Notes under the pieces: generated by a model
The model's input: only the letters and a program-made list of their open reading frames with translations
Databases searched by the model: none
Told to the model about the DNA's origin: nothing
Made by a program: the position numbers and the translations under genes
In this document: positions 1 through 64,000 of the stretch, one piece after another
Position numbering within the stretch: position 1 is the stretch's first letter
Layout of the letters: every line of letters begins with the position of its first letter
NCBI GenBank assembly: GCA_950295325.1
Contig: OX485803.1
Coordinates: forward strand, 17,422,001 to 17,486,000
Direction: 5' to 3'
DNA from: Polytrichum commune
Lineage: Eukaryota; Streptophyta; Polytrichopsida; Polytrichales; Polytrichaceae
Length of the DNA stretch: 64,000 nucleotides

Positions 1-3000
1 CATCTCATCAACTAATTTTAGTATTCATCGTCATTGGTGCTAAACCTCTCATAATTTATTAGTCTTATTATGACATTGTAAATGATGTTGAACATGTATC
101 TTGATAGTATTGGAAGGTGCACAGTTGTATCCTAACCTTTCACATTGTAAATTTTATTACAAGGTTTGAATGGGACTATAGTTGAATGTGTTTGTGAACA
201 TAATAAAATTATATATTTTAATATTTTAATATATTTTTCTTGTATTTGAATGCAACGTTACCTTGTTTTTTTGGAGTTGGTAGTTGTGCAAAATTGCATA
301 TCTTGTCATAACTGATTGTATTTCTTGTTTTGTTCTATATATGTTTACAACTTGTTTATTTAAGCTTGTATGATTTCTTATCTCCATGTTTATTGGTTAC
401 TTTTTAACTAGTGTCCAAGTGCTATTGGTTGTGTTGTGAATGGTATTTTGAATGGTTTAGGATTGTTATCACTAATTGAAACCAAATGAATTACAATTTG
501 AATGGTATGGAATGTTTGTCGCTCACATAGTTGGTTTCTCAATGCTATAGTATATATTCCGTCCACTATTTGGTACTTGTACAATTTATTAAAAAAAACA
601 ATGAAAAAACAAGCCTCTCTAAACAATTACAAATAAATATAGGCTGCTAAAAAATATGCCAAAGTAATTTTTTAATCTACAAATAGGGAGGGAAAATTTA
701 TTGAGAGGTGGATAAATATCCCCTCATTGAATACCCCATTATCGCACGTGGTTACAAAATGTAAGGGTGTGTGATCGCCCCAAGCTTCAATGTGCATGAT
801 TTCTGACTAAGCCCACTTCTCTTAGGATATGCAACACGCAATCACTACGTGATGAGTAGCAAATACAAATCAAGGCTGTAGTTGCTTTCCTCGCAATTTT
901 TTGGAGCTCATATGAGTATCCTTCTCAAATATTTCAAAGTGAAGATTCCCATGCTCATTCAAGTGATCACATAGGTCCCCCCACTTAAGAATTGAGTATT
1001 GAACCTCAAACGTTAACTTATTTTGAGCACGTAGTACAATCTCTTTGAACACATGTCTCTTTGGTATCCATTCTTGGTGCCACACCTAACCATGTACTAC
1101 TCACATCTAGGAGTTTGATGAAATTAAGTAACCAAGCTAGGCATGTCTACCTCAGTTTTTGTGGTTGCGTGTTCAACATGGTCCTAACAAAGGGTACTTC
1201 CAAGCACCCAAGATAATGCAAATATTGATAGCGCCATGGACCACATCCTTGTGATGAGGGAGTGATTCAACATGTACAATGCTTCATATTTGAAACTAGA
1301 TTTCAGGTAAGTAGAGGTTTATACATAACGTTTGGACACAATGACATGTATGCATGTATTGCTATCAGTGGCACCCGTGGTAAAAATGTCAACATGCAAC
1401 TTTAGATGTGAACTACAACTCTTGTTGTGCTTTTGTTGCATGTGTATTGTGTTAGTTGTAACAAAGTGTTTTGTGAGTCTAACATAACATTAAGTAGCAA
1501 TGCTAGTGGGGCACCTTTTGAGTTTCCACAATATTACCTTAACAAAAAGGGAAATGTTTTGCAAAACCATAGTGAATGAATGGAGAATCAATAAAAAATA
1601 ATAGCTTAAAATAGAAGTGGTTTCCAATGCGGGTGTTGGGAGACTTTTCTAAAAAGTACAACCACCTTTTCGACCTCACCAACTTTTCATGTTGCTTTAT
1701 AGTTATTTAGATTTGTTTAGATTATAATTTCGCCTAGATTGGAATCTTTACCGCCACTTGGCATTAGTTATGTCCTAGAAACCAACATAATCAAATCCAA
1801 GTAATGAAAGTAACCACCTAAATAATAATAAAATAGCCTAAGAAAAACTCAAACATAGCGCCACCTTTTTCTCGAAAGAGCATCAAACTAGCGTGCACCG
1901 AGTTGATGCTCTTTTGAAAAGATCATTCCAGGCTTGTTACTTAATGCATAGATCTTGAACATAATGACGTTATGTACATGTGGTTCTATTGGCAAATACC
2001 ATACAATCAAATTAACAAACACAACCTCAGGTGTGGACTAATAACTGTGGGTAACAAGCTTTTATTGCATGTGTACTATGTCATTTGTGACATTTGTTTC
2101 CTCATAGCCTCCATCGTACACTTTATCACATGGTTTTAACATATAATCACCATCCAAAAAGTAAGAAGCACATACAAGCATCAAGGGCAACAAGGAAGCA
2201 AACACACTTGAGAATGATGGCACCGCCAAAGACTCCGTTACCCATGTACCTCTCATAACATGTAGCACACACAATTATGTATCAAATAGACCCCCCCCCT
2301 CCCCCTCATCAACAAACCTCACCAACGTAATTAAAACCCTACAATCCTTCATACAAAAGGAAGACACAAGACACATGGTTCAAGCAATTCAATAATATAA
2401 ATATGCGGAGAAATGAATTAATGGCGACCAAATCAACCAAAAACTATCATACCATTTTTGGAGACCCCACACATCACTAACGCGCATATAACACAAAGCC
2501 TAAAATCTAGATTTGCCCAATATATGAGCAACCACAAAAGAATATATTTTAGCCAACATGTACACAAATCCTAATCATAAACTATGTCACAAAAATGACA
2601 TATGGCCACATCCACTATCCTTATGTGACATAAAAATCCTCAAAAGTCTTAGAATAGCAAGACAAAGGACACCGCCCACCAATTGACTGACCTACTCAAA
2701 TCTTGTTTCACACACGTCACATCACTCACAAAGCCAACCCACAAAATGACAAACCCCCAAAAACACACCACACCACCATGGATCCTTAGTTGTACATGCA
2801 TCAATACAAGACGTACATGCATGCTTAGCAAACCTTAGACATATTATATGCATAAATGGAGCCGCACTTGTACTAATTAGACCATTAATCCTGCCAACCG
2901 ACCTCCATCCAAATCATAAAATTCACACTCACGCAAGATAGATATTTTGACCAAGCCATTTAAAAAAGACAAATATAAACCACTAATAGAAGCTATCCGA

Positions 3001-5050
3001 GGCCAAGGATGGAAAGTCAATCCCATAATGGTCATCATTGTGTGAGTAAGAGGAGCCACACATACAAATACCATTGATGGACTAGAAAACCTACACATAC
3101 TCACATCATTAATCAATAAATTTATGAAAACAAACACCAATTAGCTATAAAATACCTTGCGGCACCTCATCTTAAACAAACAAAAGTAGGACAACAAATA
3201 AATACATGTATCCTCCCCTCAAGAATAATGTATCTAATTAAACTTTACTAACTAGGCTACATTAGTATTAATGTACTTTTTTTACCAAGTAAAGATGTTA
3301 ATGTTCTCTAATGTCCAAACAACCAATTCAACCTTGGTTTGGAAAAGAATGAGATGCACAGTTTACAGCTAATAGAATTGCGTAATTCCAAGTAGTAAGT
3401 GACACTAAATATCATATTCAATGTACCTCCCACATTCATCAAAATCCAAGCGGCAGTTGTTGTTTAGAAGAAATTTGATAAGGATGGCAGCATGTGATGT
3501 TTTGAGATGCATACCACACGGGAATGTTATGGGTATGCTTTCCCCCAAAAAGCACTAAAACAAAGATTCGGGGAAAAAATGACTTTGTTGGGAGGGATCA
3601 TAGATCAAGTTGTTGCTCCAGCATATCTTGACAGGAGCGAGAACATGTAACTTGGATTGATCCAAACGTTGAACTCGGTCGCAAGCTTAAGCTTAAGCTT
3701 CATCTCAAATTCAGATAAAATTATTTTTGGTTGAAAAGTGATTTTCATGCACGATGTATCGATAGTGTATGAGCTCTGTTTTCTACAAGCATCAAGAGTT
3801 TCATCACTTACGGGGGGGCCGATATTTACACTTGGTAGTTATCTCACAAATCTCAGGTTCGGATATGGACGAGACTTGAATTGAAGTTGTTGTATCGCCT
3901 GTCTACAACAACGTTTCAGGAGTGCAGATGTTGATTTGAGAATCATAGCTCGTAATATTTGGATCGCATTCTGCATGCTCGCCCTTGCTCCCGGATGTTC
4001 GGCTGTATTGATCAACAACTACACCCCCAAAACAGGAAAAAAACAAAACAAAACTGAATTAATTGAGTTGCTAGGTCTATTTTATCATCTATCTACTGAC
4101 AAAACTTACGCTTATAAGATAGGTACGTGAGATTGAGATGCGAGACAAGAATTATGGAAGAGATTGAACCAAGAATCATGCATCCAGATCCCCACATCTT
4201 GAAAGTTCTGTTACGTTGAATTGGGAAGTTTTGAAAGGCGTGAGGAGAATACTTGTAAGATATAAAGACAAATAATATCATCTGATAGATCCAACATGGG
4301 TACTATGTACGGAACACCTTCTGCAAGAACAATGCCAAATTTTCCTTCTACCGCAATAGTTATGCTGCACAAAATTTGTGTGTTTTTGTAAGTAATCCAT
4401 ATTTCACATATGTCACAATCCGGAACTGTGCACATAACATTATTCACCGAGCTTTTTATGTGTTGTGAGCCCAGGAAATTGGAGGGACTTGTGGTCATGA
4501 CAAATGATCACGTGCGATGCTACATTTTAGTTGAACCCTAAGAATCCAGCTTGGATGTGATTATGTATAGGAACTTGAGAACAACATCTTGAAGTTGAAC
4601 GATGTTATGCATTTAGAGATGGACAATCATTGGTTACTGTACATTTCATCATGAGCATAACACAATTTTAAACTCAAATTTTAAGTTCAAAGTTTTGTTT
4701 TAACCTGGTGTAAATACTCGAGGTTGAGCACCATTCTCACAATATTTCATCACCTTTGTACATTGATAAACTCGAAAGCAAGCTTGAGTCAAACCAAAAG
4801 GATAAATTGTGAATAGAATGTGATTGTGAGGTACCTCATAAGCGCCGCAATACCAAAAGCTTGAATTCTAGGCTCAATGTGATGGAGGAATGGTAAAAGT
4901 GTCTCAATAGCTTTCAACTTGATAGCTTGGTCTTTTCCGACAACATCAAAGCTAGTAATCACCCAACAACATTCACCATTAGCATCTGCTCACAAATAAC
5001 AATGCCATTCAATGCCAATTCATCACATAACATCACCCAACACCCACTAT
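1..5050. other. AT-rich non-coding stretch
   Basis: I see no gene here on either strand. Open frames are short, lack plausible splice signals and do not resemble known families. A fragment of a dispersed repeat lies at 1053-1102 in reverse orientation; its core reads like 'tatccattcttggtgccaca' and recurs elsewhere in the window. A short C-rich tract lies near 2290. Confidence 0.6.
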
Positions 5051-5056
5051 TTATTC

Positions 5057-5152
5057 AGTGGACCCTCGGAACATAACAGTCGGATCCTCGGAAAACTGTC
5101 TCCTGCTCAACTTTTCGAGCATCCGATTGTTATATTCCGAAGGAGGTCCACT
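5057..5152. repeat. Short hairpin MITE-like element
   Basis: Two inverted arms, 5057-5084 and 5122-5152, both begin from the outside with AGTGGACC and share the core ATAACA.TCGGA when one is reverse-complemented, with a few mismatches and a small indel. The loop is about 37 nt. This fits a decayed foldback or MITE remnant. I saw no certain target-site duplication and no coding capacity. Confidence 0.5.
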
Positions 5153-8100
5153 AAGCACAAACACTAGTGTCACGCAAATATAATGCACACATCAAGAAGA
5201 ATAGAATCTTGGGTTCCAACACTTCATTGATTTGTACCACATGTAAACATACATATTTCATGGGAATTTCCATATATTAATTAGTATAAACCAAATTATA
5301 TAAACATATTACTGTTATTCTCAGAAGTTTTGATGAGAAGTACAAACCAAAGCAGACACAAAAGTCTTGTAGCAGCCTCTTTTAAATCCAAAAAATCCGA
5401 TGCGCTCAATCTTAATGCCACAGAAACCGCATTTACCTTCAACGATGGGTGCAAGAATTGGTAAGATTGGTCCATGAATCAGTTGGTACTCGCAACACAA
5501 TTACAGAGTGATATATTTTCAAATTTGGAAAGAGTGCAAAGGGTCTGTAGAACATTGATTTTTAGTTAGTCCATCGTGGTTTCCTAGATCGACTTGAAAT
5601 ACACTTGTGTGGGTGTAGAATACAAAGGAAAGTATTCTAGATCGACTTGAAATACACTTGTGTAGGTGTAGAATTGGCAGCTTAGTTACAAATGAACTGG
5701 TTGAGTTTGAGGAATGACCGGTTCCACTTCAAGAGAGCCGGAGTTACATGGGCTATTATTAATAGCCTTGCTCACACTACTAGCGCGTTACATTCCTCCC
5801 CCTCTAGATTTGAGCGTCTATGCTCAACACACAAATAAACCCATCGATTACTTAGGAGTTTAAAAAGCTGGAGTTTAAAAAACCCCCCAAGATACGAGCC
5901 AGTGGTTTTCAGCCACTCACTAAAACACTCTTCCAAATATTGGCCGACACCCAAGGATATCGGCCAGGGTTCATCCCGGCCATGAAGTGGTTCTCTCTCT
6001 CTTTCTTTCTTTTTAGGTTGTTGTTGGGTTGAGGCTGGTGTTTAGGTTGAACTTTGGAGTGCTTGGATGTGTTGATCTTGCTCCTCGTGCTGGTAGTTCT
6101 TGGGCCTTGGAGCAGTTGTTGTACTTGGTGGTTGTCCTTATGAGGTAAGCTTTGGATTTTTCTATTTTATTGTATTTTCCCCTTTTTTTTTCTTCTTCTC
6201 TTTTATTGCTTGGTAGGCTACAAGCACTGTGTGGGGAGATTTTTGGGCGTTATCAGTCGAGATCCTAGTGTTTCCATAACCCACGGGTTGCATGTTGACA
6301 TCTTTCAGTTTTTACATATTAGATTGAGGACTATTTTATAGAATACTCTACACTCTCACACATGATAAGTGGTTTTCTTGAAGTCTTCAATTAGAGTTGG
6401 TTGTTTCCCAAACTCAATTGGTGCTTCTATAAATAGTGGCCAGTTTGCCCATTTCATTGTGGGAAGGTTGCTCTCTTGCTGATGTTGTTCTCCTTGGTTG
6501 ATTTTGCTCCTATTGTTGTGCTAGTTGTTAGATGAGGCTAGTTGTAACCTAGAGTGTTTTAAAGTTGTTGAAGTTGTTGAAGCCCATTGGCTGATGGAAG
6601 GTTGGGAATCCTTAGCCCCCAACCGAGGGAGGGCCGTCAAGCCAAGTTCTATTCATGCTATGCATGCTGGATTTTTTTGTCTTCCAAGTTCAAAAGGATT
6701 CAAATTTGAAACTAAACAAGCAAAAATTGGCTAGAATTTTAATCAAAGAGATTTTAACTGACCACAATTTTGAAAATCCGGATTTCAACCAAAGTGAAAT
6801 TTGTAATGAAGGAAATCAACCAAGTCGATTTGGTTGGACCCAGTTTCAACTGACGAACTTTGGAACTGGTTGGAGCTAAAGTCAACTAGTTATTGGATGG
6901 TTGTTCGGGAAAATCATCCTGGACATTGCATATGATGCCCAATTTGGGTGGGTATTTTTTTGTCCCCTTCTGACAAGGTGATGATTGTGCATAACTTGAC
7001 CATATAAGTTAAAAAAATATTAATGCACATGTTGCTCGCTCCATGCAAAAGGGGAAATCTCCCTAAAATGACCTGATGTGGCCCTCCAATCTTGAGGGTG
7101 ACAGACTTCATCTAAATTTGTTCAAGGAAACCCATATTTTTAAAAGTAGCTCATTTGTCGTCCACATAACATATTATGGAAAAATTTCTAATTGTCTAAA
7201 GTTTGTGGCATGACCAAAACAATCATGAAACAAAAAATCTGAGTGATCTCAGTTGCCCCCTAGATGAAGGCCATGTACATATGTTAAGTTGACCTAGCAA
7301 ATATGGTCTAGTTGAATTCCAATCTTCACAGCAAGTACATATGGTAGTTCACATCCGTACAATTGGATTTTAAGATGAAAAAAAAACCTTATTTTGCTAC
7401 ATAGCAAAAATAAATAAATAAATAAATCAGATTTGGTGTTGGAAATGCCCAATAAAACGGAATGTGAAGGCTTGAGCGTTTAGGGTTTAAAAATGCTTGC
7501 TGAAATTGGCTCATATCTTTTGCACAAAATTTTGAAATCATAAAGATATTCTTGGACGTGGTACTTTGTTTCATGTACCAACTTTCTCTAGTTGGACACT
7601 ATTCCAAATAAGTGTATCTTCTATGTGAAATTGAGTCCAAAATATTATTGAAGACATAGACTAAGTTCTTAGTACATAGTCTTACAATTTCATGTTTACC
7701 CATTTTCTTTGTGATGACTAAGGACGACTTTGAATATAATGCAAACCCCTCCTTTGTGTAGTACCTTACAATGGGTTATTAACACCACATAAGCTTGTGT
7801 AGAGTGAGGACTTACCTTATTTTGGTAAAAGTGTAAGGTGAATTGAAATAATTTTGACAAATTGTGTCTATTATTTTCAAAATAATCCAACACTTAATCT
7901 ATAGAATAATTTGGTGTTGGACATGCATCAGCCTACAGTATTTCCGTGGGGACTCTTATGACTTTTAAGAATTTACCTTCTTTTAAAGGTTGATTTTCTC
8001 TATACGAGTGGAATGAAATGAAACAAGAAAACGGTAAAACCGTGAGGCTCTGTCCTTTACTATGAAAGACTATAATTGTAGTTGTCCACTTTGCTCATGC

Positions 8101-8962
8101 CAATCCATGGTTATTCACTATACCAAACCTTTCTTGGATTTTGGGCACCTTCTTCTCAAATGCGGGTCAAGGATTGAAGCTACTCATTTATCACTCGAAA
8201 TTTTTAAAATGAATAATCAAAAACTGCCGAAATAACTATAGTTAACTAGATTTCTTTCAATACATTTTAGGGAGCAATTAGAGAGAGAGAGACAGAGAGT
8301 CCACATTAAATAAGGTGGACCAAAAATAACAAGAACAAGTAACGTCCAAGTGTGAACGCAAAGTGGTTAGGAAATTTGCTCTTGAAACGAAGAAGTTGAT
8401 GCATAGTCTATGTCCTACAGACAGAGCCAATAAAATTGACTTTAAAGTTTGGGAGGCCAAAAGGCTTGTGGGACTAAAATTACATGGAGATGTTATCAAA
8501 CATACTAATTCCCTAGAGTAGTGGAGTGTAGTATCGTTCATGAGATAGAGGCTAACATCAATGTGATGGTATAATTGAAAGAAAGACTTAAGACTTACTA
8601 AAACTAAATTCTCAAATAGTTAAGACATTTGTTCTCTAATGAAGTTGTAGAGGGGACGTTCCAACACAAAGTGTGTCTCATTTTCAATGACATTGAAATG
8701 GACTCAAGAGGTGTTTTGCCCCATGACCAACGTACAAATATCATGAACAAACATATCCCCATTCTCCAAATGCTGTAAGGTGCTTCTTGTTTCAATTTCT
8801 GCGATGTTGAACTATGATTTGCACATGGGAAGTTTAGTGGGTTTCAAGCAATATAAGATCGACATGAGGCATCTAAAATTTCAAGAATAGTCATTCATCA
8901 AAAGCATGAAGCACTCTAAGGTCATAGGTATTCTCCTAGGTGTCCTCAAGTAAACGATGAGT
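5153..8962. other. Intergenic DNA with repeat fragments
   Basis: No gene is supported. Around 5683-5760 and 6227-6440 are pieces that match the inside or the CACTGTG..GGGGAGA end of the short Mutator-type elements described at 13.8, 14.7 and 22.6 kb. A GA-rich microsatellite lies at 8280-8300. A frame on the minus strand near 8700-8815 might be a last exon of the neighbouring armadillo gene, but its phase does not match the preceding donor. Confidence 0.4.
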
Positions 8963-9019
8963 TCAATCTCGTTTCAATGCATACATATTAAGGTTGGTTT
9001 GGGTATTTGATGGGCACAC

Positions 9020-11334
9020 CTGTAGAAGCTCAGTTAACGCTTTCTGACAATAATTCAAACCAATCACACATTTTGAAAGAATATCCAACGCTAAGATGGT
9101 GCATATTCGGTCCTTCTCTTCATTGATCCGCTTCAAAATGAACTTCAAAGTTGAACCACTTTGTACAAGGACATCCCGGACTATCGAAAGCACACACAAA
9201 GCCAACTCGTTATTGGGTTTCATGTGACTTCATTAACAAATTGCAGACCAGTCGATCGACAAATGGCATTGTTGCGAACGTACTTTCAGCCATGATCAAA
9301 TGTAAACCACTCTCATTTCATATTAAGTGTCGAAGAAGTTGCCTTTGAGTGGTTTTTAAGTTGAAATACTCTCAAATTTAACGATCTGTGGATTGATTTT
9401 GAAAAGAATCAAAAGTATGCATGGTATAGGATACTCACCTTCATCTGCAAGGCACGCATCATTAAGTGCACTAAGTGCATTTCCTCGCAAGATAAGGTTA
9501 TTATCTCCAACCTATACACAATTTGAAATGGCGAAGCTCAACGTAATAGTAGCAACATGTGAACTGGACCCTCTGTTTCTTTCATGTAAGAGTTGTGGTT
9601 CTTAAATTGCGATTTGATAATGAACTCTACTAGTTCAAATCATTCTACCTAGTATACGAAGTAAATAAATATGTCCTCTTTATGTGGCCATGTGTTGATG
9701 GCCATTTCTCAGTTATTGACGATAATAAGGGTATATTACCATAGTTACGAGGCCATCGATGCACTTCAACTTGCACAATGCTTCCCAAGTGGTTTGTGAA
9801 GCTGGATGTCAAAAACAAATGTGTTACTCGCAAGTCACAATTGGGTCAAATGTTTGTAGCTTTAGTAGATATAGTCCGCCGAGACGACAACTGGGCTTAA
9901 ACGTGCCTAATGTGGGGATTTGTCTAAATCGGACACCTGTATTTGAGTGGTGTGTGGTAAGCATTGAAGACTCATTTATCTCATAACCCAGAAATGTGAT
10001 TTATTAAATGCAAACAATGTGACCTGATGCATATTTGAAACAAAGCGCAAGTTCTTGACGAATAAACATATCCGACTCCTTCAGCATGTCTACCAAGATT
10101 GGAAGAACTCCTGTGCACACATTCCAACTATGAACCGCATGTTATTGAATGTGAACAAAATAAAATTTGCAAGAAATTCATGCAACTCACAGAATTAACA
10201 AAAGTGGGCACCTATTACAATAAACTATTAGAAAGGCAGCTCCATTTGTGTCCATCACATCATAAAAGAAGAAATTTTGGGGTAAACTAGGAAACCCTAA
10301 TGAATTAGTAGGATAAACAGTAATATAATATTACCAGTTTCCTCTGGAAAGTAAGCATGAATGAAGAGTCTCTCTCATCACAAGCTACTACCATTCAATT
10401 GGTCATGCATTATGTGACATGGAATGACTAAAACAAAACACATTCACCATATCTAGGATTAGCCATCTTCATATGCAAATGATCATTATCTATCATGACT
10501 CATTAATGATACATTCCCTTTAAGGTTTGATATTTTTTTCCCTAAATTTAAAATTGATTGTATTTTCAACACTAACTTGATATTTAGCTATTGATTCATT
10601 CAACATTGATTCCATACATCATTCAAATTTTTAGGTATTACAACTATAAACTATAACAACAACATATTACAATCGCAACCCTATGTCTAGCAAGCATTTG
10701 ATTTTGGATGTCTTAGTTTGATGTGATTGAATCAACTTGAAATCGATGTCAATATACAAATTTGAAGGCCTTTGATGAGGGCATTAGGCAGGAACCAGCA
10801 TCCAAGCACCGAACTCGAAAATCAGGCACAGAAAGAAGCTCAACACACCATTGCACTGCCTTTTGACGAATAACGATATCTTTACATTTTAACACCCTCA
10901 CCTATCACACTCCCAATGTAAATTAGGCTTCATAACTTTGGGATTCTTTTCTGGCCTACATATCACTCCGAGCTTTAAGAACAACTAAACTACAAAAGAG
11001 CACAATTGTACACCAAAATAATTTAGGTCAAATCAACTTTAGTGAGGTTAGTTTTGTGAGGTACACTTACGAGCTTCGAGTACATGAAGTTTCCGAATGC
11101 ACGCGTGATCCTTGGCTCCGGTATGGGAAAATACGGGGGTGGGTGGTCGGGATGTTGTTGAAGTAGTTGGCCGGGTGGCAACTCGCTTTTGAACAATGGA
11201 TATCCTTCTTCACAATCGGGAACATTCACAAACTTGATCATGTCTTCAGTGCGCATTTGTTGATCCGCATACCGCCAATTTTTATATTGGCGGATGGTTT
11301 CATCTTCAAGCATGTTCTTGGGTGGAGCGACCAT
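9020..11334 (-). CDS. RSPH14: Armadillo-repeat protein resembling radial spoke head protein RSPH14 (3' end uncertain)
   Basis: Exons on the minus strand that I can join in phase are 11334-11071, 10901-10796, 10110-10024, 9801-9740 and 9511-9439 (about 197 codons), starting at the ATG at 11334. The first donor is GTAAGT and the fifth GTGAGT; exon 2 uses a weak GT. The N-terminal part holds FPIPEPRITRAFGNFMYSKL, followed by armadillo-type helices such as RQKAVQWCVELLSVPDFRVR and GVLPILVDMLKESDMFIRQE. Animal RSPH14 has the same order: a P-rich start, an R-R/T-A-x-G motif, then ARM repeats. The family sits in the radial spokes of motile cilia. A further ARM-like segment at 9223-9020 (ELALCVLSIVRDVLVQSG) ends at a good donor, but the frame that leads into it shifts by one base near 9220 and no acceptor fits. 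The gene may therefore be broken, or the assembly may carry an indel. A generic ARM protein is the alternative reading. Confidence 0.6.
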
Positions 11335-13810
11335 GATGATGGTGATAGATTATGGTCCTTGTGGTGGAGGTTTTAGGTTTTTCGTTGTATGGCTTTAATC
11401 TCACATGTTTTCAGAAGATGTGTCTTAAGGACTTCAAAATATGATATCTTGTTTAAAACATGGATGGTCATGGGCAGATAGAAAAAAATCCGTGATCTAT
11501 GAATTAATGCTTTTCAGGTTTCAAGCAAATATTGATTACATGCACATATTGGTGGGAGTGTACCATAATGCCAACATCCTCTTGAATTTCCTCATAGAAT
11601 TGTGAAAATTTCTCAAAGCGCAAGTTAAGTTAAAAAAAAGTCAAGCCCAATCACATAGGTAAGTGAATGTGGTTGACATGAACACATCATTGACTAGACC
11701 TCAATGTAGAAGCATTCGTAATGAACAAAATAGGGCAATGTGGAGCTTGGAAGGGCTTTGGAAAACTATTTCCAAAACATATCAAATTTGTTTATAGCTG
11801 AAAATGTCTCAAATGCTTGTGATGAATTTTAAGAGCATACCCAAATTGTGCTATCTATTTTGGGTCCCTTTCCACAAGAATGAAACACAAATGGATAGTG
11901 CATAGCATGTTCTTGCTTTACACTATCGATATTTTATCCCCATAACCTTCATTTTTGAGCTTCCTCCTCTTAGAACCATTGCACTTCGGGGTAAAGCCCA
12001 TAGTGCATCTTGGGTTTGTGTTTATGAATGTTGGCACCTCAATATCTCTCTATACACAATACAAAATAACTACCTTAAACCCTAAAAGCCACATATGTCA
12101 CACTGGTTCCTATCCAAAATGTTTATAAGGAGAATACACTTGAGCATCCAAAGTGCTTTCTACGAGGTTAAGCACTATGCATAGGAATTGAGCTTCTAGA
12201 GTGATGTTTAAGAAATGCGCCGCATATGGCTTTCCAATCCAAAACTACAATGACAATGTTCATTTGCAATATAACTAAACAATCCAACATGGCTGCCATT
12301 TTCTATAGAAGATATACCTATCATTTTTGCATTGTAACAATTTAAAGAAAATGCATGTTAATCAAATGAGAACATTTGAAATATTTCTTTAATTACCCAA
12401 GAAGAATTGTAATTATAGACTTATTACTCTCTAGATTTGTCAAGTTTTACTGTAATTATTTGGTGTACTACAAGACAATGGCTTTACAACTTAGAGCATA
12501 ATATTTTAAGAGGAATATAAGCATATACTAATGTAACATAATATAACATGATATCATATTATATTTATATATAAATGTCTTATAATACACACATATGAAT
12601 AACACAAGAGAATTTATTTGAAATTCAATAAAACCAATAATTTGGATTTGCCAATCATCTTGCACTAAGATAATTGGGCTTAACTTGGTTACTTATATAA
12701 AATGGGAACGTGGATTTGAGTGGTTGAGGTTAGAGATATAATTTAAAAGAGAAGTTTAGAACCAGTTCAAGAGATACTAGACTAGTAGTACGTGTTCAAA
12801 ATTTGTCCCCTACACATTCACGGATGTGCCAACAGCTAGAGCACCTAAATCAGAGTAGTGTTTCATTGTGAACATGAAGTAAGTAAGTATTTGACGACCT
12901 GTCAACCTAAGGTCAACCTTAATTGCTTGTTTCATATGAATCTAGAAGAATGTCCGTTTAAGGTCCACTCGCATTAGACCTCTATATAGCTTGGACTACT
13001 TTTGGAAAACTCTGCATGGGAACCACCAAACATTGATCACTTGAAGTGCCACTTGAAATTTCCGTTTAGGACGCTACTCAAAACCCAAGCAAAGCTTGGT
13101 CGAGTGCAGCAGGAAGCTTGTTGGATGTGGGCAATGGAAGAATATATATATATGCTTCAGGCAATTTCTGTTGAAGGTTTATGCAAGAGATATTCGGTAT
13201 AAGGAGTGAAGATTCTCAGGTTGACGACGTGCCTAAATCGAACACAACAATCAATACGTTGGAAACTTATGTTTGAGTGGTATGTGGTTAGTTGTGGATT
13301 CAAGTACTCGCACCAAGGAGTACATGTGTTTAGAAGAAATCCATGCACAACGGAAGTTGTGGTGGTGGTGGCTGTTGCTCCACCGTTTTATGTCGTTTTC
13401 GGAAATGTAAGGAGACCACATAATGTCAAAGTGATTTGTTATTATGTACATGTGCGAAGGGTTAGAATGGCACATGCCCATACTAAGTTGGACGATGTGC
13501 TCATAGCATGCTAGTCATTCTAGACTCAATAATAGTCAACAGGATTGACGAGATCTATATAACCACTTAGCGAGCACGAGAATCTTCACTTTTTGAAACA
13601 AAGAAGATATTTATATGAACTTCATAATTATGAGACAAGCGGCTATCGCTATGATTTGGATTTGCTAATCATCTTGCATTAATTGCGCTCATATTCTACG
13701 AGAAGTGGGTGCAGAGAGAAAAAAAAACCATCTATCGCACATCTACCTTAGTGTTTCATCTTGCAGGTAAAGAAGGTAAAGTGTATGTGCGACTCTTTTG
13801 ATGTTGTAGG
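11335..13810. other. Intergenic, AT-rich
   Basis: No supported gene. It holds the upstream region of the armadillo gene, where I see no clear promoter motif. At 13273-13345 is a copy of the dispersed repeat that contains 'gagtggtatgtggttag'. The open frames at 13.0-13.5 kb overlap on both strands, are driven by that repeat, and show no conserved domain. Confidence 0.5.
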
Positions 13811-13819
13811 GCCCCTGAT

Positions 13820-14243
13820 CACTGTCTGGGGAGAACTGTCAGTTCGTTATATACAGATGACCCGATTGAGTTTGAGAAATAACCAGTCGAAGTTGGAGAC
13901 TTCAGGAGGATTACAGATCATTTTAGACGAATCTTTAGAAGAATATACCTCCTCAAATGAATAAAAGCAAACCAGAAGATGATGTCAACATGTAACTGGC
14001 TGGAATTAGAATCACATGGATCTTCAGTTACAGATGAACTAAGTGCCTGAGTTTGAGAAATAACCAGTTGAAGTTGGAGACTTCAGGAGAAATACAGATC
14101 ATTTTAGAGGAATCTACAGAAGAATATACCTCCTCAAATGAATGAAAGCAAAACTGGAAGATGATGTCAACATGTAACCGGCTGGATATTAGAATCACTC
14201 GGATCTTGACCGACTATGCCTGCCAAAAACCTTCCGGGCACTG
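13820..14243. mobile_element. Non-autonomous Mutator-type element with internal duplication
   Basis: The left end reads CACTGTCTGGGGAGA and the right end, reverse-complemented, reads CAGTGCCCGGAAGG. The flanks are 9-bp direct repeats, gcccctgat at 13811-13819 and gctcctgat at 14243-14251, with one mismatch. Inverted ends plus a 9-bp duplication are the hallmark of Mutator-like elements. The interior carries two tandem copies of a segment of about 180 bp (each with 'cctcctcaaatgaat' and 'gatgatgtcaacatgtaac'), which makes this copy twice the length of its relatives at 14731 and 22580. There is no coding capacity. Confidence 0.65.
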
Positions 14244-14730
14244 CTCCTGATTGATGAAGGTGCTGGAAAAACAGCTTGGTATATTCAAGGAGTGCAGAAG
14301 ATAGAGAGTGCAGGTTGTTGGAGAGAAGAGAGCCAAGCTGATGATATTCAGAGTGTTCCTCTTATTTCTGAAGAGTACAAGTATTTTGCTCCGAAACTAC
14401 AAGCACATATGGGGCAGTGAATTCATACAATTTACGGGAAGGAATTTGAGGGCTCAGAGTTTTGTTGTTTTGTTGGATTAGAGGCTGACAAAAGTTGCAG
14501 AAAGATTGCCATGCACGCTTGTGATTGACTATGACCAAAATGTGTCCATGCACCCTTGCTGCTAATGGAAGATTGTATGGCCTTAGACACACACTTGGTT
14601 GTTGGAACTTGACAAAGGATAGCTAGTTGTAGTGGCACGGTGAGAGTTCAAGAATCAGTTACCATTACTAGCTAGTAAGCTAGCAACAAGTTGTATTGTG
14701 AGAAGAGATCGATTATCCTAAGTTCCAATC

Positions 14731-14932
14731 ACTGTCCGGGGAGAACCGGCGGTTAGAGTTTGAGAAATCACTGGTTGAAGTTGAAGACTTGAGGAGGATT
14801 ACCGATCATTTTAGAGGAATCCATAGAAGAATATACCACCTCAAATGAATGAAAGCAAAACCGGAAGATGTGGTTGGATTTAGAATCACTGGGATCTTGG
14901 CCGACTATGCCCAAAAACTTTCCCAGACACTG
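14731..14932. mobile_element. Non-autonomous Mutator-type MITE
   Basis: About 200 bp long. The left end is ACTGTCCGGGGAGAAC and the right end, reverse-complemented, is CCAGTGTCTGGGAAAG. It is flanked by perfect 9-bp direct repeats gttccaatc at 14722-14730 and 14933-14941. The interior is homologous to the elements at 13820-14243 and, in reverse orientation, at 22580-22789. It is non-coding and is probably moved in trans by a Mutator-like transposase. Confidence 0.7.
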
Positions 14933-15191
14933 GTTCCAATCTCATCTATAATTGTAGCAACTGTAGCTAATTGTGATACTCCAATTAGACAGTCCAAGAT
15001 GCTTTGCAAGCAGAGAATTGTAATTTTGAAAATTTGACTTTCTTTTTAGTCAACAAATTGAGACCCACTATTTTCTTCCATAATTTTTTCTAAGGAAATC
15101 CATTTCATAACTTGCAAACCCAACCTCTAGGCTTATTTTGGTGTTATTGCCTCTATCTATAGTAGCGCATATGGGAGGGAAGCTATCTTAT

Positions 15192-15270
15192 GAGCAATGA
15201 GCAGTGAGCGGTGAGCGGTGAGCGGTGAGCAGTAACATATGAGCAATGAGCAGTAACATATGAGCAATGA
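15192..15270. repeat. Short tandem repeat of 'gagcggt/gagcaat' units
   Basis: A run of 7-bp units (gagcaat, gagcagt, gagcggt) is followed by two larger units containing 'aacatatgagcaatgagcag'. It is a simple minisatellite with no coding sense. Confidence 0.7.
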
Positions 15271-15411
15271 CTCCAAATTTAGTAAAGACACACGGGTTTA
15301 GGGTACATAACCAAAATTTTGACAAATTAATTGCATATTTTCAATTGTAAATTGCCAGTATTTTAAATGAAGCACACATGAAAGGGCCCTATTGCCATGG
15401 ATCATTTTAAA

Positions 15412-16190
15412 CACTTTCAATCCATTGCTGATTTTTATTATAATAATCCAAACCAATACATGTCATTTATTGACATCCTTATACATGTAGTTACAACCAA
15501 CACTTGCACAACTACTCACATTCCACAACACCAACAAGTTCAAGTAGGTGCATAACCTCATTATACGTATATGTAGGTGTCATAATTGTGAACCACTCAA
15601 ACCGCTCACGGGCTGAGTTAAGGCCCACAATCTACAAAAGCAAGGAAATTAGATATTAGAAATAGTCAATATGTAGGTAGCTACTAGGTTTTGAGACATC
15701 CGCCTATAGATGCGAGTTGTGTAAGAGACTGGTATTAGGTCTGGATCAACCCGGGTTCGAATCCGGTTGGTTACATTGACTGGTGCTATCCCAAATTGAG
15801 CTAATGATAAAGTAGGAATAATCTATAGGCGGATACCAAGAAGAGGTTACTACGCGGATGTGCGTAGAATCTTCTCGATTATTTTTTATTTTTAGAAACT
15901 TGTTATTATTTATTCGTGTGAATCAATCAAACCTCTCACGGTTGGGTCGTAGTCTAAATAGAATTGAAGTTACTAAATCATTTGAAATACTTTCAGTCCA
16001 TAGCTAATTTTTATTATAATAATCCAAATCAAAACATGTCATTTATTGACATTCAAATATATGTTGTTTAATAGAACACTTGCAATACTACTCACATTCT
16101 ACAATATCAGCAAGTTCAAGTAGTCGCATGACCTCATTATAGGTATATGTAGGTGCATGAATGAACTTGTTACTCTCATAATCCACCTTG
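15412..16190. repeat. Direct duplication of a ~190-bp segment, bracketing a SINE
   Basis: The segment 15412-15600 is repeated at 15988-16188 in the same orientation at roughly 80-85% identity by eye. Both copies hold 'tttttattataataatcca', 'tgtcatttattgaca' and 'caacaagttcaagtag'/'cagcaagttcaagtag'. The second copy abuts the 3' end of the Mutator-like transposase remnant at 16207. The SINE-like element at 15690-15895 lies between the copies. Confidence 0.65.
15690..15895 (+). mobile_element. tRNA-related SINE-like element
   Basis: A tRNA-like RNA polymerase III B box, GGTTCGAATCC, lies at 15754-15764. A possible A-box-like stretch (gtgtaagagactgg) lies about 35 nt upstream, the normal tRNA spacing. 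The body ends in a T-rich stretch near 15880-15893. Inside, the 12-mer ccgcctatagat at 15700 and its exact reverse complement atctataggcgg at 15820 could fold into a stem. I could not fix a target-site duplication, so the ends are approximate. A tRNA pseudogene is the alternative. Confidence 0.5.
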
Positions 16191-16206
16191 CACAAAATCT
16201 AAACAT

Positions 16207-17880
16207 TTAATAAAAATATTTACAATACACCCATTTTTCTTTTTTTCCCGATGCATGAGATGACATTTTCGTGAAATCCGGGCATGTGCAATGCGGGATG
16301 TCGCCAATTGTGATATGGTAGGTGATATCCTGCTTGGAGACAATGTTGATTATCACTCCAAAACCCGGATATGGAATAGCAGTGACTCCAACCACATAGT
16401 AATCTTCTATGAGTCCGGTGCTCTCCTATTTGTTTTTGTGATCCGCCAGCGGTGCTGTTGAATTACGACGTACTGTCTTCCCAAATCTGAATGTAGGGTG
16501 GACGTCTGGGTTTGGTGGCATACAAAAATGCGAGCGAAGGTTGGGAAGAGTTGTGATTGTTGAAAGCCTACGACGAGGGGACAATGCCTCCCTCTTCTGT
16601 AGTTGAAATTCAACATCTTCAAGTGCCAGAACCTCCTTTCTCAATAGATTGGTACCTAACTTCACCGGCCACGTGTTGGTTATTATAGGCCAATCCAACA
16701 CATATTTCTTCTTACTGCCACTCACACAACGCTTGATATCGTCAAGGCAAAACCAAAATTCATACTCCACATTGTTGGGAGAGCAAAATTCCTTCCTGAG
16801 CCCTTTGTATATTGGAGCAGGTATGTCATGTTTCCCAATCCCGACTTTGGTATTGCACATAGTCCCTGTAATGGCCTGCAGTGCCCAACATCGTTTGGCT
16901 GAGTTTGGTGGCAATCTTGCAATGTGCCACTTAGAATAAAGACAATCAGTCTCTAACACAGATGTGGTATGAGCCACACCATGAATTGCAGAATTCAACG
17001 ATTCCTCTATGCGTTGACAAGTTGCTCGGGTGTTGGGACAAAAAATGAAATATTTCACTTTGTCGGGTCGATAAGAGTCACAATCAACACCCGGTGATAG
17101 GTTGAGTTTGCGTTTGGTGGAACCAAAGAGCTCTGACCCTTCCAATGCACAATATCTAGTGTTGACGTCTTCTGCCCCTAGATAAGACTTCATGGCATCA
17201 ACCAATATTTTTGGATCTATATACCTGGTAGCCGCTTTGAGTTTCAAGGATGCCGAATCAAGACCTTTACCATCAGACCCCCTTTCAACCATGTCCGGTA
17301 ATTTGCAATTTGCATGAAGGCACGGATCATATCATCCACTGTAACTTCATATAAATAAGTCATCTTGTTGCCGGACTGTTGGAGCCATTTTTTGTATACA
17401 GTCTCTACAAGGTTGCATGTTGGCGTTTTCGCACGTTATTCTATTGTCATATCCTATGAACAACACACAAATATGAGGATAATAAAAATATAAGATATAT
17501 ATAATAATGAAAGAAAAATGAATGACATTGAATAATGAATTTTAATATGTACTTACAAATAGTATATGACCACCCCATTGTCTGTAACGAAAGTGCCAAA
17601 AACCCAACCACTCTGAAAGGCCAAGGATGCCTTCTTCCGAGGCAGATCCGGATGACAACCACCAAGAACGAATCATATGATACTTAGTCTCAGCGTCGTC
17701 CATTGTTTTCGCGTCTTTGTAATCCTTGTATATTTGTTTGTATTGAAACTATAAGGATGGTTTGATATATTTTTGGGTCACCTTATCCAAGCTCGTAGAC
17801 CAATTGAAAAGACATGTACACTCACGTGCAACCATGGACAAATACGCCACCCAATACGAAAAAAAAGAACAATCTACTGA
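16207..17880 (-). pseudogene. Mutator-like transposase, SWIM zinc-finger type, truncated copy 1
   Basis: Read on the minus strand. The first piece runs from about 17880 to 17557 and contains a C-T-C-L-F-N-W motif, then YKDAKTMDDAETKYHMIRSW and GFWHFRYRQWGG. It ends at a GTAAGT donor. After a 103-nt intron (17556-17454) a second exon runs to 16207 with WHIARLPPNSAKRCWALQA and a SWIM-type CTCPDF..CKY finger. The whole is collinear with the copy at 61.4-64.0 kb, including the intron position. The DDE catalytic exon is missing upstream. Damage includes in-frame stops in the first exon, at the start of exon 2 and at 16426-16428, a one-base loss in a G run near 17281, and replacement of the last zinc-ligand histidine by tyrosine. 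It is a dead transposon; the longest open piece is 288 codons. Confidence 0.75.
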
Positions 17881-18305
17881 GGCAGAGATGGAGGTAGGTT
17901 GTACGAACGAAATCGTAAGAAAATAACTTTAAAATCAAAATAAATTTGGAGGTATGTAATGCATACTATATTGTGCATGCCGAGAATACGATTCCAACGG
18001 TATATAGCATGAACAAAATGATTTTGTTTTGCATGTTTTAGAGCCAAAAAACAATTAGAGCATCTTAGATTCTTCTAAAATCTTAAAAAAATCAAGATTT
18101 TATGCAGGAAATCTAACCATATTAATTTCAGTAGACTTTGGCAATTTATGTAAAATTGATATCATCTCCAAAAATTCTAAAACAAATTGGAGTAAATGGC
18201 AAGGCTATAATCTATACACTTGATTTTTTCAAAAATAAATTAGAATATTTGAAAACGTTATAGCAACTCCGGAAAGTGACTCAAATCAAGGTGTATTTCT
18301 CTTCC

Positions 18306-18925
18306 AAATGGGTAGCCGTTAACGGCCACCCTTTTTATGATGCCAACTTCTGTGTTCTAGTTTAGGGTGGCCGTCAACGGCCACCTTTTGTATGATGCTA
18401 ACTTCTATTTTCTACTTTAGGGTACCCTTCTTGGGTTTCAGTCTTCATTTAACAACATAATTTCTTTGAAATAAAATCACATATATACATATATTTCTTA
18501 TGTCTGTTCCATCTAAAAGTGTGGCCGCTAACGGCCACCTTTGGTTGCATCTCAGATTTATTGATATATGTATTTCTTTTTTCATATATACACTCATTTT
18601 TATCCTTATTGAAATTCCATATTCTTTTCTATATATGTTTCTTTCTTCATGTATACACTTATTTCCTTCATTTTTTTTCTTCCAACAAGGGTGGCCGTTA
18701 ACGGCCATCCTTATTGAAATTTCAGATTCTATTCTATATATGTTTCTTTCTTCATGTATATACCCATTTCCTTACTTTTTTTTTCCTTCAACAAGGATGG
18801 CCGTTAATAGCCAACCTTATTGAAATGTCATTTAATTTTCTATATGTGTTTCTTTCTTCATGTATACATTCATTTCCTTAATGTTTTGTCCTCCAACAAA
18901 GGTGGCCGTTTAACGGCCACCCTTA
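18306..18925. repeat. Minisatellite with palindromic core GGCCGTTAACGGCC
   Basis: At least six copies of a near-perfect palindrome GTGGCCGTTAACGGCCAC occur at about 18308, 18365, 18523, 18691, 18797 and 18901. The last three to four sit in ~105-bp tandem units that also carry 'tttctttcttcatgtata'. The frames that run across the array (for example 18500-18823) are repeat translations, not a gene. The array lies just upstream of the decayed gene at 19096. Confidence 0.75.
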
Positions 18926-19095
18926 TTGAAATTTCAATTTTTTTTGCATATGTGGTTTTCCCTTATGTATACTCTCACTTTCATAAATGTTTTTGTATAT
19001 TATTTTAGTTTGCATATGTGATTTCTTTCATATGTATATATATATTTTTAATTTATTTTTATCTTTCATATGGATGATATTTTTGTGCTTTAGAT

Positions 19096-20700
19096 ATGGA
19101 AGTTGTACCTCTTTCTGAAGATCAACTGGATTTGCAATTGCATGCATTTTTTAAGAAAGAAATTGTCAACACATCTTCCCGTCTTGAACGGTTAAGGTAT
19201 CAACCAAGGGCAAAATCAAAATTCAACATTCTACTATTTCGAATGGTTGCATTGATTGTTGTTAGGTCTTTTTTGAAAAATAACGTTATAAATTTGGCTG
19301 CACATTTTGTAGCTTGTGGTTATATGGAGGGCAATGGGGTTTTTTACGTGGCCTCGGAAAACAATGAGGGGAAAACAATAGATGTTACCGATAGTATCAT
19401 TGAATCATAGAGTGAAAATTGGGTACGGACAAATGATATCTTTGAAAAAATATTGCAAACTGATGAGGACCTCAAAGTTTTCTCTGGCAAAATGTTCATG
19501 GTGTGGGATGGAAACCACCGTTTGCAAGCATGGTTACCCATTATTAATCGAGATCATAGACATGATCATGCTTGACATTATGCTGTTGAAAGTATTATTT
19601 TGGACGTCAAGGGAGATATTGCAACCATGTTGGCAGCTTTACATGAAGTGGTAATTCCTTCAATTTTCTCTTTTTATTTGTTCGGTTCATTTGGTTTTCT
19701 TTTAAGTTTATTTTTTATTGTATATTTATTTTTCTTGGCTTATCATTGGTTGTTTTATTTTGTCATGAAGAACCAAAAATCCCATGTTTGTACGAATTAT
19801 GTTCATAAGTTTTTCTGCATTCAAAGCATTGTTGAACAACCACTTTCATATTTGAAAAAAGTTGTCTCTAAAAAAGATCTTATTGCCGCTGATGCCAAAC
19901 AAAAATCCAAATATAGGACTTGGTTCCCTTTGACTGTTGAGGCTCTTAATGGATTTCTATACTAGGTTATTTTTCTAAAGTATTAGTTTTTCACGCATTT
20001 TTTTTTCTTGTATATATTTTTTTTCTTTTTATTTTGAATTCTATAACTATATGTTTTATTACATCTTATTTTTATTATGTGTGATTTATCATACTCTTAT
20101 ATATTTTTTCCTTGGCGTAGCAAGAGTTGTGAGATGTTGCTGCTACTGCTAAAAAAAAAAATTATGAGAAATACCCTGATTCTACACATTGGACTTCAAG
20201 TGCAGTGGATGAATTTGTTTCCAAAGCTGTGGAGAGGGTGAGATTGACTCTCATTTGGAACTAAAGAAACAACTTCCCATTGCAGATCCTAGATATTCTC
20301 CTATGTTCTTAGAGCAAGTGAAGTCTCATTATGAAACACACGATGAAAATCCTGAGATGACTCAAGAAAAACTTTGGATGTTAGCATCTTCGGCAATGGA
20401 TACATCTATGAAGATTAAGTGGTTTGAGAGGTAGAACAGTTCACCTACTCTTCGTGAGGCTCTTAAGTTTCCGAAACCAAAATTCAATGATATAGTGTTT
20501 CCTAAGTGACTTGATAAAGCTACTTGGTAGGCTCAGGTGATAATTTTTTGTCTATGTTTTTTGAATTTTTTTTTTTCAATCATTCAATTTTTCTAATCTT
20601 TATTTTGTATTTGGCAGTTGGCTATTGAGACCGAGAAGCTCTTTGATGCTACTGTGGCTAATATGCATGTGTCCATCAACTATCTTCCAGATGGTATGGA
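19096..20700 (+). pseudogene. Decayed multi-exon gene with a ParB/sulfiredoxin-like 'DGNHR' motif
   Basis: One reading frame runs from the ATG at 19096 through FMVWDGNHRLQAW (about 19495-19533) to AALHEV at 19645, interrupted by TAG at 19408 and TGA near 19573. After a probable intron the frame resumes with SHVCTNYVHKFFCIQS and ends at 19963. More exon-like pieces follow: EKYPDSTHWTSSAVDEF near 20170, then in another frame LPIADPRYSPMFLEQV, and after a further intron LAIETEKLFDATVANMH near 20618. A D-G-N-H-R motif within a W/L-rich helix is typical of the ParB/sulfiredoxin nucleotide-binding fold. Stops and frame changes show that the locus is inactive. Its relation to that fold is inferred from the motif alone. 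Confidence 0.5.
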
Positions 20701-22160
20701 TCTTTTGCCCACTATTTTTTATTTTTGATATTTGATTTCCAAGAACTTCAACAATTTAAACCTACTACCCGATTTATATCTACAATTCATTTTTGTTGTT
20801 CTTTATGTTTTGGACTTTGTAAATGTCACCCTCATGATGGTGTTATGATGTATTCAAATTTTACATTGATGTGTATTATAGTGAGACATTCTAACATGCT
20901 ACACTTGTTTTCAACATGAGTTTGCTTACACATTGTCTCCAATTACATTATTATTATCTCAACAGTTGAATGTATATTAGTTCATTTTTTATACAAAATT
21001 GTTATAGCAACATTCTCATTTGTTGTTCATTTGGACAATAGACCCTTACATGTAATTCCACAATCACAGGCCCCCAACGGATTTACAAACCATAACCGGG
21101 AAAAAATTGAAGGCTCACAGGTTCACACTCGCATGCTTACATACTAGCAAGCCCGAGTCATGTACATATTGGTATTTTTCATTGCTCACTACTTGCAATC
21201 TAGCATTCATATTGTTTGTCCTCCCCAATCTTCTTATTATTGAACCCTAAAAAATTGTTTCTTTAGGCGACGGTTATAGGATACTAGGGGTCCTATTACC
21301 AAATATTTTGTTTTCTTCACTGCTCACAAATTACCGCTCACAAGATAGCACTCCCCGCGCATATGGGTGGGATTACATTGAGCCACTAGGTCTTGGGGGG
21401 TGGACTCTTCATACCATGTACAAACTAATGTGAGTGTAAGGAGGGGTACCTCTTTAGAGGCATTAGCATATACAAGGTATACATGAGCGAGAGGTTTTCT
21501 TTTTCTTTTCTTTAGTAAGTGCATTTAAAAAGGCTATTAAGAATTTTGAAGTACATGTAGATGTACAAAAGGGGGCCTTGAAGTCTTAAGAATTAAATTG
21601 ATAATATATATGTTAGTTTCATCTAGTTCACCTTTTCATCTATTATTGTCATATGGTGATAGTCCTGAATGACTAGCTTGTTCATATTTGTTAGGGTTTG
21701 CATTTGGGTTCTAGGCCTTTACCAATTGGAGGCTCTTGAAGCGCTCATGGGCTTCTGAAATTTTTGTTCTTTGGCTTGTGACTAAGTTATTATGCTCTGG
21801 CTTTGTCTTGGAGTTATGATGCGATCTTTGAGTTACTTGCTATGTATGAAAAATTGTTCAATGACTTTCTCAATGAAAAGCGAAAGTGGATTTTATATGT
21901 AATGAAGGCTTACATAATTCATGACGTAAATTTTATATATGTTGTGAAGGCATTTATCACATTAAATTGAAAAGCTTAGTATAAATACCTAAGTCCCATT
22001 TTTCTAGCATGCCATTAGTTCGTATACATTTGTTTTTCTCTACAAACTTCTTGTATACATAGGGTTCAATTTCATTGTGACCCGCACACGTCATTTAGGC
22101 TCCCAATGAGTCCACCCCTCAACGCCACGTTGGATCATGCCATCGCGACGTGTAAAGAGG
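20701..22160. other. Intergenic, no gene seen
   Basis: The stretch is AT-rich with no supported coding region. Around 21050-21480 is a moderately GC-rich block that reads like an old repeat, but I found no second copy in this window. Confidence 0.5.
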
Positions 22161-22385
22161 GATGCCCAAGCACGGCTAGAAATCCCTTGTGACGCATAAT
22201 GGCTTGAAGATGAGATGATTAAATTGGGCGAAGAAGATGTTGTTGATTTGTGTGCAAACATCAAGGAATGTAGGATGCCCGAGCACGGCTAGGAACCCCA
22301 AGTGACGCATAGTGGCTTGAAGATGAGATGATTAAATTGGGCGAAGAAGGTATTGTTGACTTGTGTGCAAAGATCAAGGAATGCA
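22161..22385 (+). repeat. 113-bp tandem duplication, possibly of a former coding segment
   Basis: The unit 22161-22273 is repeated at 22274-22385 at about 90% identity. Each unit can be read as WLEDEMIKLGEE(D/G) followed by VDLCA.IKEC, which suggests a duplicated helical coding segment. Stops follow each unit (TAG after PEHG, and TAG after KLKE), so it is not an intact gene. The parent family is unknown to me. Confidence 0.5.
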
Positions 22386-22579
22386 AATTGAAGGAATAGG
22401 TGAAGTTCTACAAAAACGAGGTGCTCAACTTGGAGGGAAAAAACACCAAAGTCTAGTGAAACGAAGGTGCGCAAAGTCCGAGAAGGAACCGAGGTCTGGA
22501 AGAAAATGAAAGGGTGAGCCAGCTGATGGTGAACAGCGTTACAAGGGATCTGATGGTAAACAATGGCAATGCACAAGAT

Positions 22580-22789
22580 CAGTGATCAGGGAGATTGTTT
22601 GGGCATAATAATCGGTTGAGATCGTAGTGTTTGCAAGACTAACCAGTTACATGTTGACATCCTCCGGTTTTCCTTTATTAAATTGGGGTATATTCTTCTA
22701 TAAATTCCTCTAAAATGATCGGTAATTTTCCTGCAGCCTTGACTTCAACCGGTTCGTTTGTAACTAACTGCCGGTTCTCCCTGATCATT
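22580..22789. mobile_element. Non-autonomous Mutator-type MITE (210 bp)
   Basis: The inverted ends are CAGTGATCAGGGAGA at the left and CAATGATCAGGGAGA at the right (reverse complement), one mismatch in 15. The flanks are perfect 9-bp direct repeats gcacaagat at 22571-22579 and 22790-22798. The interior is the reverse complement of the elements at 13.8-14.9 kb. A more decayed relative lies at 26449-26625, where 'tccgggggaga' is followed by 'ttttttgggcataatcgg'. Confidence 0.75.
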
Positions 22790-22798
22790 GCACAAGAT

Positions 22799-23997
22799 TG
22801 AAGGTTGGAGGTTCCCACTACTATTGTGAGCAGCTAGCGTTTAAAAGAAAAGCCAAAGAATGGAACTCCTTGGGAAGAGGAGAAGAAACCTAACCCTGAA
22901 GTGGAGCCTGGCAATACAGAGATGAAGACACCTGGCCCCGAAGAGGAGCTTGACAACCACCAAACACAAGAAATCGCAAGCCGGAAGCGGAGCCGTGCAC
23001 ATTATAACATCAAGCTTGAATCGAATGATGTGATTCAGCTAAGAGAATGATTGTTGAGAAGATCTATATGACCAAAGGATTTACCCTAAATCAAGTTTCA
23101 CAATGACCAAGAAACACGCATCCTCCTCACACAACAAGCTCTTAAACCCTAAATTCAAAGCATTTCAAAGGAAAAAAAAATTAAAAAATTAAAAATATAT
23201 TCACTGCCTAAGCATAACACCACGCCACACTCAAAACTTGCACACCCCTATGAGCTCACACGCACCCTTGTTAGCCATACAACCCCATGAGAGAGGGTGT
23301 GGAAATGAGTCCCCATCAGGATTTCGGGGAGGTTATTCCTCCTTCCCTAAGGGTTTTCTTCAATGAATGAATTGTTGAATGTTATGAATGAAATTAGTCT
23401 CATTGTTTGGGATGACGGGATAGAGATCATACTCATTAGGCAAAAGGAACATAAGGTCTTTTTAAGGTCTACACAGCAATTTGGCCTCTATTGTCATTCT
23501 TCAAGGAATTATCTCAACAAATGTTTGATTTTTCTCTTGGGATGGTTTGTTCACATATGTTATATAAATATTGAATCACCTAAGAACAGATAGGCTAAGT
23601 TTTTTCAACCTAGGTATTGGGTATAAAGGCCACCCTTTGTTGATTATAACTTTGTTATAATTTTTGACTTTGAAGAATAAATGCCACCCTATTCCACCTC
23701 CTTTTTGAAAAATATTGGAAGTGTGCCCGCCAAGTATCTAATTCATTATCAAATTGAAGATTTTTGTGCTCAATAAATTGTCATAAAGGACCCCCCCCCC
23801 CAACTCCAATCATGTTGACTGTTGAACCTAAAACAAGTGATATATTTTAAGCACATAATCCATCTCTTTTGAACATACGTCTTTTTGATATTCACTCTTA
23901 GAGCCACACCTAACCACGTGCCTCTCAAATACAAGTCTCTGATTAAGATAAGTAACCAAATAAGGCATGTATACCTTATGTGCCAAACCTGACTTAC
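22799..23997. other. Intergenic, no gene seen
   Basis: A plus-strand frame at 23363-23593 has no recognisable domain. A reverse copy of the dispersed repeat lies at 23875-23925. A C homopolymer of about ten bases lies at 23791-23800. I see no promoter or RNA gene. Confidence 0.45.
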
Positions 23998-24201
23998 CAT
24001 TAAACGCGGCTCGACTGCATTTTGAGATGCATACCATAAAATTAGGGCCTTGCCGGCACTCTCATCTTCTCGCTCGCAGACCCACTCCACTTCCCGAGCC
24101 TTCTCAATGTTTAATACACCACATTCCAACCACCTCTTTCCAACCGAATTCTCCTCGTCCTCAAAAGGAGTTTCATTAAATTTACAGTGCAGAAGGGGCA
24201 C
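23998..24201 (-). CDS. Single well-bounded exon of an unrecognised protein
   Basis: On the minus strand an AAAACAG acceptor is followed by 68 open codons that end exactly at a GTAAGT donor, so the exon is phase 0 at both sides. The peptide is charged and protein-like (for example FNETPFEDEENSVGKRWLEC and REVEWVCEREDESAGKAL). I do not recognise the family. No partner exon with matching phase was found upstream or downstream, and the DNA directly after the donor is a dispersed repeat. It may be the remnant of a broken gene, or one exon of a gene whose other exons I missed. Confidence 0.4.
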
Positions 24202-24616
24202 CTGTTTTGATCAAGGCTTATTATTGGCATCAAAATAGTGCATGTCCAATGTGGTGCACACCAGTTCTTGGAAAAATCTACACGTGAAAATGTCATTACA
24301 TGTGACTCACTCATTGTGGTGGACAAAGGATTTTATATGTGTTGTTTTGTTGTTGAAAATGGTGTTGGGTTGTTCTTAAAATTTCATTTGAAGTTTCTTG
24401 AAACAAAGTCGCTACCGAGTACAGACATGATGGAGGGATTGCTCGCTTGCCGTCTCCAACAGTAGTTATTGAAGGTGTTGATTTCTCCTCCCAAGTCGTT
24501 ATAACCTAGTATTGTGGCACATAGAAACTGTTTGGGTGTATTCAAACATTTATTGTAAAAATTTGAAGTAATTGAACAATCTCGATGGTGGTCGTTACAA
24601 GTGTTCAACTACAGGT

Positions 24617-24688
<72 letters not shown>
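24617..24688. repeat. (ATC)n microsatellite
   Basis: An uninterrupted ATC/CAT trinucleotide run of about 24 units. It is likely polymorphic and is not part of a supported reading frame. Confidence 0.95.
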
Positions 24689-25122
24689 TTTGTAAATTAA
24701 TTTTTGTACATGTATATTTTCTGGGATGCGTATTTGAACTTCGTGTCAATCACCCCAAACAGTTTTGTTGAAGAGATTAACATCAACAATGGGCAGCCGT
24801 GATGATGATTTGGTGTTCTTGACTATACTCAGTGGGAGCACATTTCCAAATACAACCTCGAGGAATTGCAACAATGAATAATCTCGACGACAAAATGTGC
24901 GACCAAAGCAGCAGTGAAGCCAATGCAACATCCCAATCTCCGGGTAAATACAGTTTCCTGTTTCATGTAGTCGTGGAGTAAATCTATGTTGGCAAGGAGC
25001 AGCTGTAACTTGCTTAAATTTTGTGTTGCCAATCGTTGAGCTCAAACCATGACGTTTGCAGCTTTCAAGTGATCATGTATGTGAAGTTGAATCAACTTGC
25101 CAAATATCATTTGTTGTTGCAG

Positions 25123-28100
25123 AATTCCAGGTACAAAGAGAGCCACCAATTCAGGAGGTTATGGGTAAGAAATTGAAGGAGCTCGAGGAACGAATGAAGC
25201 ATGAGACACCCGAATGGTCAAAGGAAGGCTGCCAACAACAACTGGAGCATGGATTAAAAGAAGGATGTGGGTTCAATCCACCACCCCACGTTCTTCCATA
25301 CCAATCAATAGGTGTGAAACGTCACCTGATAATTTGGCCTCTGAATTTAATTAATCCTTTTTCATACGATTCCACGTCATCGAGTCGCTCAAATCTTGAC
25401 TAATATCATCTAGATGCAAAGAAGATTGTATACTCCATGATTATGGTGCCTGCAAACAACAATTTATGATTGTGGTGCCTTTGATGTTGAGCAAGCGTTC
25501 ATGAATACCCTTCAGGGTTTAATGTCTTATAGGTGCTAACTCAACATTTAGCTAATGGTTCCTTAGATATTGATCCCAACGCACATTTCTATTGTTTAGG
25601 TCTTGCAAGTGGGTATAAACTGTAGAAATAAAGTTTAATTTTGCCACCCATGCTTGGTAGGCAATTGATTCAATGTTCTTATAGTTTGATGCATCAGGAA
25701 AGGTTGATTTGAAGCGTGATAGGTCGTTGCTTCCGGAAACCTTCCAATTTTTCAAAGTGCCACAGCATGGCCCTCATCCTCCAAAGCACAAAAAAGCGCC
25801 TCCGGCTCCACAAGAGGAGGACCCGCTCGGTGATAGTGTCGCGTTGCCATTGACACTCAAAAACACGTTCTGGAATGGAGAACGTTGGTGTAGCGTGGAC
25901 TTTTCGCCCCGAATGGCGGAGGTCTCCAACGGCTATCAACTACTCCATGAGGAGCTTCAAAAATCACAAATGCGATTAAAGAATTGCAGGTATGTATACG
26001 AATCGATCTCTTGAACGAAAACTAGGAATATGCTAACCAACACGAGGAGCTCAACTATGGGTTATAGCTAGTTGCCTTCATCAATCATGGGAGCGGCAAG
26101 TGGACACAACTATGCATAAAAACCCATAGTTTGACAACATGTGTATGTTAATGTTTATAACTAATGTGAGGAGGAATCAAGGTAAGCAAGACTTCAAGAT
26201 TTCATTTTATTGCTGGAGGGGGGAGGGCTACTACACCAATCACGCGGGGATATGACTATGGATCATAACTAACCTCTTCATAATCGTTAGAATGACGCCA
26301 CATCATCAAAGCTCCTGCTCACACCAGTTATGTAATATTAAAGTGATGATGTGCAGAGCATCGGTATAAAGACGCACATGTTAACAAATGAAAGTCATGA
26401 CATCGAATCAATCATAGTGAATCCCTAACAATAAAAATGATTTTCCTTCAAAGTCCGGGGGAGATTTTTTGGGCATAATCGGTTAAGATGTTAATGTTTC
26501 CAATACCAACCGGTTATATATATTGACATCTTTTGATTCTTCATTATGAATTTGAGGTATATTCTTGAATTCCTCTCGAACTCAACCAGTTGATCTGTAA
26601 CAAGTGGTCAGTTCTCCCCATTCAATCTTTTCCTTTTCTTTTAGATGCTTACGTATCAAGCTATGAGCAACTACAACAGTGAATGCACTATGTAAGTGTC
26701 GGAGATAACCTTGAGGTTGTACCAGCTTAACAAGGAGACAACTAGCCTACGCCTCAAGGTAGATGCAATCCACAAGTTTATGATGTAACTTAATAGAGTA
26801 TGTTATGCTTAGTAGTACACTAAAATAGACCAATTAGTGAATGTGGGAAATTAGTGAAGGTGATACTAGATTCCTTTGTGTTATGAAATTTATGCCATCA
26901 AAAGATTTAGGAAGCATTGTTCATCTTGGCACTGGCACTATTCACTCATAGCACCGACACTTGGGATGAAAATATTAACACTTGACATGAAGTACCGGCA
27001 CTTGCCACTATTCATTAAAGTATCGGCACTTGGCATTATTCACTGACAAGCATGTGGCACGTAAATGAACATATCTTCTTCATGGATTTAATGTCACTCA
27101 TGAGCAACTTAGCCTTCGGTAGCTTTGAAATTTGGCTAGATTGTGCATGTGACCTAAATCAGTACCACTCTCACGAATTGGTATATTTAGTGTGCTCAAA
27201 ACACAAGACACTCAATCATAAGACTAGCGTTAAGGGCTAATTAACCACCAAAGTGGATGAAATGGCCCGCGTAAAGGCGTGGCCCACCAAACCTATTCAT
27301 ACACTCTATATTGATGGATGGATAGATGGGTTGGGACCAGATTGGGAAGATTTTTCCTCGAAGGAATGCGTTTGGAGAAATCGAGAACGGAGAGCATCCA
27401 TTACCCACACTCTTCCTCCCAACGAAGTCACTCGGAGTTTCGCCCTTACATTCCACCACTTCCATTGAGCGACATCCCTCGCTACAACATGGAAGAACAA
27501 ATCGCGGAAAACAAGATGTTGCTTTCCTTGTATCGGGATGAAGCCAAGCGTACCACACGAGCCCCGAGGTTCACATTTTGCAGCTACGCCTCTTAAAAGT
27601 CCGAGTCCACCGCCGAAAGGTGGCAATAGCCCGTGGTTGAATAGGCTCTTCATTCATGCTTCCTTTCTCATGAAGTTGGCATATCGATCTGTCGATCTAT
27701 TTACAGTTCTAACTGCATTTCAAGAGTGATATAGAACAGAAGTATACTTAATTAGCGTCTAAATGATGTTGGCATCGTCACTCGCTTACGTGTGGGAGGT
27801 ATACCGTATGTGAAGCTTTGAGTTGTTTTCAGGACTCCTATGGCAACAAGTGGTTTGAAGGAGCCTAGCAGTGGTGGGTTACCTCCAAAGGCTTGTACGG
27901 AAAGAAGTATGAATCAACTAGAGTCTATATTACACAAAGGTTGTGTATTTGAGGATTTGCAAGCAAGGTTGAACACCGACTTAGTGGTTCAGCTCGTGAG
28001 CATCAAGTCCACTCGCGCTTACGTCTATGCACGAAACTACAGGAATTTGAAGGTGGTAAACACGATCATTACTAATAGCATGTTTACAATAGATTCATGC

Positions 28101-30121
28101 ACTATCAACATATGAGTCTAGGCAATCGTCCTATGTCGGTGGAAGAAATACACAAATCTATCCATGTGGTAAAAATTGTAGATTTTTCCTCATGATGTAG
28201 GACAAATTCTTGAGTGACACATGACAATTGTCCATAATTCATCTACTTGTAGTGATGGCTTGATATATAAATGTTGACTCATCTAGTGAGCACCTACAAA
28301 ATGTGAACATTTAGGTATTGAACCAAGAGTTGATGCACAATGAACTTTGGGAAGTCTACCAATCTCCGGAAACATGTGGTAAAGTGGACAAAACTTGGCA
28401 ATCAGTGGGCACCAAATCGTACACTGGCCAATGTTCCTTGCAATGTGCATATATATTAGCTTTAACATTAGCAACCTAACAATTTGAGGGCCCTTTGCAC
28501 ACATGCATATGACTGACAAATTGATGAGGCTTGAAGACTCATATGATGTATCTTTGATTTTAGCAAGTTTGTAGTATGGTCCTTGTTTTCCTTTCACAAC
28601 CTTTTAAAAAAAATTGGTTTTCATGCCCGCGGTATGTAGATGGTTGGCATGTGGGCGGGCAAAGAGGTGAGAATGCAGACCCGTGGGGAGGGAGGTCACA
28701 AAATACTTGAAGAAGGCTCCATCCCAAACAATATGCAAAACAAAGCCCACAAATTGTGTTGGGTACAATTAAAATGGGCAGTGGTGATGATCATTTAAAC
28801 TCTAAGTAGTTCCATGAGCAAACTAACTCCGTGCTTCTTCGTCACCAGGGTCTTCATAGTCCAAGAATGGCCGTGTGTGATTTGAAAGCCACTCCAAGAA
28901 TGACAGGAAGATTCCGACGCAAGTTGTTGAAGTACCCGTGGTTGGAGATCTTGATTCAGCTCATCCATCTCAATGGCCGACGGCCGTCCTCAACCGAGAT
29001 GTTCATTTTGGACTTCATCAGGTCCACCATTCAGGTACTTGTGATATACTTGTTTTTTTTGGGGGGGGGGGCACAAATTGAGAAAATCAATTGCAAAGGA
29101 AACCAAAGTACAACCAACCCGGGCGAGCCAGCGCAGCCCGAGTGGAAATCAAGATGATATATTTGTTCTTGCAAAAGCATTTCTCACTGTTAGTTAAACC
29201 TCATATGTGTTCCATGCATGTTAGAAAACGCCATTTGTTTTTAAGGCCAACACTAAAGAGTTATGGTCTTGACATGCGCCTAACCTTTGGGAAGCTGCAT
29301 TTTAAGGTTAATCCCTTGTTTTCAACATTGATTCAATTATGATTCAAGACAAAGGTTACGTAAGGTTTAAATCCATTGTTTTCAATGAGATGGGATGGAT
29401 ACGAACAATCCTACAAAGAAGAAAAGGAACCGACCTTGAAATCAAGCTCTCCAAAGTTAAGCCTACGTCAATGTCAACCACAGTGTGTCAAACGTGTGTA
29501 ACTCCCCCTTCAAAGAGACATTGATGTCTAGACATTGCATAAAATAAACTCGAGTATTGATCCATGCGTAGACAGAGATAAATTGTAACGAGAAAAGATA
29601 AACTCTATGATCTCTCTCTCTCACTCTCACACACACACACACAGGCACAATGCTCTCTGACTTTCTCACTACACTTGATACAAAATTTCTGATATCTTCG
29701 AATTGTTTCATAAACATCGATGCAGCGGGTAGGTAGATTCGGTGCAAACGAGTTGGGGGACTTGGTGCGAGCTCTTCAACTTGGGAAATATGATATAAAT
29801 ACGAGAGCCGTGCGTGGTGCACTACACGTTGTGAAGGAGGCATTGCACTTGACAGACAAGGACTTGCTCACGAATTTGCTCCAAGTGAGGAATGCGACGT
29901 TGCCTCGGTGGCTTGAAGCACAAGCAAGTGTGGTGGGCAGGGTGGCGCGCAAATTGCAGACTCATATCTTCCCAATGTGCAAGCTCAATCGGCCTAACGC
30001 ATACAACCAAGCACCCACCACAACCGCAAAGTCCTCACGCTCAAATTCGTCTATGTCGTCCCGAACGCCAACCAAGTATGCACGGGTAGTTGCTTCCTTG
30101 AGTATGCCAAAGGAAAAGTGA
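25123..30121 (+). CDS. Unrecognised gene with at least six exons (C-terminal ~500 residues visible)
   Basis: The exons are 25123 (or 25131)-25311, 25698-25989, 27341-27568, 27833-28052, 28849-29034 and 29726-30121 (stop TGA). Every donor starts GT, every acceptor ends AG, and the phases join without a break (1, 2, 2, 0, 0), giving one frame of about 500 codons. In order, the protein shows a charged helix (GKKLKELEERMKHE), a proline-rich stretch (HGPHPPKHKKAPPAPQEEDP), a patch with NTFWNGERWCSVDFSP, then NMEEQIAENKMLLSLYRDEA, a helical segment LEILIQLIHLNGRRP..EMFILDFIRS, and a last exon LGDLVRALQLGKYDINTRAV with a serine/threonine-rich basic tail. No signal peptide or membrane segment is visible. 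The first exon or exons upstream were not found. I do not recognise the family. Phase agreement over five introns is strong evidence of a real gene, present or recent. Confidence 0.6.
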
Positions 30122-30694
30122 ATCATGGTGATTTTGGTCTCACCCATGGCTCAAATGTGCTATTGATCTTGGGATATATTGTATAATACACTTCCACTCA
30201 TTTTGCATGTTCGGTTTGTTTTGTATGAATTTGCGTTGACATCATGTGCTAGCATGTAGTGCGCACCACATCAACAATATGTCGGTATGATAGATAGGTG
30301 AATGCATGCTCTCAACATCGGCAATAGTGATATCAAAGGACCCTACCCATGTGTATCAAAATTATAATACTAGTCAAATATTGATATTCGATGAGTATGT
30401 CAAAGTGAGAGAATCTTTGTATACGTGAGTTATTATTTGGGTTAGTACCATTCTAAACCATAAGAATACTAAAGTGATTTTGCCTAAGTATCAAGGTTCG
30501 TACATGGTTCACAAACCCAAATGGTATTGAAAATATAAATATTGTCAAGTACTCGTACCCAAATGGTATCGAAAAAACTAAAATTCTCATAATAAAACAT
30601 AATTCTTTAAGAAGAAAACGAATACCAACACTGGTGTGCACTTGCATCGTTGACAAGAGTAGTTTTAAAAAGACCGTGAGTGACCTTTGTTGAA

Positions 30695-31860
30695 ATACAG
30701 TATGAATGTGGGGAATATCGGGAATACTACATGAAATATTGTCAGTCCCACATAACATTGTTATGGATCTGAATAATGTTATATACGGTAGTTTGAAATT
30801 GTCAAGCAATCACAAATTTGATTCAAGAGGCATTGGAGCTTATCTGAGGTTAGTCGGGACAGACTCTCCCAATGCTCTGAAGGGGTCGATGCAAGATTAA
30901 CTTTTCAACATTGAACCTTGTATAAATTTAAGGCAGCAAGTTTGCAACCCTTAAGAAGGCTCCTCAAGGAGTGCACTATTCATTAAAACCAAGCATCACG
31001 TGCATGCATGCCCCTTATTAAAATACCCCTGTATACATTTTATTTTTGCTAAAATCAAGCAATATACTTACAAATCTCATTGCTTCAAAATACATTTCCA
31101 TACGTACACAAAGGTCCAAAAAAAATACAGAAATTGTATATAACATGTGTACAAATGTTTGGAAATGCAAAAATATGGCCCTATTATATGTATAATATCA
31201 AATCATGGATTTTTAATTATAAAGTCGTTACTTAGTGGATGAAAAAACACATGATTCTTGGTCTAGGTCTGACTTGAACGCGTAAACGCGTAAATGTTTA
31301 CTTTACATATATTTTTCTATAGCCTCATGTATATCTACTTCTTGCTTAATAGCAATATGTCTCTTGTACGTACATTTTGTACATGCTTGTTTTAAATAAT
31401 ACCCCTTTTGTGCACCCACGTGTATAAATACAGTACTTGAACAGTGCACTCCCTGGGGAAGGCTCTACAAGTCTTTTTGATGAAACCTCATTTTAGTTAT
31501 CCTCAATATGATTGATGGATTATGCAAGCTAGGATGGTTTAAAGAAGAAATAAAAGTAAATACACAGATACTTAAAAAAAATGAACAACAAATTATACAG
31601 TGTAGTACTAGCACATGATTATCACTCTTCTCTTGACTACCGCATGGTTCAATGGATGGAACTCCAATGATAAGTGGATCACCTGGTTTTAGATGGGGCA
31701 ACTCTTGTCATTGTTTTATAGGTTCTTCAATTTTGTAATCATCGTACCTATGGGACTTGATAATCCCCCCATTTCCAGAAAACTTTTACATCTAACAAAA
31801 GATATCTAGTCACAAATTTCCTCCCCCCCCCCCCCCCCCCATCTTGATGGAGGTGGCAAT
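30695..31860. other. Intergenic, with a MITE half-copy and a C18 tract
   Basis: The part at 30695-30786 matches one arm of the hairpin element at 48411-48547 ('aatattgtcag', 'cataacattgttatggat', 'gaataatgttat'). A run of 18 C lies at 31823-31840. No gene is visible. Confidence 0.5.
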
Positions 31861-33200
31861 ATCGCAAGTTCAAGAGTGTAAAACGTCCCCACAAACACAC
31901 GCATGGGCTATCCTAATATCCTTTGTTTTGAGCTCGATGTCATTCTTCTTGCAATTATCCAATATATTCAACCACTCTCCTGTAACATAAATATCGTTAC
32001 CGATGGTTTCAATAATATATATCTCCTCACCAACCATATTGACACCCTTTCTCACAAAATAATCACCCAGACAAACTCCTAATCTTTATCATTATTGCCT
32101 ACGTCTAAAACACGAAGATGACATTACAATTCACAAAAAGTACACGCCCATATGCATATCATTGGTAACAACAAGGTTGATAAGCTTGCCAAACAAGGAT
32201 ATTTAGTAATCTCAATCCCCTTTATCCCTTTCCAGCTGATCAGCTATCACATTCCCTATTGGCCAGCTAGGACCCTTACATCAACCCAACATGACGGTTT
32301 TATTCGTAACTTAAAAAGGTATATTGAAAGAGATTATCTTAATTCACCACCTCACATTGCTACGCTTACAATGGTTTCACCTATTTTGGGGAACACAAAG
32401 CTAACCTTCAATGTTGAATTGCACAACACTCAAACTCCAATATGGTCAATATATGGGTAAATTCTAGAAGCAAGAAAATCCTTGACATCTGAATTCCCCC
32501 ACTATGCCACCTATGATGTCTTGATGAATATGATATTTGCCTTCATAATCTTTCATGTTGCATCAACGCACATTTTAATAACCTCCAAACTAGTAGACAC
32601 AATAAATCATCCATGCCATTGTCAAAACACTCCTTGCCCACCCCTCCACCATACATTTTGCTCTCATACAAGCCAACATTCAAGATCACAAATACCTCGA
32701 AAACACCATCCTTCTTGGCTCCTTCCCAATACATGCTATTGTCCTAAATGTACCTATCTCACTCATTTGCACCCATATATCCTATGTGTTCAAGGTAAGT
32801 CAACCACCACAAAACCCCCATTTTTTCCGTCCCTAAACCTCACTCACCAATTCATCAAATTCACAAATCGCAACAACCGCTTCTCACCAGCGGCTACTGC
32901 TCCTAAATAAATAAATAAATGATATACTTACTCCACACTCACAACACTTGGTTAAAACACAAGACCGCCTATGATCCTCACGGTTGGCATCCAAGGCATT
33001 ATTCATAATCCCTCTATCAATTATCTCAAAGACATGAACATCCCCACAACAAACATTGAAGTCCTCATGGAAAGTATTTCACTTAGCGCTATCAAATACC
33101 TCATGTATATTGTTTTAAATATCCAAAAACTTGACAAGAAACAAGCCCCATCCCTTTGGATTGGTCCTCCAATTTCTCTTGGGGCCCATCTATCCACTAA
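31860..33200 (+). pseudogene. 3' part of a non-LTR (LINE) retrotransposon: RNase H and C-terminal domain
   Basis: RNase H motifs appear in order in broken frames: CFELDVILLAII (acidic E), then INIVTDGFNNIYLLTN (acidic D), then, after a gap with stops, IIGNNKVDKLAKQG (the G-N-x-x-x-D-x-L-A motif with the last catalytic Asp) at 32152-32200. Downstream are pieces typical of the C-terminal part of plant LINE ORF2: HHPSWLLPNTCYCP, HPYILCVQG, then LTVGIQGIIHNPSINYLKDM and SAIKYLMYIVLNIQKLDKKQ. The frame is interrupted by several stops. The reverse transcriptase and endonuclease parts are absent, as expected for a 5'-truncated insertion. Confidence 0.65.
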
Positions 33201-33835
33201 TAGGCATTACACCATTACCCTTTTCCCTTTTCACTCGAAAGAGTAAGGGAATGGCAAACAAACCAATGTTGAATTTGCTATACTGGTGTCTCTTTTCTTT
33301 TCTTTTCTTTCATACCTAGGGCTATAATCACATGTCATCTTTTATGGGTCTAAATCAATGCCAGTCTAGTACATAGGCGAATCTATGGTATCAATTACCA
33401 AAATCAATGATGGTATCAAAGAATTCACATGCGAGCATCGAAATCATAATACCCTTCAAATCTTGATATTTGGTGGGCATCCCAAAGTGAGAGAATTTTT
33501 GTATACACAAGTTATCATTTGTGTCAATATTGGCATTCTAGATCATCTGAAATACAAGGGCAACTTTACCTTGGTACAAAGGTTTTTGCAAGGTATGTAG
33601 ACCCAAATGGTATTGGAAACAAGGATGCCATCAAATGCTCATATCCTACCAATATCCAAAAATGTGAAAATTACCTCGTTATAGATGCCCAAATGGTATC
33701 AAAAAATGTCAATACCATATCAATATAAGTTTGGGACTTGGATTCATGTTGCCGCACATCTAGGAGAAAACAAAAATATACTCGTATGTCACATGGATGA
33801 TCAAAGTACCAAGTATGTGCACTAGCATCCGAGGG

Positions 33836-34081
33836 GGCTAGGGATTCGTGGCACTCAAGTAAAATCATCCATCCAAGATATCGTGGATGAAGTGGCTCCA
33901 ATAAAAAAAGCCCCCCTATGGGGTTGAGGGCCGATTCATTCGAATGTGGCGTCACTAGACTAATTCGGGGCCTTTGACTCTATTTCCGGAATCAAATTGC
34001 CCAAAAATAGCCATTTAGATGATTCCTGTGTTTTTTTCATCCGCACGGATGATTTTACTTGAGTGCCACGAATCCCCGGCC
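33836..34081. repeat. 246-bp foldback MITE with 35-nt arms
   Basis: The left arm 33836-33870 and right arm 34047-34081 are inverted copies sharing GATTCGTGGCACTCAAGTAA, with about three mismatches, all in the outer bases. The spacer is 176 bp and non-coding. The frames across it are translations of the repeat. Confidence 0.75.
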
Positions 34082-35439
34082 ATCCGGGGGCACCCATGTT
34101 GCATATTTGTACATGTACCTTCAATTACACTATGGTATTCAGCCGACTTGGAAAGTGCACTTGAATAATCACTTGACTTTAGATAGCATTGCTAATGATA
34201 CAATCACCCAAAAATGGAAGCCCAAGGTGGTGCAAATAAACATTTTCGGACACTTGCGGTTGGCATATTTTGAGGACAACTCATGGCCGACCCTTTAACT
34301 TTGTACTAGAACATGTTGTTTGTTCCACATCGTGGATCTGAACAGTTCAAATCATGCCATGAAGAAGGAATTTTTCTTAGATATGCAGTGCACCTCATGT
34401 TGTAGATGCATCTCAGGTGCATGTACCATCATGTTATTCGTGAAAATTACAAATCTAGAGTAATTATTTGACCAAATTGCTTTTCAAAATATGCATAATT
34501 GAAGGTTCCCAACATTTGTTCTCGTTTCTTTTCCCGAGCATCAATATGTTTTGCCTTCTACATGTGTTAAAGACAAGAAAATAACTCTCACATGCATTAG
34601 TGTTTTTGGACACGTCTATTATCCATGGTTCCTAAAGTCCTAGTTGCAAGTATAATTTGGTTTGATAAATTTAATGCAATCACTTCATATTGAATGTAAC
34701 CCAAAGAAATGGTTTAAGATTGAAAACCGAGATGGAGAACCACCAACTAATGGTTTTGTAATGTATTCATAAGTGCAATTATGAAATGAATTGATGTCTA
34801 CCAAAATCAACAATTGGAAATTATTGACTTCTTCCATCGTTACTTTTCACAACAGCCATAAAATTGAAGCAAACATGTATGATTCAGTTATTTATCTTAA
34901 TAATTGGAAACATGTATTTGAGTGGTGTACGGTTAGGTGAGGATTTAAGAATGAACACCAAAAAGACGTGTAAGTACAAGAGATTGGATTGCATGCAATT
35001 GTTTTTGTTACATGTTCTATCATCAGTACCATAATTGGAAACACCATTTATGATCATCTAAAATGTTTTTTAAAAGAAATCCTTGGCTGACTAGAAGGAT
35101 TTTCTAGTGACTTCCAAAGTTCAAGGGGAAAATTGATAGGGCCTTGCTAAGTAAACTAGGAAAGCTATAATGATATCTATATTTTTGATACATACTCCAG
35201 TCTCATTGTAGTATATGTCTTTATGGTGTCCATTCTTAACCACAAGCCTTGCATATATACCACTCAACAACATGTGTCTAATTGAGAAGAGTGATCAATA
35301 AAGTAAATGTGCTTGTTGCAAGCATTGCCAATTTCACAAACCCAATATGACCATTGAGCTTTGGAATTGAAACTCATTCTACTAGCGTGAGGAAGAATGT
35401 CATTGAGAAATTTCCAACCAAAATTTATATGCTCCTGAA
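34082..35439. other. Intergenic, no gene seen
   Basis: Copies of the dispersed repeat occur at 34917-34985 (plus) and 35215-35280 (minus). There is no supported coding region. Confidence 0.5.
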
Positions 35440-36720
35440 AATTTCTAGTCAAAGTGCAAAACTACGATTCATAAATCGGTTGTGTAGGACACACTTCGAG
35501 GCTCATATGTGCTTAGAAGGACATTTATATTGCCGATTCAAGTGCCAAACGGTGTGTAGAAGGAAACTGCATTCAAACCAACATGTGTTGTGTTGAAAAC
35601 TTTGGCTACAAGGCACCTATTAAATTGGAAGTGGTATAGTTCAAGATGATCCTAAATTGTTGGGTGATAGTGGAAAGGTACCCATTTCCGAATGGAGTGG
35701 TTGGCGGTTCGATTCCCGCCATGAAATCTTCTCCCTACTTGACGGAAAAACTAGCTAGGTAAGTAGGAAGCCAAGAGTCCACCCACCACAAGGTAAGCAG
35801 TAAACCCCCCCCTGCACCAAGAGGATTCTTGAGTAGGGTAGGACCAACGGGCTCAAATTCACGTCGGACTGCCCAACGTTGGTTATTTAATATTTAATAT
35901 GGAAGTGGTATCAATGGCTAACCAACAATGGTAACTACCTACCCACTCCATCAACCTACCAAGGAGGTTGGCCACGGCATGACCATGTCTTAAGTGGCCC
36001 ACTCCCATGTGCCAAAGTGCAAATTCCATGATTTATGAGGTGGTTATGGAAGGCCGGGGGGGACCCATTTTGAGGTTTACATGTGCTCATAATGACAATT
36101 GTATGTGCTTATTCAAGTGCTAGACAGTGTGTAAAAAATTGGTCTACTGCATTCAAACAAATGTGTGTTGCATTTAAACATTTGCCTATGAGGCACTTAT
36201 TGGACATATGGAAGTGGTATTAATAACCATCCAACGTGGGTATTGACTTACCTACCCACTCCATCAACTTACCAAACATGGCGGCCACAACATGATCGTG
36301 TCCCTAATGCTCCAATCTCTTGTGCCAAAGTGCAAATTCCATGATTCATAAAGTGGTTGTGTACAAACCCAATTTAAAGTTCATATATGCATGTTTCAAT
36401 GATACTTCTATGCCCTATGTGTAAGAGAATAATCCACCACATTCAAACAAGCATATAATGTATTTGAAACTATGCCTATGAGGTACATATTGGATATGTA
36501 TGGAAGTGGTCTTGATAACCGACCAACTTTGGTACCTACCTATTCACTCCATTAACCTACAAAGCATGCCAATGAAGGCAAGACCGTGTCTTACATGGCA
36601 AAGTCCCGTGTGTCAAAGTGCAAACCCCATTGCTTATGAAGTGGTCGTGTAGGTTCACATGTGCTTATATTGATACTTCTATGTGTCCTACAAGGTGTAA
36701 ACGAACAGTCCACTATACCA
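35440..36720 (+). repeat. Tandem array of ~290-310-bp monomers
   Basis: The landmark 'gtgcaaa..c(c)atg/att' recurs at about 35455, 36018, 36330 and 36618. Correcting for the 274 bp added by the SINE insertion gives spacings of about 289, 312 and 288 bp. Each monomer also holds 'ggaagtggtat', 'cactccatcaacctac' and 'gcattcaaacaa'-like words. It is non-coding, diverged by roughly 15-25%, and may be a small local satellite. Confidence 0.7.
35638..35899 (+). mobile_element. tRNA-derived SINE with 12-bp target-site duplication
   Basis: The 262-bp insertion sits inside one monomer of the tandem array and is flanked by perfect 12-bp duplications tggaagtggtat at 35626-35637 and 35900-35911; other monomers have this word once. 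Pol III promoter boxes are present: A box TAGTGGAAAGG at 35668-35678 and B box GGTTCGATTCC at 35706-35716, spaced like a tRNA gene. The 3' end is AT-rich ('ttatttaatatttaata'). It encodes no protein and would have been mobilised by a LINE. Confidence 0.85.
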
Positions 36721-36783
36721 TAACAAGCATATGGTAGACCCTTATGTTTGGTTACTTTTTATTCATTAGGGCATTTATATATG

Positions 36784-36900
36784 AGTGTAGGTGGTTTGGT
36801 GTGGCTCCAAGAATGGATACCAAGAAGACATGTGTTCAAAACATGTTGGATTGTGTGCTCAAAATATGATAACCATTGTAGGCTCAATAATCACCATAAT
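36784..36900 (+). repeat. Best copy of a dispersed repeat family
   Basis: The core words are 'ggtgtggctccaagaatgga', 'taccaagaagacatgtgtt' and 'gattg.gtgctcaaaatatgataaccattc/g'. Other copies, diverged, lie at 45681-45790 and 34917-34985 and 13273-13345 (plus), and at 1053-1102, 23875-23925 and 35215-35280 (minus). There is no coding potential or obvious terminal inverted repeat; the class is unknown. Confidence 0.6.
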
Positions 36901-37239
36901 TGGGGTGGAGGGGGACCTATATGACATTTAATGAGCACAAAGATTTTCCCTTTGATAATGAATAAGACATTTGTAGGAGCTCTGAAAACTATGAGGAAAG
37001 TCGCTATGAATTAATTTGGAGTTCCTAACCATGGCATGTTCGCCAAAAAAAAAAACGGAGAAATAGGCTAGTCAACAAAAATGGAGAAGCATGCTAGTTG
37101 GCAAAAAGTAACCATTTAAGGCCCATCTACCTTATTTTTGTTTTAAGCTTTTGGATATATGAAAAAGGCCTCCACCATCCACCAATATTGGTACCTACCT
37201 ACCTACCTACCTATCACTTGCCATATTTTTCATCCACAA

Positions 37240-37407
37240 ATGACATCATTCATAATTCCCAAATTATGTCCATGAGGTGATTGGTTATGAATTAGATAAC
37301 CAATTGGAGTAGACAGACGAGTCGTCATCCACTCTCCTCGTATTGGTTATTTAGTTCATAATTGATTAGCTCATGGAGATAATATGGGAATTATGGATGA
37401 TATCATG
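37240..37407. repeat. 168-bp hairpin MITE
   Basis: Arms 37240-37305 and 37341-37407 are inverted copies at about 85% identity (left 'atcattcataattccc', right 'gggaattatggatgat'). The loop is 35-37 nt. A (CCTA)n-like run precedes it at 37195-37212. It is non-coding. Confidence 0.7.
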
Positions 37408-37879
37408 TCTCCAAGGATTAAGAGTTCTGACAATTTTTGATATGTAACCCTTATACTCTTGGATGAGTGATTGGTTACGATTAGTGTTCAAGATTGAAGT
37501 CTTCAATGCCCTTCAAATGTGATTTGGCCCTTCAAAATATACATTTCTCAAAACAAACCTTCATAACACAACCTCGAAATTGAAAATGAAGACGTCACTC
37601 GAAGTCCTCAATACAATTTGCCTGCCACAAGAATCAACAAACTTGGGCCATTGTCACTACAAGAAGTGGAGTTAGATGGTTGATACGTAATTCTTTACAT
37701 TGTACTGGAAACATGTACCCATATAATTCATGCACAAGTTTAATATGAGTTTTGTATTTCATTTTTATATTCTTGGATTAAGGTCTTGGATTTGAAGCGG
37801 CCCTTCAGCTGAAAGGCTGAAATTTGAGAGCCTTTCAGAATGAAACTCATATGAGGGCTTCAACCTTGAACATTGGTTA

Positions 37880-38250
37880 CGACCGATAACCAGCTCGAGT
37901 GGGTGGATGAATCTCTCTCCTCTCTCCTCTCTCTCTCTCTTGCCTCTCTCCATCCATCGACCTACCAAGCAGATGACCGTGTCCGATGGGGTGGGTAGGT
38001 AGAGGAGGAGGTCGGAAGGAATCAGCACAGAGCCTCCAGGAAGGAAGAAGAAATCGACGAAGAAACGGCGGAGATGGGCCCCATTGTGCCATCTTTCCCT
38101 TCGCACACTCTTTCTTTATTCCCCTGTCACTCGTAAGGATCACCTTGGCCTTCCTGTCCTGCACGCAATTCCAATCTCTCGCTCTCGCCCCAGCCCCAGC
38201 CTCCGATTCAGGTACCCACGCCCTGTGCATTCGGCCAAGCAATGGCTTCA
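37880..38250 (+). promoter_or_regulatory. Probable promoter / 5' leader region of the MAEA gene
   Basis: A local rise in GC content, a CT-rich tract at 37911-37952 and CpG-rich sequence around 38040-38220 stand out from the AT-rich surroundings, 1.5-1.9 kb upstream of the MAEA start codon. A donor-like 'ttcag|gtaccc' at 38208-38213 would fit a non-coding first exon spliced to the leader near 39700. This is inference; no TATA box is evident, and the overlapping frames on both strands are not supported as genes. Confidence 0.35.
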
Positions 38251-39741
38251 ATTCACTCCTGGATTGAGTGTGTTGGTGCGATCCAGGAAGTGGTTTGAAC
38301 GGAAAGAGAATAAAAGAAAACAGAAGAGAGCGAAAGTGAACAAAAGAAAAGAGAAAGGGAAGAGATCGCTTCGAACGGTGTGTGAGTTCGTGTTGTTCTC
38401 TGTATGTAAAGGGTGCTTTGTAAGGTTAGCATGGTTTGCTTGCCCTAAATATGTGTAAAGTGGTTGAAGATTCAGGAGTTGGGACCAAAGGATACTTTGA
38501 GTGGGTTTAGGATTCGCGAAATGTGCGTTGTGATGATGTTACGGGAATGCGTAGTGGGGGTTAGGATTTTGAAACCCTAGCTCTCTTGGGGTGAATTCTA
38601 GGTTGTGGTTGAATGTGCTTAATTTGTCATCTCTTGTGTACAATTGGATATGGTCAGGAAGCAGACGTATGCGGATGACGTTACATGACACCACGAGGTT
38701 TGTGTAGCCTGAGTTTGAATGAATTCAGGATGACATTTGTAAATTACAGAGAATTGGTAATTTAATTTTGTTGTGGGAGTTTTTTCTAGGTGCACTGGTG
38801 CCTTCATCTGTGTACATAGATTTATGGATCCTCTCTTGCAAATTTTGAAGGGTTGGATTTTCTCAGCGATGTGACGTTTATGAGTTTTACAAAGGGTGTT
38901 TTGGCTGGAGTGGTGGTGGTGGTGTAATCGGAAACTAGTTAGTTTCATATGATTGTCATCACATTATGAGTAGGTGGATGTTAATGTGCTTATCTTTGCG
39001 GTTGCTTATGTTATTCACATTTAATTTGTGTCTTGACACTTCAAGGGAATGAAATGGGTTTTTCCTTCGGATTCAGCGTTTTTAGAAGAGTGACCTTTTG
39101 AAATTACGAAGGGAACGACACAACTAATAATAAGACCAAATCTAATGCACTATCTGGTTAGGAATGGATAAGTGGGATTGGTGGTGACTTGTCAAGGCTG
39201 GTTTTGTAATTGGTGGTTTAGTAGGCTTCTTTGTTCTGCCTTCCTTTAGGGTTACAGGATTTTGTTACTGAACTGATGGAATTACGCAATGCCTAGGTTA
39301 TACAGAAGTGTTACACATCACATTCATCTTCATTATTTGCACAATTTTTTATATAACAGGCTGGATGGTTGAACACTGTAATAGGTTCATAGGTTTTTGC
39401 TAGAATGTTTTCTTGTACGCAAGAGTAGAGGAAGGAGGTGCTGCACTTTGCCCATAGACATATATATCTCTTATAATCGTACAGGAAGTTCAAGCATCCT
39501 GATATTGCCTCTCTACTTGTTTCTACAGAATCAAACCCCCGAGCTCCAAATTGATCACGAGTTCATTTGCCAACCCTCTGCCTCCTGTGCGGCACAATTT
39601 TAGCCTTAACACCAGAGAATCGATGAGACACACATGCACAAGTTATTGACGGATGTGTTTGGCATCCCACGGTTGACACAATTAGGTTAGGTCATATTTC
39701 CTGCTTTGTTTTACCAAAGAAAGCCTTACACAACAGCGAAC

Positions 39742-42700
39742 ATGATGGAAACTGATCCCCTCCCAGCATCTAATGGGGCAGCCACACCTGCTCCAGTGGT
39801 TGCACCTCCAGTACAGATAACTCGTGTCAACGATCGGCTTTCAGAGTCTCTCAAGCTGGAGCACCAACTTGTAAAGGTCAGTATTAGGAGATTAGGAACA
39901 AAATCTCTTCTGAAAAGGACACAAGTGCTGTCATATAATTTTATTCATCAAAACCATGGAGATAACAATGCATGTTGAATTGTCATGGGCTGATGAGGAC
40001 ATTCTTTGAAGAGGCCCAAATTTTTCAATTCTTATATGGTGGTTTATATCAGTTGTTCTAAAGATCATCAAGGTCAGATTTGCACCAACAGTGTTCAACA
40101 GAGAGTCTGGTGTCTAAGATTAAAAACATTCTGGTTCTGAATGCTTTTTCATCTGTAAAAAAGGAAGACATTATGTCCTTTGCCTCAAGTAGGTCATACT
40201 GGTTATTGAATGAGGTTGCCTTCTTGCCCAATGTAGGTCCCATATGAGCATTTGAAGAAGGCCATGCGGGTCAGCACCCGTTTGGTGGAGAAAGAAGTGA
40301 ATGCTGTGGTAGCTGGAGTGGCTGATGCTATTGACAGAGATATGTCCAAAGAAGAAGCTGTACAGCATCTAACATCTTTGGTGTCTCGATTGCAAGGGCT
40401 AAAACGCAAGGTATGCTTGTCAATATGCTTCTAAAGCTGTAAACAAGTGTATTCTTAGAATTAGTCTATTTTATATTTGTTTGGTTTCAGAATCCTAACA
40501 ATGTATCAAACCAAGTGACATTTTGGCGGTCTCTACCTGCCATTGCTGCGCACGGTCCCTACATATACTACCCATTGAGGATTGCTGACTTGGTCTGCAG
40601 TTGGACGAGAGCAACAGGAGTGAGCAAGTGCAAGTGCAAAGATGCCGAGCCAGACTCGATCACTTGAGCATGCTCCAGCGTCTTGGTGGCAAGGAGGTTG
40701 AAGCCAGCTGGAATAACACACGGGTCCAGAGAATTCTGGTAGATTACATGTTACGATCATCATACTATGATACAGCCCTCAAGCTGGCAGACTCAAATAA
40801 TCTTCAGGTTTGTCTCATTTGCAATCTATCATACATGTATCTGCAGTTGGCTAGAGCAGTCTAGTTTTAAAGACTTCCACTTGTGGATGTGGATTACAGA
40901 TAGTGTGGTGCTGTGGAAAGGGTGGCTTAAACTCAAGGCCTTAACCCAGATCCCATGGGAACTCCAAGATCAAGCCGCCTAAGGATGGGATAGTATTGGG
41001 TGGGTGACCTTAGCACTTGCTTTCCAGTGCACCTACCACCTATGGTCCACCCAATCATAGTGGGGTATCTGGGTGAACCGGATATTTTCAACCAAGCATG
41101 TGGATACCTAGGGGTTCGCCCTTTGGGGAGGTAGGTTCTGGTCGGCTTGTTTGCAGCCATTCAAGGTGTTTACCTTGGAAAGGTGGCAGTAGGCTTTGGG
41201 GGCCCTGTGATTCTGGTGATGCTCGTTTCGGGATTACATATAGAGTTAGACCACCTCAAATATGAAGCAACAACACATTTCATTCTGGCAACAGCATACA
41301 TCAGTGGTTGTCTTTCTTTTCTTTTTGGTGCTGTGGATGCTGACTTTTCACCAGATGTTGATGGTTTGTCATGGTAAACTTGATTCTCATAAGCACTATA
41401 AAATGGTACATGTGCAGGAGCTAGTTGATGTTGACATCTTCTTAGATGCTCGAAAAGTTGTGGAGGCTCTACGAAATAGGGATTGTTCCGAGGCCCTCAT
41501 GTGGTGCATCGAGAATAAGTCTAAGCTTAAGAAGTCAAAGGTAGTGCAGGTTCCTTCCTAATGAGTGCTCCCAATCCAGATGGCATACTTGACCTTCATA
41601 TGATGCCATCTTTAACTGACTTGTATAAGCTGATCTCTTATTTCATGATTCGTGAACCTGTTTTTAATGCCCATCAAGTTATTCTGATTCTCTTGTATAT
41701 TGCAGTGGTCACGTTAACCTGGTACAGAGCTGTCCTGATGACTATCATGTGGGGCATTTTTCCAGAGCAAATTTGAGTTCAAGCTGAGGCTACAAGAGTT
41801 CATAGAATTGGTCAGGGCAAACAAGATGATGGATGCTATTCATTATGCTCGCAAGTACCTTTCCACATGGGGCTCAACTAACATGAAGGAACTCCAGCAG
41901 GCTATGGCCACCCTAGCTTTTAAAAGTAATACTGATTGTCCTGGCTACAAGGTGCTTCTTCTTTACTTATAACTCTGAGTTTTGTGTCTTTTCACTCATT
42001 CTCAATCGATGGACAGTCCAGGCTGGCTGTTTGATACCTCGTAGACAGGCTTTGCAATTTTGTTTGTTTCCCAGCTGTAAATTACACTGGGACAACATTG
42101 TGGTATATGATTAAATTAATATTGCAAAAATATGTGCAATGTTGTGTGAATGCATAAAAATTCCTTTTTTCATCATGATTGACATCTTTGTTTAGAATGA
42201 AATGCCTCAATTCATCTTCTAGGTTTTGACAAGCTCAATAGCATGAACGCACTTAGCTGTTGTTGCATGAGTGATATATTGGCAAAGTTCAAAGAGTTCA
42301 TTGTAAGGATGACAAGATTTCGCCTGTCTTCTGAGTTGGGATAAAATGATCCTTAAATGAAGTTGTGGCATTGCTTTTTGTTTCAGAGATGTTTGATCCT
42401 GAAGGGAGTGTGTCTGGTTAGTGCAGATACTTTTTGATGCACAGCAGTGGGACAATCTGACTCAACAATTTAAACAAGAGTTCTACAAATTGTATGGCAT
42501 GACTCTGGAGCCCCTCCTCAACATTCACCTTCAAGCTGGCCTTTCTGCTCTTAAAACACCGTATCCACCTCCCAACTTGTGATTGTTGTTTGTCATTCAT
42601 GATGTTTGGATTTTGCAGCTTGAATTGCATTGTGTTCTGTCAAGAAGTCTGTCTAGGCTGTCCTCCCAAGTTCTTCATTACTCTGGATTAAGAACCAAAA

Positions 42701-43836
42701 ATCTAAGAATCAAAGAGTTTTCATGAGATTCTTTTGAATGTCAAGTTTCAGCTACTGTAGTCTAGGTCATTCTAAATTCTTATGGCTTCCAGAAGTCAAT
42801 GTATACTTTTGGATGAAGTCTATGGTACAATAATGGGAGTCCATGATGGGTCAAGAAACACAACTAGTCTCTCTTACTCAACCTGACCTCTGTTTTTCCA
42901 GCTATTTGTCGTGCACTTATATATCATATTCATGATTGTTGAAAGTCTGCAATGATTTGCCATCTCTTCAGCAGATACCCTTGACTTCAATTCCATCTAG
43001 ATTCTGTTATGAGGAAGGATGCACAAAAGAGGACCCACTGTCACAGGAGAACATTCGGAAGCTTGCAGAGCCATTGCCATTTGCAAAGCACATTCACAGT
43101 AAGCTAGTGTGCTATATTTCAAAGGAGCTGATGAATGAGGACAACCCACCATTAGTACTGCCAAATGGTTATGTGTACAGCACCCGGGTACGTGTCTCAT
43201 TCATGAATATGGTCCGAATATTTATGGATTTTTATCAGTCTGTATGTCTGAGAGGACATTTTGAAAGGATTTTGAAACTGTCAAGGATTTTGAAACTGCT
43301 TCACCCAAGGTATGCAGGTGTTATTCGGTTGGCTTTCCCAATTGGACAACTTATAGGATTGGTGTCTGGTCTGCTGAGGATCAATGAACAAACACCATAA
43401 AGACACATGTTTGAAAATGATTGGACTATGGCTTTGAATTTTGTTAACTATGCTACACTAAACTGTAAACACGATTGGGAGGACCTATGCATTTGGTTAA
43501 GTATTCAACAAACATGCACTTCCAATAGCCTTAAGTAAATCAGGGGAGCTCTGATTTCCAATCCAATTCTTGCTGATGTTTCATCGTAGATTTGCTAATG
43601 CAACACAGTTTTGTGTAAATCTAACCGGTAGAAGTTGGAGAGCATGAAAAACGGTCCGAGTAGCACCCACATACCTTGCACAGTTTAACATTCAATTGGA
43701 ACTGATACCTGATGTTTTCAAATATTGTCTCCAGGCATTGGAACAGATGGCTAGAAGGAATAATGGTAAAATCACGTGCCCAAGGACTGGTGCGGTTTGC
43801 ACTCTCTCAGACCTTTCGAAAGCATACATTTCATAA
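39742..43836 (+). CDS. MAEA: MAEA / GID9 homolog, RING-type subunit of the CTLH (GID) E3 ubiquitin ligase
   Basis: Eight coding exons: 39742-39876, 40237-40410, 40601-40807, 41418-41540, 41766-41951, 42427-42560, 43001-43187 and 43735-43836 (TAA). All have GT..AG introns and matching phases, giving 415 residues, close to the roughly 400 of animal MAEA. Domains in order: N-terminal helical region (1-140), LisH (about 144-172, VQRILVDYMLRSSYYDTALK), CTLH (about 176-233), CRA (to about 325), and the degenerate Gid-type RING near the C terminus (exons 7-8) with KLVCYISKELMNEDNPP and ITCPRTGAVC (C397, C404). In yeast and animals MAEA/Gid9 pairs with RMND5/Gid2 to form the catalytic RING dimer of a large ligase that marks proteins for degradation. 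The first of two adjacent ATGs is used as the start. Intron 3 holds a 5S rRNA-like insertion. No damage is seen, so the gene looks functional. Confidence 0.93.
40921..41038 (+). repeat. 5S rRNA-like sequence inside MAEA intron 3
   Basis: A 118-nt stretch aligns end to end with plant 5S rRNA: GATCCCATGGGAACTCC near 40950 (5S GGATCCCATCAGAACTCC), then AAGATCAAGCCG (A-box region), then GATGGGATAGTATTGGG and TGGGTGACC (C-box region), ending in GTGCACCTACC, which can pair with the 5' GGTGGC. Several changes exclude a working 5S gene. Sequence beyond the 5S part, up to about 41150, is not from the gene either. It could be a Cassandra-type TRIM LTR (these carry 5S in plants), a 5S-derived SINE, or a retro-pseudogene. 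Confidence 0.7.
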
Positions 43837-46800
43837 CTAAAGGCTACTTGATCTTCCAGTTCTAATGTGTTGGGTCCTGGAATGAGGTGGCAACTTGCTT
43901 CTAGAGCTCTTGTTGTAGCTAGTAGTGGTTCTTTCAAGGAATTTGACCATCTTTTTAAGGAAGCTCAAACTCCATCTGTAGTGTAGTCTCATGAACGCTC
44001 TTTATGAGGTGTGTGCCTAGGTGTATATTTGTAGGTAAGGTAGCTTCGCTTGTGATCTGGCAGCCAATCTGCAAGATACTGTAGCATACTGCTCGTGTGT
44101 CCCATAACGACGTAAATTCCAACCCAAAAGTTCTCAGTTTTCCTTCATCAGGATGACAAGTTCAAAGGAAAGGGCAATTCTCTTGTACTACTTGGGTCAA
44201 GCATCAGCTTTGCAACTGGCTCAGTGATGTACCATTTATCATCAGCTCATCAATTGGAATGATTCAGCATGTCATCAATTGGATGTTGGCAAGACTTTTT
44301 CTCTTACACTTTTGCATGATTTGGAAGATGTTCTTGATCAATGTTCCTGTAGTCATCCGATACACTGATTCTAGGTGCTTGCTGATGGGAAATTCAGTCT
44401 GATCTGAATGTCAGGATGACCAACATCTATTCCAGTACAAGAGTCAAATTTGTCTTTGCAACCAGCCATACACAGGGTTGGAGTAATATATGTAGCAGTT
44501 TGGACATTAGAGTGATTAAGGTGAGTAAGGTAGATGGGTCTTAAATGGTTATTTTTTCCAACTAGCCCTCCTATAGTAGGATATGAAAGATGTCAGTGTC
44601 CAGGGAGGTTTTTGGCATACAGTCCTATTCCTCTAATATGACACTCGATAATACGACAACCTTGATGTAATGACACAATTTTGTAAACCAAACTTTCTAG
44701 TTAAAATCTACCTCTATAATATGATTGACATTGTTAAAATGAAACTCTTAGACCGTCAAAATTTCACATTGTAGAGGTAATAAATGCATATATGGTAGGC
44801 CCCACACATGTATAAGTACATAGTTAATATTAAATGTGTAACTTTCACATACGAAATGTGGATAAAAGACATTTTAATGTCAAATCATGTTAAACAGGGG
44901 AACTAAGGGAACTAGGTTCTCTATCTCAAAATTTAATCTAGAGATTTATTAGCTTTTGTCTCTTTCGCAATAATATTTCACCTAAACCCTAAACCAAAAC
45001 CAAGGTGCATGATTTGTTTTGAGCATTTTGAACTTGATATTTATCAGAGTGATTTGATCTACATGTTGTTGGAAAGCTCTTGAAATTTCACGTATTATGA
45101 AATTCCTCATCAAAACTATAGCTTGGACAAGATGAGATGCCACTTGAACATTATATGATAATGGAAGGTGAAGACATCATTGAAGTTACATATTGCATGT
45201 CAAAGCTAGTTGATATGGCCTTGGCATAGAGAATGGAGCCACCTGGTCTTGACTTTAATGCAAAGCCCTTAGATTCTTTGGATGCTGATGAAAGACCTCA
45301 CTTATTGTGTGAAACTGGTAGATGCTCAACATCATGCTCAATTGTTAGCTACATTTTGGATGGACATCCCATGAGAGTTTACTCCCGCGTACGTAATGAA
45401 ATTGCAAGCCATATCAAAGAAGCTCAATAAGATACACGTTGCCAATTTGAAGTGGCAACATCAACAGACTATTGATTCCTTCTTGAAGTCCACATAGATT
45501 TCATAAGAGAAATTTGCATATTTGTGCAGACATTTGAAGAAATACTTATTTTATACATGTGACAACATTCTAATGTATATTTTCATGGGTAGTGGTAGAA
45601 CAACAAAATGTGCTCATGATCGGTATAAGGTAGACATGCCTAATGCGGTTGATTATCTTCATCTGACACCGATATTTAAATGACATGTGCTTTGGTGTGG
45701 GTCCAAGAATGGATACCAAAAAAGACATGCGTGTTAGAAGAGATTGGACTTCGTGCTCATAAATATGATAACCATTCTAAACTAAATAATGAACTCACAA
45801 ATATCAAAGTTGCAATTTCTATTATGAATAAGTAGGGAGCCTCATAATAAACGGTCCTTAATAGGCGCAACCACCTTACAAAAAAGTCCATCACAACATT
45901 CAATGACAAAACCATTTAATAATAAACCCCACCACATGTGGAGACATATCAAGATGGATTAGTCTGCAAAAATAGAGGCTCTTCATTTGTGGTTGCTTCC
46001 GAATCTAAAGATTATTCAACTCATATTTTAGCTTTCGACCTAGTATGCTCTTGGGAGGGTTTAGATTCTATCAATGATTCTTTTTTCTTTTCTTTTCTTT
46101 TCTTTTGGGGGGGGGGGGGGGGGGTTCCAAATCTACAAGGAAGCCCTACTAGCAATCAGAGTTTGGGAAGTTTTTGAAGCCTTAGTGGCTAATTGCCGGT
46201 AGTTGCTACGAAGGGTCGGATTTTTTCCAATTTACATCGGCAAGAGCCGGTCTTTTGTAAAATCAATCGGCCAATTGCCTATATTTTCATATTTTCATTG
46301 GCCAATATCCGATTAAATGGAATTCATATCGGCACTAATTGTTTAAAAAATGTATGAAAAGTTATTAGAAATCATTTCTTAGTACAAAATCTTGAATAAG
46401 TGAAAAGAAAGGCATGTTCAAAACTTTAAATTTGAAGAGTTAATATCCTTGGCAAGAATTGAACCTAGCAATGTCTTCACCGCTTGAAGGCCAAGGGTCC
46501 CCCAATTCTTCATAGAAGCAATTGGATTTGGTCATGAAAAGGTTGCATAATTCAAAAAGTTTAAGGTTTAGGGTACTTCCTCAAGTGCATCATCAGATGC
46601 CCCAAACAAATAGCGCTCTGGATGCTTCTGGCTGAAATCCAGTAACTCACAAGAAGAATTGGCTACATTTCCAGGACATTCTCTGGTCCATCGGCTAATT
46701 GCCAGAGGATTGAAATTACAGTCGGATTGCCATCCGATGGTTGGAAATTTGGACTGGCCATGAGGAGAAATCCATCGGTTGATAATGAACTAGCCGTCGG

Positions 46801-47157
46801 TTTTCCCCGAACATAGCTAGCAATCACTTTCACTTTTGGAGTGATGAAGCCAACTACAACCTTAAAGCTGTAGATTATGGATGAAAGCACACACTCATCC
46901 ATATACATGCATATTCATCCACAATCTCCCCAATTCATCGGCTTGAATTTTTTGCAATTCCATCCATCACAGACCACGAAGTGCGCTATCTTATATAATA
47001 ATACAAGATTTGGTGTCCTATCACTCCTTTCGAAAAAAGACTTTGCACATGGAACTATGTAGAAAGGTTAGCCAATCTAGCTCTTCTACATTTTGGTGAT
47101 AGTAATGATTGGCTATGGCCATGAGAGAAGCTTTCCTCGTCATTCATTGATTTGAAG
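43837..47157. other. MAEA 3' region and intergenic DNA
   Basis: The first few hundred bases should include the MAEA 3' UTR; no unambiguous poly(A) signal stands out. At 44611, after a TA, 'cagtcctattcctctaatatgacac' begins like the end of a pogo-type element, but I found no matching right end. A frame at 45233-45430 (DERPHLLCETGRCSTSC) is unrecognised. A dispersed-repeat copy is at 45681-45790 and a G homopolymer at about 46107-46122. Confidence 0.45.
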
Positions 47158-47159
47158 TA

Positions 47160-48208
47160 CAGTCTAACCTTGATAATGTCACCCTTGTTAATAGAACACC
47201 TTGATATTGTCACCTAAAAGTTTGAAACCGATTTTCATAGTGTAAAACTCCCTCGTTATTATCCCTATCACCCTTGATAATGTCACTATTTTTTTTCAAA
47301 ATCCGTAGTGTAAATGTGATAATATCAAGTATGGATGGATTGTATGGGTGGGCATGGGTTCGATATTATTGTTCATGGGTGAGCATGGGCTAAAGCAAAG
47401 CATATTGGGGGTCATTGAATGAGCTCTCATTCAATGCTTTCGGCATAGTGGGATGCCTTGTGTAATTTCAAATTTGGTACGTGTTTCGGAGTCCAAATGC
47501 TCAATCCAAAATGGAGGAAGCAACTTTGGAATTGGGTAGACTCATCGCCGCATTAAATTTGGGTTTGGATGTTGAAGGCAAGCCTGTAGAAAAGCTTTGT
47601 CCTTTGGAGTACATAAACATGGAAGGTGAAGATGATTTTGAGGTGGAATTTTCTACTGAGGAGCTTGTGCAATTAGTGCAAGATGGCGAACAGGTTCTTG
47701 ATTCCATGGAAGTGGACCCATTGATTGTTGATAGCAGTGATGATGAGTCTAAAGTAGTGAAGCTAAGCGATGCACAAAGATATGCTAAAGATGTTTTGAA
47801 TTTTATGACTAGACAAGGTTCTCAGATTTTCAGCACTCATGAGTTGTTAGAAATGGAAAAAATCCATGACAAACTCATTAGAATTGGTGTTGCACATTTA
47901 ACATCAACAAAACAATGTGACATTAGAAGCTTCTTTGTCTCTAGTGAGAGGTCTTTACCTGATCTCAATGACACATTATGATGTGCTCTTGTTGTTATTC
48001 ACAATTTTGAATTAGATTTTACATTCAAAAACATTGAAGTCTCGTATTTGTTATTTTAAAAAAAAATTGTAATTATATTTTGATTTTCTACGTATTTTTT
48101 GATAATATCACATTATGCACAAAATGTGACATTATCAAGTATGTCACACCTTGTTTATATCACACTTTTTGGTGAAACGGAGGGTGTGACATTATCAAGG
48201 TTAGGGTG
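47160..48208 (+). mobile_element. Internally deleted pogo/Tigger-type DNA transposon with intact ends
   Basis: The 1049-bp element has inverted ends: left 'cagtctaaccttgataatgt' from 47160 and right, reverse-complemented, 'caccctaaccttgataatgt' ending at 48208. It is flanked by the dinucleotide TA on both sides (47158-47159 and 48209-48210), the duplication typical of Tc1/mariner-pogo elements. Inside, an open frame (ATG 47511 to the stop near 47979) encodes an acidic segment (MEGEDDFEVEFSTEELVQLV) and a tail ending TKQCDIRSFF, which resembles the C-terminal end of Tigger-like DDE transposases. The DNA-binding and catalytic DDE parts are missing, so the copy cannot move itself. Confidence 0.75.
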
Positions 48209-48410
48209 TAGATACATAAGTTGGAGAATGTTCATGAGATAGAGTCTACATGTAGCTTCGTATATTAGATAGATGGAAGGTGGAGCCGAAGATTCATCAT
48301 ATGGGCCAAAAACGCCTCTTCAAGAGCCCCCCCCCCCCCTTTACCTTTACGTGAGTATAATCTACTTGCACCGTCTACAATGACTTCACATGTTGAAATG
48401 TTTTACAAAA

Positions 48411-48547
48411 CATTATTCACATCCATAATATTGTTATGTGGGACTGACAATATTCTACATAATATTCTTCACATTCTGTATGAATATAAGGAATAGTCCG
48501 TGAAATATTGTCAATCCTACGGAACACTATTATGGATATGAATAATG
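48411..48547. repeat. 137-bp hairpin MITE
   Basis: Arms 48411-48453 and 48504-48547 are inverted copies; left 'cattattcacatccataata', right 'tattatggatatgaataatg', with some mismatches in the inner part. A half-copy occurs at 30695-30786. A C homopolymer lies nearby at 48329-48338. Confidence 0.7.
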
Positions 48548-48782
48548 TTATGTAACAAGCGCACTTTTTGAGAATAAGTGAACGACTCTTTAGATCAAAG
48601 GATTTTGACGTTGTTGAATGTTGTTATGTTGTCCACATTCAAATAATCAAATGTTCTTCTTCTCAAAGTATATATATATTCAATGAAATGTGCTAAATGG
48701 TATTCTACTTGCATGAGTATGTGTCATCTCTGGTCCTTTACATCCATGCATATGATACATTATTTTAATATGGTCCTCCCTT

Positions 48783-49612
48783 CCCACCTTTCTAGAACGG
48801 TGGGGAACGGTGGGGTGACATCCTCACCATCACTATCACCATCACCATCATGTTGTTTGTTGTGTGGTAGACTATCGAGTGGGGCACTTAGTGCATTATA
48901 CAAATGACGTGTGGCATAATATAGGGAAGACTAAATTCATTTGAAATAAAGGAATTCCAAATAATAAAGGATTCATTAAAAGTAGAAAATCCAATTACAA
49001 TAAAGTAGATAGGTATAAAACGTGGCCATTACTTTTTAGTAGAATTAATATATTGGTTAAATTCTAGGATCCTAGGGTTTATGTCATGTTTATGTTTAGT
49101 ATGATTTGTTTGTAAGCATGTGGAAAAAGGTGTTGTTGTGTTTTGTGATAAGATACTCAAGCACAAGTTTTTCGCAATGATTTGTATGGAACCGTGTTTG
49201 TAATAGTATGTATGCACATGGATTACTTTTATTAATTATAAGGAAAATAGACTGCAATAAATTGCATTGAGATGAGAAATCTAGGTAATGTTAAGGTGCA
49301 AACAAATAGGTCGTTTTAGAGAATCAAGTAATTATAGGGAAACTTTAATTCATGCCTTGGAAGTAAATAGCCCCCTAAACAAGTACCCCTCCACTGCACA
49401 TGGTGCGCAAAAATCCCATAGAGTGCCCCACCAGTGAGTAGACTACTTTGGACCATGTCGTCTTGGCCATTGCACCAGTGAATGTGATTTACGAATCACT
49501 TGAACAGGGTCCCATGTGGTCCATGTACTCCTGCCACTTCACCATTTCCGTCCACCGTTCTCGAAAACGTTGGGAACGGTGCGGCGATGCCCCACCACGT
49601 TCTCCATTCTAT
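48783..49612. repeat. Possible large inverted-repeat element
   Basis: Words near the left (agaacggtggggaacggtgg; gtagactatcgagtggggca at 48868) recur inverted near the right (around 49410-49450 and 49550-49600). The match is broken by gaps and no target duplication was found, so limits and class are uncertain. The frames inside are not convincing genes. Confidence 0.35.
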
Positions 49613-52600
49613 ATAGATTGATGACAACTCTTCATATGAATTTCAAAAAGAAAAATGAATTTTGCCAATGTTCATTTACATGACCTTGGGAACTTTGCAA
49701 CTCTTTTTTCTTCTCAAAAAACTGATAATATAAATTCTTATGTTCCTATGTATCTACTATAATTGCTCATGACTACATGTTTGCCAACCAGCGACAAAAG
49801 CAATGACATGTTCAATATTGAAGGAAGAGGGGAGGGGGGGGGGGGGGGGTTAAGGATGAAATCTTCCCCCCAAAATCCTACGGGAGAGACCATATGTGTA
49901 GAGCCCTCATGTTATCTAGGCCATGAAACTTAATTGCCACTCCACTGGAAACGCGCCCGCCATGCCTGTTTGCATCCACCATATGGGGGACGATGAAGGT
50001 CTCATCCAACACACCTCACTGCCACCAAACCCTTTAAACATAAAGGTAAGCCACACTACATTGTTGGGACAAATCACTATATTTGGTAATCAGAGACTTT
50101 TTCATGATTTTGAGACTACTTAAGGATGTGGTTTTCAAATAATGAACAAGAAAAACACAAAATATATTCAACATGACTTAAGAAAGTGATTTGCATGCGC
50201 GGCACTAACCAGCTTGGCACAAATACATGTCATCTTAATAAGAAATTGAACTAGATATTAAACCATTTGGATTTATTTTGAGACTTTCCACAGTCTCTAA
50301 TTAACGAATATAGTGATACAATGTTATGTCTCACAATTACGCCTCATGAGTCGTGTAAAGTAATATAGCCATAGAGTATACTATGTAGAATGAAACAAGT
50401 CATACACTCCATGTGGTTGACTCATTCCACAATGTGAAACGTGAAAACCTCATCACCATTTGCTTTTACACCTACTCTCGGGTCCCATATTTTGTCACGC
50501 ATGAGTAAAATGTGACCCGGCCAAAAGACTTTTGCTCCCAAACCCACCCCACCATAATTGTTGAGCCGAGCCTTCATATTCTCCACAATTGGGAGTCAAC
50601 ATAAGCATCTTTTATATGATAAATATGTTGATAGATGTCCCAAGGATGTGAGGAACTTATCAAAGCTATGCCCAAAGATGTTGATTCACTCACAAGTTTC
50701 TCCTTCCCAATTCTCAACGATGGAACAATGCTAGGTTCTCAAAGGAATATTCCCAAGGGTGTTCAAGTGTGCCTCCTACTACACTAATTGTTGTATTTAG
50801 TGTCACCAATTCTATTTGTCTTGCTCAATAGTATTTGTAAACCGATTGTGTAGTGTCACCAACACACATCGTAAACTTAGCATGATTCGCCATTCCTTGT
50901 GAACATGTGGGCGTTATAGGTTTACAATGTTACAAATAGTGTCACTTACTAAGAGAATTGTCATCCGAATTTCAATCATCCATGACATTACATAATCGGT
51001 AGGATGCGGAATACCAAACTTCGTCTTAATGATTGGCATTTGGATTAACTAAAAGTACATCGGGATGACAATTTCGAAACTTGTTCATCAAAAGTGTCAT
51101 TAGAAAAGTTACCCCAATGACATAAAACACCATATGACTCTAGATGATACAATATTTGGTGTAGTAACTAATAACATCCCTCCATCTCCATGCAAAACCC
51201 ACCATAACCTCCATCCATTGTAGTCGAGTAGATGTTACTTTGATTGGAGTGCACTAAGTAGATGGATATTTACGCAAGCAAAAGGGAGAGTGATGAGTCA
51301 TGCATGTGGAGTTTTTAGGAAAGAGTGGGTATTGAGGAAATGACGTGAGAAAGTAGTAGTACCTCTCTATCAAACTCCATTTGTGAATTAAAAGATCTCC
51401 AACTCTATTTTTGTCTCTAGTGTTCTACCTCTATTCCATCCCCACATGTCAATGTGTGGATGTTCCATGGTTTGGAGATGGACCAAAAAGACATTTTGTC
51501 TCTTGCTATCTCTCTCTCGTGCATAAAGGTAGCAATGCACCACTCCAAGGTTAGGAGGATTCGACCTTTAGACACCTAATTATATTACTTATGATTGGTA
51601 GTGGGGGCCACACTATCCTTGAGGACACTTCAACCTCCCCCTACAAGCTTTTTGGGGGAGGTAGATTCGGGCAAGGGCAGCCCCCAAAAAGAAATCGAGA
51701 TTTTTTGGACCCAACCGTAAACTTCTACCATTTTTTCTCCAATACACTAAAACTTAGATACAAGTAAAAAAATATTTGTATATGTGGGAAAATCAGATTG
51801 GGTGATATATATATATATATATATATTATTTTTTCAAATGTAATTTTGTTGGGTGTGTGTGTGTGTGTGTATGAAGGTTAAGTATAGAAAATTGTATGTA
51901 CTATGGTTGGGGCGATCAATACGGAATTGGTACCAAGGCAACTTGATTTGTAAAACGGCATTATAAATCCACAATCCTCCTTCTTTTCAAGAGGTGGACA
52001 CGAAGGAGGTTATTTGGAGGTATTAGAAATACAAGGTCCCACATGCTCTTTGGACCTAAATTGTGTATGTAAAAATTAGGAGTATATAGGGTTACAATCA
52101 TAAGGCTCCCTCCTCTTTACAATATGTGTACAACAAATAAATAAAAGTAAATAGGGCTCCTCATTTTTGGTGACTTTATAAAATCATTTTGAAAGTTTCA
52201 AGGGTATTTTACTTTATGGCAAAACTTGAGAGGTGCCACCAAAGTAGTTTCGGCCTAGTGTCTCCAAAAAGACAATCATCCATATCCCTAATTGTCAATC
52301 TAGCCATCTTAGCCTTTGAAATGCCCGCCTCGATGTGGTGTGAACGAAATACATATAGTGCACCCCCCGTGGGTGGACATATGGATGTGATATGGACTTA
52401 CTTTCCATTCATCTACTCTCCATCCAAAATCCCAAATGTGAAGGAATTTCTCATATTTGCCACTTCCAATACTTGTGTCAACGACCTAAAAAACAACGAC
52501 GGAGCGAACCCCCTTTAGGCTTCTGTTCCAAGGTTGAACAAAGGTTAAGAAATTTTTGAGTTTGATGTTATTTAGGAAATACACAAGTGGTGAGAGGAGT

Positions 52601-53364
52601 AAGGATTGCTTAGATATGGATGTGCACATGGGTGGCAAAGAAAATGAGAAAGATTCTTAGGTTACATAAAGAGGGAAATAGGTCAGTGCCTAAAACTCAA
52701 AGAAGCCGTCCAAGACTTTTATGTTACACTCACACAAGGAGCAGTCATGGAATTTCAACCTCAGGTTGAAGTCCATTCTTTACAGTTAACTTTTTTGAAC
52801 CTTAAAGGTCAAATGGCGGTTTTCTAAAATTGAGATGATTTACACCGAACAACTTTTGTTCCTCAAATGTTGTTTTGATATATATTAGGAATCAATTAAA
52901 GATTACATCCATATGATTGAAAAGTTCAAATTCATCTTCAAAAATGCAATTAAGTTAATGCATAAGATTTTGATTGTAAATCCGTAAAAGTTTGATAGCA
53001 AGATATTTGTTTAATTCTCATATTTAAATATAGGACACGTAATTTGAAATAGAGAGAAGAGTTACTACATAGAAGGTATGTGTGCCTTAAGTGATCACTT
53101 GTCTTATATAGTGCCATATTTTGGGGTTTAAGGCCGTTATACCTCTTTATGTGGGAAATATACCAACTCGACAATTTTGCTTACATGTGATTCATAAGAG
53201 GTTGGCATATGACTTATTTCCAATACATAGTTTTTTTTTTCATTTAATATTCGCAATCTTGGTGGGTGACGCACCACAAAGGTGTTGGGGTTTAGCATAA
53301 GGGAGGAATGAATCAATGGATTGGCGAGGTGGTAGCTTTCTATTTCTCATATAATAGGGGGCTC
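49613..53364. other. Intergenic, no gene seen
   Basis: The stretch is mostly AT-rich and non-coding. It contains a G homopolymer near 49837-49849, an (AT)n run at 51807-51826 and a (GT)n run at 51853-51870. The frame at 52189-52518 is open for 109 codons, but its peptide shows no recognisable motif and no splice support. Confidence 0.5.
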
Positions 53365-53640
53365 CCTAAATACCCCCGACGAGCGTTGCAGCTGTCAGGC
53401 TCGGAGGCCAGGTTCGGTGGGGTTCATTTTTCTGGCCCTCCCCATTTTGGCCCCTTGGGGAATTTTTTTGGTTTTTTTTTGCTAAATTTGGGTCCTACGG
53501 CCCCAAATTACTCTAGGAAGCCCCCTATGAGATTAAGTAAGGCCCCACCCAATTAAAAAAATAGGGGGCAAGTTTTACCCCAACCCTGCCACCCCCTCCC
53601 GAACCTAGCCTCCGAGCCACGCTCGATGGGGGTTTTTAGG
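53365..53640. repeat. 276-bp GC-rich MITE with terminal inverted repeats
   Basis: The left end 'cctaaatacccccgacgagc' and the right end, reverse-complemented, 'cctaaaaacccccatcgagc' match well. After a small indel the inner parts continue with ggctcggaggc(c/t)aggttcgg on both sides, for about 45-50 bp of inverted repeat. The middle holds a 'ttggtttttttttt' tract. It is non-coding and the target duplication is unclear. Confidence 0.7.
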
Positions 53641-53939
53641 CAGATCCATATGATAGGCCCTTGATTACAAGCCTTGCCATATGAAGGTGAGTTGTGCCTA
53701 ATTCAATTACTCATCTTAAATGGACCATTTAATAAGAAAGATAATCTTCATTGTCTGACAACGGATAAGATATTCATATTGTCTCCAAAAACTACAAGGA
53801 GAATGGCTTCATATGCTAATTATCTTTTAATCGTCTCACATGCTAATTACAGGTTATATATCCTACTAATGAGAAGTAGGTGCAAAGCTACAAGTGTCCA
53901 TTTGAGGCCCACATGCCTTACAATTCAAGAAGAGTGACC

Positions 53940-55167
53940 ATATAAGGCCCACGTGTGGGAGCACACGAACACCAAAAGTTCCGGATAGGCGTTTTTCAAT
54001 GCCTAATCCGGTCTGTCCGGATGATCCGAGTATCGTCCAGGGATTCTGTGAAGTGCAGGATGTCAGGGACACACTTTTCCTGCTTGAAAGTCGACCACCG
54101 GCCGGATCGGCTTTCCGGATCCGGATAGTCCTTTGGAAGTCCTTGTTCCGGGACTTGCCTTCCGGATTGAACCTCTCTAATTAGGTGTTACTCCTACATG
54201 CATCTTTCCTCAATACCTTCCTTCCTACTTCCTACCTCCATTTATGATTGGGGTTCATCCGGTGAAGACGTCCCTATATGGTCAGAATCCGGATTTCTCT
54301 CACAACTAGTCCGGATCGGCCTAATCTTTCCTGGCAGGTCACACAGAGAATCCGGATGGTTCCCGGAACTACAACGATAGAAAGGTCAATATTCGGCCGG
54401 AGATCTGTTAATCCGGGATAAGTGGGCGATCCGTGCCACTTTCCGGATGGCCCCGCCCAGGACCCGTGAGACCTCTTCAGAAGATCGGATGGCGTAAGTC
54501 TAGCACCTCCCTGATCTTACCCAGTCCTAACGACGGCTATCTCACATGGACGTTACCCAGGCACCCGGAATGATGAGGTTTCCCTCCCACTACACGCCGG
54601 AAATGCTCCCCGGACCGGAAACCTAACCGTTCCGGTTTCTCTCCTCCTTCCGACAGATCAATCCGGCTACAACGAACTTAGGCTCAACTAAGTCTGAAAT
54701 AACTGGGCGATCCGTACCACTTTCCGGATTGCCCCGCCTAGGACCCGTGAGACCTCTTCAGAAGATCGGATGGCGTAAGTCCGGCACCTCCTTGATCTTA
54801 CCCAGTCCTAACGACGGCTATCTCACATAGGCGTTACCCAAACATCCGGAATAATGAGGTTTCCTTCCCACTACACTCAAAAAGGAGCCATAGTACTGTA
54901 GTCGGATCCGATCCAGGTTTCCTCTCCTTTGTCCTATCCGTACTTCCTATTCATCCATTCCCTCTAGATCTGCAACATTCTCCTAACAGTCCGTGCACAA
55001 AACAAGTCATAATAGATGGAGAACTAGAGCTTTATTGAGTAGGAAGCGACAAAATACAACATCGGAGAAGAGAACCCTTCTCAAGCTCCTTATTCAACCT
55101 TAAGTAGAGGCTTGCAATCCCTAACTAATGGTGGCGGCCTAGGCACGTAAAAAACCCCGGGCAGCGG
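53940..55167 (-). mobile_element. Internal region of an LTR-type element with a 172-bp direct repeat
   Basis: The composition changes abruptly at about 53940: CCGGA words become frequent and GC content rises. The segment 54424-54595 is repeated at 54705-54876 with about 92% identity ('gggcgatccgt.ccactttccg', 'agaagatcggatggcgtaag'). The right edge (minus-strand start) is ccgctgcccgggg at 55167-55155, which matches the 3' part of the primer-binding-site-like word seen at 56540. No long frame is open here. I read it as a truncated non-coding interior of a retroelement. Confidence 0.4.
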
Positions 55168-56108
55168 TGTCGTAGTGTAAATACGTACATTATTTACATG
55201 TGTACGTATTTTGTGTTTCATGGTGATTCCTTCATTTGGAGATGAAGGAGGAAAGTAAAAGGGAGTAGAATTAGATTACCTTTTTGTTACTCATAGTTAT
55301 TCTTAGTAACTTTTAGTTTATCTTTTTTATTCTTATCTATCTTTTTACTCTTAGTTTACTTTTATTACCCTTTTAGCCTTATTTCTAGTTTTATCCTTAG
55401 TTTATCTTTAGACCAATAGATAATTAGAAATCACGTGATGAGGATAAGAGGAGGATTTGAGGCCTTATCTCATATATGTGGTTGAGGAGAAGAGAGTGGG
55501 GAGAGACAAGTTTTTGTTGTTGTTGAAAGCTCGACGGTTGTTGTGTGTTTTTTTTTTAGAAGAAAACTTGAAATAAAATATGCAATTGAGTTTTCATGTG
55601 ATTGTTTTATCTTGAGTGTTTACATGCTTGAAGGAGAGTGAGCGAAAACAAAGTTGTGCTAGTTTGAGTGGAGGGAAGTTTGCTAGCTCTTGCATAGAAA
55701 GAGCTGTGTCGCGGCCCACATTTTCGTAAAATCTTAAGTAACCTTGTTTTAAGTTTAAAGAATAGGTTTGACCAAGGAAAACATTATAAGTAGAGTACTT
55801 TATAGGTAGATTGTTAGGTAGGTTATTTAGAATTGAGAAGAAAAATTAAAATCCTTAAAGTAGTTAAAAACATCAAATTAAGTTAGTGTTAGGAATTCCG
55901 TTTCCGAGGCGAAACGGAATTCCTAACACTAACTTAATTTGATGTTTTTAACTACTTTAAGAATTTTAATTTTTCTTCTCAATTCTAAATAACCTACCTA
56001 ACAATCTACCTATAAAGTACTCTACTTATAATGTTTTCCTTGGTCAAACCTATTCTTTAAACTTAAAACAATGTTACTTAAGATTTTACGAAAATGCGGG
56101 CCGCGACA
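55168..56108 (-). mobile_element. LTR-like segment carrying a large palindrome
   Basis: On the minus strand it starts TGTCGCGGCCCGCATTTTC (56108) and ends CTACGACA (55168), giving TGTCG..CGACA termini like many Gypsy-type LTRs. A purine run, aaaaaggggtga, precedes the start, as a polypurine tract would, and a primer-binding-like word follows the end. Its first 198 nt are repeated in inverted orientation directly inside (see the palindrome entry). The LTR assignment is inference from the ends; a second full copy with matching interior was not found. Confidence 0.4.
55707..56108. repeat. Near-perfect palindrome, two 198-nt arms with a 6-nt centre
   Basis: Arm 55707-55904 and arm 55911-56108 are reverse complements without any indel; by eye I count three mismatches (near 55718, 55748 and 55856), so identity is about 98.5%. 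The centre is cgaggc at 55905-55910. Both outer ends carry the TGTCGCGGCCC word that also starts the LTR-like segment at 58127. The RNA of either strand would form a hairpin of nearly 200 bp. The high identity means the structure is young. Confidence 0.95.
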
Positions 56109-56565
56109 TCACCCCTTTTTCAATTGGGAGCGTCCCCGCGAGCATATAGAATCCTAAACCTTAGTATTGGTTCTAATGCTCTTAGGAGGTGGAAAGCAAC
56201 CGTCCTTCTCAATTCTCTCAATTTCTTACAAAACCTCTTGGTCCTCTCAACGCCTCTTAATCCCTCTCATCTCTCAATTCCTCACAAAACCTCTTGGTCC
56301 CTGTTGCAATCTCAGTCCCCCTCAAGCCTCTTAAATTCTCTCACAACTTGTTGCAAACCTTAGTCCCTCTCAGTTTCCTCTCTCTGCTGTCAGATACCTC
56401 TCTGTTTCTCTGTCCGGTCCACCCTCACACAGTAGTCGCCTCCCCGTACAGCAGCCGCCTCCTCGCACAAATGAGAGAGGGTTTCCTCCCTCTCCCGGCT
56501 TTTATAGGGAGCGGGCTTATTTTCGCGCTGTCTGGTCTCCCTCGGGCAGCGGCGCCAAAATCACA

Positions 56566-58127
56566 TGTCGTAGCACGGTGGTGACGTATTCATTAAATTA
56601 ACCTGATAAATGCATAAAACGTCACAGCCGCGCCAAGTTCGTTCCCACGAAGAACCTGCGGTTGTTCACAACACAGAAGGAGGAAATCTTTCACTAACAC
56701 ACACACAAAAAACACCAGAAACTAAAATAACACAAATCGGATTAAGAAATCCAGGATATTACGGAAAGTATGGCACGGATATTTCCGCCTTTCCGGTAGT
56801 GGACCGAGGTAGGGAACACAACACAGGGTATGGACAAGTTCCCACCCTAGAGTAGTAACAACAATAGACTCAGCGTCCTGAATCCATAGTAGAACAACTA
56901 TATACACTCGATTCTAAGATTTCTTATTACGGGTCATGACTTCCGGGATAAGGTTTCCACGATAGAGGTAGCGGATCTTACCTGTATTTCCACTATCCGC
57001 TAGATTTTCGACCGTGTCACAAGGACCATAATTCTAGTATTTTAGGCTAGAATGCTCAGAGAGACTTGGTAGTTGTTCATCAGGATTTCACCCTTTGGGT
57101 TGATTTCTTAGGGTTGTCTCTCTATCTCCATTTCCTCCTTCTAACTACTACTCCCTTAGACTGGTGTTATGATGGGGACAGGCCTCCCTCGGGAAGGTGT
57201 CCCACTCAGGTATCCGACACGTGCCACCCCCTTTGACGGGGGAAAAGATGGAGGAAGTTTTGGGTCTACAAAATCAGCTTGATCCGATTTCCATGATGGC
57301 ACAGTTTCCACTATACCACACACGGAAACCGAATCCTCCCTCGAGAAAGGTGGAGACACAACATCTTCGCTCCTGTCCTTACAATGGATAGCTTGTGTTG
57401 TTCCACAGGTCACACAGGATAGGACCTAAGGTCTATTGATTTCCGTGACGGCGGGACTAACATAGGGATGGGGCTACCACGCCTACCATCCGCGGTGGGA
57501 ACCAAACGCCAGTCGCGGCAGGTGCATGAGTGTTCTAGACCAGTCTGTTACTGTTGATCGGTGTGATCCACCTCCAGGTCACGGCAAGCGGAAGGCGTAA
57601 ATCAGAACTCTCCCCCTACTTTTGGACAGGTTTATCCACTGCTGCTCATTGTCGGTCCCTAGTTGGACGGAGTAAGTGGGGAAGAACCTACCGTGTGTGT
57701 GGAACTTCCCTTGCCCAACAACCCCACGGTGGGGGTTCTTTCCCCTTGCTCGGCCAATCCTTTCCTCCTTTCCGCGCTTACGATTCCTCCGCCCATCACC
57801 TGCTCACACAGGGGCGTTTCAACCACACGCACCTCGGGGTATTATTGTCCCCATGTCCTATCACGGAAGACTAACCTAACCAACCTACACAGTGATAGGG
57901 AATGGCAGAAAACTCGGAAACCTCAAGTAGGGGAAGGAGAGACCGCTTGCATTACACATGTACTCAAGACTCAACTCAAACCGAAGGTGAAGTAAAGTAT
58001 AAGGTCCAAATTGAACAAAAGAACATTTGCATTGCAAAATGATGAGGAAAACACCGAAGTGCTCCCTCTTAAACCAAACTAACATCCACATGCTATGGTT
58101 TCCATGCTGAAAATGCGGGCCGCGACA
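56566..58127 (-). mobile_element. Second LTR-like segment with the same terminal words
   Basis: On the minus strand it begins TGTCGCGGCCCGCATTTTC at 58127 and ends CTACGACA at 56566, followed eight bases later by TGGCGCCGCTGCCCGAGG (56557-56540). That word resembles the TGGCGCCG-type primer-binding site of plant Tat/Ogre-like Gypsy elements. A TATA-like CTATAAAAGCC lies at about 56507-56497, and GAGAGG-rich leader-like sequence continues to 56120. Apart from its ends it is not similar to the segment at 55168-56108, so the two may come from different families. The frames inside are not supported as genes. Confidence 0.35.
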
Positions 58128-58505
58128 AGCTGAGACTTCGACCGTTCACAAAAAGACGGACAAGTCTTTGTTGGCAACAATCCTTTGAGAGAGTAAGACT
58201 TATTGATAGATTTGTTTTGTAAAGATTTGAAAGATTGAGGAAGTTTTGAGGACAATTGAAAATTCGACGGTCCGACGAGCGAAACCAATTGCAGCCAGAA
58301 GCCCCGTGCTTTTCTAAAGCGGACCCCTCTCTCCACGACAGCGGGAAATCCGGAAACGCGTCCTTCGTAAAATTTCCGGATCTCGATCCGCTTTTCGCGC
58401 TGACAAAAATTTGAATTTACAATTTTGCCAAAAACTTAAAAGGGTTATCCTTAATCCTACCTGCCTAATCCTGATCTTCCGAATGCTAATCTACCTAAGC
58501 CTAAT

Positions 58506-60593
58506 CTAAGTGGTGCGATGTTTCTTCGAAGCCGTCCCTTCCTTGGATTGACTCGCGGGCCCGCTGATGGCGGAAGAGCCTCCCCCGGGGGTCAAAAGTC
58601 GTCGCTCCTGCAGCCTCGTAAATACCCTCCTCATATTTGGGGAGGGGGCGACCTCTTCTTCAGAATCGTCTGCCGCGGCCGGATCCTCTCCCGATCCGTC
58701 ACCTAATCCGGATCGCGCTGCACCGGAAACATTCTTCTCCTTCCGGGACCTCTGGCCAGGTGAGGGGTCACTTCCGGTGGCCCGCTCCCTGTTCCGGCCA
58801 CATGAGACGGAAGTCGTCCGGGGATCCCTGGCGGACATTGCATGTGAGGGTGGAGGAGCCCACGGCTCCACGATCATACAATCGAGAGCGGGGGTTGGTG
58901 AAACCTGCGACATCGGTGCCTTACCCCTATCCGGTGTCCTCATCCTTTCCGGAGTTTTGGCCCTCTCCGGCGTTTGGGACCGCCTTGACGCTCTATCCTG
59001 ACCCGGATTTGGTGATTGTCCCCGTCCGGACCTAGCTGACCGTTCTGTACTCTACCGTCGAACTAGGGATGAGCAGGGCCGTTCCGGAACAGGGGTCTTC
59101 TCTCGATCCGGAACTCTTCCGGATTCCGGTGGCTGGGAAGTTCCGGCTAGCTGACTAGGCCCCGCACCCGCCTGAGAGGACGGTACTAATTCCACCTCCC
59201 CTATAGCCTCGTACAGAGTGCCTGTCGGAGATTCGGGTGGACCCGGATAGAGCATCTGCCTCGGGGTACCACCTGGCAGCAGCTTCTGGATCTCCTTGAA
59301 CAGATCCTTCATCGAGTGGGAGTACTTTACCAAGATTGGGAGCGTTTTATGGGCGGAAGACGGATCCGCTGATTCCATCAGTTGGTCGTAGAGGTGTGCC
59401 TTGTTGACGATTTCTCCCGGATGGCCCACCAATTTCCGGACCCGACTCAGAACCACAACTTGTTCCACCTGGTACTTCCGGATTTCTTCGCTCTTCTGGG
59501 CGAGCTCGCGGGTCATAGCGGCCACCCGTGCCTTCTCCGTCTCCAGGGTCTCCACCTGTTTCCGGTCTGTCCGCTTGGCCAACTCCCGGAGGATATTTCC
59601 GGGTCCACAATTGCCTAGGGCCCTATTCACTCCCCGAGGGATGTGCTCCATCCGGAAGTATTGGTTCTGGAGCTCCGTCAACTCATCCCGGACGCGCTTA
59701 AAGGGGGCTTTCGGAAACTCAAAGGTGGAGAGGTTGATGTCCTTCCAGGGAATTTCCCGGCTGGGTCCTGCTTCCTGTCGGGGCGGTGGCGAGGCGGGTT
59801 TCCGGACCTTCGGAGGAGACGAAACCGGAGGTGGTTCCGGAACCACTGTGTCGCTCGAGTCCTTTGTTCCGGTATCCGCAACTTCGACTTCCGGACCGAT
59901 CTTGTACACCACCTCATCTTACGCTATTGTTAGCATGTCCTCCTCCGCTTCGTTGATGCAGCCGTGGTGCTGGTAGAGGTGGAGGATGTAGGGGGAAAGA
60001 ATGGAGGGTTTCCGGCCAATGTGGGGGATGGATTTCTCCACATACTCCTGAATTAATCTACCCCAATTTACAGGCCGAACTCCGGACATGGCCCCGAACA
60101 GGGTGTTGGCCATGGTAATGCTGAGCCGCTTGGGCTTTTCCGGACTAAGGATGGAGAGAATGAATTTGATGACTCTCCTCTCTCTAAGGTTCCGGCAATT
60201 CCTGGGATGGAATACGTCCTTCGGATCCGGGTCCGTTCGGAATTTCCCTACGTAAAAATTATCCCGGCGGCTAGCCCAGCCCTCGCCCTTTCCTTTCGGA
60301 AATCCGTAAACCCCAGCCCATACCTCCGACGTCCATTTCTCCGGCTCCTGCCTCATTGTCCGAATCCACTGATTGCCTCTCTCAAACATGAATTCCCTCA
60401 ATGTGGCCTCCGCCCGGAGATTCCAGGGTTTGGCGAGTAATCCTTCGCAACCCATCCGACTAAGGTCCTCTATGAGCTCCTTCAGCTCGGAATCTCTCTT
60501 CGGGGTGGCCGGCGATACCGGTTTCACGGGAATTGGGACCTGCTCCCTCTCATCTTCCTCTCGCGCTTCCGGCATTGTGCTTCGCACCCTCAA
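58506..60593 (-). pseudogene. Transposon-type ORF ('putative plant transposon protein' domain), broken by two stops
   Basis: One frame on the minus strand runs 696 codons from 60593 to 58506, interrupted only by TAA at 59919-59921 and TAG at 59052-59054. The N-terminal third (MCEGLLAKPWNLRAEATLRE, then RPVNWGRLIQEYVEKS) resembles the plant transposon-protein domain carried by some large retroelements. The middle part is helical with heptads (REIPWKDINLSTFEF, then RKQVETLETEKARVAAMTRE). The C-terminal part is a disordered S/P/R/E-rich tail (SEEEVAPSPNMRRVFTRLQE). GC content and CCGGA words are far above the rest of the window, which fits a recent insertion. No protease, reverse transcriptase or integrase is nearby, so it is gag-like or accessory at best. 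Confidence 0.65.
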
Positions 60594-61386
60594 TCCTCTA
60601 ACAATCCCTGGCTTCTTCCCTCCAGAGTTCTATCCGCTAACCACTAAGGAATCCCAGCAAACCAACTGCTGGTGACTCAAAAAATAGCTCACCACTCGTT
60701 CTCTCGACAATGCCGCTCGCACAAATGGCTCGGAGAAGGAGAAAAATGTCTTTAAGTACTCTCTCCCTCTTCCTCTAACGGGCATGGGTCCGTAACCGTT
60801 TCCTCCGTAACGGGCGTTGCTAGGGCATGAGCGTAGATTTTCTGAATTTCGAGCGGAGACTTTTTATTTTTAGTAATAAAATTTCCAAAAATAAAACATT
60901 ATTATTATTAATGGTATATTTCTCAGAATATCCAAATATTTGAGCCTTATGGCCGTGGAATTTAGTACCCATAACCGTGCAAAATGGGCTTGACATATGG
61001 AAAAAATTTATATGTGACTGAGTTTTGGAGGAAATAGCTGACTTCATTGAAGAGAACTACAAGGGCACATGTTCACGGAAGAGCACAAGTGAAGGACAAG
61101 TACAAGTGATTCATAAATTTAACATAGCGAAAAAATTATATATATTTATATTTATATATATATTTATATTTATATATACGTATTCACTAAATTGTGAAAT
61201 TACATAGAGTGACGTGTGTCATACACGTTTATGAAAAAGAACATATATATGAGACTAATAAATAAAGCTGATTACTCTAAACTGTAGCATGGGCTAAGAT
61301 CCCCCTTTCAAGAATTGTTTTCACCTCCAAGAAACTGAGGGTAGGCGCATGCATGAAGAGGTCATGGTCGGCCTCTAGTTTGCAGA
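60594..61386. other. Non-coding gap with an AT-rich microsatellite
   Basis: The left part (to about 60820) continues the CCGGA/CpG-rich composition and is probably the leader of the broken transposon frame. The composition then falls to AT-rich. A (TA/TTTA)n tract lies at 61137-61180. No gene seen. Confidence 0.5.
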
Positions 61387-64000
61387 CTTGTACGTATATA
61401 TAGTAAAGATGCTTACAAGGTCAGAATGGACACCCGCGTCTACCCAGCTTAGCCATTGTCTCTTTGAACGCCGGGCAATTGCAGTCTGGGTAGGCACTGA
61501 TTGAGAGATGGTAAACTGACTCTGTGGGAGCTGGTTTAGATTGCAAAGTTACAACGCATCCAAAACCGGGTTGAGGTATCATTACTACCTTCAAAATACT
61601 TGCCTTCATTGCTCTAGCGGAATCAATGTTCTGCATGTGCTTCGAACTGGCACAAGTGATTGAGCGGCGCATGTTCTTTGACTTTCGTGTTTTAGGATAA
61701 ACGTCCGCATTATCTGGCATTGGAACCTATGACAGATCCGGTGGCGGTGCTGAACTGTTGAACGTGCGGCTCACAGGAACGCTTTGCTTTTGGGGAAGTT
61801 GAAATCCCGCATTCTCCAACGCCTCAATCTCGGAACGTGTGAGATTGGTCCCTATCTTCACAGGCCAAACCGACGGGATGGGAGGTCGTTCCTCGTAATC
61901 CGAAAATGGCTCTATCCATCGTCAACGATACCCCTTCACACACCTCTCAATATCGTCAGCACAGAAAAAAAAAAACTGCTCTACCACCTTCTGGTTGCCT
62001 TTTTGAGGGTGGGTCCAAAGGCCAGTGTATGTGGGAGCTGGTGTGCTCTTCCCGTTTTGGACGATACGGACTGTACACTTTTTTCGAGTGACAGCCATCT
62101 GCGCCCAACAAGCCTTCGCAGAAACCTTATTAATTCGGGCAATGTGCCATATCTTCTCATTCACACGAGTCTCCTCCACGGCCGTCACCCGTCCAATATC
62201 TATGCCAGTTGAGGCAGGGGGCTGTGCTGGGCGTTCCACTTCCACGTGAACTTCCTCATGGATGGTACTCAAATTTTGAGCACGAGCACGTGTCACCCTC
62301 CGACCCACTCGAGGACGTGAAAAATTAACAGTGTCTGGCCTATGAGTTTCTTCTTTGGCGCCAAGGGGAAGATCCGGCTTCCGTTTCCTCGACCCAAAAA
62401 CCTCAGCTCCTTCGAGGTGTGCGTTTCGAGTACAGAAATCTTCGGTTCCGGGCATGTTCAAGACGGCTGTGTTCAGGGTAGTCGGATCCCCGGTTCGGTG
62501 AGCTCGGCGTTGGGCTGTGCGAAGTCGAAGTTCTTCTCTCGAGGGTCCAGAGCCTCCCGCTCCACCTTTGAGGTATTGATAGTACCCCACCACTTGCAGG
62601 AATGCTCTAACGTAATCGTCGACGGCTGCCACGTAGAGATCGCCACCCCTATTGCCGGACGCTTGCAACCATTTGTTGTGAACGGTCTCAGCAAGGTTGC
62701 AAGAGGGCATTTCAGCTAGTTCATCCGGAGAATATTTCTTCTCCTGTACGAAGGCAACTGTTTAGAAAATGTTCGGAAACTCAAGTGAGCAAGGAGTAGT
62801 CGTGGTGGGCCATGCCATTTAAAAGCAAAAGATTTAATATTGTTTAGATACTACATTAGACGCAGAGAAAAGAATGCAAACTTAAAGAATTAAATAATTT
62901 GAATGAAAGAGTGTATACTTACCAGTTCCATGAATCCACCCCACTACCTGTATCGGAAATACCAAAACGCAAGCCAGTGGTTCAAATGGTGGAGGCCAGC
63001 GTCAGAGGTGGCACCCGAAGATGTCCACCAGGCTTTGATTGCCAAGTAACGTGTTTCAGCCTTTGCCACAGACCGTGCATCTTTGTACTGCATACACAAT
63101 TTCTTGTGTTGATCTTGCAATTCGTGCACGATGTATTGTTTGGTGTGTTTTTCTAGGGATTGCGCCTAGTGGAAATAACACGTTCGCTCGCAGCCTTCCA
63201 TGGGTATCTTTGGGTCTCCGGATCCGTAGATGATGCGCACAGCGTTCCAATTGGCTTGCGCACTATCAGCCATGAAACCTTTGAACTGCGGCTTGTGTAT
63301 TCCATGCCTACCCATGACATGGTTAAGGTTCTTCCAAAAAACGAGTTGAGCATCTTTGTCCTCAGACTGGAAATCACAGCAAGCAATGGTGAGTACACGT
63401 TGGTAAGAGGAGTCGTACACGTAGCAGGCCATGGTGGTCCAATTGGCAACTCGTTTGACGTGGTCGAACATCATCCAGGGGTGCTCTAAATCGCCGCTAG
63501 GTTGCATTCGGCGGACAAGGTCAACACCGCTGCCAGGTCCCACCTCGGACATCTTGAATATGAAGACCTTGTCGGAGTCGTCACCTTGGCCTGGAAACAT
63601 GTTTCGTTGCACGTAGGCCCAATTGCTAAGCCCTCTGAGCTTAGTGATGCCATCAAGAACGCCATATATGCGCAAATACTTGAAACTGTAGACACGGTTT
63701 TTTAAGTTAGGGGAATTGAGCTCCTTGCAGCATTGGAAGATAGGCTCTAGCTGTTCGAGAGAAAGTAAGGTGGGAGGATCGTCTTCTTCGCGGAGCAAGA
63801 CGTTACCTAAAACATCCTTGGACGTTTCCAAGACTATTTTGGAAATGGTAGCCTGCGGGTTGCGCTCAACATGTTGTTCGATAAAATCGTCGATTATCTT
63901 CCGCGTGCCCCTATAGTCTCCTACCTTGACAGGATGTTTATGGTTGCCTACATGGACGCAAGCACGCTCTTGCGTATCATCTCCAAAAACGTAAAAGATT
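61387..64000 (-). pseudogene. Mutator-like transposase, SWIM zinc-finger type, copy 2 (runs off the window)
   Basis: On the minus strand the frame is open from the window edge. It has an N-terminal ACVHVGNHKHPVKVGDYR segment, then YDSSYQRVLTIACCDFQSED and KGFMADSAQANWNAVR, which match the DDE-type catalytic core of MULE transposases, then CERTCYFH before a stop at 63166. The frame continues with AQSLEKHTKQYI to WLAFWYFRYR and a GTAAGT donor. An intron (62922-62744) leads to a second exon with EKIWHIARINKVSAKACWAQ, KIGTNLTRSEIEALE and a SWIM finger CNCPAF..CKH near 61400. Five in-frame stops occur (63166, 62944, 61922, 61727, 61421), yet there are no frameshifts. It is collinear with copy 1 at 16.2-17.9 kb but more complete. 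The element's ends are not visible. Confidence 0.8.

Follow-up and report, generated by a model that had tools for sequence, protein, structure and literature searches.

A Ty3/Gypsy-type insertion in Polytrichum commune with a palindromic U3 end, probably formed by self-priming during reverse transcription

Results

A 2421-bp insertion in an older solo LTR

The window, a 64,000-nt stretch of Polytrichum commune contig OX485803.1, contains an older solo LTR on the minus strand (55168-58340), which reads TGTCGTGGAGAG...CTACGACA and is bounded by a 4-bp duplication, CCGC, at 55164-55167 and 58341-58344. This outer LTR received a second element, also on the minus strand: an aberrant, deleted copy of a Ty3/Gypsy-type LTR retrotransposon, 2421 bp in length (55707-58127), with the target-site duplication AGCTG on its left (55702-55706) and right (58128-58132). 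The insertion is missing from all five copies of the outer LTR that were fetched (L013-L017, with L016 and L017 lying 6.9 kb apart on one chromosome); in each, the sequence corresponding to window position 55706 runs unbroken into that of 58128. A probe of the two joined flanks aligned over 80 of 80 nt at 97.5% in all five copies, and the empty site reads AGCTG in three and AGTTG in two. Given these empty sites and the AGCTG on both edges, 55707-58127 is a single insertion with a 5-bp duplication. The preliminary description of this DNA had caught a palindrome at the left end of this unit and missed the unit as a whole, which is a single insertion comprising a 5′ LTR, a primer site and a polypurine tract between AGCTG duplications. 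It had also noticed that the word that begins the palindrome arms recurs at 58127, which is correct, and had assigned this position to a separate LTR-like segment; the sequence there is the opposite terminus of this insertion, seen on the minus strand.

The flank immediately left of the palindrome, 55407-55706, is repetitive, with matches in all 40 of the candidates scored, out of 127. In the outer LTR family, the target duplication appears to be 4 bp long (CCGC at this site), as opposed to 5 bp in the nested family. Just outside the outer LTR, a 178-nt direct repeat (54418-54595 and 54699-54876) is 92% identical between its two copies, which are 281 nt apart.

Anatomy of the element

Read along the minus strand, the element consists of a deleted 5′ LTR, a primer-binding site (PBS), a 3′-UTR remnant, a polypurine tract (PPT), U3 nt 1-209 and an inverted copy of U3 nt 198-1. 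The 5′ LTR (56566-58127) starts with TGTCGCGGCCCGCATTTTC and ends with GTGCTACGACA, and its tail is 93% identical to the family LTRs L021 and L022. These family LTRs are ~3.8 kb long; the 5′ LTR here is without ~2.24 kb (about LTR nt 20-2257) that they carry, and its deletion junction lies in a short imperfect repeat, GGCCCGC...TTTC. The PBS, TGGCGCCGCTGCC (56545-56557, minus strand), is complementary to the 3′ end of tRNA-Asp(GUC): 13 of 13 nt pair with a tRNA-like 3′ end plus CCA, this 3′ end is present at 21 genomic places, and ARAGORN predicts tRNA-Asp(GUC) at each of the three that were fetched. Because no complete two-LTR member of the family was found among the relatives examined, the primer-site assignment is based on the window sequence and its match to the tRNA.

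Joined directly to the primer site is the 3′-UTR remnant (56122-56544, minus strand), which is homologous to L024 and L025; gag and pol are absent from the 2421-bp unit. L024 carries the homologous stretch between its LTR and a Gypsy-type pol frame that encodes an RNase H, an integrase zinc finger and an rve-type integrase core (Pfam), upstream of the same 3′UTR-PPT-LTR arrangement. Allowing up to 3 mismatches, the genome has a single LTR-PBS-3′UTR joint of this kind. It falls in GCTGCC, a word common to the primer site and the 3′ UTR of L024 and L025; the loss of gag-pol could be explained if a transfer at the primer site went astray to GCTGCC in the 3′ UTR. The PPT, GAAAAAGGGGTGA (56109-56121, minus strand), abuts LTR nt 1, and the same tract precedes the LTR in L018, L019 and L020. 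Larger cuts around these three loci (L023-L025) contain the 3′UTR-PPT-LTR arrangement, with no family 5′ LTR in the fetched stretch. The 3′ LTR is truncated to U3 nt 1-209 (55900-56108, minus strand; aligned to 47 family rows), includes the right arm of the palindrome and ends with GTTTCGCCTCGGAAAC, the fold-back point.

The unit can be assigned to Ty3/Gypsy at the superfamily level: it has TG...CA LTR ends, a tRNA-Asp primer site, a PPT beside U3 and a 5-bp target duplication, and the related L024 has RNase H followed by integrase upstream of the same 3′UTR-PPT-LTR. Unlike a standard member, it has no gag or Pol with RNase H and integrase of its own, the 2421 bp being filled by LTR, primer site, 3′ UTR and palindrome; it also lacks two direct, near-identical LTRs, its 3′ LTR consisting of U3 nt 1-209 plus an inverted copy, so that both ends are of the LTR-start type. 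Judged by its sequence, the unit is a deletion derivative without autonomy. Among the four family LTR units examined for 5-bp duplications, L010 (ATTAT) and L022 (TACTA) have exact ones and L021 and L055 match at 4 of 5 bases.

Rfam returned no match at 54000-58500, and Pfam none at E 0.01 for the four window ORFs and two LTR ORFs tested. A 256-aa reading frame in L022 (342-1112, plus strand), inside the 3.8-kb LTR unit 163-3961, has no Pfam match and shows 35% identity over 209 aa to the window ORF at 59919-60629 (minus strand). Long open frames at 63166-63999 and 61922-62761 of the window (both minus strand) look transposon-like by eye, with no Pfam match at E 0.01.

A 402-bp palindrome at the 3′ end

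The palindrome, first described as two 198-nt arms with about three mismatches, no indels and a 6-nt centre, was reproduced in its coordinates and counts. The left arm (55707-55904, plus strand) is an inverted copy of LTR nt 1-198, with the element's integrated terminus at its outer edge; the right arm (55911-56108) differs from it at arm positions 12, 37 and 147, with no indels. Between them, the centre CGAGGC (55905-55910) is a native loop of the LTR, which in the sense direction reads GACTCG in the family and GCCTCG here. The predicted RNA fold of the 402 nt has an energy of -309.6 kcal/mol, compared with a shuffle mean of -71.1 (z -44.5; matched by 0 of 100 shuffles). The palindrome is far outside chance expectation. 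It had been characterized as an LTR holding an inverted copy of its own start; the inverted copy is there, and the wording needs amending in that the 3′ LTR is truncated at nt 209 and its remainder replaced by that copy. Both chromosomal joints of the insertion read as the LTR-start type of end.

The U3 alignment of the family comprises 47 rows from 46 fetched loci, the two halves of a tandem duplication in L055 entering as separate rows; L057 was unmatched, and L018-L022 were excluded because the loci that they duplicate were already included. The turn sequence, GTTTCGACTCGGAAAC, is present in 32 of the 47 rows and the exact pattern GTTTC-N6-GAAAC in 36. The 11 rows without the exact pattern include L001 and L002, the closest to the arms, in which the last base of the 5-bp pairing is missing. 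Complementarity of this kind, with at least 5 nt, is rare: it is found at 0.05% and 0.08% of 44253 breakpoint pairs in two family sequences that keep the pairing, L022 and L004, and at none in L021, the same copy as L001, because a variant breaks the 5-bp complementarity there. The predicted hairpin at the turn is weak and does not stand out from shuffled sequences, of which 51 and 31 in 200 fold equally well; the most favourable predicted structure uses another register, TTCCG/CGGAA. An argument from hairpin stability was dropped in view of this weakness.

The arms share variants that set them apart from the family. Both have G at nt 20 and T at nt 79, neither of which is found in any of the 47 other rows, and the C at nt 200 in the loop is likewise in none of them. 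At all three sites where the arms disagree, one of them keeps the base most common in the family (45, 46 and 45 of 47 rows) and the other departs from it, as would fit two arms that started out identical. The arms differ from each other at 3 positions, and the nearest of 46 comparable rows at 5 and 6; since this margin is small, it is the private variants that bear the argument for a single molecule. Their differences are those expected if a single sequence had been copied and mutations had followed.

Relatives in the genome

The genome searches covered 408 Mb in 64 contigs. The start word proposed for finding other LTRs of this kind is indeed present elsewhere, TGTCGCGGCCCGCATTTTC at up to 2 mismatches occurring at 66 genomic places, 3 of them within the window (reversed control, 0); a second inverted copy was not found at these places. 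The only head-to-head pair within 20 kb among the 66 is the window's own, and the only other opposed neighbours under 60 kb are one diverging pair 51 kb apart. A search on both strands for the pattern of the fold-back centre, which finds the exact turn point only, returned this place and no other. All 12 family copies fetched with their flanks have a single arm that continues into LTR sequence. In the outer LTR family, inspection by eye of 27 exact LTR starts gave no head-to-head pair within 20 kb. These recurrence counts are lower bounds, as diverged starts are missed and one search scored 40 of 105 candidates.

Two candidates for an intact two-LTR relative were set aside. A putative LTR pair at C7:16916595 and C7:16922237 is a tandem duplication with a period of 5642 bp. 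This duplication (L055; G000:C7:16912500-16922400) spans a whole LTR unit and its flanks, and its repeats show 100% identity across the 4259 bp that the fetched sequence allows to be compared; it is either very recent or an assembly duplication. The second candidate, C1:15187512, taken at first for an LTR plus primer site, is an LTR with a repeated tail unit that has CTACGACATGTGATTTTGGCGC inside it. In L058 (170-420), the LTR tail unit occurs three times, ~78 bp apart, and two of the joints read CTACGACATGTGATTTTGGCGC, as if the U5 end and the start of the primer site had slipped back into U5 during reverse transcription.

Origin of the palindrome

The inverted copy runs to LTR nt 1 and there meets the target duplication with no base between, which points most strongly to self-priming at the time of reverse transcription, with integrase then joining two U3-type ends to the chromosome. 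That the palindrome formed before integration, by whatever route, we hold to be very likely; that it is a misbuilt retrotransposon end made by self-priming during reverse transcription is probable. A template switch during reverse transcription, one of the origins first suggested, is supported by the palindrome ending at LTR nt 1 beside the 5-bp duplication and by a centre that is a native inverted word of the LTR. An order in which the cDNA fault came first and integration second is also the simplest, because a later event would have to erase ~3.6 kb of LTR and halt on that very base.

The proposed course is as follows, although its exact strand order has an even chance of being right. Plus-strand DNA, primed at the PPT, would begin at LTR nt 1. 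Some 209 nt further on, the growing 3′ end, GAAAC, would come loose and anneal to the GTTTC 11 nt upstream, and the self-primed strand would copy itself back to its own 5′ end. The folded strand would then switch, at the U3/PPT border, to the ordinary template and be extended across the PPT and 3′ UTR, forming an atypical minus strand. This passage from the hairpin end to rcPPT would be a second template switch that leaves no trace, and it is the least certain step. Second-strand synthesis would yield a duplex whose outer end is an LTR-start terminus, TGT...ACA, and hence a substrate for integrase, which would attach both the fold-back terminus and the ordinary start of the 5′ LTR to the target and so give the AGCTG duplications. 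It is a balanced question whether self-primed plus-strand strong-stop DNA replaced the normal minus-strand start in this way, to give a two-U3-ended cDNA that was inserted concertedly with a normal 5-bp duplication. Elements of this course have precedents: a report on Ty3 describes a PPT that primes more than once and the accumulation of dead-end plus-strand strong-stop DNA (PMC5371799), and one on HIV-1 describes self-priming of minus-strand strong-stop DNA (PMC4668388). More than one fault is needed here, since the 5′ LTR and the 3′ U3 differ in sequence, 2.24 kb being deleted in the 5′ LTR. With R-U5 missing at its 3′ end, the copy should have been dead on arrival, with no further transposition, in line with the absence of a second case in the recurrence searches. 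Against the self-priming reading count the weak hairpin at the turn, the narrow margin by which the arms resemble each other more than they do L001 and L002 (3 differences against 5 and 6), its being a single case, the lack of a complete two-LTR family member and the 11 of 47 rows without the exact pairing.

Two separate truncated cDNA ends might instead have been joined before integration, by end joining or LTR-LTR recombination, with no self-priming. Such joining accounts equally well for the AGCTG duplication and the U3-type end, and the dead-end plus-strand strong-stop DNA described for Ty3 would be plausible material (PMC5371799); the missing last base of the pairing in L001 and L002 also speaks for it. 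However, both truncations must then hit the native 5-bp complementarity, which only 0.05-0.08% of breakpoint pairs have, and both molecules must carry the variants absent from 47 rows, though sister molecules from one RNA could do so. We regard this origin as unlikely.

The remaining origins are weaker. Short inverted words can seed fold-back replication, and a complete element could have integrated normally and acquired the inverted copy later, through a break or a replication-fork hairpin in its 3′ LTR. Such copying must, however, replace the remaining ~3.6 kb of LTR and stop on the last base before the target duplication, when it would be expected to overrun LTR nt 1 into the PPT and 3′ UTR; the hairpin-mediated duplication suggested earlier is not supported as a post-integration event, an exact stop at the integration boundary being unexpected, and we consider it very unlikely. 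Near-perfect inverted repeats are a known long-read artefact, which gives some ground for suspecting a fold-back in assembly or library, but the flanks of the arms differ, each as predicted (one is PPT and 3′ UTR, the other the target duplication), the arms have three separate mismatches, and a stop on LTR nt 1 next to AGCTG is not what one would expect of an artefact; this we take to be highly improbable. Insertion of one LTR, or a solo fragment, into another LTR merits next to no credence: the region is truly nested, in that the 2421-bp unit sits in an older solo LTR, but AGCTG flanks that whole unit and neither arm singly, and the inner boundary at LTR nt 198-209 is no element end, so the earlier suggestion of this kind fails.

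From the duplication, the order of the element, the turn, the arms and the joints, we read the insertion as the fossil of a faulty Ty3/Gypsy reverse-transcription product that was integrated once. The case is one of an aberrant LTR-retrotransposon cDNA integrated through a fold-back U3 end; it is real, explained and, so far, single.

Comparison with known systems

In Foldback and MITE DNA transposons, each end of the mobile unit carries a long terminal inverted repeat. Membership in these groups was rejected, as the inverted arms here are adjacent at one end of the unit and 12 of 12 family copies are single-armed. DIRS-type elements are not known to make a target duplication, and this class was likewise rejected, given the 5-bp duplication and the rve integrase core in a related pol. 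The likeness to DIRS-1 is the presence of inverted LTR sequence at element ends; DIRS elements have a tyrosine recombinase and circular intermediates that are thought to integrate (PMC5633606), whereas the present element duplicated 5 bp of its target, has a relative with an rve integrase core and acquired its inverted copy as an accident of a single copy.

Closer in mechanism is the self-primed, or snap-back, minus-strand strong-stop DNA reported for HIV-1, in which a nascent reverse-transcription product folds on a short hairpin and copies itself (PMC4668388). Here, by contrast, the strand would be the plus strand, the element is from a plant, the pairing lies in an inverted word of the LTR as opposed to TAR, and the product was integrated. 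No description of an integrated, self-primed fold-back LTR end was recognised among the titles and abstract openings of the literature searched, and comparable faults of reverse transcription are described there only for unintegrated DNA, in Ty3 (PMC5371799) and HIV-1 (PMC4668388); the present example is chromosomal and has a target duplication. It provides evidence from nature that a cDNA bearing U3-type termini on both sides can be inserted by integrase, and a route by which an LTR element could form a hairpin locus in one step.

The hairpin locus derived from an LTR-retrotransposon fragment, Skipper-1, in Dictyostelium is similar and has been suggested as a source of small RNAs (PMC5633606). 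In the moss Physcomitrella, many 21-nt loci are reported to map wholly to the arms of one inverted repeat, whereas loci at LTR elements produce 22-24-nt siRNAs and need DCL3 (PMC2600652). That the palindrome's transcript might be a source of small RNAs against its own family, as the preliminary description suggested, is a reasonable idea and no more. If the self-priming reading is true and general, it would be a side route that yields palindromic, hairpin-encoding insertions in one step, any of which might give rise to double-stranded RNA directed at the family it came from. If the arms were identical at birth, they also provide a small clock, with 3 of 198 sites changed (K ~0.015).
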